Assembly: GCF_029245835.1 (NCBI RefSeq)
Contig: NZ_JAQWOO010000017.1
Span: 1 to 64,000, forward strand
Source of the DNA: Algibacter sp.
GTDB lineage: Bacteria > Bacteroidota > Bacteroidia > Flavobacteriales > Flavobacteriaceae
Direction of reading: 5' to 3'
Length of the DNA stretch: 64,000 bases
Part shown: positions 1 through 64,000 of the stretch, one piece after another
Layout of the letters: each line of letters begins with the position of its first letter
Position numbering within the stretch: the stretch's first letter is position 1
Made by a program: the position numbers and the translations under genes
Notes under the pieces: generated by a model
What the model saw: the letters and a program-made list of their open reading frames with translations, nothing else
What the model was told of the DNA's origin: nothing
Databases searched by the model: none

Positions 1-1
1 C

Positions 2-121
2 AGAAGCTTTGGGAACTTTCTTAGCAACCTGATTTCAGGGCTTATCGCATATAGCTTCTTGCCTAAAAAACCGTCTATTAAATTTCAAACTATAAATTCC
101 AATCAAGTTTGCCTGTTTTAA
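2..121 (+). pseudogene. C-terminal fragment of an IS transposase (possibly IS982-like), cut by the window edge
   Basis: A plus-strand reading frame is open from the left edge to a TAA at 119-121. It encodes 39 residues containing SNLISGLIAYSFLPKKPSIK. This resembles the tail of DDE transposases of the IS982 type (a '..NLISGLIAY....KKPS..' ending) as I remember the family. The rest of the gene lies outside the window, so I cannot tell an intact element from a relic. No clear terminal inverted repeat was recognised after the stop. Confidence 0.45.
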
Positions 122-267
122 TAATCGAACTCAGGTTATTATGTTTTTTTCTTACTCCATATTAATTGTTATGGGGCCTTTTTAAACTAAATCACTTGAA
201 TTAATTTAAAACTTAAATTTGCGGATGATATATAACTGGGACAAAACTAACGCTAACAGAATTGCCC

Positions 268-366
268 GCGTTAGGGATTGCAATGGATAGCCCACAGCTT
301 TGGCGCCTTAGCGCTGAAGCGAGGACTTGGAATGAAAAGCCCGACCCCTTTTGGGGAACGCCCTAA
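268..366 (+). repeat. Dispersed repeat, copy 1 (GCGTTAGGGAT ... AACGCCC)
   Basis: This segment starts GCGTTAGGGATTG and ends GACCCCTTTTGGGGAACGCC. It shares both ends and an internal GAGGACTTG with the copy at 25588-25672, and both ends with the inverted copy at 35491-35643. Inside, the motif AATGRAWAGCCC occurs twice as a direct repeat. It lies just downstream of the porin stop codon. The end contains a CCCC/GGGG self-complementary patch that could fold. It is non-coding as far as I can see. Confidence 0.7.
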
Positions 367-383
367 TAATAAAAACTAGTTTT

Positions 384-2420
384 CTATAAGAAGAAATTCC
401 ATACTACTCCGAAACGGATTGCTAAATCTCGATATGGGTATGTTGGTGCAGCATAGTAATTGTAGCCTGTAAAGGATGAATTGAAATGTTCGACTTTGAA
501 ATATATACGGGTTTGACGGATTTTTGCGTTTAAAAAATAGTCTAAGCGCGGAAAATCTCCAAATTCTCTATCGTTTTGAACATAGAATTCTGCCAATAAT
601 GGACTATAGGCATCCATGTAGTATTTGCTAAAGTAATTTAGGGTTACTCCGGTTTGCAAGAAAAGTGCTTTTTTAAACAAATGGCTTGAAAAGTAAAGGG
701 TGTTTCTGGTGTTGATTTTTGGAACGTTTAAGACATTGTTGTGGTCTTGAACGTTTTGATACATTATTGTGTTGTTGATTGCAAATTTACCAAATTTTAT
801 CTCGTTCTCGAACTTCGCTCTTAGATAGGTTATTGTTTTATCATTTTGGAACGGGCTTACTTGCAATGTGGCTTCGTCTTGCTTGAAATAGACATAATCG
901 TTTATTGTGGAATAATCTACTGTGATATTTGCTAGTTCTTTATACTTTAGTTTGAAACTAATTTGTTGGGTTTCAATATTATTAAAATTGTTTTGCCAAT
1001 TATAACTTATATAATCACTTTGATATAGCAATGTATTATAGTTTGGTGCCTTTGAACTATGATTTATGGATGCTGATGCTGAAATATCTTCGTTTATATT
1101 AAAAACTGTATTTACTTTAAAGTAATTACCTTCAAAATCTCCTGATATATTGACTCCTAATTCGCCATTTAGACTGAAGCCTTTATATTGCTTACTATAC
1201 TTACCGCCTACTGCGAAAACACTTCCTTTTAATCTGTTAACAATAGTGTTTCCATTAAGAACTACTAACTTATTGTACCCGTAATTATAATTGGTGTTGT
1301 TTAAATTTATCTGAATGTTCCCTAATACGTTATTATAAAAATCTAGTTGCAATTCGTTATAAAAATTCTCAACGGTTGTTTTATCAAATAAATTTTGATT
1401 ATTAAAAGCTTCTCCAAAGAAACTAGTGTTTACTGATGTTTGGTTATACTGGTAATATTTATCTTCAAAAGACATTACGTGCTTTAGATCAAGTCGGCTT
1501 TTTGAAATAGAATCATTTAATGTTTGAGGAAGATACTTCTCTACTACTTTATTAAAAATATTGTAACTCTGGTCTAGATAGAAACGTTTTCCTATTAATA
1601 TGTTATCTGCATTCTCAAAATTGACATCCAAAATAGGGCGTTCTAAAAACTCATCTTCTCCTGTTTCAAAATTCTCAACACTATCTTCTTGGAGTCCTCC
1701 GTTTTCTTCACCAAACAAATCTTGTGTTACAAAATGGGCACGGGCTTGATAACGCTTGTTTTTTGATGTATAATTTGATGTAAACCTGAAATTACCCGTA
1801 CTTGTTATCATGTGTTGATAATTACCTATAGATCGCATCCCTTTATAAGCTATAGAGAAGTTAAATTGTGGTGATGTATTTACCGTAAAAAAAGAATCGG
1901 CTAGTTGACCTTGTTCAAAAGCTGTTCTGTAAAACAATTCGGTAAGTGGTGTTGGAACGCGATAATAATTAATATCCTCGATTTCCATATAATTAAAATG
2001 TCTTGCTCTTGCACCAAATTGCGGCATTGAGTTAGTGTTTTGGAAATTATGAGTTAAACTATTATAGGTTTGCCCCAAATTTGAAAAAGGTATTAAACCA
2101 AAATTATCTTTTCGGAGATAATTGAATTTATAGTCTTTTCTTATTGTTAACGAGGTGTCAACAAATGTTGTATCTCTATCCTTTGAAATAATTAGGTAGT
2201 CTTGGATTTTAGCTTTTTTAACTTTGGAACTTTCTGCGTCTAGTTGATTTGACACACTTTTTTTCTGTTTTTGCCCAATATCACGAACGGCAATACTATC
2301 TTGAGTAAGACTGTCAAAAGTATCTGTTTCATTAATCCGTTGAACTTTTTCAGGAATAGTTTGCCCAAAAACAACTGATGAAATACTAATAAAGAATAAG
2401 ACGTAAACTAACTTTCGCAT
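384..2420 (-). CDS. Putative porin (PF14121-type outer-membrane beta-barrel)
   Basis: A 678-residue secreted protein. The signal peptide spans residues 1-19, with cleavage after VFG before Q. A short polar region follows, then a long run of alternating aromatic/polar beta-strand sequence rich in Tyr, Phe and Asn. It ends RFGVVWNFFL, an aromatic C-terminus expected for outer-membrane barrel insertion. Composition and length match the 'putative porin' family common in Flavobacteriia. What it transports is unknown. It is read alone; the neighbouring import operon on the same strand ends at 2580 and has its own terminator at 2517-2549. Family membership is from recognition of the sequence, not a search. 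Confidence 0.75.
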   Translation of the reverse strand: MRKLVYVLFFISISSVVFGQTIPEKVQRINETDTFDSLTQDSIAVRDIGQKQKKSVSNQLDAESSKVKKAKIQDYLIISKDRDTTFVDTSLTIRKDYKFNYLRKDNFGLIPFSNLGQTYNSLTHNFQNTNSMPQFGARARHFNYMEIEDINYYRVPTPLTELFYRTAFEQGQLADSFFTVNTSPQFNFSIAYKGMRSIGNYQHMITSTGNFRFTSNYTSKNKRYQARAHFVTQDLFGEENGGLQEDSVENFETGEDEFLERPILDVNFENADNILIGKRFYLDQSYNIFNKVVEKYLPQTLNDSISKSRLDLKHVMSFEDKYYQYNQTSVNTSFFGEAFNNQNLFDKTTVENFYNELQLDFYNNVLGNIQINLNNTNYNYGYNKLVVLNGNTIVNRLKGSVFAVGGKYSKQYKGFSLNGELGVNISGDFEGNYFKVNTVFNINEDISASASINHSSKAPNYNTLLYQSDYISYNWQNNFNNIETQQISFKLKYKELANITVDYSTINDYVYFKQDEATLQVSPFQNDKTITYLRAKFENEIKFGKFAINNTIMYQNVQDHNNVLNVPKINTRNTLYFSSHLFKKALFLQTGVTLNYFSKYYMDAYSPLLAEFYVQNDREFGDFPRLDYFLNAKIRQTRIYFKVEHFNSSFTGYNYYAAPTYPYRDLAIRFGVVWNFFL

Positions 2421-2516
2421 AAAATTTTAAAACGTTGCAAATGTAAATACAATATATGATAACGAAGTAAAATGGAAAAATTATTTATCGTTGAATAACT
2501 TTTTAATTTATTCTAT

Positions 2517-2549
2517 AAAAAAACCCAGAGGATAAAATAAACCTCTGGG
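2517..2549 (-). terminator. Rho-independent terminator of the SusC-SusD operon
   Basis: CCCAGAGG at 2524-2531 pairs perfectly with CCTCTGGG at 2542-2549. Read on the minus strand the hairpin is followed by seven T residues. It lies about 30 nt past the stop of the DUF4302 gene and separates this operon from the porin. Confidence 0.8.
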
Positions 2550-2579
2550 CTAAATTATTTTTATTTAATTACCGTTTTT

Positions 2580-3989
2580 TTAGCCGAAGAACAAGCCATA
2601 AACTCTAATTGATGGTTCATTTAGGCTTCTAAAAGTTCCTGACAGATTAGGGAATGAATTTGAATCACTAGAAAAAGTTCCTTGTCTGGTAAACTCTAAA
2701 CCACTAGAATTTCCTAGAAAATTTATTAGAGGCAATACAGCAGGCTCCAAGAATGTAAAATTTGATGGTCCTAAATAAGTTAAGAATAATGTGCTGTCTG
2801 TTATAACTCCTCTCTCAAAACAATAAAACACATTGGCATTTCCAGCGGCTGATGCAAGTTGTAACACTAAAAATGTACCGCAATTATCACTTTCAAAATC
2901 TATTATTAATTGGTAGCCTGATACTGTCCATTGAGGACCTATGATTCCCTGAACGGCAAGCTGAACCTGGTCCATTAGCAAATCATGGTTACCACTAGTA
3001 AGCGGGTTAGCTCCTAAACTTCTTCTATACAAAAACCCATTTGGTCCCAACTCCTCTAATTCAATAATATCATTAGGGTTTAAAAAGGCTGGTGCAGAGT
3101 CAAATAAAATAGTTACTGTACTACCATTAACAGTAGATATGAAGCTATTTGACGGTTCATCATATATAAAATCCACAAAAGCTTCTTCTTCAAATTCGAG
3201 AGCTGGACTGATAGTTATCCCTTCTTCTGTGTAGGCAATACCAAAACTTAGCTCATTAATTTCAGTCTCAGAAAATCCGATTGATGTTGAAAAACGTGTA
3301 GCCTGATCATAGTTAAACTCATACCTTTCAGTATTTGTAGAATTGCTAATCTGCAAAACATGATTTATTGGTGTTGCAAGGCCTAAAGGCACAGAAATAT
3401 TTGCAATTTGGCTTCTAATTTTAGTAACGGCAGCAATACTTTCCGTATCAAAATCTGTAAAATTGGTTGGATATAGCACCATCAAACCTGTCTCGCTATT
3501 TCTAATATCCCTAAAGGCAATAACGCCATTGTCATTACTAAAATATTGAAAAACGGAAGTTCCAAAAAAGCCAAGACCAGTTGGAAAGCCATTGATAACC
3601 TCAGTAACAGCTGTAGGATCTGTTCCCTTTGTAATATGGTTTCTTGTAGTAAACACAAGCTCTGTAGTTGTACCAAGTCTTACCTCATAACTTGAATTCT
3701 GAAGGGCAATATCATCATTAAAATCTGAGGTTTGCCTTACGGTGCCATCTGCATTAAATTGCATAAAAGTAGTGAACCCACCTCTTTCGTCATTCTTTGT
3801 AAAATACACGGCTTTGTAACCGTTGGTTTGAGATACTAGTAATTGTCTCAATTCATTGATTCCATCATCTACTCTTTCAGAAGGTGTTTGATCAAAAACA
3901 CTCTGGTTATCATCATCACTGCATGAAGATAACACGAAAAAGGATAAAAATAAAAGTTTAAAAAAACTATTTTTTATTATAAATTTCAT
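2580..3989 (-). CDS. DUF4302-family lipoprotein, last gene of the SusC/SusD operon
   Basis: A 469-residue lipoprotein with a hydrophobic leader and lipobox LSSC (Cys23), followed by SDDDN, which suits surface-exposed Bacteroidota lipoproteins. The start of the mature part (ELRQLLVSQTNGYKAVYF, then a FTTFMQFNADGTV stretch) is characteristic of DUF4302 proteins. These are typically encoded beside SusC/SusD and an HExxH lipoprotein, as here. The mature region is predicted largely beta. The role is unknown; a surface accessory lipoprotein of the import complex is inferred from context only. It lies 20 bp after the metallohydrolase gene and is the promoter-distal gene of the operon. Confidence 0.8.
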   Translation of the reverse strand: MKFIIKNSFFKLLFLSFFVLSSCSDDDNQSVFDQTPSERVDDGINELRQLLVSQTNGYKAVYFTKNDERGGFTTFMQFNADGTVRQTSDFNDDIALQNSSYEVRLGTTTELVFTTRNHITKGTDPTAVTEVINGFPTGLGFFGTSVFQYFSNDNGVIAFRDIRNSETGLMVLYPTNFTDFDTESIAAVTKIRSQIANISVPLGLATPINHVLQISNSTNTERYEFNYDQATRFSTSIGFSETEINELSFGIAYTEEGITISPALEFEEEAFVDFIYDEPSNSFISTVNGSTVTILFDSAPAFLNPNDIIELEELGPNGFLYRRSLGANPLTSGNHDLLMDQVQLAVQGIIGPQWTVSGYQLIIDFESDNCGTFLVLQLASAAGNANVFYCFERGVITDSTLFLTYLGPSNFTFLEPAVLPLINFLGNSSGLEFTRQGTFSSDSNSFPNLSGTFRSLNEPSIRVYGLFFG

Positions 3990-4009
3990 ATTTATTTTTT
4001 AGTCATTAA

Positions 4010-4909
4010 CTATATTTCTAATAAAGCTTGGTAAGTTAGTTCTCGTAATTCATAAAAATTTATATTAAATTTTTCTTGATAATACTCAACTATTAATTGT
4101 TCTTTTTGTCTTATGCTAGCTCTGGCTAGTGGGCTTGCAATACCATCAACCAATGCATCCCATTTAGTAGCGGATCGTATTAGCATGTAAGCTATCATTT
4201 CAACAAAATCTTCCCTAGGTTGACTTGATGCATATGCTGATATATAACCAAGCTCCCTAGCCTCTTCATTACTTCTGTCTGCCCATGATGACGTGTAATC
4301 CGCAGGATTAATAATATCAAAAGCCGGATCATAAGGCTCAATTTGATTTAGAATATGAGCATACTCATGATGAATAGTTTGTAATGGTCCAGTTACAGCA
4401 AATTGAACATCAAAATCGTTCGGTATATCTTCTTCATAAACTACAGTCCCAAAATCTAAAAGATCTATGTTAAATAAGGTTATTCTTGCTCCCTGCTCAG
4501 CTATACCTAATGTTATTGTGTTTCCTCCTGGATTAAAATTAAAGCCTCCTGAAAATATAAACTCTCTAGGCGCTATAGTTCTAATAAAGTTATCGCCTCC
4601 TAGTTGGTTATATGGTTCTATCCATACAGTTTGCAATATTTCAGCAAGCGGTCTAACGTTTCTTTCAAAAGGTGGATGAAGAAATCTATCCACTTCTGTA
4701 TCATTTATGTCCCATTTATACTGTACGTCAATGTTGTAAGGGCTTACAAAACTTTGTCTTAACCATATATCTAGTTCGTTTAATATTGGCGTAGAAGTAT
4801 CAATCTGAGATTCTTTTAAGCTAGGTTCACTTTCACAAGCTGTAAACAAATAACTGGTTGCAACTAACAAAAATATAATACCTGATAATTTGTAATATGT
4901 ATTTTTCAT
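4010..4909 (-). CDS. Substrate import-associated zinc metallohydrolase lipoprotein (TIGR04549-like)
   Basis: A 299-residue lipoprotein with lipobox FTAC (Cys25). The motif HHEYAHILNQ, around residues 178-187, supplies the HExxH zinc-binding/catalytic signature. Downstream, NEEARELGYISAYASS and EDFVEMIAYML hold acidic residues suitable as a third metal ligand. The family is defined by its association with SusC and SusD, and this gene sits directly between SusD and DUF4302 genes (22 and 20 bp gaps). A peptidase-like hydrolase acting on the outer-membrane import substrate is inferred; the substrate is not known. Confidence 0.82.
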   Translation of the reverse strand: MKNTYYKLSGIIFLLVATSYLFTACESEPSLKESQIDTSTPILNELDIWLRQSFVSPYNIDVQYKWDINDTEVDRFLHPPFERNVRPLAEILQTVWIEPYNQLGGDNFIRTIAPREFIFSGGFNFNPGGNTITLGIAEQGARITLFNIDLLDFGTVVYEEDIPNDFDVQFAVTGPLQTIHHEYAHILNQIEPYDPAFDIINPADYTSSWADRSNEEARELGYISAYASSQPREDFVEMIAYMLIRSATKWDALVDGIASPLARASIRQKEQLIVEYYQEKFNINFYELRELTYQALLEI

Positions 4910-4931
4910 AGATTAAATTTTATAAATATAA

Positions 4932-6443
4932 TTATCTTGGGTTTTCTTCAATATTAAAGGCTTGAGCGTCTGACGGAATTTGTACTGCTCTTCTGTTATC
5001 ATCTTTTGGCAATGTTAATACATCTATGGTATTCCCATTAACATTAGTAATTCTATGCAAAACTTCTATATTATGTCTTTTTACATCAAACCATCGTAAT
5101 CCTTCATTGTAAAATATAGATTTCCTCATTGTTAAAATTAAATTGATATAAGGAAGACTATTAGATGGAATTGTATAAAATGGTGTATACTCATTATCAT
5201 CGGTGAACACAAAATTACCGCTTGGATCCTCAATATCAGCTGCCGTTAAAATATTAGCTCCTGAATACCCTGAAGTTTTTGTTGAAAACATAAGATTTAT
5301 ATCTGAAACAGCGTTATCGTACTGTTGAAGCATGACATAAGCCTCTGCTCTATTTAGTAAAACTTCATCAGTCGTTAAAATCATATAAGTCACAAATGGT
5401 AAACCAATACCTGCTGCTTGATTGGTAAATCTAAAATATTCATTATATTTTATTAAAGTTAAACCTACATCACCACCATAGGTAAAAATAGAATAGGCCC
5501 ATGGCAATCCCAAAGGACTGGTTCCTAATATATCTTGCTGTAAACTTCTAGTTAACTGATATCTTGCTAATCCGGAGAAAGACCCTCTTGCATAAACTGA
5601 ACTGCCTGCAACTAATAATAAGTTAGACGGATCTACAGGTGCTGAATATTGAAATTGAATTGAACCCCCAGGCAATTGGTCATACAAACCATTAATATCT
5701 CTTAATACTGAAGCTTCTGCACCACCAAGAGCCACATTGCTATGATCTATTACTTTTTGCCATTTACCAAAATGTAAATAAAACCGAGATGCAAATGCAT
5801 TAGCCGCTGCCTCTGTAAAATGAAATGCAGGAACATCATACTCATTTTCAATTAGAGGTAAGCCTTCCTCTAGATCTTGCTCTATTTGATTGTAAACTTC
5901 TGCAACAGTCCCTCTATCGTATTCTTTTATCAGAACCGTTTCTGGCTCCGTAACATATGGAATACCCAGATCTATATTTGCCGTATCAGGATTGTATCGT
6001 TTAGAAAAAATGCTTACTAACATAAAGTGTGCATATGCTCGACATAAAAGTGCTTCTCCTTTTTGAGCATTGAATTCTTCTCCACCTCCAAATTCTTCAA
6101 TAGATGCCAATGCTTGGTTCGCATGTGCAATGGCAGCATAGGTATTGTTCCAATAGTTTGTAGGAGTATCTTCATCATCATCGTTCAAATCTCTCCAAAA
6201 GTACATTTCTTCGTTTATTCTATTATCTGATCGAGCTGCTGGACCTTTATCGTCAGCATTATCAGACATAGGCTCTAAAAAAGAAACATAACCGGCTTCC
6301 GGATAAGCTGCAACTAGTAATTCAGAAATTTTTTCAGGTGAATCTATTTGAGTTCTATTATCTGGTATTTCAGAAAGTACCTCATCACAACTAAAAATTA
6401 AAACAAGAAGTAATGATGGTATAAATTTTATATATTTTTTCAT
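4932..6443 (-). CDS. RagB/SusD family nutrient-uptake outer-membrane lipoprotein
   Basis: The start is placed at the ATG at 6443 (MKKYIKF), giving a proper lipoprotein leader with lipobox IFSC (Cys19). A longer frame to 6467 lacks this logic and overlaps the SusC stop further. Typical SusD features are the N-terminal helical repeats with NNTYAAIAHANQAL and KGEALLCRAYAHFMLV, and the C-terminal TMRKSIFYNEGLRWFDVKRH motif. SusD proteins cap the SusC channel and bind the substrate at the surface. The stop is followed after 22 bp by the HExxH lipoprotein. The 503-residue length is normal for the family. Confidence 0.92.
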   Translation of the reverse strand: MKKYIKFIPSLLLVLIFSCDEVLSEIPDNRTQIDSPEKISELLVAAYPEAGYVSFLEPMSDNADDKGPAARSDNRINEEMYFWRDLNDDDEDTPTNYWNNTYAAIAHANQALASIEEFGGGEEFNAQKGEALLCRAYAHFMLVSIFSKRYNPDTANIDLGIPYVTEPETVLIKEYDRGTVAEVYNQIEQDLEEGLPLIENEYDVPAFHFTEAAANAFASRFYLHFGKWQKVIDHSNVALGGAEASVLRDINGLYDQLPGGSIQFQYSAPVDPSNLLLVAGSSVYARGSFSGLARYQLTRSLQQDILGTSPLGLPWAYSIFTYGGDVGLTLIKYNEYFRFTNQAAGIGLPFVTYMILTTDEVLLNRAEAYVMLQQYDNAVSDINLMFSTKTSGYSGANILTAADIEDPSGNFVFTDDNEYTPFYTIPSNSLPYINLILTMRKSIFYNEGLRWFDVKRHNIEVLHRITNVNGNTIDVLTLPKDDNRRAVQIPSDAQAFNIEENPR

Positions 6444-6453
6444 TTTTTTTTTT

Positions 6454-9400
6454 TTAAAAACCAACATTAAGTGTAAAAGTATAAGACCGTGTAATAGGAG
6501 AGGCTACACCACCGCTATTAAAAAACTCAGGGTCTTGACCTCCTAATTTATCATCAGAGTATAATAAAAATAAATTTGTCCCCTGTAAATTTAGACGTAA
6601 CGAGGATAAACCTAAATTTTTAACCGTATTTCCGTCAAAAGTATATCCTAAAGTTATATTTTTCATTCTTACAAAATCACCATCAGCTACTCTTGCTGTT
6701 GAGTAGTTGTAGGCATTATAAGCTCTAGTAATACTGGTATTACCAACAGATTGTATCAAAGATTGAGAAGCAATGGCAGGTATATTTGTAATGTTCTCAT
6801 CACCCGGCCGTTGCCAACGGTCTACAAACTCTCTAGGAAATACGCTTAAATCATTATATGTAGATGAGTAAGAAGGATCTAGGCGAATCTTATTTCCACC
6901 GGAGAATGACATAAAAAAGCTAAAATTCCAGTTTTTATATTTAAAATTATTTGCGAGCCCCCCAGTTAATGTTGGTAAAGAAGGCCCTTCATAAACTAAA
7001 TAATCCAATATATCTTCGGTAGCTTGAAAATCTATTCCAGAAATTGGATCAATAGCCTCCCCAAATTCATCCTGACCTAAATCAAAAGTTGGAACACCAA
7101 ATTCATTTAAACCATCAAATTTAAAAGAATATAAAGCATTACGTTCAGTACCTATGGCATTTCCGGTACCGTTAACTAAGGCAAAAGCATTAGGTCTTTG
7201 TTCTAAATCTGTTATTTCTTGATTGATGAATGAGATATTAAACCCAGAACGCCATTGAAAATTATCAGTACTCACATTTACTGAATTTATTTGAAACTCA
7301 ATACCTTCAGTTGTCATTTCTGCATTATTTCCCAATTTAGTAAATTGTCCACCAATACCAGAAGTTCTCACTACATCTAATAAATCTTTACCTCTTCGAG
7401 AGTACACATCAATAACAGTTTGTAAACGCTCGTTAAAGAAACCAACTTCTAAACCTAAATTTAGCTCACGTGTTTGTTCATATGTAAGTTCAGAGTTTTG
7501 TAAATCTTCAATATCAATAAAGTTTTCTCTATCTTCTAAACTAAACCTGTCTGTTATTGAGTTTAAAAACACTGCCCTATTATTACTAGCAGCATCGTTT
7601 AATAAACCTGTTACACCGTAACTTGGTCTGAATACTAAACTTGATATGACATTAGAATTCTCAAGAAACTTTTCTTGATGCGCGTTCCAACGGGCACCAA
7701 CAGAATAGGTTGGCAACCATCTTGAGCTTGAAGATTCTCCAGCTCTATTAGAGCCCTCGTAATTACCCGTAAGACTTAATACATATTTTTGATTAAAATC
7801 ATAATTAACTTGCATAGCTAATGACACTTCTCGAGAACGTGTATCCTGAGAAAAAAAGTAGTCATCACCTTCCAAAATTGCCTTTCTTAGTATATCTGGG
7901 TCTGTGAATATGGCTCCACCTCTATCAAATTGATAACCATATCCGGTGTTTGAGGACGACGTTCTATCTGCATGTCTGTATTCTTGATTAAAATAGACAT
8001 TAAGATTATGAACATCATTAAAAGTTTTGTCATACTGGAATGAATTCCTAAAAGTAAATGCTGTAAGTGTATTTTTATTTTCTGTTAGTATCCCCCCTAC
8101 TGGAAGTACCACCCGAGCTAAGGCTATGGGATCATCCGGGTCATTAAATAAAAACGTGTTTGCATCTCTTACTATTTGGTTTTCAGCAGCTCTATAAGCA
8201 GACACCCTATTGGAATTAGCTCTTGCAGCATTTTCACCTAAATTTTGTACATATCTTGCAGAACCTAAAAAATTATATTTAAGGTTATCATTTATTTTAT
8301 ATTCTAACTGACCTTGAAATTTAATATCTGTTCTATTAATTTCCAAAGTATTAGTCGCTATTTCGTTAAGTATATTGATAGGTGCCCAATTAGCTCTATA
8401 ATACTCTAAATCCCCATTCTGGTCTCTCGGTCTAAGTGCTCTACTAGTAGTTAACGAATAATTAAAAGGATTTATATCAAACTCTCTATTAAATGCTCCA
8501 AAAAAAGTATCATTTTGTCTTGCTAAAGTTCCTGGCGCATTTTGATTTACAATATTTGCACTTCCTAGTAATGTAAAGATTAATTTATCTTCATTAAAAT
8601 GGAAAGAATTTCTGAAATTTGCTGTGATACGCCTTACCCTATCAGCAATAGACCAACCACCATCGGTAAAAAAACCTATGGAAGCATATGTTCTAGAAGA
8701 TTCAGAGCCACTAGAAAAACTAATATTATGGTTTTGAGTTGGTGTCATATTATACAACTCTTTGAACCAATCTGTATTTGCTAGTTCATATTGTTGCAAA
8801 AATGACGCTCGTGCTTCTGGGGTATTAGGAATTCCAAAAGCCCCATTAGTTTCGTCAAAAACATTAATGGCATTTGCTCTGATGTTGTAAACACCTCCAT
8901 TTCGTCCAGACAAAACGTCTGGATATTGCAAAAACCCTTTAGATTCTAACTCTCTATAAACAGAGATAGTTTCTTGAGAATTTAACAAATTATACTGCGC
9001 GTATCTAGGTCTATCGCGCATTAAAAAATCACCATTGTAACTAAAGGTTGGAGCTTGATTTTTTCTACCGCCCTTTGTAGTTATAACAATAACTCCATTT
9101 TGAGCTCTAGCGCCATATAAAGAGGTGGCAGAAGCATCTTTTAAAATCTCAAAACTTTCAATATCATTGGCGTTTAAACCAGCAATGGCAGAACTTAACA
9201 ACGTATTCGGGTCACCAGACACCAAATCAGCAAATGATACATTTACAATTTGTTCTTGAATAACACCATCTACAATCCAAATGGGATCAGCATTACCAAG
9301 TATGGATGCAGACCCTCTTATTGTAATTCTAGGTGCTGCACCAAATGTTCCTGTTACATTTTGAACACTAACTCCAGCTGCACGACCTTCTAGTGATTGT

Positions 9401-9816
9401 GTAATATCAGGCAATCCAGCGAGCTCAATATCTTTGGCTTTTACCGATTGTGCTGCTCCAGTAAAGAGCTCCCTTTTCACGTTTTGATACCCTGTTATTA
9501 CTACAGCATCTAAATTTTCGAGATCTTCATTTAAGGTTAAATTTAAAACGTTACTACTACCTAAAGTAACAAATTTAGTTTCCATACCAATAAAACTAAA
9601 TTTTAGAATCTCACCTGATTTGGCATTGATAGAAAAATTACCATCAAAATCTGTGACAACACCTCTGCTAGTACCGTCTACAATAATAGTTACACCATTA
9701 AGAGGAATTCCTGCGGCGTCTAAAACTGTACCCGTAATTTTGTTTTCTTGAGCATTAGAAAATTGAATTGAAAACACCATTAAAAGTGTAATCAACCCGA
9801 TCAATTTTAATTTCAT
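6454..9816 (-). CDS. SusC/RagA family TonB-linked outer-membrane transporter
   Basis: A 1120-residue protein with signal peptide 1-22 (SNA/Q). The order of domains is a carboxypeptidase-regulatory-like beta-sandwich (about 25-110, ITGTVLDAAGIPLNGVTI...), a plug domain (about 115-250) with LEGRAAGVSV and DASATSLYGARAQNGVIVIT, then a 22-strand-type barrel. The C-terminus is SYTFTLNVGF. It imports a substrate delivered by SusD, energised by TonB. First gene of a four-gene operon; its stop lies 11 bp inside the longest possible susD frame but just after the chosen susD start. No regulator (ECF sigma/anti-sigma or hybrid sensor) lies next to it. Confidence 0.95.
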   Translation of the reverse strand: MKLKLIGLITLLMVFSIQFSNAQENKITGTVLDAAGIPLNGVTIIVDGTSRGVVTDFDGNFSINAKSGEILKFSFIGMETKFVTLGSSNVLNLTLNEDLENLDAVVITGYQNVKRELFTGAAQSVKAKDIELAGLPDITQSLEGRAAGVSVQNVTGTFGAAPRITIRGSASILGNADPIWIVDGVIQEQIVNVSFADLVSGDPNTLLSSAIAGLNANDIESFEILKDASATSLYGARAQNGVIVITTKGGRKNQAPTFSYNGDFLMRDRPRYAQYNLLNSQETISVYRELESKGFLQYPDVLSGRNGGVYNIRANAINVFDETNGAFGIPNTPEARASFLQQYELANTDWFKELYNMTPTQNHNISFSSGSESSRTYASIGFFTDGGWSIADRVRRITANFRNSFHFNEDKLIFTLLGSANIVNQNAPGTLARQNDTFFGAFNREFDINPFNYSLTTSRALRPRDQNGDLEYYRANWAPINILNEIATNTLEINRTDIKFQGQLEYKINDNLKYNFLGSARYVQNLGENAARANSNRVSAYRAAENQIVRDANTFLFNDPDDPIALARVVLPVGGILTENKNTLTAFTFRNSFQYDKTFNDVHNLNVYFNQEYRHADRTSSSNTGYGYQFDRGGAIFTDPDILRKAILEGDDYFFSQDTRSREVSLAMQVNYDFNQKYVLSLTGNYEGSNRAGESSSSRWLPTYSVGARWNAHQEKFLENSNVISSLVFRPSYGVTGLLNDAASNNRAVFLNSITDRFSLEDRENFIDIEDLQNSELTYEQTRELNLGLEVGFFNERLQTVIDVYSRRGKDLLDVVRTSGIGGQFTKLGNNAEMTTEGIEFQINSVNVSTDNFQWRSGFNISFINQEITDLEQRPNAFALVNGTGNAIGTERNALYSFKFDGLNEFGVPTFDLGQDEFGEAIDPISGIDFQATEDILDYLVYEGPSLPTLTGGLANNFKYKNWNFSFFMSFSGGNKIRLDPSYSSTYNDLSVFPREFVDRWQRPGDENITNIPAIASQSLIQSVGNTSITRAYNAYNYSTARVADGDFVRMKNITLGYTFDGNTVKNLGLSSLRLNLQGTNLFLLYSDDKLGGQDPEFFNSGGVASPITRSYTFTLNVGF

Positions 9817-10070
9817 ACAATAATTATTTGAATTAGTCAGTTACGAATTTCTAAATATTATCTTAAATAACCAAAGAAAAAGCAATAAAAAATATTTAAC
9901 AGAAATAAGCTTTCAATAAAAAAAATTCGACATGAATGTTAAAAATTTAAATAAAAACCATAAATCAGATAAAAAACATAACATTTTTTGCATTATCATT
10001 AATAAACTTATAGAAAAAGCTATGTATGCATAATAAATTAGATTTGAGTAATTATTGATATTTTAGCACC
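9817..10070. other. Divergent intergenic region between susC and rnhB
   Basis: Very AT-rich, 254 bp. It must hold the promoters of both susC and rnhB, but no clear TTTG/TAnnTTTG pair or operator stands out. No short frame worth calling. Confidence 0.4.
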
Positions 10071-10670
10071 ATGCTATTATCAAATCATTCAGGTTTTTTG
10101 TTAGAATGCGGAACAGATGAAGCTGGCCGTGGTTGTTTAGCGGGTCCAGTAACTGCTGCTGCTGTTATACTTCCTCAAGATTTTGAGAATTTAATTCTAA
10201 ATGACTCCAAACAATTAAGTGAAAAGAAAAGAGCCTTTTTAAAACCTATTATTGAGAAACAATCGCTATGTTTTGGCATTGCTCATGTGTTTCAAGAGGA
10301 AATTGATAATATTAATATTTTGAATGCATCTATTTTAGCTATGCATCTTTCTATTAATAATTTACATGAAAAACCAAAATTCATCATTGTTGATGGAAAC
10401 AAATTCAAGCCTTACAAGGATATTCCATTTGAGACTATAATTAAAGGTGATGGTAAATATTTAAGTATTGCTGCTGCTTCTATTTTAGCAAAAACAAACC
10501 GAGACTTATATATGGAAAAGATACATGAAGAATTCCCAATGTATAATTGGAAACAAAACAAAGGTTATCCAACAAAAGAACACAGAGCAGCCATAAAAAA
10601 ATATGGTATCACAAAATACCACAGAAAATCGTTTAGATTATTACCCAACCAATTAAAGTTACACATATAA
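10071..10670 (+). CDS. rnhB: Ribonuclease HII
   Basis: A 199-residue type 2 RNase H, which cuts the RNA strand of RNA-DNA hybrids and removes misincorporated ribonucleotides. The N-terminal TDEAGRG (residues 15-21) carries the catalytic Asp16-Glu17 and IIVDGNKF supplies a third acidic residue. The later [14 protein letters not shown] block and the KGYPTKEH motif are diagnostic. Length is normal. It is read divergently from susC across a 254-bp AT-rich gap and is followed after 31 bp by a large lipoprotein gene. Confidence 0.97.
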
Positions 10671-10675
10671 GTTTT

Positions 10676-10683
10676 TATCTTTG
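10676..10683 (+). promoter_or_regulatory. Candidate -7 promoter element TATCTTTG upstream of the 810-residue lipoprotein
   Basis: TATCTTTG matches the Bacteroidota TAnnTTTG -7 consensus and lies 18 nt before the ATG at 10702. A matching -33 TTTG was not clear, so this is a weak call. It would give the downstream gene its own start despite the short gap from rnhB. Confidence 0.45.
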
Positions 10684-10701
10684 TAAAAATTAATACAATC
10701 C

Positions 10702-13134
10702 ATGAGATTATTTTGTTTTTCCCTCCTACTTATATTTATTTTTGGTTGTTCAAAATCTAATCCAGAACATTCCAATCTTTTAAATTTTGTTCCTAAAAAT
10801 ACCTTTATAATTATTAAAGCCTCTCATAAAGAAAGCTTAAAGAGCAGTATTAACAATAGTGATTTTTTACAACAGATCTCAAAAACAACGATATATGAGA
10901 ATTTAGAGCAGCAACTAAAACCCCTATCAAACTTAAATCCATCCCATGATATATTAATATGTTTTTCTAAAGATGACAACGATAGTCTTCATTATTCATT
11001 TATAACCAAGCTTACAAAAAACTTATTTGTTACAGATTCGTTACCAAACTATACTGAAGAAGTACTTGCTTTTGAAAATAAATCTATCATAAAATCTAAA
11101 ATAGATAACGACATACTTTATAATGCAATAATTGATAGTACCTTTTTTGCATCTTCTTCTAAAACAATAGTTGATAATGCTTTCGATAACATTAATGAAG
11201 ACCTAAGACTTAAAAAAATATACAATACTGCAAGTAACGACAAAACATTTTCGATGGTTTTAAAACCTAGTGTTGATTTTAATCCGTCCTTTTTTATTGA
11301 AGATTCTCTTACGTTTAATAGGTTCACTGAATATATCGCTATTGATGTTGAGTTGAATCAAAACGACACTTATTTTAATGGCATTACGAAAGCCACTGAT
11401 TCTACTCAAAGTCTTATTAATATTTTTAAGAACACTATCCCTCAAGTTAATCAAATTCAAGATATTACCCCATCAAATAGCGATGGCTTTATGAGTTTTT
11501 CATTTGATGATTTTAAAACTTTTAAAGCTAACTTATCAAAATTCAATAAGACAGATTCCATACCAAATAACACGACACTTTTTGAAGCTATTATTGAAGC
11601 TGGGGTTATTTATGAAGATGAAAACCGTGCTATAGTATTAAACTCAACTGATGTTATAGCCACAAGTGATGCGCTTTTGGGAGAACAAACTGTTGCTGAT
11701 ACTTACAGAGAAATTGATATCTATAAATTTAGCGATTCTGCTTTATTTGCTGAAACATTCATGCCCTTAATTAGCGCCAATAACTCCAATTTGTACTTTG
11801 TTTTAGACAATTTTTTTGTGTTTGCCAATAATCTTGAAATGCTTCAAAACATTATTGCTAACTACCAAAACAAAACAACGGTAAGCCATACAACTAACTT
11901 TAAAGATGTAAAGAAAAAGCTTAGCGATGCGTCATCGTTATTGCAGGTTACAAACGCTTCAACATTAAAGGGTATTTTAAATAAAAATATTGCAAGAAAC
12001 TCTAATTACTCATTAAACAGCTTCAAAACCTCAGCTATTCAATTTATTTACGACAACAATTTTGCTCACGTTAATGGCATTATTAAAAAGAATAAAACTA
12101 GAGCTTCTTTAAATTCGGTTTCAGAAGAATTAAATATTAAGCTTGATAAAGATATTTTAATTACTCCTCAACTTGTTAAAAATCATATTACCAAACAAAA
12201 AGAAATTGTTGTTCAAGATATAAATAACAACCTATATTTAATTTCTAATAAAGGAAAAATTCTTTGGAAAAAACAATTACAAGGACCAGTACTAGGGAAA
12301 ATTGAACAAATTGATATATACAAAAACGGACGATTACAATTAGCATTCGCAACACCTAACCGCATTTATGTTTTAGATAGAAATGGTAAAGAGGTTAGAC
12401 CATTTTCATTGAAGTTTAATGATGAAATCACGCAACCTCTTGCTGTTTTTGACTATGATAAACGAAAAAATTATCGATTACTAATAACCCAAGGAAAAAA
12501 TGTTTTAATGTACGATGTTAAAGGAAAAAAGGTAAGGGGTTTTACTTTTAAATCTGCTAATAACACTATTATTTGCCAGCCAAAACATTTTAGAATTGGG
12601 AGTAAAGATTACATCACATTAAAAACAAAAAGTAAACTTTATATCCTAGACAGATTAGGAAAAACTAGAGTTAAACCGAAACAATCTTTTTCTTACTCAA
12701 ACCAACACGTTTTTTTGTACAACAATACCTTTACAACAACTACTGCTGCTGGCGATTTAATTTCAGTAGATTCAAGAGGAAACGTTTCTTCCAGAAACTT
12801 AAATCTTTCTAAAAATCATCATATTGAAACGACTAGCAAAACTTTAGTTGCACAAGCCGAAAACAAACTCACTATAAAAAATAAAACTACCGAGTTAGAC
12901 TTTGGAGATTATTCAAACCCAAAAATTTTCTATATTAATAATAAAATCTATGTTTCTTCAACAGATTTGCAATCCCACAAAATTTATTTATTTGATAGCC
13001 AGTCCAAATTACTTCCAAACTTTCCTGTTTATGGAAATTCAACAATAGAACTTGATAATATTGATAAAGACAATAATTTAGAGTTTATAACAAAAGGAGA
13101 ACCCAATACCATAATTTTATACCAGATTAATTAA
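10702..13134 (+). CDS. Large conserved lipoprotein with C-terminal beta-propeller-like repeats
   Basis: An 810-residue lipoprotein (lipobox IFGC, Cys16). The first half, about residues 20-470, contains repeated 'can be measured as DUF3352-like' style segments (FSFDDF, LNSTDVIATSDALLG) but I cannot assign a family with confidence. The second half, about 490-810, has repeated strands such as LYLISNKGKILWKKQL, IYVLDRNGKEVRPFSL, LYILDRLGKTRVKP and IYLFDSQSKLLPNFPV, which are the blades of a WD40/PQQ-like propeller. It probably faces the periplasm or surface. It follows rnhB, an arrangement I remember in other Flavobacteriaceae. Function unknown. Confidence 0.7.
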   Translation: MRLFCFSLLLIFIFGCSKSNPEHSNLLNFVPKNTFIIIKASHKESLKSSINNSDFLQQISKTTIYENLEQQLKPLSNLNPSHDILICFSKDDNDSLHYSFITKLTKNLFVTDSLPNYTEEVLAFENKSIIKSKIDNDILYNAIIDSTFFASSSKTIVDNAFDNINEDLRLKKIYNTASNDKTFSMVLKPSVDFNPSFFIEDSLTFNRFTEYIAIDVELNQNDTYFNGITKATDSTQSLINIFKNTIPQVNQIQDITPSNSDGFMSFSFDDFKTFKANLSKFNKTDSIPNNTTLFEAIIEAGVIYEDENRAIVLNSTDVIATSDALLGEQTVADTYREIDIYKFSDSALFAETFMPLISANNSNLYFVLDNFFVFANNLEMLQNIIANYQNKTTVSHTTNFKDVKKKLSDASSLLQVTNASTLKGILNKNIARNSNYSLNSFKTSAIQFIYDNNFAHVNGIIKKNKTRASLNSVSEELNIKLDKDILITPQLVKNHITKQKEIVVQDINNNLYLISNKGKILWKKQLQGPVLGKIEQIDIYKNGRLQLAFATPNRIYVLDRNGKEVRPFSLKFNDEITQPLAVFDYDKRKNYRLLITQGKNVLMYDVKGKKVRGFTFKSANNTIICQPKHFRIGSKDYITLKTKSKLYILDRLGKTRVKPKQSFSYSNQHVFLYNNTFTTTTAAGDLISVDSRGNVSSRNLNLSKNHHIETTSKTLVAQAENKLTIKNKTTELDFGDYSNPKIFYINNKIYVSSTDLQSHKIYLFDSQSKLLPNFPVYGNSTIELDNIDKDNNLEFITKGEPNTIILYQIN

Positions 13135-13195
13135 CCGCAAGATATTATTACTGGCAAAAAAGTTAATAAATAAAATATAAATTTAACTCGTCATT

Positions 13196-13226
13196 TTTGT
13201 TGATAAAAAACTAATCTTTATCTTTA
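13196..13226 (+). promoter_or_regulatory. Bacteroidota-type promoter upstream of the 74-residue protein
   Basis: TTTG at 13196-13199 and TATCTTTA at 13219-13226 are separated by 19 nt, close to the consensus TTTG-N19-22-TAnnTTTG. The start codon follows 27 nt later. This is the clearest two-part promoter that I found in the window. Confidence 0.55.
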
Positions 13227-13253
13227 AGGCAGCTATTAATCAAATAATTACAA

Positions 13254-13478
13254 ATGAAATTACTCAAAAATGCAACAAACATTCTCTTCTTTTTGATGGC
13301 ATTTGTATTTATTGTTCCCAATATTGATGCGCAATCTAAACAAATAAAACGCCCAAAAAGCAAAGTAGGTATTTCTAGTGTAGATACCTTCGTAAAAGAA
13401 TCATTTGATATTTATGGGAAAGTTTACAAATATGATGGAAAAGCGAAAAACAGACGGGTAGAATTTGTAAAAATATAA
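13254..13478 (+). CDS. Small secreted protein of unknown function
   Basis: A 74-residue protein with a signal peptide (residues 1-26, ending IDAQ). The mature part is basic (KQIKRPKSK, KYDGKAKNRRVEF) and carries the sequence SSVDTFVKESFDIYGKVY. It has a good promoter just upstream and its stop is separated by only three bases from the next start (TAAGCAATG), so the two genes are almost certainly cotranscribed. I do not recognise a named family. Confidence 0.65.
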   Translation: MKLLKNATNILFFLMAFVFIVPNIDAQSKQIKRPKSKVGISSVDTFVKESFDIYGKVYKYDGKAKNRRVEFVKI

Positions 13479-13481
13479 GCA

Positions 13482-14159
13482 ATGAAAACAAAAATTATAA
13501 TCTTAATCTGCGTGTTTTTTATAAGCTTCACATCAGTAAGTCAAAGTGCCTGTAAGGCCTACTACCCTTTTGAAAAAGGGGTTACATTTGAAATTACTAA
13601 TTATAATAAAAAAGGTAAAAAAGAAGGTGTTGTTAACTATAAAGTTACTAATATTGATAATAATGTAGCCACCATAAAAACAACTATTTTTGATGCTAAA
13701 GGAAAAGAAATAACTACTTCTGATTACAAAATTACATGTGAAGGCAACACCATTTCGATTGATTTTAAGTCGCTAATAAATCCAGACATGTTTCAACAAT
13801 ATAAAGACATGGACATGGATATTACTGGTACCAATGTTGAACTTCCTAACGATTTACAAGTAGGGCAATCTTTAAAAGATGCCTATATGAATATGGCCAT
13901 AAATATGGGAGGCATGACTATGAACATGAGTATTGATATGCTAAACAGAAAAGTTGATAAAAAAGAATCTATTACCACACCAGCAGGAACTTTTGATTGT
14001 TTTGCTTTAAGTTATGATAGCGAAATGAAAGTGGGGATGAAAATATCATTCAAAATTAAAGAATGGCTTTCTGAAGGCGTTGGTGTTGTAAAAAGCGAAT
14101 CTTATAATAAAAATGGTAAACTCATGGGCTATTCAGAGCTTACTAGTTTCAAAAAATAA
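13482..14159 (+). CDS. TapB/DUF3108-like secreted protein
   Basis: A 225-residue protein with signal peptide (about 1-19). The mature region begins ACKAYYPFEKGVTFEITNYN and later has TPAGTFDCFALSYDS and WLSEGVGVVKSESYNKNGK. These are features of the TapB/DUF3108-like family of Bacteroidota, which form a beta-rich fold; the name comes from memory and should be tested. A Met-rich stretch (MNMAINMGGMTMNMSIDM) lies in the middle. It is cotranscribed with the preceding small secreted protein and ends before a strong terminator at 14196-14231. Confidence 0.65.
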   Translation: MKTKIIILICVFFISFTSVSQSACKAYYPFEKGVTFEITNYNKKGKKEGVVNYKVTNIDNNVATIKTTIFDAKGKEITTSDYKITCEGNTISIDFKSLINPDMFQQYKDMDMDITGTNVELPNDLQVGQSLKDAYMNMAINMGGMTMNMSIDMLNRKVDKKESITTPAGTFDCFALSYDSEMKVGMKISFKIKEWLSEGVGVVKSESYNKNGKLMGYSELTSFKK

Positions 14160-14195
14160 AGGTTTTTAACCTCTAAAAGCAAGTCCTCGAATCTT

Positions 14196-14231
14196 GAGCG
14201 CCAAAGTGTAATGCTTTGGTGCTCTTTTTTT
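14196..14231 (+). terminator. Rho-independent terminator after the TapB-like gene
   Basis: GAGCGCCAAAG pairs with CTTTGGTGCTC (one G-T wobble) across a 7-nt loop and is followed by seven T residues. It lies about 37 nt after the stop codon. Confidence 0.85.
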
Positions 14232-14281
14232 GTATTATATTCAAGTTATTTTAATAGTATTGCAGTGTTAATAACACACTT

Positions 14282-15331
14282 ATGATTTCAAGAAAAAACG
14301 CCTCAATTTCAAAATTCATCATCCATAAAGTTGGTAATAAATTTAATGACACTAAAAATGCTTTTTCAGAAAAGTTAGTCGATTTTGATGAAGCCAGTTA
14401 CGATTTGATGTTACCTTTTTTATTAAAGCCTTTTGGAAATGTCGTGCAGAGTTACCGTTTTAATCATCATGCTAACATTTCATTAAACGAAATTAATAGC
14501 TATTGCACACAATTGTTTAATGATGAAGACGAATTTGTAGAAATCTCGAAACACATAGTAACCCATCTCTATGAACAATCTAGTTCTGCACAAATAAAAA
14601 CAGGAGATGTTTTAGTGGTTTTGTTTGATGGGATTGAATTTAGAGACATGACTACCAATGCTATTGGTATTTTCAAAATAGAAAGTAAAGTGAATTTCTT
14701 TCAAACCTATCTAGAAAATAAAAGTTACGACGTATTAGTGCAAAAAGGAATCAACTCAAAAAAAGTAGATAAAGGCTGTTTAATTTTGAATCAAAATGAT
14801 ACGGAAGGTAACATCATTTTAAGTGTAGACAACAATAGTTATGATGCGCAATATTGGATTAATCATTTTTTAAATATCAAGTATGCCGATGATGCGAACA
14901 GCCATACTCAGCAGTATATTGAACTATGCAAAGACTTTTCAACCGAAATTATAAAAACCAGTTATGGCGCTCAAGAGCAAAACACGTTTTTAGCCAAAAC
15001 TATTGACTTTTTTAAAGAAAATGAAGTGGTAAATGTAGCCCGATTTAAAGAGGAACTATTTGAAGACGAAAAGCATATTAGAGAATTTGAAAACTATAAA
15101 AAAGAATTTGAGGGTGAACAAAATCTGGTTATTAGAAATCAGTTTGATGTTGCAGAAGCTGTGGTAACAAAAGAAAAACGAAAAATAAAAACCGATATAA
15201 AACTAGACACCCATATTCAAATAAAGTTGGATATTGATGCTCCTGATGCCTCAAGCGAATATTTAGAGCGTGGTTATGACGATGAAAAGAAAATGCATTA
15301 TTACAAGGTGTTTTTTAATGCAGAAAATTAA
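14282..15331 (+). CDS. Nucleoid-associated protein, NdpA/YejK family (PF04245)
   Basis: A 349-residue protein that begins MISRKNASISKFIIHKVGNK and continues with the length and pattern of the 37-kDa nucleoid-associated (NdpA) family. Members in gamma-proteobacteria bind the nucleoid; the role in Bacteroidota is not established. The C-terminal part has FDVAEAVVTKEKRKIKTDIKLDTHIQ, the usual conserved strand block. Read alone between a terminator and the PPK2 gene. Confidence 0.8.
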   Translation: MISRKNASISKFIIHKVGNKFNDTKNAFSEKLVDFDEASYDLMLPFLLKPFGNVVQSYRFNHHANISLNEINSYCTQLFNDEDEFVEISKHIVTHLYEQSSSAQIKTGDVLVVLFDGIEFRDMTTNAIGIFKIESKVNFFQTYLENKSYDVLVQKGINSKKVDKGCLILNQNDTEGNIILSVDNNSYDAQYWINHFLNIKYADDANSHTQQYIELCKDFSTEIIKTSYGAQEQNTFLAKTIDFFKENEVVNVARFKEELFEDEKHIREFENYKKEFEGEQNLVIRNQFDVAEAVVTKEKRKIKTDIKLDTHIQIKLDIDAPDASSEYLERGYDDEKKMHYYKVFFNAEN

Positions 15332-15432
15332 TAAGAATCTTTATAAATTAACTTTATAACGCACAAAAAAAAGGCGTATCACTTTGTCTTTTTTTCTTTT
15401 TCAGTAACTTGTGTCTGCAAAAAAACACGAGT

Positions 15433-16212
15433 ATGTCAAAAGATAATAAATTCAACTACGATGCAGAACTATCAAAACTACACACCGAGTTAGTGCATCT
15501 TCAAGAATGGGTAAAAAATAAAGGTTTAAAAGTGGTGATTGTTTTTGAAGGCAGAGATGCTTCAGGAAAAGGTGGCACTATAAAGCGTTTTACCGAACCT
15601 TTAAATCCGCGTGTTTGTAAAGTCGTGGCATTAGGTGTTCCTACGGAAAGAGAAAAAACACAGTGGTATTTTCAAAGATATACGCAATACTTGCCAGCTG
15701 CAGGTGAAATTGTTCTTTTTGACAGAAGTTGGTATAATAGAGCAGGCGTTGAAAAAGTGATGGGGTTTTGTACAGATGCTGAGTATAATGAATTTTTAAG
15801 ATCTTGCCCTGAGTTTGAGCGCATGCTAGTACGGTCAGGAATTATTGTTTTAAAATACTGGTTTTCAGTAAGCGATGAAGAACAAGAAAAGCGTTTTAAG
15901 AACAGAATAAGTAATCCATTAAAACGTTGGAAATTTAGCCCAATGGATTTAGAATCGCGTTCTAGATGGTTAGAATACTCAAAAGCCAAAGACAACATGT
16001 TTGCTCATACTGACACCAAACAAGTGCCTTGGTATGTAGTAAATGCAGATAACAAGAAGAAAGCACGTTTAAATTGTATCAGCCATGTTTTAAGCAAAAT
16101 TCCTCATGAAAAAATGGATTTAAAACCTATTGAGTTACCTGAATTACCAGATTATAAAGCGTATGTGCGTCCGCCAATAGATTATCAAACTTTTGTGCCT
16201 GAGAAGTACTAA
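15433..16212 (+). CDS. ppk2: Polyphosphate kinase 2 (PPK2 family)
   Basis: The start is the ATG at 15433 (MSKDNKFNYD); an in-frame TTG at 15409 would add eight unlikely residues. The enzyme transfers phosphate between polyphosphate and nucleotides. GRDASGKGG (residues 40-48) is the Walker A loop and VLFDRSWYNRAGVEKVMGF the Walker B/lid region. NPLKRWKFSPMDLESR is the following conserved block. Length (259 residues) and motifs suggest a one-domain PPK2 of class I type. Cytoplasmic. No partner gene (ppk1, ppx) is adjacent. Confidence 0.93.
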   Translation: MSKDNKFNYDAELSKLHTELVHLQEWVKNKGLKVVIVFEGRDASGKGGTIKRFTEPLNPRVCKVVALGVPTEREKTQWYFQRYTQYLPAAGEIVLFDRSWYNRAGVEKVMGFCTDAEYNEFLRSCPEFERMLVRSGIIVLKYWFSVSDEEQEKRFKNRISNPLKRWKFSPMDLESRSRWLEYSKAKDNMFAHTDTKQVPWYVVNADNKKKARLNCISHVLSKIPHEKMDLKPIELPELPDYKAYVRPPIDYQTFVPEKY

Positions 16213-16259
16213 ACCATCTGGATTTGTGAAATTTACTACTTGCTTTCGATGATTTTTAA

Positions 16260-16394
16260 AATTTTCACTACCCTTCGGTTGGGTCAAATTCTGGTAATCC
16301 TCAAACACAGTATTCAGATTTTGAAATTAGATGGCCTATTCCAACTTCTGAATTACAGATTAATAGTAAATTAATTCCTACCACAGGCTATTAA
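16260..16394 (+). pseudogene. C-terminal relic of a SusD-family gene
   Basis: In the plus frame ending TAA at 16392-16394 the translation reads YPSVGSNSGNPQTQYSDF, then RWPIPTSELQINSKLIP and TTGY. 'WPIP..EL..N..L.....GY' at the extreme C-terminus is the signature ending of SusD/RagB proteins. An in-frame stop lies at 16257-16259, and nothing SusD-like precedes it, because the ppk2 gene ends at 16212. So only about 44 codons survive. A terminator at 16415-16452 follows at the expected distance and may have belonged to the lost gene. Confidence 0.75.
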
Positions 16395-16414
16395 ATAATT
16401 TGTAATTAGTTAAG

Positions 16415-16452
16415 AAAATCAGGTTTAGTGCAATTTATTAAACCTGATTTTT
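16415..16452 (+). terminator. Terminator after the SusD relic
   Basis: AAAATCAGGTTTA (16415-16427) pairs with TAAACCTGATTTT (16439-16451) and a short T run follows. It would work in the plus direction for the SusD relic. Confidence 0.7.
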
Positions 16453-17003
16453 TATAATTAATTTTTTTAAATTGAAGATTTTAAAATAGGTTGTGTAATA
16501 AATTCTTTTTCCAATAAATTTCAGATTTCCCTTTGAATTTAAGTCAATATGCAATAAAAAAAACAATAGGAAAAGGAAATATAAGACAAATAAAGCTACA
16601 ATATCGAAGCAAGAGATTAAAGCAACAGCTAAAAAAATACAAGCTATAAAGAGTAGGAATAAACGTTGCAATTAGACCAAGACCAGTGTCACGGAGCAGT
16701 CAACAAGGGCAGTAAAAACACCTCGATAAATATGCACTAATTTTGCGAGGTGCAATTAACAGTGTAAAATGTGTCATTATTAGAAAAAAAGTGTTTATAA
16801 GAGGTAATTCTGCGTGCAGCAGGCAATTGCATACCATCACTTAGTATATAATTTCGTAAAGGATTGTGGGTTTCAAACCTAGCAAAAAAGCACAAAAATT
16901 GAGACGGGTTTAATGCTAGAAAATCTCCTTAAAAAGGCGCTTTTGAGTTAATATTTATTTTTTTGAGAGCTTTGTGCAACTATTACCATTGTTGTAACAC
17001 GTT
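16453..17003. other. Non-coding stretch with an IS right-end copy
   Basis: No convincing gene. An open minus-strand frame at 16438-16671 begins with TTG, is very hydrophobic and runs through the terminator, so I do not call it. Near 16719-16752 there is a CACCTCG/CGAGGTG pair of uncertain meaning. From 16925 on the sequence matches the end of the IS1182-type relic at 18.6-19.07 kb. Confidence 0.5.
16925..16998 (+). repeat. IS1182-type element end, copy A
   Basis: CCTTAAAAAGGC, TTGAGTTAATATT, TTTTTTGAGAG, TGTGCAAC and CCATTGTTG occur here in the same order and spacing as at 19006-19062, where they directly follow an IS1182-like transposase relic. The two copies share most of about 70 positions. 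Here no transposase sequence precedes the end, so this is a solo or truncated end. It stops a few bases short of the GH43 stop codon. Confidence 0.65.
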
Positions 17004-18149
17004 TTATTCTTTAAAAACACTTAAATCCCATTTATCCTTCCATTTCAATTCAATTTTGTCATTTACTAGATGGATTGGTAACCAAATATACCTGCCGTCT
17101 ATTGGATTTTCAGGAGTCCATCGATCAGCCATGAATATGAATGCATCTTTTTTACCTTGGACAGTAAGAATATAGGTGCTTTGCGAATTAAACGTAGTTG
17201 ATGAATCTGGACCTATACAAGGATTTCCAATTTCTACCCATGGACCAAATATATCATCAGCACTGGCTGATCTGGCAGTATTTGGAGACCACCCCGTACA
17301 GTCAGAAGCCATGAAATAATATTTTCCTTTACTGGTCTTTAGAATAGTTGGTGCTTCCATGTATCTGTTACTATAAAACCTGGCATATCTGCCAGAATGA
17401 GAAAGATAGTCATCACTTAGTTCAGCTATATGCAAAGTACTGTTCTCTTCAGAAGAATATAGGTGGTATGCTTTTCCATCATCATCTACAAATAAATTCA
17501 TATCTCGTGCCATTTGTCCATTCTTAAAATCTCGTCCCAAAATATTTAATGAATCTACGTGAGCAGGAAGACAACCTTTTTCTCCACAATAGTTGCCTTT
17601 AATAGTATCTGATACAGGAAGTTTATGATATTCCTGCACATTAATTGGCCAACTGCTCTTGTTGGGTCTTACTGACTCAATGAAAATAAAGGGTCCTGTT
17701 GGATTATCAGCAACAGCCACACCAGATCTTGCAGCCTTATATCCCTGCTCTTTTAGTTCCAAGTGAAACCACATGACAAACTTTTTTGTTTTTTCATTAT
17801 AAATCACCTTAGGCCTTTCGAGAATGCAACCCTTTGAAATATCAGAGTTGGAATCTATACTATCTACTGGCAAAGCAATTCCTTCATCCTTCCAGTTATA
17901 TAAATCTTTTGATGAATAGACATGAACTCCTACTTGCGCCGTATTTCCTATTTTCCCTTCAACCTTATGTTCTCCATACCAATAGTACTTTTGATTATAA
18001 AACATGATGCCTCCTCCATGAGCATTAATATGGACATCATTATTGTCTTTCCATTCTTTTCCCGGATTGAAAGTGTTATATCTTGTTTTAGGGTTATTAC
18101 AAGAAAACAAAAGAGTTAATCCCAAAGCAAAAATTGTTAGTTGTTTCAT
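17004..18149 (-). CDS. Glycoside hydrolase family 43-like lipoprotein
   Basis: A 381-residue lipoprotein (lipobox LFSC, Cys17). The five-bladed GH43 propeller is recognisable from INAHGGGIMFYNQKYYWYGE, VYSSKDLYNWKDEG, CILERPKVIYNEKTKKFVMW, RDMNLFVDDDGKAYHLYSSE and YMEAPTILKTSKGKYYFMAS. The Glu of EAP fits the general acid. In the first blade the usual catalytic-base Asp is not seen; the position reads INAHGGG. This resembles the exo-beta-1,3-galactanase branch (subfamily 24 or 34-like), where a Gln is thought to take over, and a Gln is present in NSQSTYIL. Substrate is therefore probably a galactan side chain, but this is inference. Read alone between IS debris. Confidence 0.8.
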   Translation of the reverse strand: MKQLTIFALGLTLLFSCNNPKTRYNTFNPGKEWKDNNDVHINAHGGGIMFYNQKYYWYGEHKVEGKIGNTAQVGVHVYSSKDLYNWKDEGIALPVDSIDSNSDISKGCILERPKVIYNEKTKKFVMWFHLELKEQGYKAARSGVAVADNPTGPFIFIESVRPNKSSWPINVQEYHKLPVSDTIKGNYCGEKGCLPAHVDSLNILGRDFKNGQMARDMNLFVDDDGKAYHLYSSEENSTLHIAELSDDYLSHSGRYARFYSNRYMEAPTILKTSKGKYYFMASDCTGWSPNTARSASADDIFGPWVEIGNPCIGPDSSTTFNSQSTYILTVQGKKDAFIFMADRWTPENPIDGRYIWLPIHLVNDKIELKWKDKWDLSVFKE

Positions 18150-18284
18150 ATATAATATAATTTTTAAAATGTGCTGTAATACGATTGTGTTTGTTTAGTT
18201 GCGTGTTTAAGCAATGAGTTATATATAATTTAAAGTTTCGTTTATTCAGGTTGATAATTTATATTTATTGTTGGATCTTGAGCA

Positions 18285-18440
18285 TTAACCGTTTCTTTCT
18301 ATGCCTCTAAAAGCTGATTTAATTCCTTTACTTTTTAACGAAGCCTCCATTTGGTCACTAGACGCTTCTTTTTGACGACAACTCATTATTGAAATCAAAA
18401 GAAAATAAAATACTAGATTATTATTTATTATTGAAGGTTC
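18285..18440 (-). pseudogene. N-terminal relic of a lipoprotein gene
   Basis: On the minus strand the frame ending at 18285 translates as LVFYFLLISIMSCRQKEASS followed by about 25 polar residues. 'FLLISIMSC' looks like a lipoprotein leader with its Cys. No ATG is present in frame at the right place and the frame stops after roughly 35 mature residues. It may be the 5' remnant of another carbohydrate-locus lipoprotein. Confidence 0.35.
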
Positions 18441-18639
18441 CGGGTTGTTGCACTTAGCTCAGTTGTATTTTTATAAAATTAAAGAATGTATTATACATAT
18501 CTATCTCAAATACTATCTACTACAAATCAAAAATTATCATTAATCATAATATTTTCGTCAGATGTGAGTATAGATTTAGAGTGTTATGATATTCATATTT
18601 TTTAATTCCGTTTTCCGTGATAAATTCTAGTTTAAATTA

Positions 18640-18989
18640 TCTTGAGCCTTGAACGCCAGAAAATCTGAGAAACTCATTTGGCGAAGGTAGACAGCAAACC
18701 CAAAAGTCATATGAAAGCGAAACGGCTAATTTGAGTAGAACCAATATTTGGCAACCTAATCCAGTTTATTGAACTCAGAAAAATCAATACTTTTGGTATT
18801 GAGAAATCTAATAAAGTGATGCACCTGTCTGCTAAGGCTTATAACCTGAAAAAGCACTTAAAATTCTTTACGAAAACTGTGAAGAGTGATGCCATAGGTT
18901 ATTATGTTTCACAGTTAAAAAGCTATTTACACGTTAAAAAGGGCATTTACCATGCTTCAAATTTTAATAATAAATGGGATTCTCAATAA
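18640..18989 (+). pseudogene. C-terminal relic of an IS1182-family transposase
   Basis: The plus frame ending TAA at 18987-18989 reads VEPIFGNLIQFIELRKINTF, GIEKSNKVMHLSAKAYNLKK and ends KGIYHASNFNNKWDSQ. This is the conserved C-terminus of IS1182-type transposases in Bacteroidota (VEP.FG.L..F..LRKINT.GI...NKVM.LSA.AYNLKK). Upstream in the same frame, similar sequence (HMKAKRLI) is broken by stop codons, and the N-terminal two-thirds are gone. The element is therefore dead. Its right end follows at 19006-19062. Confidence 0.8.
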
Positions 18990-19005
18990 ACAAAACCACC
19001 TTAAA
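18990..19005. other. Short spacer between transposase relic and IS end
   Basis: Only a few bases (AAACAAAACCA) separate the relic stop from copy B of the IS end. Nothing else is visible. Confidence 0.4.
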
Positions 19006-19062
19006 AAGCCATTATTGAGTTAATATTTTTTTGAGAGACTTGCGCAACGATTCCCATTGTTG
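19006..19062 (+). repeat. IS1182-type element end, copy B
   Basis: The sequence CCACCTTAAAAAGCC, TTGAGTTAATATTTTTTTG, AGAGACTTGCGCAACG and CCCATTGTTG follows 15-17 nt after the transposase-relic stop. It matches copy A at 16925-16998 in the same orientation. CAAC...GTTG is a short inverted repeat inside the end. It abuts the esterase stop codon by seven bases. Confidence 0.65.
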
Positions 19063-19069
19063 GGTGTCG

Positions 19070-19984
19070 TTATTTTTTATTCAAATGATCAATAGCTTCG
19101 GCAAATTTTTCTCCCAAATCAATGTATCCACTACTATCGTAATGATATGGGTCAGAGTATTTGTAATACCTAGTACTCCTTACCACAGCAGCATTTTTAT
19201 CAGTTGAGGCAAACTTTTCTTGTGCATATTGAACTAAATCACCATACTTCCATACTTTTCCATCTTTGTTATTCCAAGAATCTGATATTTTACCTATGGC
19301 TACAGGTAAATCATCTGTTCGAAAGGTGGCTCTAATTAGGCCCATAAGACGCTTTAAGTTATCATAATAACGTAGTGCGATTTGTTCATTAAGAGCATCG
19401 CTTTCTCCTTGCATCCATAGAATTCCACTAGGTATTAATTTATCAATTCTTCCATTTTTATCAATATCATATACATTTAAGGCATTTCTTATCGTTTTTA
19501 GAAAGTGGTCATATTGATTAATTCCTGTCTTTCCTCTATAATCTGGTTCCCATGAGCCAAAATAACGAGCAGCTAAGCTATCAATGGATGTACCTGCTCT
19601 TGAGTATTTAATAATCGCAATTTTTTCATTAGGGTATAATTTTTTCATTTTATAAGCAAATGAAAGCTCTAGTCCGAATCTATCAGAAAGATTATTTTTT
19701 TTTCCATCAGACGAAAAATCTTTACCATGTCCAGGTTTCAGTATTTCCCATATTCCTTGTCCACCATTTTGTTTCTCGTCTGCTGCAGGGTTACCATGAA
19801 AAATCCATACATTTTTCAAATCAGATTCTAAAGATTTTGGTAAATCCGAATTATAACCATATCCATCCATATTAGATTGACCGCCAAGAAAAAAAAGTCT
19901 AAATGTATCTTTCTCTAATTGTTGACAGATTACTATAGATGGAAAAAGGCTTAAAATTAAAAAAACTAATAGGTTCTGTTTCAT
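19070..19984 (-). CDS. Sialate O-acetylesterase-like SGNH carbohydrate esterase
   Basis: A 304-residue secreted enzyme (signal peptide about 1-20, ending VICQ). Block I is FLGGQSNMDGYG with the nucleophile Ser; GILWMQGESDA is the next conserved block; DPYHYDSSGYIDLGEKFAEA holds the Asp and His of the catalytic set. These motifs fit the sialate-O-acetylesterase/acetylxylan esterase family (PF03629), which removes acetyl groups from sugars. With the nearby GH43 it suggests attack on an acetylated plant or algal polysaccharide. Single gene; upstream 150 bp contain no obvious promoter consensus. Confidence 0.85.
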   Translation of the reverse strand: MKQNLLVFLILSLFPSIVICQQLEKDTFRLFFLGGQSNMDGYGYNSDLPKSLESDLKNVWIFHGNPAADEKQNGGQGIWEILKPGHGKDFSSDGKKNNLSDRFGLELSFAYKMKKLYPNEKIAIIKYSRAGTSIDSLAARYFGSWEPDYRGKTGINQYDHFLKTIRNALNVYDIDKNGRIDKLIPSGILWMQGESDALNEQIALRYYDNLKRLMGLIRATFRTDDLPVAIGKISDSWNNKDGKVWKYGDLVQYAQEKFASTDKNAAVVRSTRYYKYSDPYHYDSSGYIDLGEKFAEAIDHLNKK

Positions 19985-20132
19985 TTTTGGTTTTTAATTG
20001 GTTAAAACGTATTTCTTAAGTATGTATCTAAATATCTTTAAATAGAAAAAGACGAGAACTATAACGCCTTTTATAATAACACTTCCTTACTCGCTCGAGC
20101 TCTCTCTTTCTATGAACAGCGCACAACTAAAT

Positions 20133-20945
20133 TCACAAGTCCTGAAGGCAACGCACAGAATGACCAAAGTTCCAATCGCCGTTACCACGGGCCATCATGC
20201 TGCGCTTCTGGTAGAAGCCGAATCCCCGAGCATCAGTGCTGTCGCGAAGTGAGCTAGACCAGAAAATACCGTTTTCTCCGAGATAATCATAATTGCCACT
20301 TAAATCTCGCCATCCAGCAAGGAGAGCAGCAAAACCGCTATTTCCTTCCTTCATTAAAGCGTGATAGGCTTCCTTTGGATTGCCAATATCTTTTCCTGTT
20401 TTCCAGTCGTGATACCCTCCATATTGAATAGCAAGTTTTTTCCAATCTTCATCAGAGGGCAATCGCCAATTATCCCCAAGTGTTAAGCAAGCTTCTTTTG
20501 CAGCCTTCCATTTGTAAAAACGCCCGTATATTTCACAATAATTAGAATCATTTTCATAACACCAAGAATTATCCACCTCTACATTCAAATTTCTAGTTAA
20601 CCACTTCTTCCCATCATCCATCACTTTCCATGTGTAAATTGTACCTTGATGATCAAAACTACCCATATCACCAATATCTAATTCTACTTCCTTCATGATA
20701 GCCTCATCAGTTGAGGAACTTTCTTTTTCAATAGAATTGTTTGTTGGCTCAGTACCTTTATTATTTGAACCAATTATCTGTTCTATTGTATCTTGACCCT
20801 CAAGAACGGAGACTCCAATAAAATATCCTCTTATCTCATTTCCAAAAAGGACCAATAGTATTGCGATTAATATAACGAAACCACCTATGTAGGATACTTT
20901 TACAGTGCCTTTATCTTTTGATTTTGAAACCTGAATCTTTTTCAT
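20133..20945 (-). CDS. FISUMP domain-containing membrane-anchored protein
   Basis: A 270-residue protein with one N-terminal membrane segment (about residues 20-45, VSYIGGFVILIAILLVLFG) after a basic cytoplasmic tail, then a Ser/Glu/Asn-rich linker. From about residue 98 it is a FISUMP (Fibrobacter succinogenes major paralogous) domain: TRNLNVEVDNSWCYENDSNYC, YGRFYKWKAAKEACLTLGDN, WRLPSDEDWKKL, GFAALLAGWRDLSGNYDYLG, FWSSSL, HSVRCLQD. Usually these domains sit on secreted or lipid-anchored surface proteins; here it is on a signal-anchor. Function is unknown. No neighbour hints at a role. Confidence 0.85.
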   Translation of the reverse strand: MKKIQVSKSKDKGTVKVSYIGGFVILIAILLVLFGNEIRGYFIGVSVLEGQDTIEQIIGSNNKGTEPTNNSIEKESSSTDEAIMKEVELDIGDMGSFDHQGTIYTWKVMDDGKKWLTRNLNVEVDNSWCYENDSNYCEIYGRFYKWKAAKEACLTLGDNWRLPSDEDWKKLAIQYGGYHDWKTGKDIGNPKEAYHALMKEGNSGFAALLAGWRDLSGNYDYLGENGIFWSSSLRDSTDARGFGFYQKRSMMARGNGDWNFGHSVRCLQDL

Positions 20946-21085
20946 AATGTTATTTTTCTTCGCATAGTAGGCTTTGTTGTATAATAATCTTGACTAATTA
21001 CTAAAATTGAATACATTTATTTTTAAGATATTATTGTATTTGCTGTATTTTCATAGTGTTATCTTTTTGAATAATACATTTAGAA

Positions 21086-21802
21086 TTATGGATTTGTAGA
21101 CCATAGCGCTGCGCTTTTAAGCATAGCTCTTCTTGGAAGTTTTAAACCTGCAACAATTAATTCCGCAAAATCTTCAGGCTGTAGTGTATTTTCAGAGCCT
21201 TTATCTAACATTCCCAATTCAATAGTCATATCTGACTCTATAGTACTAGGCGTTAACGTATTTACTCTAATATTGTTTTTACGAACTTCTTTCATTAATG
21301 ATTCAGACATACCAATAACCGCGAATTTTGATGCACAATATGCTGAAATATTTGGATTTCCATTTAATCCTGCCGTAGAAGACACATTAATAATATCACC
21401 TTCATTTTTATCTATTAAGTACGGTAAAACTTCTTTGGTTACATAATACATACCCATAACATTAGTTTGAATAATTTCACTCCAAACACTAACCTCCATC
21501 TCATTAAAAGAACCAATAGCCGCAATTCCCGCATTATTAACTAAAATATCAACACCACCTAACATATCCACAATACTTTTAATATGGCTTTTTACTTCGT
21601 CATAATTCCCAACATCGAAAACTGAATATATTGCCTGAACACCAAGCGCCTCCAATTCAGAAACCGTTTCTTTTAAAACGCTTTCCGTTCTTCCTGTAAT
21701 GGCAACATCAATGCCTTCTTTGGCAAATGCTATGGCTGTTGCTTTTCCTAATCCCCTTCCACCTCCGGTTATGATTGCTTTTTTATGTTTTAAAATACTC
21801 AT
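21086..21802 (-). CDS. Short-chain dehydrogenase/reductase (3-ketoacyl-ACP reductase-like)
   Basis: A 238-residue Rossmann oxidoreductase. ITGGGRGLGKA (about residues 11-21) is the NAD(P) loop; NNAGIAAIGSF the NNAG motif; INVSSTAGLN gives the catalytic Ser and YCASK the Tyr/Lys pair. The family includes FabG and many sugar/steroid dehydrogenases; the true substrate is not visible. It lacks a leader peptide and is cytoplasmic, in contrast to the two secreted neighbours. It starts 12 bp after the Dabb-fusion gene, so it is the last gene of the glcG-like operon. Confidence 0.9.
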   Translation of the reverse strand: MSILKHKKAIITGGGRGLGKATAIAFAKEGIDVAITGRTESVLKETVSELEALGVQAIYSVFDVGNYDEVKSHIKSIVDMLGGVDILVNNAGIAAIGSFNEMEVSVWSEIIQTNVMGMYYVTKEVLPYLIDKNEGDIINVSSTAGLNGNPNISAYCASKFAVIGMSESLMKEVRKNNIRVNTLTPSTIESDMTIELGMLDKGSENTLQPEDFAELIVAGLKLPRRAMLKSAALWSTNP

Positions 21803-21814
21803 TTTTACCTTTTT

Positions 21815-23341
21815 TTAATTTTCTTCTGTCCAGTAATCTAATACCAAAACGTCTGCTATAATTGGACCTATTTTTTTTACCATATCTAAATGCGCTTTAT
21901 GAAATAAGTAAATTTCTCTAGCATGTTCATCATTAAAAGTTAAGGTGAAACAATGTGTTAAACCTTTACTGTGGCCCTCAGTACTGTCATTTAACCCCCA
22001 TTCTAGGTTAGCAATTTCTGGGATTTCATTTTTAAGGTTTACAAAGGCATTAACTGCTTCGTTAATTCCCGCTTCGGTAGCATCTTCTTTATATTTAAGG
22101 TTTACCATATGCCTTAACACTTTTCCTTCTCTATTAATTTTTGGAGCAATTTTGTAGGTTGCTATCTTTTTTAAATCAAACCTATTAGAACCTGCAATTA
22201 AGAAGGTATTATCTTCAATTTTATGAGATCTTAATCCGAGATAAATTGAAAAACCTGTGTCTAAATAATTGATAGGACTAAGCACACCTTCTTTGTTTAG
22301 CTTTAGTAGTTGAACACCAGCATCGTCTTTTGTACCCACTGCTATTAAAGCTTCGTTATTATCTATTGAAACAATTTCAATTCGTGTATGCCCACGTAAT
22401 TTTGTGGTTTCATCATCTTTTAGAACAAAATGCGGAACCAAAGCTCCTTTTTTGTTCACTTTAAAAACACTTACACCATCACCATGATACACAAAGTCTG
22501 GGTTTTTTATAAAACCATTTCTCGAGTAATATTTATGATGTCTGTGACCTACAATAATATATTTGTCATCTCCTAAAGTCACACCTGTTAATGGGTATGC
22601 ACCTGTTAAATACCTGTTAGTGGTATTATCGCCTATGTTATTTACATTTTTGAACGTACCATTTTCATAAACTCTAAAACTACTCACACCATTATCCTGA
22701 AAACCAGTTGTATACAAAAAAGACTTTCCTTTAATTTTATGAGTGTACATACCAATGATACCATCCGTATAAATGGTTTCATCGTCTTTCATAGACTGTA
22801 CATGCGTTAATTTTCCATCATCATGTATTTTAAAACAACTTAACCCAGGAGTATCTTCCAAACCACCAACAAAAAGGTATGATGCTTTTTTCATATGCAC
22901 TACATGTAGGGTTATATTAATTTTTAAATACGTTTCATCTGTATCTTCAAATATAGCAACACGTTTTAACGATCCGTTTGTTAAAATTTCAAAGGTCTCA
23001 ATGAGATCACCGTGTTTGTTACCTAAAAACAAAAAGTCTGTACCATTAATATTATCGGCAACCATACCTCTTACAGGTCCTTTTTTCTTGTAAAGCTCAT
23101 GGTTACTAATTGAGGTAAGAATACCTTCTTTATCTAAACTAAAAACATCTACATTTCCATCGCCTCCGGCATAGACATAATGAGATCCATTTTTTTCATA
23201 GCTTATAATAGAAACCGTATTGTCTCCAGATATATTTTTGAAATCTTTTCTGTAAAGCATCAAATTATCAGAAACTTGCGAGAAGCCTATTTGAGATAAA
23301 AGTAAGATACTAAAAAGAATAACACTTTTTATATGACTCAT
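21815..23341 (-). CDS. Secreted beta-propeller protein fused to a C-terminal Dabb (stress-responsive A/B barrel) domain
   Basis: A 508-residue protein with a signal peptide (about 1-21, IGFSQ). Residues 25-390 consist of repeated blades (HYVYAGGDGNVDVFSLDKEG, SYLFVGGLEDTPGLSCFKIH, SFLYTTGFQDNGVSSFRVYE, NEALIAVGTKDDAGVQLLKL), resembling a lactonase-like or WD40-like propeller. From about 405 a Dabb domain follows: LRHMVNLKYKEDATEAGINE, then GLTHCFTLTFNDEHAREIYL, FHKAHLDMVKKI and VLDYW. Dabb proteins are dimeric alpha/beta barrels. The fusion is secreted, unlike most free-standing Dabb proteins. Function unknown. 26 bp after the GlcG-like gene and 12 bp before the SDR. Confidence 0.8.
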   Translation of the reverse strand: MSHIKSVILFSILLLSQIGFSQVSDNLMLYRKDFKNISGDNTVSIISYEKNGSHYVYAGGDGNVDVFSLDKEGILTSISNHELYKKKGPVRGMVADNINGTDFLFLGNKHGDLIETFEILTNGSLKRVAIFEDTDETYLKINITLHVVHMKKASYLFVGGLEDTPGLSCFKIHDDGKLTHVQSMKDDETIYTDGIIGMYTHKIKGKSFLYTTGFQDNGVSSFRVYENGTFKNVNNIGDNTTNRYLTGAYPLTGVTLGDDKYIIVGHRHHKYYSRNGFIKNPDFVYHGDGVSVFKVNKKGALVPHFVLKDDETTKLRGHTRIEIVSIDNNEALIAVGTKDDAGVQLLKLNKEGVLSPINYLDTGFSIYLGLRSHKIEDNTFLIAGSNRFDLKKIATYKIAPKINREGKVLRHMVNLKYKEDATEAGINEAVNAFVNLKNEIPEIANLEWGLNDSTEGHSKGLTHCFTLTFNDEHAREIYLFHKAHLDMVKKIGPIIADVLVLDYWTEEN

Positions 23342-23367
23342 AATTTTAGTTTTTTATGTTTTTTTAA

Positions 23368-23877
23368 TTATTCTATAATGGCTTTTGCTCCTGCAGTAGC
23401 AATGTCATGATCTTGTTCTATAGTGCCTCCGCTAACACCAATAGCTCCAATAATGGTTCCATTTTCATCTTTAATAGGAACACCTCCGGGAAAAGTCATA
23501 AGGCCTCCATTAGAATGTTCAATATTATAAATGATGCCTCCTGGTTGGGTAAGTTTACCTAAATCGCCTGTAGCGCTATTAAAATACCTCGCTGTTTTCG
23601 CTTTTTTAATAGCTACATCAATACTTCCTAAATAAGACTCATCCATGCGGATAAAAGCTTTTAAGTTTGCTCCAGCGTCAACTACCGCAATGTTTACTAA
23701 CACTTTTGAATCTTCAGCATATTTCTTGGCTGCTAAAAGAGCTTTTAAAGACTCTTCATGTGTAATATCGTTTGATATTTGCGCATGTAATGCACCTACA
23801 TTTAAAAATATTAATAAGGTTAAAACCTTAATATTTTTTAGAATTGACTTAGTCAATGGATAAGATATTCTTTTCAT
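23368..23877 (-). CDS. Secreted GlcG/HbpS-family protein (PF03928)
   Basis: A 169-residue protein with a signal peptide (to about residue 32, ALHAQ). The mature part is the GlcG/HbpS fold: HEESLKALLAAKKYAEDS, VNIAVVDAGANLKAFIRMDE, SIDVAIKKAKTARYF, LMTFPGGVPIKDENGTIIGA and IGVSGGTIEQDHDIATAGA. Members include the Streptomyces HbpS heme-binding/redox sensor protein and glycolate-locus GlcG; biochemical role here is not known. It is the first gene of the glcG-Dabb-SDR operon. A 16-bp dyad lies 54-69 bp upstream of its start. Confidence 0.88.
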   Translation of the reverse strand: MKRISYPLTKSILKNIKVLTLLIFLNVGALHAQISNDITHEESLKALLAAKKYAEDSKVLVNIAVVDAGANLKAFIRMDESYLGSIDVAIKKAKTARYFNSATGDLGKLTQPGGIIYNIEHSNGGLMTFPGGVPIKDENGTIIGAIGVSGGTIEQDHDIATAGAKAIIE

Positions 23878-23930
23878 CGTTTATTTAAATTTTAATGAAA
23901 GCAAATATCTATAATGACTATGAGAAAAAT

Positions 23931-23946
23931 GTTGAACAAGTTCAAC
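23931..23946. promoter_or_regulatory. Operator-like dyad GTTGAACAAGTTCAAC between the Crp/Fnr-type gene and the glcG-like operon
   Basis: Two 7-bp inverted arms (GTTGAAC and GTTCAAC) flank AA. The core is TTGA-N6-TCAA, the spacing of FNR/CRP-type boxes. It lies 54-69 bp upstream of the GlcG-like start and 10 bp after the regulator stop. Alternative reading: a short terminator of the regulator, because on the minus strand a run ATTTTT follows the dyad, although the loop would be only 2-4 nt. Confidence 0.5.
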
Positions 23947-23955
23947 TAGCCAAAA

Positions 23956-24531
23956 TTATTTTTCGGTTTTTTTAATCTTACTTAAAAATTCGTGACGAAT
24001 ACCTAAATAACCGGCTATTTGTTTATCAGTAAGTTTTGAGGAGATATCAGGATACGTTTTTATAAAATAAAAATAGCGTTCTTTGGCTGTAAAAGCATGA
24101 TTGCGAATTAATCGTCTTTGCCATGAAACCAAAGCTTTTTGAGACATAATACGAAAAAGTTTTTCCACTATAGGAATTGAATTATAGAGCATCATTTTGT
24201 CCTGCCGATTAATCAAAAGGACTTTACTATCTTCTAGGGCTTGCATGTTCAAATTGGATGGTATTTGATTCATAAAACTATCAATATCCATGAGCCACCA
24301 ATCTTTGGCAGCAAAATATAAAGTGTTTTCATTTCCCTTTTTATCTATGGTGAAAATTCTAAAACATCCCTCTAATACAAAGCCTTCAAATTTACAGATA
24401 CTACCTTGAGTTAATAAAAATTCTCTTTTTTTTATTTCTGTGGGTTTAAAGTATTTACAAACTAAATCTAATTCTTTATTAGAAAGATTTAAGTTTTTAT
24501 TTATGTTTTGTATTAATAAACCGTAAGACAT
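23956..24531 (-). CDS. Crp/Fnr-family transcriptional regulator
   Basis: A 191-residue protein with an N-terminal cyclic-nucleotide-binding-type beta-barrel (FKPTEIKKREFLLTQGSICK, FEGFVLEGCFRIF, AAKDWWLMDIDSF) and a C-terminal winged helix (FTAKERYFYFIKTYPDISSK, LTDKQIAGYLGIRHEFLSKI). The classical Arg-Ser cAMP-binding pair is not seen, as in most Bacteroidota members, so the signal is unknown. It reads toward the GlcG-like operon with a 78-bp gap containing an operator-like dyad, which suggests that it controls that operon. Confidence 0.88.
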   Translation of the reverse strand: MSYGLLIQNINKNLNLSNKELDLVCKYFKPTEIKKREFLLTQGSICKFEGFVLEGCFRIFTIDKKGNENTLYFAAKDWWLMDIDSFMNQIPSNLNMQALEDSKVLLINRQDKMMLYNSIPIVEKLFRIMSQKALVSWQRRLIRNHAFTAKERYFYFIKTYPDISSKLTDKQIAGYLGIRHEFLSKIKKTEK

Positions 24532-24590
24532 TGTTTCTTTGAAAAATAAAAATCTTAAAAAAAATAACGTTCACAAAAAGCCTTTCAGCT

Positions 24591-25289
24591 CTAAATAAAT
24601 GTAGCTTCAAAAAGCGTTTTAAAGTGCTTTAATAGCTTTTGTTTTAATTCGTTTTCGTCTATTGATTTCTTTCCTAATTCTACATTAAGTGAAGTTACTG
24701 CTTTACCACGAATCCCACAAGGAATCATTAAATCGAAATACCCCAAATTGGCGTTTACATTAAGAGCAAAACCATGCATCGTAACCCAACGACTAGCACG
24801 AACGCCCATGGCACAAATTTTTCTAGCAAAAGGCGTCCCTACATCTAACCATACTCCCGTTTCTCCAGGACTACGTTCTGCCCTTAGTCCATATTCAGCA
24901 AGCGTTAGAATTATCATTTCTTCTAAAAAACGAAGGTATTTATGAATATCAGTGAAAAAATTATCTAGATCCAGGATAGGATAGCCTACAATTTGTCCAG
25001 GTCCGTGATACGTAATATCTCCGCCACGATTGACTTTATAAAAGGATGCGTTTTTAGCTTTTAATTGCACTTCGTCAACTAACAAGTTCGACATATCACC
25101 ACTTTTACCTAAAGTATATACATGTGGATGCTCGACAAACAAAAAATAGTTTTTGGTTTCAAAACCTGCTTCCTCTCGCCTATTTTTAATTTTAGTATCT
25201 ACAATACCTTTAAACAATTGTTCTTGGTAATCCCAAGTTTGTTTGTAGTCTTTGAGGCCTAAATCTTGAAGTTCGATACTCTTATTCAT
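24591..25289 (-). CDS. lipB: Octanoyltransferase LipB
   Basis: Transfers octanoyl groups from acyl carrier protein to lipoyl domains. Start chosen at ATG 25289 (MNKSIELQDLG); a longer frame to 25328 begins inside a GCAAAGGCGC repeat and has no homology value. RGGDITYHGPGQIVGYPILD (substrate loop) and IPCGIRGKAVTSL (catalytic Cys and the Gly-rich/Lys block) are both present. The length of 232 residues is usual. lipA is not in the window. The gene follows a small YqaE-like gene on the same strand. Confidence 0.95.
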   Translation of the reverse strand: MNKSIELQDLGLKDYKQTWDYQEQLFKGIVDTKIKNRREEAGFETKNYFLFVEHPHVYTLGKSGDMSNLLVDEVQLKAKNASFYKVNRGGDITYHGPGQIVGYPILDLDNFFTDIHKYLRFLEEMIILTLAEYGLRAERSPGETGVWLDVGTPFARKICAMGVRASRWVTMHGFALNVNANLGYFDLMIPCGIRGKAVTSLNVELGKKSIDENELKQKLLKHFKTLFEATFI

Positions 25290-25313
25290 GAAAGGCAAAA
25301 ATACATTTTTTAT

Positions 25314-25352
25314 CACGCAAAGGCGCAAAGGCGCAAAGAAAAAGGCGCAAAC
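25314..25352. repeat. GCAAAGGCGC-type repeat upstream of lipB
   Basis: The unit GCGCAAAG occurs tandemly (CACGCAAAGGCGCAAAGG, then CGCAAAG, then GGCGCAAAC). It is related to the inverted repeats around the GxxExxY pseudogene at 52.4-52.9 kb. It occupies the region just upstream of the lipB start. Confidence 0.7.
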
Positions 25353-25365
25353 TAATTCCTGTAGA

Positions 25366-25524
25366 TTAGTTTTTAGGGTTATTAAGAATAACTAAAGCAG
25401 CAATTACACCTGGAACCCAGCCACAAAGCCACAACAAGAATACGATAATGATAGAGCCACAGCCTTTATCAATAACGGCTAAAGGCGGGCAAATAATAGA
25501 CAGCAAAACTCTCCAAAAACTCAT
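25366..25524 (-). CDS. YqaE/Pmp3-family small membrane protein
   Basis: A 52-residue protein encoded by ATG at 25522-25524 and TAA at 25366-25368. SFWRVLLSIICPPLAVIDKG and then SIIIVFLLWLCGWVPGVIAA form the two membrane helices typical of YqaE/Pmp3 (UPF0057) proteolipids: 'PPLAV' near the start and 'GWVPGVIAA' near the end. Members are linked to membrane potential and salt or cold stress in other organisms. It stands alone upstream of lipB. Missed by simple length cut-offs. Confidence 0.9.
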   Translation of the reverse strand: MSFWRVLLSIICPPLAVIDKGCGSIIIVFLLWLCGWVPGVIAALVILNNPKN

Positions 25525-25587
25525 GATTTAATTTATTAAGATTGATGATTTACTAATTTGACGTAAAAGTATATAATTTGTTACAAT

Positions 25588-25672
25588 GCGTGTTAGGGAT
25601 AGAAATGAAAAGCCCACAGAGAGGCACGAACGAGGACTTGTAATGAATAGCCCGACCCTTGTGGTAACACCC
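25588..25672 (+). repeat. Dispersed repeat, copy 2
   Basis: It starts GCGTGTTAGGGATAG and ends GACCCTTGTGGTAACACCC. AATGAAWAGCCC occurs twice inside and GAGGACTTG once; all these parts are shared with copy 1 at 268-366. It lies in the intergenic space between the YqaE-like gene and the lysS promoter. Confidence 0.7.
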
Positions 25673-25716
25673 AAAAATTTCATAAATCAATAGACGAAAA
25701 TAGGAAATCAAATGTT

Positions 25717-25724
25717 TATCTTTG
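25717..25724 (+). promoter_or_regulatory. Candidate -7 promoter element of lysS (TATCTTTG)
   Basis: TATCTTTG fits the TAnnTTTG consensus and lies 33 nt before the lysS ATG. The -33 element is not clear. Confidence 0.5.
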
Positions 25725-25757
25725 TGCCTTAAATATTTTCATATAGTATTTTAAAAT

Positions 25758-27452
25758 ATGTCACAATTATCTGAGCAAGAGCTTGTAAGAAGAGAAAAAC
25801 TAGAAAAATTACGCGAATTAGGCATTAACCCTTATCCTGCTGATTTATACCCCGTTAAAGACACATCAAAATCTATTAAAAAAGATTTCAAGGAAGGAAA
25901 TAAGGTGATTATTGCCGGCCGCTTAATGTCTAGACGTATACAAGGAAATGCTAGTTTTGCTGAGTTACAAGATGCAGAAGGACGTATTCAAGTGTACTTT
26001 AATAGAGATGAAATTTGTACTGGTGATAATAAAAGCAAGTATAATGATATTTATAAAAAACTGCTAGATATTGGTGATTTTATTGGTATTGAAGGTGATT
26101 TATTTACCACTAAGGTTGGTGAAAAAACGGTGATGGTGAAAAACTTTACTCTATTAAGTAAAGCACTTAAACCGTTACCACTACCGAGAACTGATGCTGA
26201 AGGAAAAGTGCATGATGCGTTTACCGACCCAGAGCAACGTTACAGACAACGCTATGCAGATTTAGTCGTAAATCCGCAGGTTAAAGAGGTGTTTGTAAAG
26301 CGCACTAAATTGTTCAATGCCATGCGCCAGTTTTTTAATGATGCTGGGTATTTTGAAGTTGAAACTCCTGTTTTGCAACCTATTCCGGGTGGTGCAGCGG
26401 CGCGCCCGTTTATAACACATCATAACGCTTTAGATATTCCGTTATACATGCGAATTGCTAACGAATTATATTTAAAAAGATTGATTGTTGGTGGTTTTGA
26501 TGGGGTTTATGAGTTTTCAAAAAACTTTAGAAATGAGGGTATGGACAGAACACATAACCCTGAGTTTACTGCCATGGAAATTTACGTAGCTTATAAAGAT
26601 TACAATTGGATGATGGATTTCTGTGAGCGCTTATTAGAATATTGCGCTATTGCTGTTAATGGGACTACGAAAGCTACTTTTGGAAAACATGAAATTGATT
26701 TTAAAGCACCTTACGCCAGAGTAACAATGGCAGACTCTATAAAACATTTTACTGGTTTTGATATTACTGGAAAAACTGAAGATGAGATTAGACAAGCAGC
26801 TAAAGATTTGGGTGTTGAGGTTGATGCAACCATGGGCAAAGGGAAGCTGATTGATGAGATTTTTGGTGAGAAATGTGAGGGTAATTATATACAGCCAACT
26901 TACATTACAGACTACCCGAAAGAGATGAGCCCTTTATGTAAAGAACATCGAGATAACCCTGAATTAACAGAACGTTTTGAGCTTATGGTTTGTGGTAAAG
27001 AAATTGCAAATGCTTATTCTGAACTTAACGACCCTATTGACCAACGTGAGCGTTTTGAGCATCAATTAAAATTGGCGGCAAAAGGTGATGATGAAGCAAC
27101 CGAATTTATTGATCATGACTTTTTACGTGCTTTAGAATACGGTATGCCACCAACATCTGGAATGGGAATTGGTATGGATAGATTGATTATGTTTTTAACA
27201 AATAACCAATCTATACAAGAGGTTTTATTCTTTCCGCAAATGCGACCAGAGAAAAAGCCTTTAGCTATCAGTGATGATGCTAAAGCAGTTTTTGAAGTTT
27301 TAAAGAAAGTTGAAAAATTAACTTTGATTGATTTAAAGTCGCAGTCAGGTTTATCAAATAAAAAGTGGGATAAAACCATTAAAGAATTAACTAAAAACAA
27401 TCTGGCAAAGGTTGAGAAAACTGATGACGGCTTATTTGTTGGTGTAGTATAG
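25758..27452 (+). CDS. lysS: Lysyl-tRNA synthetase (class II)
   Basis: A 564-residue class II enzyme that charges tRNA-Lys. The N-terminal OB-fold anticodon domain is at about 55-165 (VIIAGRLMSRRIQGNASFAE). Class II motif 2 (KNFRNEGMDRTHNPEFTAME) and motif 3 (GMGIGMDRLIMFL) are clear. The C-terminus carries about 65 extra residues beyond the usual end (EKKPLAISDDAKAVFEVLKK...), a helical tail also found in other Flavobacteriia. It is followed by a good terminator. Confidence 0.97.
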   Translation: MSQLSEQELVRREKLEKLRELGINPYPADLYPVKDTSKSIKKDFKEGNKVIIAGRLMSRRIQGNASFAELQDAEGRIQVYFNRDEICTGDNKSKYNDIYKKLLDIGDFIGIEGDLFTTKVGEKTVMVKNFTLLSKALKPLPLPRTDAEGKVHDAFTDPEQRYRQRYADLVVNPQVKEVFVKRTKLFNAMRQFFNDAGYFEVETPVLQPIPGGAAARPFITHHNALDIPLYMRIANELYLKRLIVGGFDGVYEFSKNFRNEGMDRTHNPEFTAMEIYVAYKDYNWMMDFCERLLEYCAIAVNGTTKATFGKHEIDFKAPYARVTMADSIKHFTGFDITGKTEDEIRQAAKDLGVEVDATMGKGKLIDEIFGEKCEGNYIQPTYITDYPKEMSPLCKEHRDNPELTERFELMVCGKEIANAYSELNDPIDQRERFEHQLKLAAKGDDEATEFIDHDFLRALEYGMPPTSGMGIGMDRLIMFLTNNQSIQEVLFFPQMRPEKKPLAISDDAKAVFEVLKKVEKLTLIDLKSQSGLSNKKWDKTIKELTKNNLAKVEKTDDGLFVGVV

Positions 27453-27474
27453 AACTAACTAAAATCCAAATATT

Positions 27475-27511
27475 AAAAAAGCCAGTAATTTTAAAATTAC
27501 CGGCTTTTTTT
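27475..27511 (+). terminator. Terminator of lysS
   Basis: AAAAGCCAGTAATTTT pairs with AAAATTACCGGCTTTT (one mismatch) and ends in a T run. It is 22 nt past the stop codon. Confidence 0.85.
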
Positions 27512-27779
27512 AACTAACCAAACTAACTAAACTAACTAAACTCATTACAAATAGAGTCAATTATTTTGATGTGTAAAAACCTTTTAGGAATGTTTAACAG
27601 TAACTATTCGTTTTTTAATTTTTCTTTAAGAGTTTACGATTAGGTATGTTAATTTTTTAAGAAAATAGTAAGTTTAGTTTAAACTAAAACCTTTTTATTT
27701 AGTCTACACCTTAATAGTTTTTAACGGTTTAATATTAAATAAGTTGTTATATTTATTTAAAAAAAAAGCATCTTAAAGC

Positions 27780-30260
27780 ATGATTAAAAAAATAGTCTTA
27801 GTCGTTACGATTATCTCGTTTCTATCTTTTACTCTAGTTAGTAATTTTAGAGAACTTGTCATTGAAAAATTAGCAAACTATACTGATAATTATCCTGAAA
27901 AAATATATGTACAAACCGACAAACCTTACTACGCAGCAGGAGATGATATTTGGTACACCGCATATTTAGTTAATGGTACAAGCCATAGAAAATCCAATAT
28001 TAGTAATGTTATTTATGTTGAACTGATAAACGACCAAGACAGTGTTTTATTAAAAAAGCAACTTTACACTAATGATTTGAGTGCTAATGGTGATTTTAAA
28101 ACAAGGAAGAATTGGAAGCCTGGCAACTATTCGCTTAGAGCTTACACAAACTATATGAGAAATAATGGTACGGATTATTTTTTTCAAACTAAAATCCCAA
28201 TATGGAATATTTCTGAGAAACCCCTCCTTATAGACGATAATATAAAACTAACAGAAATAGAAACGATTAAAGCCTCTTCAAATAGGCCTCCTGAAATTGG
28301 TTTTTATCCTGAAGGGGGTTATTTAGTCAACAACCTATCTTCAAAAATTGGCATAAAAGTTAAAAACATAATTAATGATAACTTTAAACTTACTGGAACA
28401 ATAAAAGATTCTAATCACAAAATAATCATGTCTTTTGAAACCTATAAATTTGGTTTGAGCGCTATAAAACTAACACCTGAACCAAATAAAACCTATTATG
28501 CTAGTATTATTCATAATGATAAAGAAATAAAATATCCACTTCCTAAAGCTTTACCCAACGGATATAATTTAGATATTATAAATAGCGGTAAACAAATTCT
28601 TCTCCAAGTATCATCAAACACATCAATTGGTTTAAGAAATACCTTTTTAGTAGCGCACCAGCGTGGAAAATTAGTTTATGAAAAACTAGAGCGTGAGGAC
28701 AAAAGCACCTATAAAATAAGAATAGATACTAAATTTTTATTAGATGGTGTTACATGTTTTACACTTTTTGATGGCGATGGCAAACCGGTTTGCGAAAGAC
28801 TCGTTTATATTGACAACCCAGAAAACAGTATAAACGTTAATATGGAAATAGACAATCCATTACCAAAAACTCGAGACAAAATATCAATGCAACTAGATTT
28901 AACAGATAAAATTGGTAATGCTGCATTTGGTAATCTTTCTATGTCTATTACAGATATAGATGCCATAGAACATAATACTAAAAGTGAAAATATAAAAACG
29001 TATCTATTATTAAATTCTGATTTAAGAGGTCATATTGAGGACCCTGGATATTTCTTTGAAAAAGAAAATGATTATAGAAGACGTTTTTTACTGGATTTAC
29101 TTATGCTAACTCATGGTTGGAGGCGTTTTTCATGGGAAAATATTTTATACAAAAACAACTACAAAAACCTAGAGTTTGAACCTGAAAAAGGCATTTATAT
29201 CTCAGGTTATACAGCACAATCAACAGGATTAAAAAAACAAACATCTGCCGCAACTCGACTTACTTTTATTGGCAATCCACCATACCAAACCAAACAACAA
29301 TCCAACATAAATGGGGTATTTAAATATGGCCCTTTTATATTTAAGGATACTATTTCTACATTGATAGAAGCTCGTGTGAAAGATTTTAAATCTGATAATG
29401 ATAAAAATAATCGCTTTATTTCTATCAATTTACACGATCAATTGGCTAATAGCCCAGAGGTAAAAAGTGGTTCTATAAATACTATTTTAAAAAACAGCAT
29501 TATCGATTCAACTAAAATTAATAGTTTCTTAAAACAAGCTGAAAAAATCTCTAAACTTGATTCTGAATATTTAAAAGCTACAACTTTGCTTGATGAAATT
29601 ATTATTACTGCTCAAAAGAAATCAGAAGAAGATAAAAGAGAAGAGGAATTAGATTCCAGAACACTTCATGGAAGCCCTAATCGGAGATTAGATTTATCTA
29701 AATATGAGAATCAACGTTTTTTTAATATTATAGACTTAATAAACCAACTTCCCGGTGTGACCGCTTTTAATGATAGTATTTCAATTAGAAATCAAGGTAC
29801 CCCCCAAATCTTGCTTGATGGTATAGTGGTTGGAATAGAAGGTATTCTTTTTCTAACAGGAGTAGACATCGATTTTATTGATGTTTTAGATGGTGCAGAA
29901 GCGGCAATGTATAGCAATAGTTCAAACGGTGTTATTGCAATTTATAGTAGAACAGGCAATTTCTCAAGCACTTCTAATGTAAAACGTAAACCCGGAATTA
30001 TCGATTTTACTGCTACAGGTTTTTATAGTGGAAGAGAGTTTTATGCTCCCAATCATTTAGATACTTTTGAGGACGCTACAAAACCAGACATAAGAACTAC
30101 GCTACATTGGGAACCCAAAATAATACTTTCTGAAACATCAAATAAAGCTGAAATTTCATTTTTTACCAGTGATTCTAAAAGTAATTACGCTATAAAAATT
30201 GAGGGCGTTACAGATACGGGCATTCCTGTTTATCATTTATCAACTTTTGAAGTAGATTAG
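27780..30260 (+). CDS. Secreted protein with MG2-like N-terminus and a TonB-plug-like C-terminal domain
   Basis: An 826-residue protein with a leader (about 1-22). At 35-145, EKIYVQTDKPYYAAGDDIWY and GNYSLRAYTNYMRN match the MG2 (alpha-2-macroglobulin-like) domain found in Bacteroidota surface proteins. Residues 145-610 are beta-rich with unknown folds. Residues 615-745 form a TonB-dependent-receptor plug (TLLDEIIITAQKK, DLINQLPGVTAFNDSISIRN, ILLDGIVV, DVLDGAEAAMYSN, NGVIAIYSRTG). No 22-strand barrel follows, so it cannot be a transporter by itself. It may pair with another outer-membrane protein. 327 bp separate it from lysS. Confidence 0.75.
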   Translation: MIKKIVLVVTIISFLSFTLVSNFRELVIEKLANYTDNYPEKIYVQTDKPYYAAGDDIWYTAYLVNGTSHRKSNISNVIYVELINDQDSVLLKKQLYTNDLSANGDFKTRKNWKPGNYSLRAYTNYMRNNGTDYFFQTKIPIWNISEKPLLIDDNIKLTEIETIKASSNRPPEIGFYPEGGYLVNNLSSKIGIKVKNIINDNFKLTGTIKDSNHKIIMSFETYKFGLSAIKLTPEPNKTYYASIIHNDKEIKYPLPKALPNGYNLDIINSGKQILLQVSSNTSIGLRNTFLVAHQRGKLVYEKLEREDKSTYKIRIDTKFLLDGVTCFTLFDGDGKPVCERLVYIDNPENSINVNMEIDNPLPKTRDKISMQLDLTDKIGNAAFGNLSMSITDIDAIEHNTKSENIKTYLLLNSDLRGHIEDPGYFFEKENDYRRRFLLDLLMLTHGWRRFSWENILYKNNYKNLEFEPEKGIYISGYTAQSTGLKKQTSAATRLTFIGNPPYQTKQQSNINGVFKYGPFIFKDTISTLIEARVKDFKSDNDKNNRFISINLHDQLANSPEVKSGSINTILKNSIIDSTKINSFLKQAEKISKLDSEYLKATTLLDEIIITAQKKSEEDKREEELDSRTLHGSPNRRLDLSKYENQRFFNIIDLINQLPGVTAFNDSISIRNQGTPQILLDGIVVGIEGILFLTGVDIDFIDVLDGAEAAMYSNSSNGVIAIYSRTGNFSSTSNVKRKPGIIDFTATGFYSGREFYAPNHLDTFEDATKPDIRTTLHWEPKIILSETSNKAEISFFTSDSKSNYAIKIEGVTDTGIPVYHLSTFEVD

Positions 30261-30262
30261 AA

Positions 30263-31087
30263 TTAATTCAACATCATTTCCATGTTATAATGATAACTAT
30301 CGAAAGCACTTAAATTACTATGTCTTCCACCTTCAAAAGTTACAAATGTGGTGTTCTTTTTTGGCGAAGCTTCAAATAGTTTTTTAGCTGATTCATAAGG
30401 AACAACTCTGTCATCAGTTCCATGAAGCATCAAAATTGGGCAATCCGTTTCTTTAACAAACTGATAACTCGGCATTTTATATTTTAAAAATGGCTTTATA
30501 GGAAATATTGGAAATCTAGATTGAGCTACATCCAAAACACTATAAAAAGGCGTTTCCAAAATCAGTTGTTTTGGATGATTTAAAGAAGCAATATTTGTAG
30601 CTATACCTGTTCCTAAGGAACGGCCATAAATAGTGATAGCGTCTTCATTATATCGCGCTTTCAAATAATCATAACAATATTGCGCGTCATGATAAAGCGC
30701 CTTTTCAGTTAATTTACCTTTACTTTTCCCATAAGTTCTGTAATCCATCACTAAAACATCATACTTTTTTTTAACAAAATATTCAGCTAAAGTTCCCCAA
30801 CGAGACAAATCGCCTGCATTTCCATGAAAAAAAAGCACAACACCTTTAGGCTGTTCTACCTTAAAATGAATCGCATTTATAATAGCATTATCTTCTGTAT
30901 TAAAAAATAATTCTTCAAAAGGGTACGAAAATTGATAAGCATAGTTTTCTTCTAATGTTGTTGGTAAAAACATTATTTTCTCTTGAAAAAAATACAATAA
31001 AGATCCAACCATAAGGTAGATAGTAATTAAAACTATAAACGCTTTTTTAAGCCTTTGTTTTAGAGGGTTTTGAGGTGTGTTTAACAT
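30263..31087 (-). CDS. Alpha/beta hydrolase, membrane-anchored (tandem paralogue 1)
   Basis: A 274-residue protein with an N-terminal membrane segment (AFIVLITIYLMVGSLLYFF). The fold is shown by VVLFFHGNAGDLSRW (oxyanion loop), IYGRSLGTGIATNIA (nucleophile Ser in GRSLG), and TDDRVVPYESAKKL with GGRHSN (Asp and His). It resembles FAM108/ABHD13-type serine hydrolases. It starts within the last 41 bp of the neighbour, and the two proteins share layout and motifs, so they are a tandem duplication. Substrate unknown. Confidence 0.85.
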   Translation of the reverse strand: MLNTPQNPLKQRLKKAFIVLITIYLMVGSLLYFFQEKIMFLPTTLEENYAYQFSYPFEELFFNTEDNAIINAIHFKVEQPKGVVLFFHGNAGDLSRWGTLAEYFVKKKYDVLVMDYRTYGKSKGKLTEKALYHDAQYCYDYLKARYNEDAITIYGRSLGTGIATNIASLNHPKQLILETPFYSVLDVAQSRFPIFPIKPFLKYKMPSYQFVKETDCPILMLHGTDDRVVPYESAKKLFEASPKKNTTFVTFEGGRHSNLSAFDSYHYNMEMMLN

Positions 31088-31925
31088 GAATACTCGTCGT
31101 TGATAAATCGATATCTTGAGGTTTACTATTTAATATATCATGAATCATTTCATGGTACGATTCAAAATTATTTAAATTTTTGTGTCCGCCTCCAATAACG
31201 GTATGTAATTTAGTGAGTTTAGGATTTACTTGCGATAATTTTACACTGGTTTTATAAGGAATCAGATTATCATTAGTGCCATGAATAATATGAATTGGGC
31301 ACTTTACATATTTCAACCATTTATAAGTAGGTAACGGATATTTTATAAGTAATGACAATGGCATAAAAGGCGCATAACGGGCAGTTACCTTTGTTAAACT
31401 ATAATATGGTGCATCTAAAACTAGCATTTTAGGATTATTCATAGAAGCTAATTTAGCTGCAAAACCTGAACCTAAAGACCTGCCGTAAAGTATAATTCTG
31501 TCTTCATCGGTACGTTCTTTAATTTTATTATATACTTCTTGTAAATCTCTTTTGATAGCTTTTTGTGAACGTCTGCCTGTACTTTTACCAAACCCTCGGT
31601 AATCAACCATCAAGACATTATAACCATGTCTAGTAAAATCTACAGCAAATTTACCCCATCCTTTAATACTTTTAGAATTTCCTTTTAGATACAATACGAT
31701 ACCTTTCGATTCACTTTTTGGCTTAAATAAAACACCATTAATTATTGCGCCATCTCTGGTTTCAAGGTTATGTTCTACAATATCCTGATTTTCGTAATAA
31801 AACTCAAAATCCTTAGGAAGTTTTTCTGGTTTAAATAACATATAATCTTGTAAATAATACAAAGCAATACTTATTGCAACATAAGCAATAAAAATTATAG
31901 CAAGTATATCTAACCAATATGGCAT
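31047..31925 (-). CDS. Alpha/beta hydrolase, membrane-anchored (tandem paralogue 2)
   Basis: The chosen start is ATG 31925 (MPYWLDILAII); a TTG nine codons upstream is less likely. A membrane segment (LDILAIIFIAYVAISIALYY) leads into a hydrolase: GIVLYLKGNSKSIKGWG (the usual His in the oxyanion HG loop is a Lys here), LYGRSLGSGFAAKLA (nucleophile Ser), TNDNLIPYKTSVKL, GGGHKN. The 3' end overlaps the start of the paralogue at 30263-31087 by 41 bp. The two are 40-50% similar by eye and are likely translated together. Confidence 0.82.
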   Translation of the reverse strand: MPYWLDILAIIFIAYVAISIALYYLQDYMLFKPEKLPKDFEFYYENQDIVEHNLETRDGAIINGVLFKPKSESKGIVLYLKGNSKSIKGWGKFAVDFTRHGYNVLMVDYRGFGKSTGRRSQKAIKRDLQEVYNKIKERTDEDRIILYGRSLGSGFAAKLASMNNPKMLVLDAPYYSLTKVTARYAPFMPLSLLIKYPLPTYKWLKYVKCPIHIIHGTNDNLIPYKTSVKLSQVNPKLTKLHTVIGGGHKNLNNFESYHEMIHDILNSKPQDIDLSTTSIHVKHTSKPSKTKA

Positions 31926-31973
31926 GTGTGGTGTTTGAATACTAATATACAATAAAAAAAGAGTTCGTATTTT

Positions 31974-32005
31974 AAAACCTCGCTACCATAAAGCAACGAG
32001 GTTTT
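31974..32005 (-). terminator. Probable terminator between the yiaA-like gene and the hydrolase pair
   Basis: AAAACCTCG (31974-31982) pairs with CGAGGTTTT (31997-32005), 9 bp, followed on the minus strand by an A/T-rich tract. It lies downstream of the yiaA-like stop at 32075. Confidence 0.55.
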
Positions 32006-32074
32006 GGGTTAACTAACCAATCATCAAAAAAAATGCTTCAAATTCTTTTTTGTTTTGATAACTTATTCAAATCA

Positions 32075-32557
32075 CTATTTATCTTCATCAATATTTCTAT
32101 CAATATATTGAACATCCCTAGTGTTTTTTTGTACTGCAATAGCAGCAAACAAACTTAAAAGGAAAGACATTCCATAAAACCCTTTTTCGCTTAACAGTAA
32201 ATCGGCATTCCAAAGTCCAATAATTAATAACGCAATTGAAATCATTGTTGTAAACCAGCTAATACTATAATAAATATCTGTAACAGGAATAGCTTCCATT
32301 TTATCTCTAACCGCTTTTTGAACAGATATTACTGAAAATAGCCCAAAGAGCAATATGGTAAAATAGTATCCTTTTTCATTAAGCATCATCTCTGCATTCC
32401 ATAAACCAATACAGTAAGACGTCATACCAATTAATAAAGCAGTCCATGAGGCACCAATAAATGCTGATGTTGGTTTTTGGTCATACACTTTAATTTCTTT
32501 TTTAAGTTTCGTTTCTTTTGATGTTTCATCTACTGAAACCGTTGTTTGATAATTCAT
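32075..32557 (-). CDS. yiaA: YiaA/YiaB-family inner-membrane protein
   Basis: A 160-residue protein with two repeats of the YiaA/B two-helix domain (PF05360): [20 protein letters not shown] with [20 protein letters not shown], then [20 protein letters not shown] with [20 protein letters not shown]. Each repeat has two helices and the 'GLWNA...L.EKG.Y' motif. A charged N-terminal tail precedes it. Role unknown; E. coli YiaA is a small membrane protein of unknown function. Single gene. Confidence 0.88.
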
Positions 32558-32709
32558 AATTTTTTTGTTTTAATGATTACAGAGCAAAACTGCAAAACAT
32601 GTTAAACATTTGAAACACAATATTCTATTAAAACTAACGATATAAAATTATAATAATAATTTAAATACATTATATTTATTAATTATTACTAAATTTTACT
32701 GACGACTAA

Positions 32710-34230
32710 ATGAATAATTTAAATGATATAATTTCTACATTTTCAACAGAAAACCAACAGAAATTCATCACCTATTTAGAAAAAAAGAACAAACGAAACG
32801 ATACTAAAAACATCGAGCTATTCAATCTACTTTTAAAAAATGAATTAAGCTCAAAGGACGTTTGCGCAAAACTTTACGGCAATCAAAAAAAAGAGGCTTA
32901 TCATGCTTTACGGAAACGCTTGCACGAATCTTTGATAGATTTTACAGCAAACCAAAGTCTACAAGAAGAAAACTCAACTAACATGCAAATTATTAAATAC
33001 ATTCTTGCATCAAAATCATTTTTACAACAAAAACAATATAAAGTCGCTTATAAAATATTGAATAGAGCTGAAAAACTAGCAGTAGGCCAAGACTTGTTTC
33101 CCTATTTAAACGAAATTTATAACATCAAAATTCAATATACCTACGCAAACCCTTCAGTAGATATGGATGCGCTTATTTTAAAATTCAAAAGCAATCAAAA
33201 AAAAATTCTTTTAGAAGACGAACTCAATATTGTTTATGCAAAAATCAGACAAACTCTTAAGAGCATTTCATATCATGGAGAGGTTCTAGATTTTCAAACG
33301 ATTTTAGCCAACACAATCAAAATACACCAAATAGATTTAAATGATTCTATGTCTTTTAAATCACTATATCAATTAGTAACTATTTCAAGCATTTCAGCAT
33401 TCATAACCAAAGATTATTTAAACATAGAACCTTTTTTAATCGATACCTACAAATCAATTATCACTTATAAAAACAAAGAGAAACAACCTTACTATCATAT
33501 TCAAATCTTATATGCCATAGCAAATACACTTTTCAGAAATAAAAAATTTAATGCGTCCGTATCCTATTTAAATCTCATGCATGAGCACATGAATTTAAAC
33601 AGAAAAAAACACTACAATAATTTCAAACTAAAATACAATCTATTAAAATCGCTAAACTATAACTACAGTAACGAACAAGAAAAGGCCATACAAACTCTAG
33701 AGCCATTAACAAAAATAAAACACCAAAACACAGAAACACTATTGGATATTCGCTTAAGTTTAATCGTGTTTTATTTTCAAAAAAACAACTTAAATAAGGC
33801 TCAAAACATACTTTCAAAACTTTATCATACCGACCCATGGTATACAAATAAAGCTGGTAAAGAATGGGTTATTAAAAAAAACCTTATTGAAATACTATTA
33901 CACATTGAATTACAGAATATCAACTTGGTTGAATCTAAATTACTAAGTTTTAAAAGAAGTTATTACACGTATTTAAAAAGCATTAATCAGCATCGTGTTA
34001 TAACCTATTTAGGTTTTGTTGAAATGTATTATAAAAACCCTAGAATTGTATCTACACAAAAATTTAAAGACCAAGTTAAAAATGGTTTTGATTGGCTAGA
34101 AACCCACAAAGAAGATATTTTTGTAATAAGCTTTTACAGCTGGCTTAAAAGCAAAATGAATAACACAGACTTATACCAAACCACATTAGAGTTAATAAAA
34201 CAAGCACAAAAAGAATTAACCAATCCATAA
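32710..34230 (+). CDS. Helical (TPR-like) cytoplasmic protein of unknown function
   Basis: A 506-residue protein, Lys/Asn/Leu rich, with no signal peptide or membrane segment. A short start, MNNLNDIISTFSTENQQKFI, leads into a globular N-terminus with AYHALRKRLHESLIDFTANQ. From about residue 85 to 500 helix pairs such as YKVAYKILNRAEKLA, FNASVSYLNLMHEHM, KAIQTLEPLTKI and LNKAQNILSKLYHTD suggest TPR-like superhelical repeats. I recall similar proteins in Flavobacteriaceae but know no function. The next gene, an outer-membrane protein, starts 35 bp on. Confidence 0.65.
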   Translation: MNNLNDIISTFSTENQQKFITYLEKKNKRNDTKNIELFNLLLKNELSSKDVCAKLYGNQKKEAYHALRKRLHESLIDFTANQSLQEENSTNMQIIKYILASKSFLQQKQYKVAYKILNRAEKLAVGQDLFPYLNEIYNIKIQYTYANPSVDMDALILKFKSNQKKILLEDELNIVYAKIRQTLKSISYHGEVLDFQTILANTIKIHQIDLNDSMSFKSLYQLVTISSISAFITKDYLNIEPFLIDTYKSIITYKNKEKQPYYHIQILYAIANTLFRNKKFNASVSYLNLMHEHMNLNRKKHYNNFKLKYNLLKSLNYNYSNEQEKAIQTLEPLTKIKHQNTETLLDIRLSLIVFYFQKNNLNKAQNILSKLYHTDPWYTNKAGKEWVIKKNLIEILLHIELQNINLVESKLLSFKRSYYTYLKSINQHRVITYLGFVEMYYKNPRIVSTQKFKDQVKNGFDWLETHKEDIFVISFYSWLKSKMNNTDLYQTTLELIKQAQKELTNP

Positions 34231-34265
34231 TTTATTATTATTTAAAGTTTACCTATTTTTACGCG

Positions 34266-35483
34266 ATGTTAAAAAAAGTACTTTTTTTTATTCTATGTCT
34301 TTGTGGTTTAATAGCCACTGCACAACAAAAAGATAGCTTATCATTTAAAAATGGAATAGAAAAACCAAGCATCTTATCTACACATCATTTTGGTATATTT
34401 AGCTCTCGTATAAACACCAATTTTAAATATAAGCCATCAAAAAAAACAACTTTAGACTTTAATTATACTAGCGGAAATAATTTTCATCCATTTGTTGAAG
34501 CTTATTACCCCAAGGATCCTGCCGTTAGAAAACAACTAAATCAAATAAAATGGCATGATCGCCCTTTTACTTTTATAGACCAAGAAAACACGCCTGCCGA
34601 TTACATGAATATTGTTATTGATGCTGTCATAAAAGAATTTAGAGTAACAGCCAACATCACAATCAACAAACAACATGAATTGTCAATTACCATGCGCAAC
34701 TACCTAATTACCAGAGGAAAACATCCGTTTTCTTTATTCACAAGTGATGAAGGTATTGAATGGTTTCACAGCAATATAGCTGGAGGCGAAGATCCCTTCG
34801 GGAGACGTTATTATGGTTTAAACCAAGTTAATTTTAGATATCAAGACAGAAATGGCAACACATTAAACCTTAATAATAATGCTTTTTTTACAGGCGGGCT
34901 TGAAGTTAGCCACTATTACTACCCAAAACTTTCAATCAATAAAACTAGAAATATTTACTTAAATTTTGGCACACATTTAGGCTGGAACACTTCTAGATTT
35001 AATGCCTCAATAGACGCTGGTATCTCCGCAAATGCCATAAAAAAAGTGTCTTTAAAAAATAATTACGAATTAAATTTTGCGTTTGGTGCTAACCTATTAC
35101 ATAAAAACCTCATTAATTTTAGAGATGTTATAGACTTAGGAAATAACCGCTACCTTGGTACTTTAGAGGGCGAAATAGAAATAACCAAATACACAAAAAA
35201 AGGAAATTTTAATGCCTTCGGAATAAACTATCAAGTGCAATCTCGATACAATAAAAAAGAAGAAGCCGGCTACTTTAAGCTACTAGGAAAATGGCGCGAA
35301 ATAAATGGAGGCTGGCAAAATGGGGTTTACTCACTCTACGAGCCACAAGTCAACTGGAATTTCATCTACACCTACGGTACGCCAAAATTCTTACTATCCA
35401 TTTTTGCAAAGCAAGATTTTCTTGTAAACAACGCACCAGATTTCCAAACAGGTATCAATCTGAAAATCCCCATAAAAAAGTAA
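34266..35483 (+). CDS. Outer-membrane beta-barrel protein of unknown function
   Basis: A 405-residue protein with a signal peptide (about 1-19, IATAQQ). The rest consists of alternating amphipathic beta-strands (FGIFSSRINTNFKYKPSKKT, VTANITINKQHELSITMRNY, NIYLNFGTHLGWNTSRFNAS, FNAFGINYQVQSRYNKKEEA) and ends NAPDFQTGINLKIPIKK. This fits an outer-membrane barrel of about 16 strands. It is read with the helical protein upstream (35-bp gap). Specific family not recognised. Confidence 0.7.
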   Translation: MLKKVLFFILCLCGLIATAQQKDSLSFKNGIEKPSILSTHHFGIFSSRINTNFKYKPSKKTTLDFNYTSGNNFHPFVEAYYPKDPAVRKQLNQIKWHDRPFTFIDQENTPADYMNIVIDAVIKEFRVTANITINKQHELSITMRNYLITRGKHPFSLFTSDEGIEWFHSNIAGGEDPFGRRYYGLNQVNFRYQDRNGNTLNLNNNAFFTGGLEVSHYYYPKLSINKTRNIYLNFGTHLGWNTSRFNASIDAGISANAIKKVSLKNNYELNFAFGANLLHKNLINFRDVIDLGNNRYLGTLEGEIEITKYTKKGNFNAFGINYQVQSRYNKKEEAGYFKLLGKWREINGGWQNGVYSLYEPQVNWNFIYTYGTPKFLLSIFAKQDFLVNNAPDFQTGINLKIPIKK

Positions 35484-35490
35484 ATTATTT

Positions 35491-35643
35491 GGGCGTTACC
35501 ACAAGGGTCGCGCTTTCCACTATATCTTTTTAAAGTCGTTAATGCGAATAGTAAGCTAACGTCATGGTCTGTTAAACCATCGTTCCAAAACACGCTTTTC
35601 TCTTATGAGCTTTAAAAAGGATGCCGTTTCAATCTCTAACGCA
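35491..35643 (-). repeat. Dispersed repeat, copy 3 (inverted, with a longer middle)
   Basis: On the minus strand it starts GCGTTAGAGATTGAAACGG and ends GACCCTTGTGGTAACGCCC. The ends match copies 1 and 2, while the middle of about 100 bp is different and longer. This copy is therefore in the opposite orientation to the other two. It lies just after the barrel-protein gene. No reading frame of note crosses it. Confidence 0.7.
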
Positions 35644-35813
35644 GGGGTAAGTCCGCAATAATTAGTATTCCGTTAGCAGCAAATAGCAAACCAACTTACT
35701 TCGTTCTTTCAACTTACCTCAACTATGTTAATATCAAGTTAAAATAAACTCCCATATTAAACCCTTTTAAATTTTCAAAGTCCAAAAGACAAATACATTT
35801 AAAAACCCACACA

Positions 35814-36284
35814 ATGAAAAAACTATTAATAATTGCTGTAGCTTTGTTAGCATTACAAGCTACTGGACAAGAACAAAAAAGAGAAAATCAAAAAAGAGGA
35901 GAAAGAGTACAAAAAATAAAAAATCTCTCTGCAGAAGACATGGCAACTCTTCAAACCAAAAAAATGACTTTGTTTCTAGATTTAAATGACTCGCAACAAG
36001 CGAAGATTAAGAAAATAAATTTAGAAAATGCCACCAAAAGAAAAGCGATGATGGCAGAACGCAAAGCCAAAAAAGAAAGTGCTGACGCGCAAAAACCGAC
36101 ACAAGAGGAACGTCTTAAAATGGTAAATGCCAGCTTAGATCATAAAATTGCTATGAAAGCTAAAATGAAAGATATTTTAAATGAAGAGCAATACACTAAG
36201 TGGGAGAAATCTCTAATGCGAATGGCAAAGCAAGGAAAAGACAAAAAGAAAGACATGAAAAGAAGCATGCAGAAGAAAAAATAA
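35814..36284 (+). CDS. Small secreted Lys-rich protein, Spy/CpxP- or DUF4890-like
   Basis: A 156-residue protein with a signal peptide (about 1-18, QATGQ). The mature part is strongly basic and helical: NLSAEDMATLQTKKMTLFLD, LNDSQQAKIKKINLENATKR, then MKDILNEEQYTKWEKSLMRM. The 'L.L...Q..KI..I......' and 'ILN.EQY.KW' patterns resemble periplasmic Spy/CpxP-type proteins in Bacteroidota (DUF4890). A chaperone-like envelope-stress role is inferred from that resemblance only. It is followed by a terminator. Confidence 0.75.
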   Translation: MKKLLIIAVALLALQATGQEQKRENQKRGERVQKIKNLSAEDMATLQTKKMTLFLDLNDSQQAKIKKINLENATKRKAMMAERKAKKESADAQKPTQEERLKMVNASLDHKIAMKAKMKDILNEEQYTKWEKSLMRMAKQGKDKKKDMKRSMQKKK

Positions 36285-36326
36285 TAATGATTTTAGTTTA
36301 GTTGATTTGATTATAGTTAGTTAAGT

Positions 36327-36361
36327 AAAAACGCATCCCAAAATATTGGAATGCGTTTTTG
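36327..36361. terminator. Bidirectional terminator between the Spy-like gene and hemL
   Basis: AACGCATCCCAA pairs with TTGGAATGCGTT (one mismatch), with A and T tracts on both sides. It is placed between converging genes and can serve both. Confidence 0.8.
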
Positions 36362-36363
36362 CT

Positions 36364-37650
36364 TTATAGACTTTTTGCAACCTTATTTACAGCAGCAATC
36401 GTAAAATCTAAATCTTCGTAACTCAAAGCATCCGTTATAAACCAAGTTTCAAAAGCACTAGGCGCAATATAAACTCCCGCATCTAGCATTCCATGAAAGA
36501 ACGCTTTAAAGACATCATTATTTCCTTTTGCAGCAGTATCAAAATCTACAACTTTTGCTTCATCAAAATGCACAGAAATCATAGACCCTACTCGATTTAT
36601 AGTATGGGTAATTTTGTTTTCATTTAAAACTTTAGCGATGCCTTCATGTAAATAAGCAGTTTTTTCTTCTAATCTTTTAAATACTTCTGGATTATTATTT
36701 AACTCGGTAAGCATTGCTAAACCTGCAGCCATAGCCAGAGGATTCCCACTTAGAGTTCCAGCTTGATAAACCGGTCCTATAGGTGCTAAATGATTCATAA
36801 TCTCGTTTCCAGCAGCAAAAGCACCTACAGGTAAACCACCACCAATTACTTTTCCAAAACAAACAATATCAGCTTTAACGTGAAATAATTCTTGACACCC
36901 CCCTTTTGCTAAACGAAACCCCGTCATCACCTCATCAAAAACTAATAAAATATTATTGGCATCACATAAATCTCTAAGCGCTTGTAAAAAACCTGATTTC
37001 GGAGGAATACAACCCATATTTCCAGCTACAGGCTCAATTATTATACAAGCTATTTCGTTTTTATTAGCTTCAATTAATTCCGAAACATTATCAACGTCAT
37101 TATATCTTGCGAGCAATGTATCTTTTGCTGTTCCTTTAGTAACCCCAGGACTGTTTGGTGTTCCAAAGGTACTTGCACCACTTCCTGCTTGAATTAAAAA
37201 CGAATCAGAATGCCCATGATAACAACCCGCAAACTTAATGATTTTATCTTTTCCTGTAAACCCTCTAGCTAAACGTACAGCACTCATACAAGCTTCTGTC
37301 CCAGAATTAACAAAACGAATTTTATCAATATTTGGCACCATGGAAACTGCTAATTGAGCAATTTGAGTTTCAATTTCAGTAGGCATTCCAAAAGACGTTC
37401 CTTTTTTAGCTTTTTCAACAACCGCATTTACAACCGGCTCATAAGCATGGCCTAAAATCATTGGGCCCCAAGAATTTATATAATCAACTAAACGATTTTC
37501 ATCTTCGTCATACAAATAAGCACCCTTGGCTTCTTTTACAAAAATAGGCGTTCCTCCTACGCCTTTAAATGCTCTTACTGGCGAGTTTACACCACCTGGA
37601 ATCACTTTTTCCGCTTCAGCGAACAACGCGCTGCTTCTCTTATAAATCAT
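36364..37650 (-). CDS. hemL: Glutamate-1-semialdehyde 2,1-aminomutase
   Basis: A 428-residue PLP enzyme that makes 5-aminolevulinate from glutamate-1-semialdehyde for heme synthesis. [16 protein letters not shown] at the N-terminus, [29 protein letters not shown] and the PLP-lysine motif [15 protein letters not shown] are all canonical. It is the last gene of a minus-strand operon that begins with the HEKIH protein at 39696 (4-bp gap to the glucosaminidase gene). No other heme gene is here. Confidence 0.97.
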
Positions 37651-37654
37651 ATTA

Positions 37655-38452
37655 CTAATTAATTTTTGATGATGGTTTTACAACTAATACTTGTCCGATA
37701 CTTAGAGACGTATCACGTAAACCATTTATATTTTGGAGTTCTTTTACTGAAATATCAAATGTTCTAGAAATAGAATATAAAGTATCCCCTTTAACCACAG
37801 TATACGTTGTTCGCTCTTGTGTTGTTAAAGGATTATCAAATTTTACATAGCTATCACCGAGCACTTCTTTATCAAATTCATATAACTTGTAACGCTCAAT
37901 TAAACCAATAAGCTTTTGCGGATACTTTCTATCGGTTGCATACCCAGCAGCTTTTAAACCTTTTGCCCAACCTTTATAATCTTCTTTTTTAAGGGTGAAA
38001 AGTTTTGAATAACGCTTTCTTTCAGTCAAAAACAAAGAATGATCTCTAAATGAATATTTAGCGTCTTTATACTTCCTGAAACATTCCTGTTTCTCATCAT
38101 CATCATGGTAAATCTTTTTACCCGTCCAACCGTGGCATTTAATTCCAAAATGATTGTTGGCTTCAACAGATAGCCTGCCATTTCCCGAGCCAGATTCTAA
38201 AATCCCTTGAGCAATAGTGATGCTTGCAGGAATGCCATACAAACTCATTTCTTGTTGCGCTGTAGCCTTATGCACATCTATATAACGCTCTGTATTGTTA
38301 GCATATACCTTTGTTGGTTGCTTAACAACATCTTTTTGATTTTTCTTTACTTGAGTTGATTCATTTTTAGATTTTTTAGTTACAACTCCTTTTTTAGACT
38401 TACAACTAAACACCAAAAGACCAACACATAAAATGATAATTATTTTTTTCAT
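37655..38452 (-). CDS. Glucosaminidase-LysM cell-wall hydrolase lipoprotein
   Basis: A 265-residue lipoprotein (lipobox VFSC, Cys17) with a Lys-rich linker. The glucosaminidase domain (GH73, about 60-200) shows [20 protein letters not shown] and [20 protein letters not shown] with the catalytic Glu. A LysM domain (about 215-262: [38 protein letters not shown]) binds peptidoglycan. It likely trims the cell wall at the outer-membrane inner face. It lies 4 bp upstream of hemL and 4 bp after the PLP-enzyme gene. Confidence 0.93.
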
Positions 38453-38456
38453 TAAT

Positions 38457-39368
38457 TTAAATAATTACAGGTAAATTTTTCTTTTTCAAAATGGCATTCA
38501 TTCCATTTATCCCTTGTAAACCACCAGTATGAATTGCTAAAATTCTTGAACCTTTCGGAAAATAGTTTTTATTAATTAAATCTATTATTCCAAATAACAT
38601 TTTACCAGTATAAATAGGATCTAAAGGCACTTTATAATCAATCTTAAACTGATTAATAAACGCCACTAATTCTTCATTTATTTTAGCGTAACCACCAAAA
38701 TGATAATCGGTAATTAATTTCCAATTCGTTTGTATTGCAAATTTACTAATATCTTCTTTCAAAAAGTTACCTTTTAAAGCAGGAAAACCTAAAACTTGTT
38801 GACTAGGTTTTGAACAATTTATTAATCCAGAAATCGTTCCGCCTGTTCCAACGGTACAACATATATAATTGAACGCCTTATCTTCGATAGTTAAAATTTC
38901 TTCACAACCTTTAACAGCTGATTTGTTTGTTCCTCCTTCTGGAATTAAGTAGAACTCTCCATATTCTTCTTCCAATTCATTTAAAAAAGATTCCGATGTT
39001 TTATGTCTGTATAATTCCCTTGAAACAAACTTAAATTGCATACCATTTTCTTTTGCAAAACTTAAGGTTGGATTATTAGAAATTTTAGCTTCTAACTCTT
39101 CTCCTCTAATAATTCCAATAGTATTAAATCCAATCAGGTGTCCCGCAGAAGCCACTGCAGCAATATGATTTGAAAACGCGCCTCCAAAGGTCAACAACGT
39201 TTTGTAACCAGATTTTTCAGCTTGCAGAAGATTATATTTAAGCTTTCTGTATTTATTTCCAGACACAAAAGCATGCAACTCGTCTTCACGTTTTACGAAC
39301 AACTCGATGCCCTTTTCCTTAGGAATATTTATTTGTTCATTTACGGTGTTTTCAAACTCAAATTTCAT
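38457..39368 (-). CDS. 1-aminocyclopropane-1-carboxylate deaminase/D-cysteine desulfhydrase-like PLP enzyme
   Basis: A 303-residue fold-type II PLP enzyme. VKREDELHAFVSGNKYRKLK carries the PLP-binding Lys; LLTFGGAFSNHIAAVASAGH is the Asn/Ser-binding loop; CCTVGTGGTISGLINCSK is the Gly-rich phosphate loop. Most such Bacteroidota enzymes are D-cysteine desulfhydrases rather than true ACC deaminases; the substrate cannot be told by eye. Its start overlaps the end of the HEKIH gene by 11 bp. Confidence 0.9.
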   Translation of the reverse strand: MKFEFENTVNEQINIPKEKGIELFVKREDELHAFVSGNKYRKLKYNLLQAEKSGYKTLLTFGGAFSNHIAAVASAGHLIGFNTIGIIRGEELEAKISNNPTLSFAKENGMQFKFVSRELYRHKTSESFLNELEEEYGEFYLIPEGGTNKSAVKGCEEILTIEDKAFNYICCTVGTGGTISGLINCSKPSQQVLGFPALKGNFLKEDISKFAIQTNWKLITDYHFGGYAKINEELVAFINQFKIDYKVPLDPIYTGKMLFGIIDLINKNYFPKGSRILAIHTGGLQGINGMNAILKKKNLPVII

Positions 39369-39696
39369 GAGTACGAAGGTACTTTAAAAAACTCCAAAAT
39401 GAACGCTGCTTCAAATAATCAATACTAAATTCATTAGTATACGCCTCCCTTTCAAATGAAATATTCCGATATGCTTTATGCCAATTTTGATATTGCATTA
39501 ACCGTACTGAAAATTCAATTCCATAAAAAACATAAAAAGGAAGAACAAGTAATTCTAACTGTTGTTTTAAATGTATTTTTTCATGATTAATTAAAACTTG
39601 ATTTTCTTTTAATTGCTTATATTTCAAAAATACGAATGGAAATATAGTTATTCCAGTATAACCTTTGGGTACTATGTGTTTTGAAATAAAAATCAT
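39358..39696 (-). CDS. Small protein with an HExxH-like motif, first gene of the hemL operon
   Basis: A 112-residue protein. INHEKIHLKQQLELLVLPFY contains HEKIH, an HExxH-type zinc site, next to hydrophobic helix sequence LLVLPFYVFYGIEFSVRLMQ, and EREAYTNEFSIDYLKQRS may add an acidic ligand. It resembles the peptidase core of M56-like proteins but is much shorter. Function unknown. It overlaps the next gene by 11 bp and is likely translated with it. Confidence 0.65.
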   Translation of the reverse strand: MIFISKHIVPKGYTGITIFPFVFLKYKQLKENQVLINHEKIHLKQQLELLVLPFYVFYGIEFSVRLMQYQNWHKAYRNISFEREAYTNEFSIDYLKQRSFWSFLKYLRTHEI

Positions 39697-39828
39697 GTTA
39701 TATGGGTTTCAAAAATCAATCCAAGAAAACTTTTTTCAAATCTTTTCTTTAGATTCGCGATGTCTCGGGAATGACAATTTATGGAAATCTTGATGTAAAC
39801 ATCAAGAAATAATTTCTTTAATTTACAT

Positions 39829-39836
39829 TATCTTTG
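39829..39836 (+). promoter_or_regulatory. Candidate -7 promoter element (TATCTTTG) of the DUF5522 gene
   Basis: TATCTTTG matches TAnnTTTG and lies only 6 nt before the ATG at 39843, implying a leaderless or nearly leaderless message. Just upstream, TCTTGATGT and ACATCAAGA form a 9-bp inverted repeat (39788-39807). Confidence 0.45.
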
Positions 39837-39842
39837 TTAATA

Positions 39843-40007
39843 ATGAAAAAAATAATTCCCATTGAAGAAGGCGATTACTACCTAACACCAGAAGGTTATC
39901 GCTGTTTTACTGAACAATACCACTTAAAACGTGGTTATTGCTGTGAGAGTGGATGCAGACATTGTCCGTATGAGTACAATAAAGCTACAAATTCTATAAA
40001 AAAATAG
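39843..40007 (+). CDS. DUF5522-family small protein
   Basis: A 54-residue protein, not long enough for usual cut-offs. GDYYLTPEGYRCFTEQYHLK followed by RGYCCESGCRHCPYEYN is the DUF5522 signature, with the cluster of Cys residues (CCESGCRHCPY) suggesting a small metal or Fe-S site. I recall this family as common in Flavobacteriia. Function unknown. It is read alone, in the gap between two operons. Confidence 0.85.
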   Translation: MKKIIPIEEGDYYLTPEGYRCFTEQYHLKRGYCCESGCRHCPYEYNKATNSIKK

Positions 40008-40150
40008 GTCTCAAAAACACCCACACAACTCAAATCCTTGGTATGATTATTGATACTATATTAACATCAAGTCATAAAAAGCTGCTGTAATTAAATTTTT
40101 TATCGACACTCAATTTTTTACAGCTACTACAACCTTTAAAAAATTGTATT

Positions 40151-40720
40151 ATGAAAAAAATTATTAAAACCTTACCGCTTTTAGCCTTACTAATAGTGGT
40201 ATCTTCTTGCAGTTCTATAAGAGTAGCCGCAGATTACGATAAAGAAGCACAATTTAGCGAGTATAAGACCTTTGCTTTCTTCAAAACAGGTATTGACAAG
40301 GCAGAAATTAGCGATTTAGATAAGCGCAGAATTCTTCGTGCCATTGAAGCAGAACTTTTAGCAAAAGGGTTTACAAAGTCTGAAAAACCTGATTTATTAG
40401 TAAGTCTATTTACAAAATCTCAACAGCGTGTAGATGTATATAACAATGCTTGGGGTATGGGTGCCTGGGGCTGGGGCGGATGGGGTCCATGGGGAGGCTT
40501 TGGTCCTGGTTGGGGCTGGGGTTGGAACCAACAACCTAATGTTTCAACAAGTGTACAAGGCCATTTATACATAGACCTTATAGATGCTGATAAAAAAGAA
40601 ATGGTTTGGCAAGGCATGGGAACGGGTTACTTAACCAGGAATATGGAAAAGAAAGAAGAACGTATTAAAGAGTTTGTTTCTAAGATAATGGAAAAATATC
40701 CTCCGGGAGTACAGCAATAA
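40151..40720 (+). CDS. DUF4136-family lipoprotein with a Gly/Trp-rich insert
   Basis: A 189-residue lipoprotein (lipobox VSSC, Cys20). The DUF4136 fold is recognisable from VAADYDKEAQFSEYKTFAFF, AIEAELLAKGFTKSEKPDLL, GHLYIDLIDADKKEMVWQGM and ERIKEFVSKIMEKYPP. Between about 97 and 125 there is a low-complexity run rich in Gly and Trp (AWGWGGWGPWGGFGPGW). Such inserts are common in this family. It is anchored to a membrane, function unknown. It is followed by a bidirectional terminator. Confidence 0.9.
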   Translation: MKKIIKTLPLLALLIVVSSCSSIRVAADYDKEAQFSEYKTFAFFKTGIDKAEISDLDKRRILRAIEAELLAKGFTKSEKPDLLVSLFTKSQQRVDVYNNAWGMGAWGWGGWGPWGGFGPGWGWGWNQQPNVSTSVQGHLYIDLIDADKKEMVWQGMGTGYLTRNMEKKEERIKEFVSKIMEKYPPGVQQ

Positions 40721-40722
40721 GA

Positions 40723-40754
40723 CAAAAAAGGTAACTCTAAAAGTTGCCTTTTTT
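40723..40754. terminator. Terminator between the DUF4136 gene and the bestrophin gene
   Basis: AAAAAGGTAACT pairs with AGTTGCCTTTTT (G-T wobble) with A and T tracts on both sides, between converging genes. Confidence 0.8.
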
Positions 40755-40755
40755 A

Positions 40756-41859
40756 TTACATTACGATATCATTTTCCCAAACATAGGGTTCAGGAATATT
40801 AGTATCGTCTATAAGTTGTCTGATATCAATTTCAATACCTCTACTCATATCGGTAATAGGAATATCGTTTGGACCACCTTCAAATGGGTTTTCGGTGTTT
40901 TCACCTATAGCTTCCATGGTATGAAACACCCAAGAAATTAAGGCGCTAAAAGGTATAGAAAACCAAACAAAATGTTTAGCAATAAACGCTTGTACCAAAT
41001 GACCTAAAGAGGTTTGTGAGTCATGAGCTGCTAAATCTTCCAAAATATGATCGCCGATAACTTCAAAGCCTTCCATAATACCAAACGGTAAAAGAATTAT
41101 AAAAATCCATACAAACAGATAATTTAAAGTTGCAAATTGTCTAGGGTATGGAAAGTTTTTAATACGCTCACTCTTACCTTGTAGGGAATAAAATTCAACT
41201 AGCATGTTTGCCATTTCCATATGCCGGAAATCTTCAATTAAACCTTCATCCATTAATACTTTTAATCTGCGAGATTGAACACCTAAGATTTGAGATGGTT
41301 TATTCCCTTTAGCAAATACTTCTTTAAAATCTGCATCAGATAAATAATGTTTTATTTCGTCTTCTAAAGTTGTTTCATCCTCGCAAACCCTAAAGGAAGA
41401 TTCTCTAAACTCAATATTAGATTTTTTGTTTTTTAAATGCATTTCCCAAGGCTTATCTTCTCTTAATTGGTAACGCAATGCTGTTAACCATGCTACATGC
41501 CTGTGCACTAATTCTCGCTTAATGGCTTGCAATTCTTCATCCGTTCTACTTTGTTTAGCATGGGTGTTATCTATAAAATCTTTTACCATAATTGTCCAAG
41601 AACGTGATGCATTAACAATGCCTCCCCAAATTTTCCTGGCTTCCCATAACCTATCATAAGATGCATTATTTTTAAAACTAACAATAAACGCCACAGCGGT
41701 ACCTAAAACACCTAATGGCAACCAAGGCACATGTAACCATTTTAAACCAACAACATCAAATAAAAACACAGGAATCATCCCTAAGAAAAGAAACAGTATA
41801 ATATAACGTCTCGTCCATTTAATTACCCCTTTTACAGGAAATATGCGTCTTGTATACAT
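40756..41859 (-). CDS. Bestrophin-family (UPF0187) chloride-channel-like membrane protein
   Basis: A 367-residue protein with N-terminal membrane helices (YIILFLFLGMIPVFLFDVVG), the signature FIVSFKNNASYDRLWEARKI, WGGIVNASRSWTI, then a central hydrophilic region and later helices (TLNYLFVWIFIILLPFGIME, HFVWFSIPFSALISWVFH). The C-terminal ENPFEGGPNDIPITDMSRGI is the conserved end. Bacterial bestrophins form pentameric ion channels. It is read toward the DUF4136 gene. No operon. Confidence 0.92.
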   Translation of the reverse strand: MYTRRIFPVKGVIKWTRRYIILFLFLGMIPVFLFDVVGLKWLHVPWLPLGVLGTAVAFIVSFKNNASYDRLWEARKIWGGIVNASRSWTIMVKDFIDNTHAKQSRTDEELQAIKRELVHRHVAWLTALRYQLREDKPWEMHLKNKKSNIEFRESSFRVCEDETTLEDEIKHYLSDADFKEVFAKGNKPSQILGVQSRRLKVLMDEGLIEDFRHMEMANMLVEFYSLQGKSERIKNFPYPRQFATLNYLFVWIFIILLPFGIMEGFEVIGDHILEDLAAHDSQTSLGHLVQAFIAKHFVWFSIPFSALISWVFHTMEAIGENTENPFEGGPNDIPITDMSRGIEIDIRQLIDDTNIPEPYVWENDIVM

Positions 41860-42019
41860 ATATACTTTTTAAAAATTTAGTTTTTATAAATATATAAATC
41901 TTTCATGGTTATAACACAAAACTAGTTTCAGCAAACATACATTGAAAGAAAAGTTAAAAATTTACTATTACAATGAATTATCCGTATTTTTAAAGAAGTT
42001 TTATATACAAAATTTACTG

Positions 42020-43780
42020 ATGTCGCATTTATTTGAATCTAACGAAATACTCCAGAAGCTACCAAAGCACTTAAAGCAGTTTATAAAACCTCAAAATTAT
42101 GAGGATTATTCTTCTATAGATCAAGCGGTTTGGCGCTATGTAATGCGAAAAAATGTAGATTTTTTAAGTCGTGTTGCTCATAGTTCTTATTTAGACGGCT
42201 TAAAACAAACAGGAATTTCTGTTGATAGCATTCCCAATATGTATGGCATGAATCGCATTTTAAAAGATATTGGTTGGGCAGCAGTTGCTGTTGATGGCTT
42301 TATCCCTCCCAATGCCTTTATGGAGTTTCAAGCTTATAACATTCTGGTTATCGCAAGTGATATCAGGCAACTAGAACACATAGAATACACACCCGCTCCA
42401 GATATTATTCATGAAGGCGCTGGACATGCTCCCATAATTGCAAATCCTGAATATGCTGAATATTTAAGACGATTTGGAGAAATTGGTTGTAAAGCCATTT
42501 CATCAGCTAAAGATTATGAATTATACGAAGCAGTCAGATATTTATCAATAATAAAAGAAGCCCCAAACTCTTTGGAAGCAGATATCGCTTCCGCGGAAAA
42601 AAAAGTAGAAGACTTACAACAAAATATGGGTATTCCTAGTGAAATGGCTTTAATAAGAAATTTACATTGGTGGACGGTTGAATATGGCTTGATTGGAACC
42701 ATAGAAAACCCTAAAATTTATGGCGCTGGCTTACTATCATCCATAGGCGAAAGCGCTTGGTGTATGACTAACGACGTTAAAAAATTGCCTTACAATATTA
42801 ATGCTACTTACAAAGACTTTGACATCACCAAACCACAACCTCAACTTTATGTAACACCAGATTTTGCACATTTAAGTTTGATATTAGAAGAGTTCGCCAA
42901 TACCATGGCATTGCGTACAGGCGGGCTATCTGGAGTTAATAAATTAATTGAATCAAACGCGTTAGGCACTATTGAGCTAAGTACAGGATTACAAATTTCT
43001 GGGGTTTTTAATACGGTTATTGAAACTGAAGGTAAACCTATTTATATGCAAACCTTAGGAAAAACAGCACTAGCTTATCGTGAAAAAGAACTCGTGGGTC
43101 ATGGTACAGATACTCATAAAGATGGTTTTGGTTCTCCTATCGGAAATTTAAAAGGTATTAATCTTGCCATAGAAGATATGAGTCCCCGTGATTTAGCAGC
43201 TTATAATATTTATGAAGAACGCACGGTAAACTTGGAGTTTGAAGGCGGTATTAAAGTTTCAGGAGAAATCATTACTGGAAAACGAAATCTGCAAGGGAAA
43301 ATCATTCTAATTAGTTTTAAAAACTGCACAGTAACTTACAACGAAACTGTATTATTTAAACCTGAATGGGGTATTTATGATATGGCCGTTGGTAAAAATA
43401 TTGTTTCGGCATTTTCAGGACCTGCGGATTTAAATAGCTTTGATTTAATTACACACAAAACGTCTTCTAAAACAATTCATGTTAAAAAAACAAAAGAGCG
43501 GTTGGATCTGGAAATATTGTACCAACAAGTTAGAGACTACAGAGAGGATAAAAACAGGACTATTTCTAGAACGAAAGTTTTAGAACAACTTATTGAAAAG
43601 CATCCTAATGATTGGTTATTAGCTATTGAACTTTATGAGTTAGCACAAATAGGAAATGAAGCTGAATTATCTAAAAAAATATTGAACCACTTAGATGCTA
43701 TTAAACAAAATAAACCTGAATTTGGTAGGTTGATTGATGATGGGCTCAATATTATTAATAAAGAAACTATTAGTGGTTAA
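42020..43780 (+). CDS. phhA: Aromatic amino acid hydroxylase (phenylalanine 4-monooxygenase-like)
   Basis: The start is ATG 42020 (MSHLFESNEIL); the open frame continues up to a TTG at 41942 but without homology. The catalytic domain (about 20-330) has the iron site DIIHEGAGHAPIIANPEYAE (His131 and His136) and RFGEIGCKAISSAKDYELYE with the Glu ligand region. The protein is 586 residues, longer than single-domain bacterial phenylalanine hydroxylases (about 260-300 residues); the C-terminal half (about 330-586) is a separate conserved region of unknown role, usual in Bacteroidota homologues. It hydroxylates Phe (or Trp) with a pterin cofactor. Its stop shares TTAA with the converging enoyl-CoA hydratase gene. 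Confidence 0.85.
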   Translation: MSHLFESNEILQKLPKHLKQFIKPQNYEDYSSIDQAVWRYVMRKNVDFLSRVAHSSYLDGLKQTGISVDSIPNMYGMNRILKDIGWAAVAVDGFIPPNAFMEFQAYNILVIASDIRQLEHIEYTPAPDIIHEGAGHAPIIANPEYAEYLRRFGEIGCKAISSAKDYELYEAVRYLSIIKEAPNSLEADIASAEKKVEDLQQNMGIPSEMALIRNLHWWTVEYGLIGTIENPKIYGAGLLSSIGESAWCMTNDVKKLPYNINATYKDFDITKPQPQLYVTPDFAHLSLILEEFANTMALRTGGLSGVNKLIESNALGTIELSTGLQISGVFNTVIETEGKPIYMQTLGKTALAYREKELVGHGTDTHKDGFGSPIGNLKGINLAIEDMSPRDLAAYNIYEERTVNLEFEGGIKVSGEIITGKRNLQGKIILISFKNCTVTYNETVLFKPEWGIYDMAVGKNIVSAFSGPADLNSFDLITHKTSSKTIHVKKTKERLDLEILYQQVRDYREDKNRTISRTKVLEQLIEKHPNDWLLAIELYELAQIGNEAELSKKILNHLDAIKQNKPEFGRLIDDGLNIINKETISG

Positions 43781-44526
43781 CGGAATCGCTTTAAAGTCTT
43801 TTTAGTAAACGTACTCAAAACCTGTTTTCCACTCATTTCTGCCCGTTCAGACAATAATTCATCCCAATGCTCTGTGCCCTTCCAAAACACTTTCTTCATT
43901 TCTTTTAGTGCTTCTGGGTTGTAGCCTGCTAATTTTTCTGCTAAAACTTTTACGGCTTCATCTAAAGCTTCAGTAGTTTCAAATACTTCAGCGTACAGCC
44001 CTTTATCTTTTGCAAATTCCGTAGTAAAAAATGTTTCTGCATCAATAGTCATTTGAGACATGGTAGTTACACCCAACTTTCTTGTTACGGCAGGCTCAAT
44101 AACAAAAGGCCCAATTCCAATACTTAGCTCGCTTAAACGGATTGAAGCATATTTTGTAGCTAAACAATAATCGGTAGCGGCTGCTAAACCAACCCCACCA
44201 CCAACTGCTTTACCTTGAACACGCCCAATAATCAATTTTGGACATTTTCTCATAGTATTAATAACATTAGCAAAACCCATAAAAAATTGTTTTCCTGATG
44301 TTTCATTTTCAATACCAATTAATTCATTAAAACTTGCCCCTGCACAAAACGTTCTATCTCCACCACTTTTTAAAACAATAACTTTAATTGCATCATCATT
44401 ACCAGCATCAACAATTGTCTGCTCTAAATTTGATAAAATAGTACTAGGCATGGAGTTTCTGTTGGGGTGAAAAAACTCGATAAAACCAACTTTATTTTCA
44501 ATTGTAAGCGAAACATAGGCCTCCAT
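43777..44526 (-). CDS. Enoyl-CoA hydratase/isomerase family protein
   Basis: The start is ATG 44526 (MEAYVSLTIENKVG). The crotonase fold is shown by GFIEFFHPNRNSMPSTILSN, KSGGDRTFCAGASFNELIGI (oxyanion hole and substrate loop), GRVQGKAVGGGVGLAAATDY and CLATKYASIRLSELSIGIGP. It is 249 residues, usual for the family. Its specific substrate is unknown; the neighbouring aromatic hydroxylase suggests amino acid catabolism but the genes converge. It shares TTAA with the phhA stop. Confidence 0.9.
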   Translation of the reverse strand: MEAYVSLTIENKVGFIEFFHPNRNSMPSTILSNLEQTIVDAGNDDAIKVIVLKSGGDRTFCAGASFNELIGIENETSGKQFFMGFANVINTMRKCPKLIIGRVQGKAVGGGVGLAAATDYCLATKYASIRLSELSIGIGPFVIEPAVTRKLGVTTMSQMTIDAETFFTTEFAKDKGLYAEVFETTEALDEAVKVLAEKLAGYNPEALKEMKKVFWKGTEHWDELLSERAEMSGKQVLSTFTKKTLKRFR

Positions 44527-44639
44527 AAACACTCTAATTTTAAATGATGAATATACATAAAATTTTAATGAACTGTAATGCAACTTATGTTACTTATACT
44601 TTTGAAAAAATTAAAGTAATTTGCATTAAAAATGAAACT

Positions 44640-44945
44640 ATGGGATTATTAAGTTTTCTATTTGGTAATAAAAACGACATGATAAAAGATTTTCTAAATA
44701 GAGGTGCTATTATTATAGATGTTAGAACGACTCAAGAGTACAATCAAGGGGCTATATCTGGCTCTAAAAATATGCCTTTACAAACTATCCAATCGAAAAT
44801 AAAAGACATTAAAAAATACAACAAACCTGTAATTACTTGTTGTGCAAGCGGTATGCGTTCCGTTAGTGCTGCTTCGATTTTAAAAAGTAATGGTGTTGAA
44901 GCTATAAATGGTGGTGGCTGGATGAGCTTAAATAGTAAGTTATAA
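44640..44945 (+). CDS. Rhodanese-like domain protein
   Basis: The start is ATG 44640 (MGLLSFLFGNKNDM); the longer frame upstream lacks homology and overlaps the hydratase gene. The 101-residue protein is a single rhodanese domain: IIIDVRTTQEYNQGAISGSK, then ITCCASGMRS with the active-site Cys in the CASGMRS loop. Such proteins move sulfane sulfur. Its stop overlaps the DUF4230 stop by six bases (TTATAA). Confidence 0.92.
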   Translation: MGLLSFLFGNKNDMIKDFLNRGAIIIDVRTTQEYNQGAISGSKNMPLQTIQSKIKDIKKYNKPVITCCASGMRSVSAASILKSNGVEAINGGGWMSLNSKL

Positions 44946-45554
44946 TTTTAGTCCTTTTAAATCTTCGATAGATTGCATGGGGTTTTCGTTATACTTTAAT
45001 GTCCACCCTAGCGAATTTGTTAGAATATAAAATTTAGAGAGCTCGCTAATCAATCTATTTTTAGCATTTGCCTTTAATTCTGAAGCTTCAATTTTTTTTG
45101 ATAAAGTTACCCTCACAGTATTTTTAATATCATTATAATCTTTGGCCTCAAAAGGATTTAAATAATCTGCCTGAACATCATAGTATTCTAAATCTGGATT
45201 TATTTTCACTTCCTCATTAGGGATACTTAAAACGGTAAGTGTTTTATTTAATTCGTCAACTTCAAATTCAATTTTACTTAAATCATATGCAATAGAAACT
45301 TCAGCATTTACAACAACCAAGGCTTTCTTTTCAACTGATAATAAATCTCCGAAAATATCTTTTGAATTTTTATAAGTGAACACCTCACTAAAATGACCTT
45401 CGGTTACGATAAGTTTTCCAACATTATTGATTTGCTCTTGAATGAGTAAAGAACTTTCTTGAAGCACTATTTTATCTTCTTGCTGGTCTTCACAGTATTT
45501 GAAAGTAAACAGAACAATTAAAGTGATGATGACACCGAATAGAATTTTTCGCAT
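44940..45554 (-). CDS. DUF4230-family membrane-anchored protein
   Basis: A 204-residue protein with one N-terminal membrane helix (ILFGVIITLIVLFTFKY). The remainder, with LLIQEQINNVGKLIVTEGHF and SVEKKALVVVNAEVSIAYDL, fits DUF4230. These proteins are usually anchored in the inner membrane with a periplasmic domain; function unknown. It converges on the rhodanese gene and shares six bases with it. Confidence 0.9.
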   Translation of the reverse strand: MRKILFGVIITLIVLFTFKYCEDQQEDKIVLQESSLLIQEQINNVGKLIVTEGHFSEVFTYKNSKDIFGDLLSVEKKALVVVNAEVSIAYDLSKIEFEVDELNKTLTVLSIPNEEVKINPDLEYYDVQADYLNPFEAKDYNDIKNTVRVTLSKKIEASELKANAKNRLISELSKFYILTNSLGWTLKYNENPMQSIEDLKGLKL

Positions 45555-45724
45555 GCACTAATTTAGAAATAATTTAAGACTAACAATTAAGAATTAAAAT
45601 TTAGCACAAAAAAAACATCAGTTTTCTTCGACATAAGAAGCCTAAACCAATGTAATTACTAAATCAACACTTCAAAAATAAAGTCTTTCCCTTTTACAAA
45701 TGCTATCTCAAAGTTAAAACTAGA

Positions 45725-46375
45725 TTAAATTAAGTTATTCTTTCTTGCTTTTTGTACTGCCTCCAGCTTATTATGTACTTGTAGTTTTTTATAAATGTTT
45801 TCAATATGTTTTCTGACAGTCCCAACAGAAAGAATGAGATTATCGGCTATTAAATTATAACTCAGCCCTTTGCTAAGATGTTCTAATACCTCAACTTCTC
45901 TAGCGGTAAGTTTAATTGTTTCATGCTCTTGAGTATTTTCTATTTCTAATGGGTTTCTAAGTAATTTAAGCGTTTTTAAAGCGATTGATGGATTCATAGC
46001 TGCACCGCCATTTAAAGTATCTAAGATTCCAGCATGTAAATCTTTAGGGTTGACTTCTTTAAGTAAATAACCATCTGCTCCAGCTTTTATAGCGTTGAAA
46101 ATGTTTTCGTCATTATCAAACACCGTAAGCATTATAATTTTTATATGAGGATATTTGTTCTTTACTATTTCGGTGGCTTCAATACCATTTAAAACAGGCA
46201 TTTCAATATCCATTAAAATAATATCAATATTATGATTTTCCTCAAGTTTCTCTAACAATTCCGAACCATTAATAGCATAAAATCGAATCTTCAAATCTTC
46301 AAAAAAGGATAGTTTTTCTTCTACCGCTTTAATTAAAAAACTATTATCATCTGCTATGGCTATTTTTATATTCAT
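45725..46375 (-). CDS. NarL/LuxR-type response regulator
   Basis: A 216-residue regulator. The receiver domain has IAIADDNSFLIKAVEEKLSF, IDIILMDIEMPVLNGIEATE (phosphoacceptor Asp near residue 56), IIMLTVFDNDENIFNAIKAG and YLLKE. The C-terminal LuxR helix-turn-helix is LTAREVEVLEHLSKGLSYNL then LSVGTVRKHIENIYKKLQVH. It follows the TPR sensor kinase gene with a 76-bp gap and is almost certainly its partner. Confidence 0.95.
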   Translation of the reverse strand: MNIKIAIADDNSFLIKAVEEKLSFFEDLKIRFYAINGSELLEKLEENHNIDIILMDIEMPVLNGIEATEIVKNKYPHIKIIMLTVFDNDENIFNAIKAGADGYLLKEVNPKDLHAGILDTLNGGAAMNPSIALKTLKLLRNPLEIENTQEHETIKLTAREVEVLEHLSKGLSYNLIADNLILSVGTVRKHIENIYKKLQVHNKLEAVQKARKNNLI

Positions 46376-46451
46376 TTAGTTCGTTTTCAATTCTTTAATG
46401 CATTAATAAACATTGTATTAGAAACACATCATTTATTCTTATATTTTCAAA

Positions 46452-48404
46452 TCAATATGGAATATTTATTGTCAATTGAGTACCCATATTAATTTTACTT
46501 TCAATATTAATTGATGCTTCAATTTCTGTTGCGCGTTTTCTCATATTATTAAGTCCATTTCCTTCTTTCTGACTGCTAACATCAAAACCATTACCATCAT
46601 CTTTTATTTCAATTTGAAAACTTTGATTGGTTTTAAAAATATTTACAGATACTGTTTTTGCCTTGGAATATTTAATTGCATTGTTAATAGCTTCTTGAAT
46701 AATCCTATAAATATTCATGCCTTGAACCGATGTAAGCACTAAATCTTTAGAAAGTGATTCATCTATATGAAACTCAAATTTCATTAAACTTAAAGAAATA
46801 TCGGCTTTATCTATAAAATTTGAAATTCGTGATTGTAAATCTTCTAAATAAATTTCACTTTTATTCATAGCCCAAATAGTGTCTCGAAGCTCATAAATAG
46901 TATCTCTGGCAAAGCCACTTATTGTCAATAATTTGTTATTAAGTTTATCATTTGTTATTTTAAACCCATATTGCAAGTTCTCAATTGATGAAATTATAAA
47001 GGTGAGTTGTGCTCCAATGTTATCGTGTAAATCCCTTGATATTCTGAGGCGTTGTTCCTGCAATCTATTCTGAGTTTCAATTTTAACCAAAGCTTCTTTT
47101 AACTCAACTTCTCTTTTAAGTTGTTGATTTTTTAGCTTTTGCTGATTAAATAATAAATATCCTAAAATGGAAATGACTATAGCTAAAACTCCCAAACCAG
47201 TAAGCTGTGTGTTTTTTCTAGTAATATTAAGTTCTTTTTCTGCTAAATCTGCACGTTGAGAAAGAATTTCTTTTTCACGTTCTGAGGCATTATACTTTTC
47301 TTGTACTTCAGTTACTTCCTTTATAACTTGTTTACTAAAAACAGTATCTTTAAGAGCCTTAAATAACTCTTTATAATAAATTACGCTATCCGTATTTTTT
47401 TTTATGGCGTAAAAAGTAGTAAACTTATCATAAGCATCTATTTTTAGTTCGTTTGCTCCAGACTCTTCAGAAAGTTTCAATCCTAAACGCAAATGTTTTT
47501 CAACCTTATTAAGTTCGCCAAAATCTAAATATAATCCAGCAAGGTGAAGTGATGTACTTGAAATACCATAATTATCATTTAATTCTTGTCTTAATTTTAA
47601 TGATTTATTTAGAAATTTAATCGCTTCAGGAATTTCATTTTTACTTTGTAAAAGGCTTCCGTAATTATTATACAGTGTAGCCATTTCATTTCTATTGCTT
47701 CGCTTCTCAGCAAGCTCAATTCCCTTCCTATAATATGAAATACTATTTATGGTGTCTTTTAAAAACAAATATGCATTAGCTATGTTATTATATGATTTTA
47801 CTAAAGCTTCGTCATCTTTAACCTCAGTATTTATCTTTGCTATTTCTAAATGTGCATCTAAAGCTTTTCTGTATTGTTTTAAACCCTTATGGATATTGGC
47901 AATATTATTCCTTAAGGCAATGGCATATCTAATGTTATTTTTTGCTTCATATATATGCAATGCTTTAGTCGCATAAAAAATTGCAGAGTCCATTTTAAAT
48001 GTGTTTTGGTAAACAAGTCCCATTTTATTGTACAAACTAGCAACCCCTAAAGAATCATTTAATCTCTGCCTTATTTTTAGTGATTTTTGGTATACATTGA
48101 TTGCTTTAGGATATTCCGCAAGATCATAATGTAATATACCGATGTCGTTATATGCTTGAGCTTCACCAATTTTATTTTTTGTTTTTTCTGAAAGCTTAAG
48201 TGCTAAATTTCCATAACTAAAAGCAGAATCAATAGAAACATTTCTATGATACCAACATAAATCGCTATATGCTTTTATCGTTATTGAATCTTTTGGTTTT
48301 GAATCAACTACTTGCTTTAAACTGTCTATTATTTTTACAGGATTTTGAGAGAAGCAACAAAAACTAAATATGATAAATATGGTAGAGAGTAACCTTTTGT
48401 TCAT
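46452..48404 (-). CDS. TPR-containing sensor histidine kinase (HisKA_3 type)
   Basis: A 650-residue kinase with a signal peptide (about 1-19). About 20-350 are tetratricopeptide repeats in the periplasm (AQAYNDIGILHYDLAEYPKA, INVYQKSLKI, ASLYNKMGLVYQN...). A coiled-coil and a membrane helix (about 397-418, LGVLAIVISILGYLLF) follow. The cytoplasmic dimerisation/phosphoacceptor motif is LRISRDLHDNIGAQLTFIIS; the ATPase motifs are RIIQEAINNAIKYSKA and IEIKDDGNGFD. Typical of Bacteroidota kinases for NarL-type regulators. The signal sensed is unknown. Confidence 0.93.
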   Translation of the reverse strand: MNKRLLSTIFIIFSFCCFSQNPVKIIDSLKQVVDSKPKDSITIKAYSDLCWYHRNVSIDSAFSYGNLALKLSEKTKNKIGEAQAYNDIGILHYDLAEYPKAINVYQKSLKIRQRLNDSLGVASLYNKMGLVYQNTFKMDSAIFYATKALHIYEAKNNIRYAIALRNNIANIHKGLKQYRKALDAHLEIAKINTEVKDDEALVKSYNNIANAYLFLKDTINSISYYRKGIELAEKRSNRNEMATLYNNYGSLLQSKNEIPEAIKFLNKSLKLRQELNDNYGISSTSLHLAGLYLDFGELNKVEKHLRLGLKLSEESGANELKIDAYDKFTTFYAIKKNTDSVIYYKELFKALKDTVFSKQVIKEVTEVQEKYNASEREKEILSQRADLAEKELNITRKNTQLTGLGVLAIVISILGYLLFNQQKLKNQQLKREVELKEALVKIETQNRLQEQRLRISRDLHDNIGAQLTFIISSIENLQYGFKITNDKLNNKLLTISGFARDTIYELRDTIWAMNKSEIYLEDLQSRISNFIDKADISLSLMKFEFHIDESLSKDLVLTSVQGMNIYRIIQEAINNAIKYSKAKTVSVNIFKTNQSFQIEIKDDGNGFDVSSQKEGNGLNNMRKRATEIEASINIESKINMGTQLTINIPY

Positions 48405-48415
48405 TATTGAATTAA

Positions 48416-48688
48416 TTAAGATCTACTATCAAATATAAGCTTTTGAAATAAAAGCACTTCTTGTGTTATTTTGAAGAGTCGCTTAAAGAGAGATTCATGT
48501 AAGCTTTCTAATAGTGCTATTTTTTCAGAGATAACATAACTCTTAGAGGTTTCATTTTTTAATACTATGTTTAATTTTTGATAATGCTTTTTTGAGAGCT
48601 CTTTATTTTTTTCACTTTCATAATACACCTTTATTATAAAAACAATTACCACAAAAATTAAAATAAAAATAATGATATTAAAAAACAT
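48416..48688 (-). CDS. Small membrane protein upstream of the sensor kinase
   Basis: A 90-residue protein, with a strongly hydrophobic helix (residues 2-22, FFNIIIFILIFVVIVFIIKV) and a charged, helical tail with heptad-like Leu (EKIALLESLHESLFKRLFKI). The stop is 11 bp before the kinase start, so it is likely cotranscribed with the two-component genes. No known family. A role as a kinase partner is possible but not shown. Confidence 0.6.
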   Translation of the reverse strand: MFFNIIIFILIFVVIVFIIKVYYESEKNKELSKKHYQKLNIVLKNETSKSYVISEKIALLESLHESLFKRLFKITQEVLLFQKLIFDSRS

Positions 48689-48744
48689 ATCTGTAATTTA
48701 ATTGGTTAATGGATATATTAAACACATTAAAACAATACGCAAAA

Positions 48745-48794
48745 AAAAACACCAACTTAAAATCTTTTTACTGATTTTATTTGTTGATGTTTTT
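48745..48794 (-). terminator. Probable terminator of the DUF6252-propeller operon
   Basis: AACACCAAC pairs with GTTGATGTT and the outer A/T tracts extend the stem to about 12 bp with one mismatch; on the minus strand a run of nine T follows. The loop is long (about 26 nt). It is placed about 140 nt after the propeller stop at 48934. Confidence 0.5.
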
Positions 48795-48933
48795 AATATG
48801 AACTGATTAATAGCATTATAAATTTAATTTAAAATATCACATACAAACAACTTTTTCGATAAAGCGTTATTAAAAAAGATTAAGCGCAATAATCTGATTA
48901 TCACGCCTAATCAACAAATCTCAACAACAAGAT

Positions 48934-50775
48934 TTATTTTTTTAGATCATAAGAATATATTGTATCTCCTTTTACTAAATAATACAAATAACCTCCAATC
49001 TCATCAACCTCATAGGTTGGTTTTTTATCTTTTAAAACAATTTCTTTTTCTACTTTACCTAAATCTTTATTCACTTTAACTAAACCTATACCATCATCTA
49101 ATTTAGTTAAAATAAATTGTGCATTTTCTGTTGCTGCTGTAGCATTAAAACGCTTAACCATTTCGTTAAACGAGGCCGTCCCTATTGCTGCAAACATATC
49201 TGCTTCCCTCTTTTTTTGAGCTCCATATTGGTTGTATTGACCTAAGTAATTTTTATTAGCTCCAGCTCTTGCACTTGCATCCATGGCCATTGTTGTTGAC
49301 GCTACTGCCATAGCTGCTAAAGCAACAACTGCAAAAGCGCTTTTGCCAGGTGAGCGATAATATTCATGAAACTTCTCTGATCCATCAAAATCTAGCATCA
49401 TCATATTTTGATCTGATGAAAGTAAAAGCCCTTTATCTCTAATTTCAAAACTTGTAGGATCTTCTTTTTCATCAAAATCATAAGTCGCCAGTGTACTTAT
49501 ATCGCCAGAATTTTCATCTATAGCAACCATTTCTTCTCCAGTACTTATTAAATAACGATTATGAACTGCATCGTAAACACTTGTTACTGCTTTAGCACGT
49601 TTATACTTTATAGGTTTACTATAAATTGATTCGCCAGTTTCTAAATTAATAATATCTGCATCACTATCAGTAATGTATATCATACCCTGTTTAGTCAATG
49701 CCATTGTATGAATATTTTCTCCTGTTTTTAATGGTTTTTTGAATAGTGGAGCTCCTTCAAAACTAATTTTATTAATACCTCCTTCTCTAATACCGAATAA
49801 AATACCATCATCCATGATGTAAAAATGTTGTACATACCCTTTTGTTTTTGGTGCCTTTTCCCATAAATCTTCACCGGTTCCAGCGGATAAAAATGAAATA
49901 TTACTTTGCGCTTTTGCAGCTGCTAATTTTGCTAAACCACCTTTACCAGAATCTGCTACATCACTAACAATAGCTAAGCCTTTAGGTGTAATCTCAAAAT
50001 TTGAAACAAAACCTTTTAATTTTTTTCCATCAGACCACAACTCTGATCCATTTTCACTTACTTTATGCACTTCTTGATTTTTTCCTTTATTAATGAAGGC
50101 GTACAAAGATTTTCCGTCTTCAGCAGGCTCAACAAAGGCTACATTTTTTAAATCAGCGGTCCATGTTTCATTACCAGTGGCCAAATCAATTCTATATAAA
50201 CGTTTTTGGGATGAAACAATTAAGCCTCCATGAATTATTTTAGGACTTCCCGTCATAATTTCTGAGCCTTTTAAAGTTAAAAGCTTTTCTTCATTACCTG
50301 TAGCCATATCGTATATACCAATAGCTTGTGCATATTTTTCTTTAGCTGTACGTTGACCAGAAACAATAAGTTTATTTTCTGGAAGCAATAAATTTGGACG
50401 TCCCGCTGCTTTCCACCCATTAGCTTTGGTGTCAAACAGACGCTTTCCGGAAACCACATCTATAACGCTTTGCTTTGCAGCTATTCCTGCAAATCCTGAC
50501 TGACCGACCATTACGTATGGTGTATTTGGTACAATAAATATTTCCTCTTCTTTAACTTTTCCGTAATCATCAAAATTAAAAACCAACCCTTCTTGTCCAG
50601 GTTTTACACCTGCTAATCCTTTTCCGTGAGTAATTAACATCACTCCAGAACTTGTTAAGGTCATTTTTTCAATTTTACCTTCAATGTTATAAGTAAAATC
50701 AGGTGTCTCTGCTTTTTGAGCGTTTAGCACTAACGAACTTGTTAGTAGAAAAACTAAAAAACTTAAATGTCTCAT
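48934..50775 (-). CDS. Secreted PQQ-like beta-propeller protein
   Basis: A 613-residue protein with a signal peptide (about 1-19, LNAQ). Repeated blades (VIDVVSGKRLFDTKANGWKA, IGIYDMATGNEEKLLTLKGS, LYRIDLATGNETWTADL, IINLETGESIYSKPIKYKRA) indicate a PQQ/quinoprotein-like propeller. An Ala-rich hydrophobic segment (AFAVVALAAMAVASTTMAMD, around residues 480-500) and a Gln/Tyr-rich linker follow. No PQQ or metal site was recognised, so a binding or scaffold role is more likely than an enzyme. 25 bp after the DUF6252 gene. Confidence 0.75.
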   Translation of the reverse strand: MRHLSFLVFLLTSSLVLNAQKAETPDFTYNIEGKIEKMTLTSSGVMLITHGKGLAGVKPGQEGLVFNFDDYGKVKEEEIFIVPNTPYVMVGQSGFAGIAAKQSVIDVVSGKRLFDTKANGWKAAGRPNLLLPENKLIVSGQRTAKEKYAQAIGIYDMATGNEEKLLTLKGSEIMTGSPKIIHGGLIVSSQKRLYRIDLATGNETWTADLKNVAFVEPAEDGKSLYAFINKGKNQEVHKVSENGSELWSDGKKLKGFVSNFEITPKGLAIVSDVADSGKGGLAKLAAAKAQSNISFLSAGTGEDLWEKAPKTKGYVQHFYIMDDGILFGIREGGINKISFEGAPLFKKPLKTGENIHTMALTKQGMIYITDSDADIINLETGESIYSKPIKYKRAKAVTSVYDAVHNRYLISTGEEMVAIDENSGDISTLATYDFDEKEDPTSFEIRDKGLLLSSDQNMMMLDFDGSEKFHEYYRSPGKSAFAVVALAAMAVASTTMAMDASARAGANKNYLGQYNQYGAQKKREADMFAAIGTASFNEMVKRFNATAATENAQFILTKLDDGIGLVKVNKDLGKVEKEIVLKDKKPTYEVDEIGGYLYYLVKGDTIYSYDLKK

Positions 50776-50800
50776 TGTTGAATTTTGTTTTGGTTATTTT

Positions 50801-51334
50801 TTATGTTGTTTGTTTATTTAAATTAAATGCTCCTTCATTGATATTTTTGATAGAGTTATCACCGTTTACATTTTTACACTGAAAACTAAATGTACCTATT
50901 ACCTTAGTTTCCGTCTCTTCTGAAATAGTAATAGAGCCAGCTTCTATATCATCATATGGTGCTTGCCATATTTCAGTTGTAGATGCTGTTGGGTTACTTA
51001 AATTAACATTTGTTTCAGAATAGGATGCACTATTAAAAATATTTGCACCACCACCTATTGCATAAGTTCCAATGCCACTGTAACCTAATATTGTGAATGA
51101 AAAAGCATTCCCATCACTATTTGTAGCTATAATAATTAGGTTCTGCCCTCCATTAGCAACAGTTGCTGAAGAAGATATTTCTAAAGATTTAAATGATTTT
51201 CCATCAACTTGAGCAGTTAAAGTACCAGATGCAGCAGCTCCTTCACCCCCTCCATCATCATCAGTGCTGCATGATGTTAATGTAGTAAAAGAAATTACTG
51301 TTAAGAATAACACGAATTGTTTTAATGTTCTCAT
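50801..51334 (-). CDS. DUF6252-like lipoprotein
   Basis: A 177-residue lipoprotein (lipobox LTSC, Cys22) followed by an acidic/Gly stretch (STDDDGGGEGAAAS). The mature domain starts GTLTAQVDGKSFKSLEISSS and has GTYAIGGGANIFNSASYSET and VIGTFSFQCKNVNGDN, the pattern of DUF6252 ('..T..A.VDGK.F.') proteins of Bacteroidota. Role unknown. It lies 25 bp upstream of the secreted propeller gene and is likely in the same operon. Confidence 0.72.
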   Translation of the reverse strand: MRTLKQFVLFLTVISFTTLTSCSTDDDGGGEGAAASGTLTAQVDGKSFKSLEISSSATVANGGQNLIIIATNSDGNAFSFTILGYSGIGTYAIGGGANIFNSASYSETNVNLSNPTASTTEIWQAPYDDIEAGSITISEETETKVIGTFSFQCKNVNGDNSIKNINEGAFNLNKQTT

Positions 51335-51413
51335 TTTAAATTATTTTATGATTAATAGCATCACAAAACTGCAACTTTAGAGAACTGTAATCAATACGAT
51401 GAATTACGTATAT

Positions 51414-52358
51414 TTAGAATACGATATGTGGAAACTGTACATGAAGCTGGTTTTTTTTAGCTTCTAATTTCTGAAGAAACTCTTGATGCGCTTGAGATTT
51501 AGAATTAAATGGCTTGTGTTGAAGTCCTTTTTGAATTGTATCTACTTCATCCATTGTTCTGAAAGACGCATCAGAAATCCAAACCGTTTTAAACTTCTCC
51601 CAAATATAATTAATAGCTAATTGGTTAGGGTGAATCATATCGTCCTTATAAAAACGATAATCCCGAAGTTCGTCCATCAAAATTTCATATGAAGGGAAAT
51701 AAAAAGATTGATTACTTATAACTTTATGGATGGCTGTGATTAAATGCGCTTTACTTTGCGTATTTTCAACAAAGCCATCTTTGGTATGTCGAATTGGTGA
51801 AACCGTAAAAACCACGAAAGCATTATTATTAACTCTTCTAATTAAACTCAATATATTTTTTAGTGAGTTTGTGATATCTTCAACAGACAACAATTCTTTC
51901 TTAAATTGTTTTTGTGGCACTTTATGACAATTAGCAACAATGCTATTGGTTTTTACATCGCGATATACCCATGCAGTTCCTAAAGTGATGATGATGTGTG
52001 TTGAATTTTGAATGACTGCTGAGGTCAAGCTCAATTTCGAATTCAACGCTTGGATTAAATTTTCTTTTAAAGCATTGCTTAATTTTGAATGTGCATCAAA
52101 ACAATGCCATTGCTCATTATGAAAAAACACCTCTTCTTCTGAGTACTCTTTGTTTATAACAGCATTTGAGATTAAGGTTTCAATAGCTCTAGGATGAAAC
52201 AATATCCCAAAAGGGTTTTGAAGATTTTGAAACTTAAAATAGTCTAGTTTTTTAGCTATGTTTTCTGAAAAGCACGACCCTAAAAGCACTATGTTAGACT
52301 TATAATTTATTAGATTATTAGACCGCTTTTCTAATGGTATTTTGGTTTGAAGTTTCAT
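51414..52358 (-). CDS. GSCFA domain protein
   Basis: Start chosen at ATG 52358 (MKLQTKIPLE); the frame extends to 52376 with a TTG that lies in the inverted repeat. NIVLLGSCFSENIAKKLDYF with QNPFGILFHPRAIETLI is the GSCFA signature; FTVSPIRHTKDGFVENTQSK and IHPNQLAINYIWEKF follow. GSCFA proteins are related to SGNH hydrolases and are often tied to polysaccharide or O-acyl modification; the substrate is unknown. The 314-residue length is normal. An inverted-repeat arm (52373-52398) lies 15 bp upstream of the start. Confidence 0.9.
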   Translation of the reverse strand: MKLQTKIPLEKRSNNLINYKSNIVLLGSCFSENIAKKLDYFKFQNLQNPFGILFHPRAIETLISNAVINKEYSEEEVFFHNEQWHCFDAHSKLSNALKENLIQALNSKLSLTSAVIQNSTHIIITLGTAWVYRDVKTNSIVANCHKVPQKQFKKELLSVEDITNSLKNILSLIRRVNNNAFVVFTVSPIRHTKDGFVENTQSKAHLITAIHKVISNQSFYFPSYEILMDELRDYRFYKDDMIHPNQLAINYIWEKFKTVWISDASFRTMDEVDTIQKGLQHKPFNSKSQAHQEFLQKLEAKKNQLHVQFPHIVF

Positions 52359-52372
52359 TTTGTTTTTTTCGT

Positions 52373-52398
52373 GCAAAGGCGCTAAGACGCAAAGTTGA
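52373..52398. repeat. Left arm of a 26-bp inverted repeat flanking the GxxExxY pseudogene
   Basis: Begins GCAAAGGCGCTAAG and ends GCAAAGTTGA. It matches the reverse complement of 52837-52862 at 25 of 26 positions. Confidence 0.9.
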
Positions 52399-52408
52399 GA
52401 AACAGAAA

Positions 52409-52790
52409 TTCTATTCTAAACCATTTACTAATCTTGTAATCCCTATTTTATTAGTGGACTTTTGAAATTAACTAGTCATCCCAATTTCAGTCCAGATAGC
52501 TTTAAATAAGTCATTAATTGTTTTTTTTAAACAGGGTGTATTTCTAAAACTGATTTTATTTCAATAATCACTTTATTATCAACTATTAAATCAGTTCTAA
52601 ATACTAAATTTAAAGTTTTTTCTTTCCAAATAACTGGCAATTGTTTTTGACGTTCTACTTTCAATCCTTTTTCTGTTAATTCTGTAAACAAAATCTCTTA
52701 ATAAACGGACTCCAATAAACCAAGACCTAAACCAACATGACTAAGATAACAGCAATCAACTATTATTGAAGCCAAATAATTTTCAAAAGA
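52409..52790 (-). pseudogene. Degenerate GxxExxY-family gene
   Basis: On the minus strand the translation reads VGLGLGLLESVY (holding the GxxExxY motif GLLESVY), a stop, then ILFTELTEKGLKVERQKQLP, VIWKEKTLNLVFRTDLIVDN and KVIIEIKSVLEIHPV, another stop, then KKQLMTYLKLSGLKLG and ITRLVNGLE. All conserved parts of the family are present in order, but at least three stop codons break the frame and there is no clear start. GxxExxY proteins are short, widely scattered, and are not assigned a function. The gene sits between the two inverted-repeat arms. Confidence 0.85.
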
Positions 52791-52836
52791 ATCTTATTTT
52801 TTATCCATAAAGGTTTAAAATCTTATAAAGCGCGTT

Positions 52837-52862
52837 TCAACTTTGCGCCTTAGCGCCTTTGC
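52837..52862. repeat. Right arm of the 26-bp inverted repeat
   Basis: Begins TCAACTTTGCGCC and ends CGCCTTTGC. It is the reverse complement of 52373-52398 with one mismatch. It lies 23 bp beyond the alaS stop at 52885. Confidence 0.9.
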
Positions 52863-52884
52863 GCGACCAACTTATTTTACGAGA

Positions 52885-55500
52885 TTAATTAAGGTATTGC
52901 TTTGCATTTTCCAAGGCCTCTTCAATCCCAGCAGGGTTTTTACCGCCAGCAGTAGCAAAAAATGGCTGACCACCACCTCCTCCTTGGATATATTTACCTA
53001 GTTCTCTAACTACTTGTCCAGCATTTAAACCTTTACTAGCAACCAATTCTTTAGAAATATAACAAGATAATAATGCTTTTCCATTTTGCTCAGTTGCAAA
53101 TAATAAAAACAGATTATCAAACTGACTTCCTAATTCAAAAGCTACATCTTTTAAACCAGCAGCATCCAAATCTAGTTTTTTAGCTAAAAACTGCACACCA
53201 TTTATGTCTTCAAGTTCACTTTTAAGTTCTCCCTTAATGGTCGCAGCTTTGTCTTTCAGTAATATTTCAATTTGTTTTTTAAGACTCGTATTTTCTTCTT
53301 GTAAATTTTCAAGTGCTTTTACAGGCTCTTGAGCATTGTTAAGTAAGTCTTTCATTTCAAAATACGCTCTGTTATTTTCAAAATAAAAATCCTTTACCGC
53401 ATCGTTAGTAATAGCTTCAATTCTTCTAATTCCGGCTGCAACTGCACCCTCTGAAACAATTTTAAAATGCCAAATATCAGAAGTATTCTTTACATGCGTA
53501 CCTCCACAAAGTTCAATAGATTTACCGAAGCGTATAGCACGAACGGTGTCTCCATACTTTTCACCAAATAAACTCATCGCACCTTCTGCAATCGCTTCTT
53601 CTATTGGAATGTTACGTTTTTCTTCAAGCGGTAATTTGCCTTCAATTCTTCTGTTTACAAAATTTTCAACATCGCGTAACTGTTCAACTGTTAATTTTGA
53701 AAAATGAGAAAAATCAAAACGTAAATATTTTGAATGTACTGCACTTCCTTTTTGCTCCACATGAGTTCCTAGAACCTCTCTTAATGCTTGATGCAACAAA
53801 TGTGTTGCTGTATGATTGCATTCGGTTCTATGACGTTGTTTAACATCAACAGAAGCTTTAAAAGTTTCATCTATATGCTTTGGTAAATTTTTTGTAAAGT
53901 GAATAATAAGGTTATTCTCTTTTTTGGTATCTAAAATATAAACTACATCACCATGTGTGTCTTCCAAATAGCCTTTATCCCCCACTTGTCCGCCACCTTC
54001 AGGATAAAATGGTGTTAAATTAAAGACTAACTGATACATGTCGCCATCTTTCTTGGAGGTTACTTTTCTGTATTTAGTAAGTTTCACATTAGCCTCCAAA
54101 GCATCATATCCAACAAATTCTTCTTCGGCATCATCAACAAGAATAGTCCAATCATCAGTAGACATTTCACTCGCTGCTCGAGATCGTTTTTTTTGCTTTT
54201 GTAATTCGTCATTAAACCCTTTTTCATCAAGTTTCAATTCTTTTTCAGAAAGTATTAACGCTGTTAAATCAATTGGAAACCCGTAAGTATCATACAATTC
54301 AAAAGCTTTTTCACCTGAAACGGTATTGCCTTTAGTTTCATCAACAATTCTATTTAACAACACTAAACCTTGATCTAAGGTTCTTAAAAAAGATTGTTCT
54401 TCCTCTTTTATAACATTTTCAATAAGTTGTTTTTGGGCTTTCAATTCAGGAAATGCTTTTCCCATTTGATTACTCAATACATCAACTAATCTGTATATAA
54501 AGGGTTCTTTTTTATCCAAAAAGGTAAATCCGTAACGCACTGCACGACGCAAAATCCTTCTAATCACATAACCCGCACCTGTATTACTAGGTAATTGCCC
54601 ATCAGCAATTGAAAATGCTACAGCACGCACATGGTCTGAAATAACACGAATGGCGACATCTGCATTTTCATCTTTTCCGTAACTTTTATTTGTTATGGTT
54701 TCAATTTCACGAATAATAGGTGTAAAAACATCGGTATCATAATTAGACTGAACCCCTTGTAAAACCATGCACAAACGCTCAAAACCCATACCTGTATCAA
54801 TATGCTTATTTGGTAAATTTTCAAGCGAACCGTTTGCTTTTCGGTTATATTGCATGAATACTAAATTCCATATTTCTACAACTTGCGGATGATCTTTATT
54901 AACCAATTCTTTACCAGAAACTTTTGCTTTTTCTTCCGCAGAGCGAATATCTACATGTATTTCACTACAAGGTCCACAAGGTCCTTGATCACCCATTTCC
55001 CAGAAATTATCCTTTTTGTTACCTTTTAAAATGCGGTCTTCAGAAATATATTGCTTCCAAATATCAAAAGCTTCGGTATCCATTTCTAAGTTATCCGCAT
55101 CTTCGCTTCCTTCAAAAACAGTGACGTATAAAATGTCTTTATCAACCCCTAAAACTTCTGTTAATAGTTCCCATGCCCAAGCAATAGCTTCCTTTTTAAA
55201 GTAATCTCCAAAACTCCAATTCCCTAACATTTCAAACAACGTATGATGATAGGTATCATACCCTACTTCCTCTAAATCATTATGCTTCCCAGAAACACGC
55301 AGACATTTTTGTGAGTCTGCAATACGGTTATTTTTAGGGGTTCCATTTCCTAAAAAATATTCCTTAAAAGGCACCATACCTGCGTTTACAAACATTAAAG
55401 TTGGGTCGTCTTTTAAAACCATGGGTGCAGATTGCACTATACTATGCTTCTTTTCTTCAAAAAAACTTAAAAATTTTAATCGTATTTCCTGTGAGTTCAT
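52885..55500 (-). CDS. alaS: Alanyl-tRNA synthetase
   Basis: An 871-residue enzyme that charges tRNA-Ala and edits mischarged Ser/Gly. [20 protein letters not shown], then [15 protein letters not shown] and [16 protein letters not shown] are the class II core. [24 protein letters not shown] (with spacing) and [20 protein letters not shown] form the editing-domain zinc site (HxxxH...CGGTH). The C-terminal [19 protein letters not shown] is the C-Ala glycine-rich domain. Read divergently from the M23 gene over a 222-bp gap. Confidence 0.98.
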
Positions 55501-55582
55501 CTATTGTTTTTATGCATCTTGTTTCTTTTAAATTATTTTTAATAAGAAACAATTTTTATATTTACTCTCCAAAAATATTTAA

Positions 55583-55697
55583 AAATAAGGAGATCGTGAA
55601 CCTACAATTAAATTATCATCTTAATTATTATAATAATAATTTCGTAGGTTTGTTCGTTTACGTACTTAAGTCAACATTTACGTTGCCTAAAATTTAG
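55583..55697 (+). other. Possible short leader frame with a Shine-Dalgarno-like site upstream of the M23 gene
   Basis: AAGGAG (at about 55587-55592) precedes GTG at 55596, giving a 33-residue frame NLQLNYHLNYYNNNFVGLFV... that ends at 55697, 26 bp before the M23 start. AACCTAC and GTAGGTT form an inverted pair inside. Bacteroidota rarely use Shine-Dalgarno sites, so this is either chance or a leader peptide. I hold it as a possibility only. Confidence 0.25.
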
Positions 55698-55722
55698 TTG
55701 CAAAAATAGTATAATTTAAGAA

Positions 55723-56694
55723 ATGAGTAAGGTAAAATATTACTACGATAAAGAATCGCTTTCTTACCGCAAAATAGAACGCAAAAAACGTACGACGTTT
55801 AAGTATGCTACTATATTTATTACAGCGGCTGCATTTTTTGCATTTATATTTGTTTTTATCGCCAGTCAATATATTGAATCCCCTAAAGAGCGTGCTTTAA
55901 AAAGAGAATTACAAAATATACAGTTACAATTTCAGTTGCTAAATAAAAAGATGGACCAAGCTGAAGCTGTTTTAGCAAACGTTGCAGATAGAGACAATAA
56001 TATTTACCGTGTTTATTTTGAAGCTAACCCCATTCCTGAAGAGCAGCGTAGAGCTGGATTTGGAGGTATTAACCGTTATAAAGATTTAGAAGGCTTTGAC
56101 AATTCTAAACTAATTACAGAAAGCAACAAACGTTTAGATATTTTACAAAAGCAGATTGTAGTACAATCTAAATCACTTGATGAGATAGCTATTCTTGCTC
56201 GAGAAAAAGAAAAACTACTGGCTGCAATTCCTGCAATACAACCTGTAAGCAATGAAGATTTAACCCGTATGGCATCTGGTTACGGCATGCGCTCAGACCC
56301 CTTTACTAAAGTTAGAAAAATGCACTGGGGTATGGATTTTACCGCTCCTAGAGGCACACCTGTTTATGCTAGTGGTGATGGTGTTGTAGAACGTGCAAAC
56401 AGTAATTCATCAGGTTACGGAAAACACATAAGAATAGATCATGGTTATGGCTATACAAGTTTATACGCTCATTTATACAAGTATAATGTTAGAAGAAATC
56501 AAAAAATAAAGCGAGGCGATTTAATAGGTTTTGTAGGAAGCACAGGACGCTCTGAAGCACCTCATTTGCACTATGAAATATTTAAAGACGGAGACCGGAT
56601 TAACCCCATAAACTTCTATTATGGTAGTTTAACCGCGGAAGAATTCAACAAATTACTAGAGCACGCTTCTTTAGAAAATCAATCCCTCGATTAA
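55723..56694 (+). CDS. M23-family peptidoglycan endopeptidase, membrane-anchored
   Basis: A 323-residue protein with a basic cytoplasmic start, one membrane helix (about 28-48, TIFITAAAFFAFIFVFIASQ) and a coiled-coil (about 55-85). The LytM/M23 domain has YGMRSDPFTKVRKMHWGMDF (H and D metal ligands), YGKHIRIDHGYGYTSLYAHL and APHLHYEIFKDGDRINP (HxH). It is a zinc endopeptidase of the kind seen in cell-wall remodelling. Its stop overlaps the MerR start by one base (TAATG), so the two are cotranscribed. Confidence 0.95.
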   Translation: MSKVKYYYDKESLSYRKIERKKRTTFKYATIFITAAAFFAFIFVFIASQYIESPKERALKRELQNIQLQFQLLNKKMDQAEAVLANVADRDNNIYRVYFEANPIPEEQRRAGFGGINRYKDLEGFDNSKLITESNKRLDILQKQIVVQSKSLDEIAILAREKEKLLAAIPAIQPVSNEDLTRMASGYGMRSDPFTKVRKMHWGMDFTAPRGTPVYASGDGVVERANSNSSGYGKHIRIDHGYGYTSLYAHLYKYNVRRNQKIKRGDLIGFVGSTGRSEAPHLHYEIFKDGDRINPINFYYGSLTAEEFNKLLEHASLENQSLD

Positions 56695-57023
56695 TGCATA
56701 TAGATTTACCCGAAAAAAGATATTACGGTATTGGCGAAGTTGCCAAAGCATTTGGTGTTAACACATCGCTTATACGGTTTTGGGAAAAAGAGTTTGATGT
56801 CCTTAAGCCAAAAAAGAATGCCAAAGGGAACCGCAAATTTACACCTGAGGACATTAAAAACCTTAAATTTATCTATCATCTTGTTAAAGAGCGGGGGTTT
56901 ACACTTGAAGGTGCAAAAACGCATTTAAAGGAAGAAAAAAAGCAAGCCCTCAATAACTTTGAAATTATTAGTAAGCTCGAAGATGTAAAAAACCAGCTTA
57001 TAAAAATAAAGCAACATCTTTAA
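56694..57023 (+). CDS. MerR-family transcriptional regulator
   Basis: A 109-residue regulator. RYYGIGEVAKAFGVNTSLIR (helix-turn-helix) and FWEKEFDVLKPKKNAKGNRK (wing) are typical, then FIYHLVKERGFTLEGAKTHL and a short helix. There is no C-terminal metal-binding Cys cluster, so it is unlike MerR-metal sensors and more like SoxR/NolA/phage-type short forms. It is translationally coupled to the M23 gene (ATGA overlap type TAATG). Confidence 0.92.
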   Translation: MHIDLPEKRYYGIGEVAKAFGVNTSLIRFWEKEFDVLKPKKNAKGNRKFTPEDIKNLKFIYHLVKERGFTLEGAKTHLKEEKKQALNNFEIISKLEDVKNQLIKIKQHL

Positions 57024-57103
57024 GACTTACGCTAATGTAACTTTTTAGCAAAAAATGTGTCTTATAAGCAACAATTAAAAACATTATTTCAAACTAATTT
57101 ATC

Positions 57104-57700
57104 ATGAAAAAATTTTTACCAATAATTATAATTGCTATTGTTATAATTGGGTTTTATTCTTGGGGAAAAAACTTTAATAACACGGCTGTAAATTTAAAGG
57201 AAACGGCAACGAAAACATGGGCTAATGTTGAAAGCAGCTACCAACGTAGAAATGATTTAATAGGAAATCTTGTGAAAACAGTACAAGGAGCTGCTGATTT
57301 TGAAAAAGGCACACTTACAGCTGTAATTGAAGCTAGAGCTAAAGCTACGTCAATAAACATAGACCCTACTAACATAACTCCAGAACAGTTAGCAAAATTT
57401 AATGAAGTCCAAGGTGGTTTATCTGGTGCTTTAAAAAGTTTATTAGTAACTGTTGAGCGCTATCCAGAATTAAAAGCAAATCAAAACTTCTTAGAACTAC
57501 AAAGTCAATTAGAAGGCACCGAAAATAGAATTAATGTATCTAGAGATCGTTTTAATGAAGCTGTTGAACCTTATAACAAGCACATTAAAATATTTCCAAA
57601 TTCTTTATTAGCTGGATTATTAAATTTTGACGACATGAGTTATTTCAATTCTGAAGCTGGTAGTGAAAAAGCACCTGACGTTGAATTTGACTTTAAATAG
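57104..57700 (+). CDS. lemA: LemA-family protein
   Basis: A 198-residue protein with an N-terminal membrane helix (about 5-24, PIIIIAIVIIGFYSWGKNF) and the LemA domain: NLKETATKTWANVESSYQRR, NDLIGNLVKTVQGAADFEKG, VTVERYPELKANQNFLELQS, QLEGTENRINVSRDRFNEAV, KIFPNSLLAGLLNF. LemA proteins are inner-membrane proteins with an outside domain; here they are followed by two TPM-domain genes, a common triad. Role not defined. Confidence 0.95.
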   Translation: MKKFLPIIIIAIVIIGFYSWGKNFNNTAVNLKETATKTWANVESSYQRRNDLIGNLVKTVQGAADFEKGTLTAVIEARAKATSINIDPTNITPEQLAKFNEVQGGLSGALKSLLVTVERYPELKANQNFLELQSQLEGTENRINVSRDRFNEAVEPYNKHIKIFPNSLLAGLLNFDDMSYFNSEAGSEKAPDVEFDFK

Positions 57701-57705
57701 AAAAT

Positions 57706-58146
57706 ATGTCTAATAAAGTTGAAGATTTTCTAACCGCCGAAGAAGAACAAGACATTGTTGAGGCTATTCGGGTTGCGGAATTAAATACTTCAGGAGAAAT
57801 TCGTGTTCACATAGAAAAATCGTGTAAAGGTGATGCCACAAATCGTGCTTTAGAACTTTTTCATACTTTAAAAATGGATAACACAAAGCTTCAAAACGCC
57901 GTGTTAATATATTTGGCTATTGAAGACAAAACCTTTGTTATCTATGGAGACAAAGGCATAAATGATGTTGTTGAAAAGGATTTTTGGGATACCACTAAAA
58001 ACTTGATGCAATCCCATTTTAAACAAGGCAAATTCAAACAAGGTTTGATTGATGGCGTTTTAAAATCTGGTGAACAACTTAAAACATATTTCCCCTATTC
58101 AGATTTTGATTCAAACGAACTAACAAACGAAATTTCTAAAGGATAG
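57706..58146 (+). CDS. TPM-domain protein (cytoplasmic type)
   Basis: A 146-residue protein with no leader. EEQDIVEAIRVAELNTSGEI, RVHIEKSCKGDATNRALELF, VLIYLAIEDKTFVIYGDKGI and KQGLIDGVLKSGEQLKTYF are hallmarks of the TPM (YgcG) fold. It starts 5 bp after lemA. It likely works with the neighbours on membrane or photosystem-like repair in plants' relatives; in bacteria function is not known. Confidence 0.92.
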   Translation: MSNKVEDFLTAEEEQDIVEAIRVAELNTSGEIRVHIEKSCKGDATNRALELFHTLKMDNTKLQNAVLIYLAIEDKTFVIYGDKGINDVVEKDFWDTTKNLMQSHFKQGKFKQGLIDGVLKSGEQLKTYFPYSDFDSNELTNEISKG

Positions 58147-58152
58147 CTTTTA

Positions 58153-58180
58153 GTATGCAGTATTCAGTGTGCAGTATTCA
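58153..58180 (+). repeat. Two 14-bp direct repeats supplying the start codon of the next gene
   Basis: GTATGCAGTATTCA is followed at once by GTGTGCAGTATTCA. The ATG of the YgcG-like gene is inside the first unit. A related TTTTCAGT doublet occurs after the gene at 59017-59043. Confidence 0.75.
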
Positions 58181-59009
58181 GTCGCAATCGAAGTCTAACT
58201 TTAAACACAAAGTTGTACTGACCTTACTCCTTGGTATATTATCGTTAAGCCTTTCTTATGCCCAATTTGATATTCCTGAAAAACCAGAATTTCAAACTAG
58301 TGTTTATGACTACGTAAACTTACTATCAGCTTCTCAAAAAAGTAACTTAGAACGGAAACTTATTAAATACTCTGATACAACCACTACACAAATTGTTGTT
58401 GCTATTATAAATTCTACTAATGGAGAGAACATTAATTATTTAGGCGCTCAATGGGGACAAAAATGGGGTATTGGACAAGCGAAAGAAGATAATGGTATTT
58501 TAATTTTACTTGCTAAAGGTGATAGAAGAATTGCTATAAATACAGGATATGGTGTTGAGCATTTACTCACCGATGCTATGTCTAAGCGCATTATAGAACG
58601 AGACATTATTCCTTATTTTAAACAGAATGATTACCCAGGAGGATTGAATAAAGGTGCTGATGCCATTTTTGAAGTCCTTAATGGCGAATATAAAGGCTCT
58701 AGACAATCTGATACAAGTGAGTTCCCTATAGGATTAATTTTTATCTTAATTATTATATTCATTATCATCCTCATATCCATTTCCAAAAACAGACGTGGTG
58801 GTGGTGGAAGCCGAGGAAATCGATCTGACAGTAGGGATTTACTTGAAGCTATCATTTTAAGCAATATGGGACGTGGCAGTTACCGCAGAGGCTCATCAAG
58901 CGGTTGGGGCGGTAGCTCTAGCGGAGGTGGTTTCTCTAGAGGAGGTGGTTTTGGTGGTGGCTTCGGCGGTGGCGGTTTTGGCGGCGGCGGTGCTTCTGGA
59001 GGCTGGTAA
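58155..59009 (+). CDS. TPM-domain protein (YgcG family) with Gly-rich tail
   Basis: A 284-residue protein. The first 17 residues (MQYSVCSIQSQSKSNFK) come partly from the direct repeats at 58153-58180; then a signal peptide (VVLTLLLGILSLSLSYAQ). The TPM domain (about 48-170) has VYDYVNLLSASQKSNLERKL, GENINYLGAQWGQKWGIGQA and ILILLAKGDRRIAINTGYGV. A membrane helix (about 190-212, FPIGLIFILIIIFIIILISI) and a tail very rich in Gly/Ser/Arg (RGGGFGGGFGGGGFGGGG) follow. Third gene of the lemA cluster, 8 bp after the previous gene. Confidence 0.93.
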   Translation: MQYSVCSIQSQSKSNFKHKVVLTLLLGILSLSLSYAQFDIPEKPEFQTSVYDYVNLLSASQKSNLERKLIKYSDTTTTQIVVAIINSTNGENINYLGAQWGQKWGIGQAKEDNGILILLAKGDRRIAINTGYGVEHLLTDAMSKRIIERDIIPYFKQNDYPGGLNKGADAIFEVLNGEYKGSRQSDTSEFPIGLIFILIIIFIIILISISKNRRGGGGSRGNRSDSRDLLEAIILSNMGRGSYRRGSSSGWGGSSSGGGFSRGGGFGGGFGGGGFGGGGASGGW

Positions 59010-59151
59010 AAACTTCGTTTTCAGTGTCCGTTTTCAGTATCATTCAACTTAAATATTTTTTCTGATTAAAAAAGGTATTACTATTTTGTTTTACGGCTTA
59101 TAGTTATTCTATCTTAAAGGATTAAACTATATAAAAAACGTTCTCTAAAAA

Positions 59152-60456
59152 CTATTTCTTACGCATGTAAACACTAATAGGTACACCATTAAAACCGAAA
59201 TGCTCTCGTAACTTATTCTCTAAAAATCGTTTATAAGAATCTTTTACATATTGTGGTAAATTACAGAAAAATGCAAATTGAGGTTGCGGTGTTGGCAGTT
59301 GCATGATGTATTTTATCTTAACAAATTTTGCTTTATACGCTGGGGGCGGATAATTCTCTATTATAGGCAACATTACTTCGTTTAGTTGACTCGTTTTTAT
59401 CTTCTTAGAACGGTTCTTGTAAACCTCAACTGCTGTTTCAATAGCTTTAAATATACGCTGTTTTGTTAATGCTGAAATAAAAACAATGGGGACATCTGTA
59501 AAAGGTTCCATTTGTTTTCTGATGGTCTTTTCGTAATCCTTCATCGATTTATGGTCTTTTTCTACTAAGTCCCATTTGTTTACTAATACAACAATGCCCT
59601 TTCGGTTGCGCTCAGCTAACCAAAAAATATTTTGAACTTGTCCGTCAAAACCTCTATTAGCATCAAGTACTACTAAACATACATCGGCATGTTCAATAGC
59701 ACGAACACTTCGCATTACAGAGTAAAATTCTAAATCTTCTTTTACCTTAGATTTTCTTCGTATTCCTGCAGTATCAACTAAATTAAACTCAAAACCAAAA
59801 CGATTGTATTTAGTATCTATAGAATCTCTTGTTGTTCCTGCAATATCAGTAACGATATACCTATCCTCGCCAATTAGCGCATTTATAAATGATGATTTCC
59901 CTGCATTTGGACGACCTACAACAGCAAAACGTGGTAATGCTTCTTCCACTATATCTTCTTTCTCAGGCAATGCGTCAACTAAAGCATCTAACAATTCACC
60001 TGTTCCACTACCATTTATACTTGCAACAGTGAAGTAATCGCCTAAACCTAATGCATAAAATTCTACAGCGTCTTCGGCACGTTTTCCATTATCAACTTTA
60101 TTAACTACTAAGAAAACAGGCTTATTTACCTTACGAAGTAATTTGGCAACATCTTCGTCCATTCCTGTTATCCCAGACTCTACATCAACCATAAAAATAA
60201 TAGCATCAGCTTCATCAATAGCTAACTCAACTTGTTTATCAATTTCAGCTTCAAAAACATCATCACTTCCTAAAACATAACCACCGGTATCTATTAACGA
60301 AAACTCTTTTCCATTCCAATCACATTTACCATAATGCCGATCTCTAGTGACACCACTTACAGCATCAACGATGGCCTCTCGTCTTTGAATTAAACGATTA
60401 AAAAAAGTTGATTTCCCAACATTTGGTCTTCCTACTATGGCTACTATATTACTCAT
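59152..60456 (-). CDS. der: GTPase Der (double-Era), ribosome assembly
   Basis: A 434-residue GTPase needed for 50S subunit assembly. Two G domains are present: [14 protein letters not shown] with DTGG and NKVD (about residues 8-160), and [16 protein letters not shown] with [11 protein letters not shown] and NKWD (about 176-350). The C-terminal KH-like domain (about 355-434) ends with [20 protein letters not shown]. It is read alone, and era lies 2.3 kb further on in the same direction. Confidence 0.98.
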
Positions 60457-60624
60457 AATTACTAAATTATATGCTACACCTTATCTGATGCCGTTATTAT
60501 TTCTATCCGAAATATTTTGCAAAAGTAGGGAATATAGACGAAGCAAAGTTATTTTTTAATAAAGATTGAATGCTTTTAAAGTTTAAATAAAAAATAGTAA
60601 TTTACTAAACTAAACTAAATAGTG

Positions 60625-61137
60625 ATGCCACTAAGTAACGACATTGTTTTACGCCCAAGGTTTAAAATGGATATACCTAGGCATAATGAAGCTGTTTTAA
60701 GCGATTTTGAAAATACTAAAACCACTCAATCTGAATTTATTGTTACCAGAGTTGACGATCATGTATTTATTAAATTCCCAAAAGAAAAACAACACTTTTG
60801 GTCGCCACAATTACATCTTGAAATAAATAAAATTGACGAAAACTCGAGTAAGCTTCATGGTTTGTTTGGTCCAAGTCCTACGGTTTGGACACTTTTTATG
60901 TTTCTCCATTTTATGGTTGCTGGTGTATTTATTGCATTTGCTATTTGGACGTATACTAATATATCTTTAAAACAGAGTTATGTAATTCAAGCTAGTGTAA
61001 CGCTTTTAATGGTTTTAATTTGGATTACTTTATATTTTGCAGGTAGTATTGGAAAAGCTTCGAGCACTAAAGATATGCGATTACTTAATAATTTTATGAA
61101 TAGGATTCTTAGTATTGAAAATGAAAAAGCACCTTAA
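60625..61137 (+). CDS. Membrane protein of unknown function
   Basis: Start at ATG 60625 (the GTG just before it is less likely). The 170-residue protein has a hydrophilic first half (RPRFKMDIPRHNEAVLSDFE) and two membrane helices (TLFMFLHFMVAGVFIAFAIW and VIQASVTLLMVLIWITLYF) with a short tail. Family not recognised; it may be a conserved flavobacterial protein. It is divergent from der, with about 165 bp between them, and its stop lies in the terminator at 61125-61156. Confidence 0.65.
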   Translation: MPLSNDIVLRPRFKMDIPRHNEAVLSDFENTKTTQSEFIVTRVDDHVFIKFPKEKQHFWSPQLHLEINKIDENSSKLHGLFGPSPTVWTLFMFLHFMVAGVFIAFAIWTYTNISLKQSYVIQASVTLLMVLIWITLYFAGSIGKASSTKDMRLLNNFMNRILSIENEKAP

Positions 61138-61156
61138 TTATTAATTAAAGTGCTTT
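61125..61156 (-). terminator. Terminator between the membrane protein and the choice-of-anchor I gene
   Basis: AAAGCACCTTAATT pairs with AATTAAAGTGCTTT with one mismatch. On the minus strand it is followed by a short T run. It also contains the stop codon of the plus-strand gene. Confidence 0.65.
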
Positions 61157-61190
61157 CGACCAACTCAAAAATTCAATACTAAACTAACAA

Positions 61191-62708
61191 CTATTGAATA
61201 TTTTCGTAGAAACTAACCGTACCACTATCTTCATAAGAAACCACTAATAAATCTTTTCCGTTTGGACTATCTATAGCAGGAATTACAAATAAACCTTCTG
61301 GCGCTTCATCACCAGTATGAGATAATATAGCCATATATTTTGGTGCTGTTGGATTGGTAACATCATACACCATAACTTGGTCATTCCTTTCTAAACCAAC
61401 AAATAGGATATAGCGTTCATTTCCAATATTTAAAATTTCTACAGCTTCTGGTTCTGCGCCTTTATCATCACTTCTTTTATCTCCATCGTTAAAACGAGAA
61501 GGTGTTTCTGCCAATGTTTCTTTAGCAATACTATTTCCACTATCATAAAGTAAGTTTCCATTACCAGACCAAACACTGAATGAACGTGCTCCAAAACTGT
61601 AAATTTGATCTACATCTCCATCATTATCAGCATCCCCTAATGTTAAAGTCGTTTTTAAACGCCCTAGGTTGATTTCGTTTTGAAAATCATTAACAAATGG
61701 ATAAACGGTTTCGTCAAGCGTTAAATCATCAACACGTTCTTCTTCACTAAAGCCGTCATAGTCTCTTGAATCACCTTCATTTGCAGAAAAAATATACTCA
61801 ATTCCGCCAATATTTGCAGAGGTAATCGCATCTGGTTGATACATACCAAGTACTGGCCAATTTTTAAGTGCTGTTACACCATCTTCATCACTGGCATCTA
61901 TTTCATTTCCTGTAATATTATAATCTTTATAACCTAAAGGGTAGATAGCTTCAATAGTTTTTGTTATTAAATTTACTTTAGCGATCCCATTATTTTCTTG
62001 TAATGATACCCAAGCGGTATTAGAATCTTCTGAAACTGTTATATATTCTGGTTCAACATCTTGTGCAAGCGTAGCTTCTGGCCCAAATACTCTAAAACCC
62101 TGTGCTTCAAGAGAAGATTCTTGACTATTAAAAGATGTAAAATCTAAAGTTGTCACAGAATCATCAGATAAATCTATGACACTAATGCTGCCTTCAGGGT
62201 CAACCGTATAATCATCATTTGGTTCCCCTTCATTGGCAGAAATAATTAATTTTCCATCTTTAGAAAATGTTACCATATCTGGTAAAGCACCAACGGTATA
62301 TTGGTTTAGCAATGTATTATCAGACGTATTATACACTAAAATTTTTCCTGGGTTTTGCTTTGGATCTGCTTCAACTGCAACCGCTAATTTTCCATCATAA
62401 ATAGCCACACTATTTGGCGCACCAAAAGCTGATAAATCTATTGGCTCTTCCAATACAGTGGCATCTAAATTTGAAATATTATTTACTGAAATTTGATTAG
62501 ACTCTACATTAACAGTAAATAGCTTTTTTGTAATAGCATCATAAGCAGAGATTTCTGAAGCACCTTCTCCTCCTATATTAATAGTGGTTTTATACTGAAA
62601 ATTGACTTCGGTATTAATTGGTGTTTTTGTAGTATTATCATCATCATTCTGACAACTGAAAATTGTTGCAACACATACTGCGCTGATAAGTAATTTTTTA
62701 AATTTCAT
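61191..62708 (-). CDS. Choice-of-anchor I family lipoprotein (beta-propeller)
   Basis: Start at ATG 62708 (MKFKKLLISA). The leader leads to lipobox IFSC and then QNDDDNTTK. The 505-residue propeller has the features of the choice-of-anchor I family: FTVNVESNQISVNNISNLDA, APNSVAIYDGKLAVAVEADP, MVTFSKDGKLIISANEGEPN, DDYTVDPEGSISVIDLSDDS, then EYIFSANEGDSRDYDGFSEE, DKGAEPEAVEILNIGNERYI. These are surface proteins of unknown role; some are near alkaline phosphatase-like genes. Read alone. A good terminator follows at 61125-61156. Confidence 0.88.
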   Translation of the reverse strand: MKFKKLLISAVCVATIFSCQNDDDNTTKTPINTEVNFQYKTTINIGGEGASEISAYDAITKKLFTVNVESNQISVNNISNLDATVLEEPIDLSAFGAPNSVAIYDGKLAVAVEADPKQNPGKILVYNTSDNTLLNQYTVGALPDMVTFSKDGKLIISANEGEPNDDYTVDPEGSISVIDLSDDSVTTLDFTSFNSQESSLEAQGFRVFGPEATLAQDVEPEYITVSEDSNTAWVSLQENNGIAKVNLITKTIEAIYPLGYKDYNITGNEIDASDEDGVTALKNWPVLGMYQPDAITSANIGGIEYIFSANEGDSRDYDGFSEEERVDDLTLDETVYPFVNDFQNEINLGRLKTTLTLGDADNDGDVDQIYSFGARSFSVWSGNGNLLYDSGNSIAKETLAETPSRFNDGDKRSDDKGAEPEAVEILNIGNERYILFVGLERNDQVMVYDVTNPTAPKYMAILSHTGDEAPEGLFVIPAIDSPNGKDLLVVSYEDSGTVSFYENIQ

Positions 62709-62790
62709 ATTTTGATTATTTGTCTTCACAAATATGAAACCTATACTTTACGCAAATGTTAATTAATTAAAAAGCTATTATTAGCATTTA

Positions 62791-63672
62791 CTAGTTATTA
62801 TAACCAAAACGTTTCAGCTGGTTTTGATTACTTCTCCAATTTTTATTCACTTTAACGTATAACTCAATATGAATTTGCTTTCCGAAGAATTTTTCTAAAT
62901 CTTTTCTAGCTTCAACCCCTACACGCTTTAAAGCACTTCCTTTATGTCCGATAATAATGCCTTTTTGAGTTTCTCGTTCAACCATAATCACAGAACGTAT
63001 TCTAATAATATGGTCTTCTTCAAAAAACTCTTCGGTATCTACTTCAACAGCATAAGGAATTTCTTTTTTATAATGCATTAGAATTTTTTCACGAATGGTT
63101 TCATTAATAAAAAAACGCTCTGGTTTATCAGTTAATTGATCTTTAGGGTAAAACGGTGGTGATTCTGGAAGTAATTCTATAATACGATTAAAAATTTCTT
63201 TCACATTAAAACCTTCAAGTGCAGAAACTGGATAAATCTCTGCATTAGGCACTTTTTCTGTCCAAGTTTGAACTTGGTCTTCCAATTGTTTTTGATCTGA
63301 TTTATCAATCTTATTCAGCAATAATAAAACAGGGATTTTTGAATGTGTTATTTTTTTAAAAAACGCTTCATCTTTTAAATCTTTTTCGCCTATTTCTACC
63401 ATATAAATAAGCACATCGGCATCTTCAAAGGCAGATTTCACAAAACCCATCATAGATTCTTGAAGCTCGTATGCTGGCTTTATTATCCCTGGTGTATCAC
63501 TTAAAACCATTTGAAAATCGTCGCCATTTACGATGCCTAAAATTCTATGTCTTGTAGTTTGTGCTTTTGAAGTGATTATAGAAAGTTTTTCTCCAACAAA
63601 GGCATTCATTAATGTAGATTTACCAACATTAGGATTTCCAATAATATTTACAAAACCTGCTTTATGATTCAT
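62791..63672 (-). CDS. era: GTPase Era
   Basis: Start chosen at ATG 63672 (MNHKAGFVNII). The 293-residue protein has GNPNVGKSTLMNAFVGEKLS (P-loop), SDTPGI (G3) and LNKIDK (G4), then a C-terminal KH domain (GIIIGHKGSALKRVGVEARK). Era binds 16S rRNA and helps 30S assembly. It is a single gene. Its neighbour on the minus strand upstream is the FKBP gene, after a terminator. Confidence 0.98.
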   Translation of the reverse strand: MNHKAGFVNIIGNPNVGKSTLMNAFVGEKLSIITSKAQTTRHRILGIVNGDDFQMVLSDTPGIIKPAYELQESMMGFVKSAFEDADVLIYMVEIGEKDLKDEAFFKKITHSKIPVLLLLNKIDKSDQKQLEDQVQTWTEKVPNAEIYPVSALEGFNVKEIFNRIIELLPESPPFYPKDQLTDKPERFFINETIREKILMHYKKEIPYAVEVDTEEFFEEDHIIRIRSVIMVERETQKGIIIGHKGSALKRVGVEARKDLEKFFGKQIHIELYVKVNKNWRSNQNQLKRFGYNN

Positions 63673-63741
63673 AGATGCGTTTATTAATTGTTGCAAAGTT
63701 ACAACTTGAATACTTTACTTTAATTAGAAATGAAAGAAACA

Positions 63742-63771
63742 AAAAAAACAGGAAGCATAACTTCCTGTTTA
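63742..63771 (-). terminator. Terminator of the FKBP gene
   Basis: AAACAGGAAG and CTTCCTGTTT form a perfect 10-bp stem with a 5-nt loop; on the minus strand eight T residues follow. It lies about 26 nt past the FKBP stop. Confidence 0.85.
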
Positions 63772-63796
63772 TTATATTAAGATAAGTAAGTGTATA

Positions 63797-64000
63797 TTAC
63801 TCTACTATTTCTAATAATTCTACATCAAAAATTAAAGTTGAATTCGCTTTGATAGCTCCTCCTGGTCTTGGACTAGCACCGTAAGCGATATCACTTGGGA
63901 TAAAAAACTTATATTTAGCACCTTCTTTCATTAACTGTAAACCTTCAGTCCAACCTTTTATTACTTGAGTCACGCCAAATTCAGTAGGCTCTCCTCTATC
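63797..64000 (-). CDS. FKBP-type peptidyl-prolyl isomerase, C-terminal part (cut by window end)
   Basis: The last 67 codons of a minus-strand gene, ending TAA at 63797-63799. The sequence VIKGWTEGLQLMKEGAKYKF, IPSDIAYGASPRPGGAIKAN, STLIFDVELLEIVE is the standard FKBP C-terminal half with IPxxIAYG and the FDVELL strand. It speeds up proline isomerisation during folding. The N-terminus and any signal peptide are outside the window. Confidence 0.93.
   Translation of the reverse strand, partial: DRGEPTEFGVTQVIKGWTEGLQLMKEGAKYKFFIPSDIAYGASPRPGGAIKANSTLIFDVELLEIVE

Follow-up and report, generated by a model that had tools for sequence, protein, structure and literature searches.

Inverted arrays of a short repeat frame GxxExxY genes, vary together and match the protein clade: a possible kind of small mobile DNA

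Results

A degenerate GxxExxY gene lies between two inverted arrays

The window is the whole stretch of DNA that was analysed, 64,000 nt from an Algibacter sp. contig. A small unit occupies its gap between alaS and a GSCFA-type gene, and consists of a degenerate GxxExxY gene with an arm of short repeats on either side. From left to right, the locus contains the following features.

51414 to 52358, minus strand: GSCFA-type gene, a host gene flanking the unit and outside the element; it stands beside the unit in 26 genomes
52369 to 52398, plus strand: left arm, an inward 7-mer array TGCAAAG, CGCTAAG, CGCAAAG, on the gene's downstream side
52440 to 52775, minus strand: pseudogene of a GxxExxY (PF13366) predicted PD-(D/E)XK nuclease, E 7.8e-33; its translation contains four in-frame stops
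52837 to 52866, minus strand: right arm, a minus-strand array CGCAAAG, CGCTAAG, CGCAAAG, on the gene's upstream side
52885 to 55500, minus strand: alaS, a host gene flanking the unit and outside the element; the alaS end lies upstream of the unit in 24 of the 26 genomes

An inverted-repeat search returns arms of 30 nt each, 93% complementary, with 438 nt between them. A preliminary description, made from the sequence alone, had put the inverted match at 25 of 26 positions, and this was borne out by eye on the 26-nt core. The ungapped inverted score of the pair is 26. Shuffled arms score at most 15 (n = 1000), and random places in the window with the same geometry at most 16 (n = 1000).

The only gene match between the arms is to PF13366 (114.7 bits, cut-off 22). 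Its reading frame is interrupted by one TGA, one TAG and two TAA codons, all in one frame, with no frameshift in the matched part. The gene is thus dead, as had been suggested. Its conserved parts had been called readable, which holds for the catalytic D, ExK and Q...Y, but GPG has become GLG. The pseudogene is the sole PF13366 match found in the window genome, whose assembly is 97% complete in 100 contigs. The reported placement between alaS and GSCFA also stands. The GSCFA-type gene most likely starts at the ATG at 52358, 14 nt from the arm start noted earlier; a mechanical open reading frame call starts at the TTG at 52376.

No Rfam family was called on the window unit at gathering score. 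Two other features of the window were recorded. An intergenic repeat of about 90 bp at 25589-25680 has no Rfam call at gathering score; most of the matches listed for it in the genus, where each of 10 genomes gave 26-39, belong to this repeat. A Flavo-1 RNA (RF01705; 44.3 bits, cut-off 42) lies at 35502-35652 on the minus strand.

The GxxExxY protein has a predicted nuclease fold

Intact relatives of the pseudogene encode proteins of about 125 residues. They match TIGR04256 with 132-146 bits (cut-off 35; three proteins) and PF13366 with 124-141 bits (cut-off 22; four proteins), and PF13366 was the sole Pfam match above its cut-off for the four. The catalytic letters are nearly invariant across 191 proteins (D 100%, E 99%, K 99%), as are Q and Y (99-100%). 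The solved folds nearest to an AlphaFold model (mean pLDDT 92.6) are those of PD-(D/E)XK nucleases, the first being SSO0001 (E 6.6e-4, TMq 0.55), which we take to be a Sulfolobus Cas4. The structural alignment to it has Z 9.3 and rmsd 4.6 with 103 aligned. The next fold entry, restriction-endonuclease-like, reaches Z 8.5, so the order of the nearest folds is not firm. No sequence relative was found in the PDB (best E 0.77). On the modelled fold and the D and ExK letters, we assign GxxExxY to the PD-(D/E)XK nuclease superfamily, an assignment made without biochemistry. No known transposase family was matched by the three and four proteins tested.

A nuclease of this kind could belong to a defence module, with the flanking repeats marking or hiding the host locus. 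The fold is closest to SSO0001, and the distribution is scattered: PF13366 occurs in 151 of 296 sampled Bacteroidota genomes, often in several copies, and in 32 of 149 genomes of the window family. However, none of four proteins matched a PADLOC defence family better than E 0.0032, and dead copies and solo arrays persist. We regard a defence role as very improbable.

No literature linking GxxExxY to repeats was found, in a search whose scope left out most subscription journals and all preprints. In the portions available of the few papers that use the names GxxExxY, PDDEXK_3, PF13366 or TIGR04256, no function is described. Six 15-nt array strings were absent from the literature searched, and for a 10-nt arm piece none of the matches listed was related by title.

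Arrays of a degenerate 7-mer flank GxxExxY genes on both sides

A profile search of 198 loci gave 203 PF13366 matches in 196 of them. Once two duplicated loci (L025 and L028) and 10 matches of partial length had been removed, 191 full-length genes remained, mostly from Bacteroidota, with some from other phyla. The arms of these genes are head-to-tail arrays of a degenerate 7-mer, CRCNRAK, repeated every 8-11 bp. The commonest words in the flanks are CGCAAAG, CACAGAG, CGCAGAG, CACAAAG and CGCAGAT, and the commonest unit spacings are 8 nt (168), 9 (113), 10 (93) and 11 (45). The consensus was picked by eye from printed flanks, and the controls were run with it afterwards.

At least two inward units are present on both sides of 126 of the 191 genes and on at least one side of 175. 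Forty-nine genes have only one arm of two units, and 16 have none. When the same flanks are read reversed, the counts fall to 2/191 for both sides and 34/191 for at least one; in distant flanks, 500-676 nt off, they are 1/174 and 18/174. The 191 genes are not all independent and were therefore thinned by protein identity. Both arms remain in 121/171 genes below 90% identity, 94/139 below 80%, 61/88 below 70% and 23/41 below 60%, and at least one arm in 78/88 below 70%. An earlier count of 136 loci found two units on both sides facing inward in 93 and outward in 10. Unit density in the first 100 bp at these loci is 18/kb upstream on the gene strand and 22/kb downstream on the other strand. Units in the wrong orientation reach 5.0 and 5.8/kb there. 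From 800 bp out, unit density is about 1-2/kb.

The mirror match between the two flanks of a GxxExxY gene averages 17.7 over 182 units, against 10.5 when flanks are re-paired (maximum 11.4). Only 41 of the 182 loci lie above the 99th percentile of mismatched pairs. Around 86 other genes of named loci the mean is 9.60, which is not beyond re-pairing (permuted mean 9.10, maximum 9.70). Arm-bearing units are not restricted to one phylum. Seventy-nine units of named records span ten phylum names, and every one of the ten includes an arm-bearing unit. Among them, both arms are present in Nitrospirota 4/4, Thermodesulfobacteriota 2/2 and Planctomycetota 1/1; the one cyanobacteriotal unit has one arm only. 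Many of these units come from metagenome bins, and at least the sole Actinomycetota entry (probably L098, Bifidobacterium breve) may be mislabelled.

That the repeats and the gene belong together had been offered only as an inference; the both-side arrays, their near-absence from distant flanks and the lack of a mirror match beyond re-pairing around other genes now support it. A search for the arm type at other GxxExxY genes had been proposed as a check, and inverted arrays do flank them. They are not only of the CGCAAAGGCGC type but form a degenerate CRCNRAK family. Repeats this short and degenerate can be deceptive, and one locus alone is weak evidence, so a chance inverted repeat or an artefact had to be considered. 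The shuffled, permuted, distant-flank and other-gene controls rule this out, and we practically discount it. At one locus (L178/L026, genome G116) a 52-bp block with one array adjoins the GxxExxY gene in three tandem copies.

The two arms vary together and match the protein clade

Cross-pairing arms between loci gave mixed results. A first test on 30 loci in contig orientation was weak for many of them. In an oriented test the same-locus score had a median of 17 and re-paired arms 11, and 89 of 137 loci lay above the 99th percentile of shuffles. The arm's own partner ranked first among all arms at only 22 of the 137 loci, and within the top 5% at 51. Results are weak here because motif classes are common to many loci, and profile, spacer and single-site tests were therefore added.

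Over 126 units the left and right arm profiles differ by a distance of 1.35, against 3.39 after permutation, and none of 20000 permutations was as low. The left-right correlation is 0.85 at base 2, 0.86 at base 5 and 0.89 at base 7, and only 0.23-0.43 at base 4. Spacers agree as well (92 units). The fraction of identical spacer letters between arms is 0.524, whereas re-pairing within class gives 0.363 (highest of 1000, 0.510). Spacing agreement is 0.84 against 0.53. The arms thus share more than a binding consensus.

The same holds within a single site. At the GSCFA-side site (26 genomes, two duplicates dropped), the within-locus arm match is 17.2, a small margin above the maximum of 16.9 in 20000 re-pairings. 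Left arms of different loci score 15.6 mutually, and right arms 15.9. A Wocania unit (L079) carries GGCACTAAG on both sides where the window carries GGCGCTAAG on both.

Arm type was then mapped on a protein tree built with FastTree from 171 units, 20 units with fewer than three repeat units having been set aside. The seventh base of the arm requires 4 changes on this tree, compared with 30.5 when shuffled (minimum 27 of 100). Base 2 requires 20 against 50.9, and base 5 requires 23 against 55.5. Both seventh-base types are present within 11 genus codes. A single genome (G378) with six typed units has T arms with two GFLEK-type proteins and G arms with four PGLLES-type proteins. Few changes on the protein tree, together with mixed types within genera and within one genome, indicate that arm type tracks the protein, not the genome. 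The arms covary, and their type matches the protein clade.

A four-helix-bundle gene family has a similar frame

PF05635 (S23/IVP) genes are found in 74 of 100 genomes of the family, with four matches in the window genome (for example G000:C1:315-608). Mirrored arrays of other short repeats surround PF05635 loci (L303-L332); examples are TTAGTATTGAG (upstream) paired with CTCAATACTAAAATCTCAATACT (downstream), and GTGAACTGTGAAC paired with TTCACCGCTCACCACTCAC. In 29 of 30 loci (one, near a contig end, was excluded) the mean mirror match is 15.7 against 10.5 re-paired (maximum 12.7-13.0), and only 2 of the 29 score above the 99th percentile for mismatched pairs. Judged by eye, the PF05635 repeat class varies between genomes at a site that precedes an acyltransferase-type gene.

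PF05635 is unrelated to GxxExxY and is not known as a nuclease, so a frame of this kind need not require one. This bears on the possibility that host processes, namely template switching or repair at hairpin-forming arms, move the unit. GxxExxY would then be a passenger or a mere processing nuclease, and any small gene would do. The PF05635 frame favours it, even if few single loci stand out. Against it, arm type goes with the GxxExxY clade in genomes that are not related, which a pure passenger would not bring about. We consider this explanation possible but unlikely, and return to it where further evidence bears on it.

One unit was apparently gained as a block, and others are old residents

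Within the window genus, PF13366 was found in 2 of 10 genomes: as the window pseudogene and as an intact unit elsewhere, in a congener (G440). No PF13366 match was found anywhere in the other eight genomes of the genus. The G440 unit has CACTAAT-type arms and lies between genes read as YrdC/Sua5-type and tRNA nucleotidyltransferase. In another congener, G438, the right flank is 97.2% identical to that of G440 and the left flank 87.2%, and the two genes are 16 nt apart with the unit absent. This short gap resembles the gap in the window genome and in others. All seven genomes of the genus that could be judged on both flanks lack the unit, with empty gaps, read by eye, of about 16-17 nt in five and about 60 nt in two. 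In G442 only the right flank is visible, without an adjoining array, and G441 could not be judged. The preliminary description had proposed looking for empty sites and target duplications in close relatives. Empty sites were thus found; no target duplication is visible at the G440 gain, where the gap is short and partly changed. By parsimony, the G440 unit appears to be a gain of the whole unit as a block, the only gain seen. That none is visible would also fit movement by host processes.

A second site, beside a gene read as methyltransferase-like, carries units of two clades. Seven units there are 66-88% alike, and an eighth (L036), with T-type arms, is only 33-39% like them. The second neighbour was recognised in only three of the eight units. 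By eye, L034 is a second likely two-clade site, although the pattern used did not pick it up.

Two other sites have a pattern of long residence and repeated loss, as judged from their sequences. In the alaS/GSCFA gap, the GSCFA-side unit site is common to 26 genomes, with the alaS end found in 24; in the window genus, the unit is missing from this gap in 9 of 9 congeners. We read the window copy as an old, now dead resident of this gap. The other site, g127, was inspected in 30 of 121 genomes searched and classed by eye. Six genomes have full units, seven remnants, five other palindromes and twelve nothing. On a tree of the flanks, the full state requires 5 changes, which is not below the chance level (shuffled mean 5.6). 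One remnant (L289), a near sister of a full unit (L263), keeps both ends and has lost most of the gene. Gene-less arm pairs were considered as proof of movement and rejected, since the g127 remnants, as in L289 beside L263, arise by deletion. In three other genomes (L277, L278 and L290) the g127 gap holds gene-less palindromes of CTAAG-type short repeats where relatives hold GxxExxY units, and L270 has a CACAGAT/CGGAT-type palindrome there.

Mobile carriers rarely hold the gene. A relative of one query protein was found in 0 of 50,697 phage records, in no viral contig and in 8 of 72,556 plasmid records. This near-absence argues against an ordinary transposon that travels on mobile carriers.

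These results could be attributed to a stable resident, a host gene passed on vertically, whose arms serve it as structural or regulatory sites and whose presence and absence are due to loss only. The shared GSCFA-side site, the g127 site, where full units are scattered among decay products, and the very few copies on phages or plasmids are what such a resident would leave. The G440 unit is hard to reconcile with loss alone, because a relative 97% identical on one flank has a gap like that of other congeners. So are the presence of two clades at one site and a solo array of the window, described below, that congeners lack. A purely resident gene seems improbable to us, more so than movement by host processes. 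Mobility, as first suggested, is supported by the block gain and the two-clade site, but not by the window copy itself, which sits at an old site.

Arrays also occur without the gene

One gene-less array lies within the window.

25316 to 25338, plus strand: solo array of three CGCAAAG units without a gene, beside lipB, of the same repeat class as the window arms

In 9 of 9 congeners no such array was seen at the corresponding position, where six have the same neighbours and three are rearranged. Another solo array of the window genome, on the ffh/folD side, has similar arrays in 3 of 10 genus genomes, so it is not specific to the window lineage. The gene-less arrays of the window genome are as we would expect of solo ends.

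The array motif CGCAAAGNCGCAAAG, with at most one mismatch, was counted in 149 genomes of the window family. It has 158 matches in the 32 genomes with PF13366, the genes' own arms included, against 26 for a backwards control, and 93 in the 117 genomes without the gene. Any match is present in 26 of the 32 and in 55 of the 117. The motif is commoner with the gene (Mann-Whitney p 3.7e-8, own arms counted in), and some genomes free of PF13366 are still array-rich (nine matches in G097, eight in G078). The preliminary description held that arms occurring equally often without the gene would refute it. The window genome, with six gene-less places against one unit, goes against the claim; the family-wide count of one motif, in which the genes' own arms are included, leans the other way. 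This evidence also divides on whether host processes move the unit. Solo arms and gene-less arm pairs are common, as they would be if host processes acted alone, whereas in most gene-free genomes this one motif stays at about the backwards-control level. Among gene-less arm pairs, those facing inward are the most numerous, at 61, while 38 face outward and the two tandem arrangements number 37 and 31.

At two loci several copies lie near each other. In L083, upstream of the GxxExxY gene and on its alaS side, there are four imperfect copies of a gene-less arm pair of about 130 bp with similar interiors. L198 (G340) has two neighbouring GxxExxY units with proteins 97% identical, surrounded by near-identical palindromic arm pairs.

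Discussion

The package of gene and arms has the look of a small mobile DNA of a kind not yet described, and the copy in the window is a dead one. Observed are the frame, arms that covary, an arm type that matches the clade, long residence and decay derivatives and, by parsimony, one block gain. We propose that GxxExxY works on the arms that flank it and drives a small element of the chromosome, which we consider somewhat more probable than not. Binding, pairing, cutting and copying, and the agency of GxxExxY in them, are inferred.

The proposed element would be about 0.45-0.5 kb long, with one minimal PD-(D/E)XK nuclease gene between two inverted CRCNRAK arrays. The GxxExxY protein would recognise the units, or iterons, of both arms (step 1). 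It may then pair the two ends and cut there, or cut the arm hairpin in single-stranded DNA (step 2). Repair or replication would copy the whole element, or just one arm, into gaps between genes, leaving no target duplication (step 3). The element would then persist by descent while its arms keep homogenising with each other (step 4), and would decay by deletion to solo arms or gene-less arm pairs (step 5).

A broader version is that these units form an autonomous element class. A single Cas4-like PD-(D/E)XK nuclease would act on inverted degenerate iterons, with ends evolving in concert and a specificity that changes together with the enzyme. The S23/IVP genes, unrelated to it, would also occupy such a frame, linking 23S rRNA intervening sequences (IVSs) to intergenic elements. 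We put this forward tentatively and stop just short of favouring it. To our knowledge, the PD-(D/E)XK enzyme type has not been found to act alone in transposition.

The arms provide a concrete candidate substrate for a family without a described function, and the natural arm classes tied to protein clades provide a ready specificity test. If GxxExxY does move or homogenise its arms, this would add a mobile element and explain a short-repeat family present in many genomes. The similar S23/IVP frame could make the origin of the 23S rRNA IVSs testable.

Elements with one gene between inverted ends are already known; the mechanism of the GxxExxY unit has not been demonstrated. Like insertion sequences and MITEs, the unit has one gene between inverted ends and an internally deleted derivative (L289). 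Unlike them, it matched only PF13366 (four proteins), and its ends are degenerate arrays that differ between copies. No target duplication was visible at the one gain, where the gap is short and partly changed. Cas4 and RecB-like nucleases share the PD-(D/E)XK fold and the D, ExK and Q...Y letters with GxxExxY, which differs in being only about 125 residues long.

The IVS of 23S rRNA with an S23p ORF is, in the part of the source available, about 430 nt long, with one small ORF and inverted ends that form a 28-bp stem; it is called selfish and of unclear origin (PMC4990558). To the extent of that description, the GxxExxY unit is similar in size, single ORF and inverted ends. The IVSs described there sit inside helices of 23S rRNA, and RNase III removes them from the RNA, whereas GxxExxY units, at the sites examined, are found between protein genes and carry a gene with a predicted nuclease fold.

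A further system for comparison is REP/RAYT, whose RAYT is a HUH-type enzyme. From the excerpts available, an enzyme gene lies between inverted short repeats, many repeats are gene-less, repeat abundance is tied to the gene, lateral transfer is slight, and repeats at orthologous genes switch class, an 'orthoswitch' (PMC3686654, PMC3116915). Within the limits of those excerpts, the GxxExxY unit is alike in its single enzyme gene within inverted repeats, its gene-less repeats, its slight lateral transfer and its repeats switching class at orthologous genes. The repeats themselves differ: a REP is an imperfect palindrome that contains the tetranucleotide GT(A/G)G, and GxxExxY arms are head-to-tail 7-mer arrays. 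The enzyme differs as well, being of the PD-(D/E)XK type, and the four proteins matched only PF13366 and no RAYT. With both enzyme and repeat structure different, the GxxExxY unit would work like REP/RAYT but is not a member of it.
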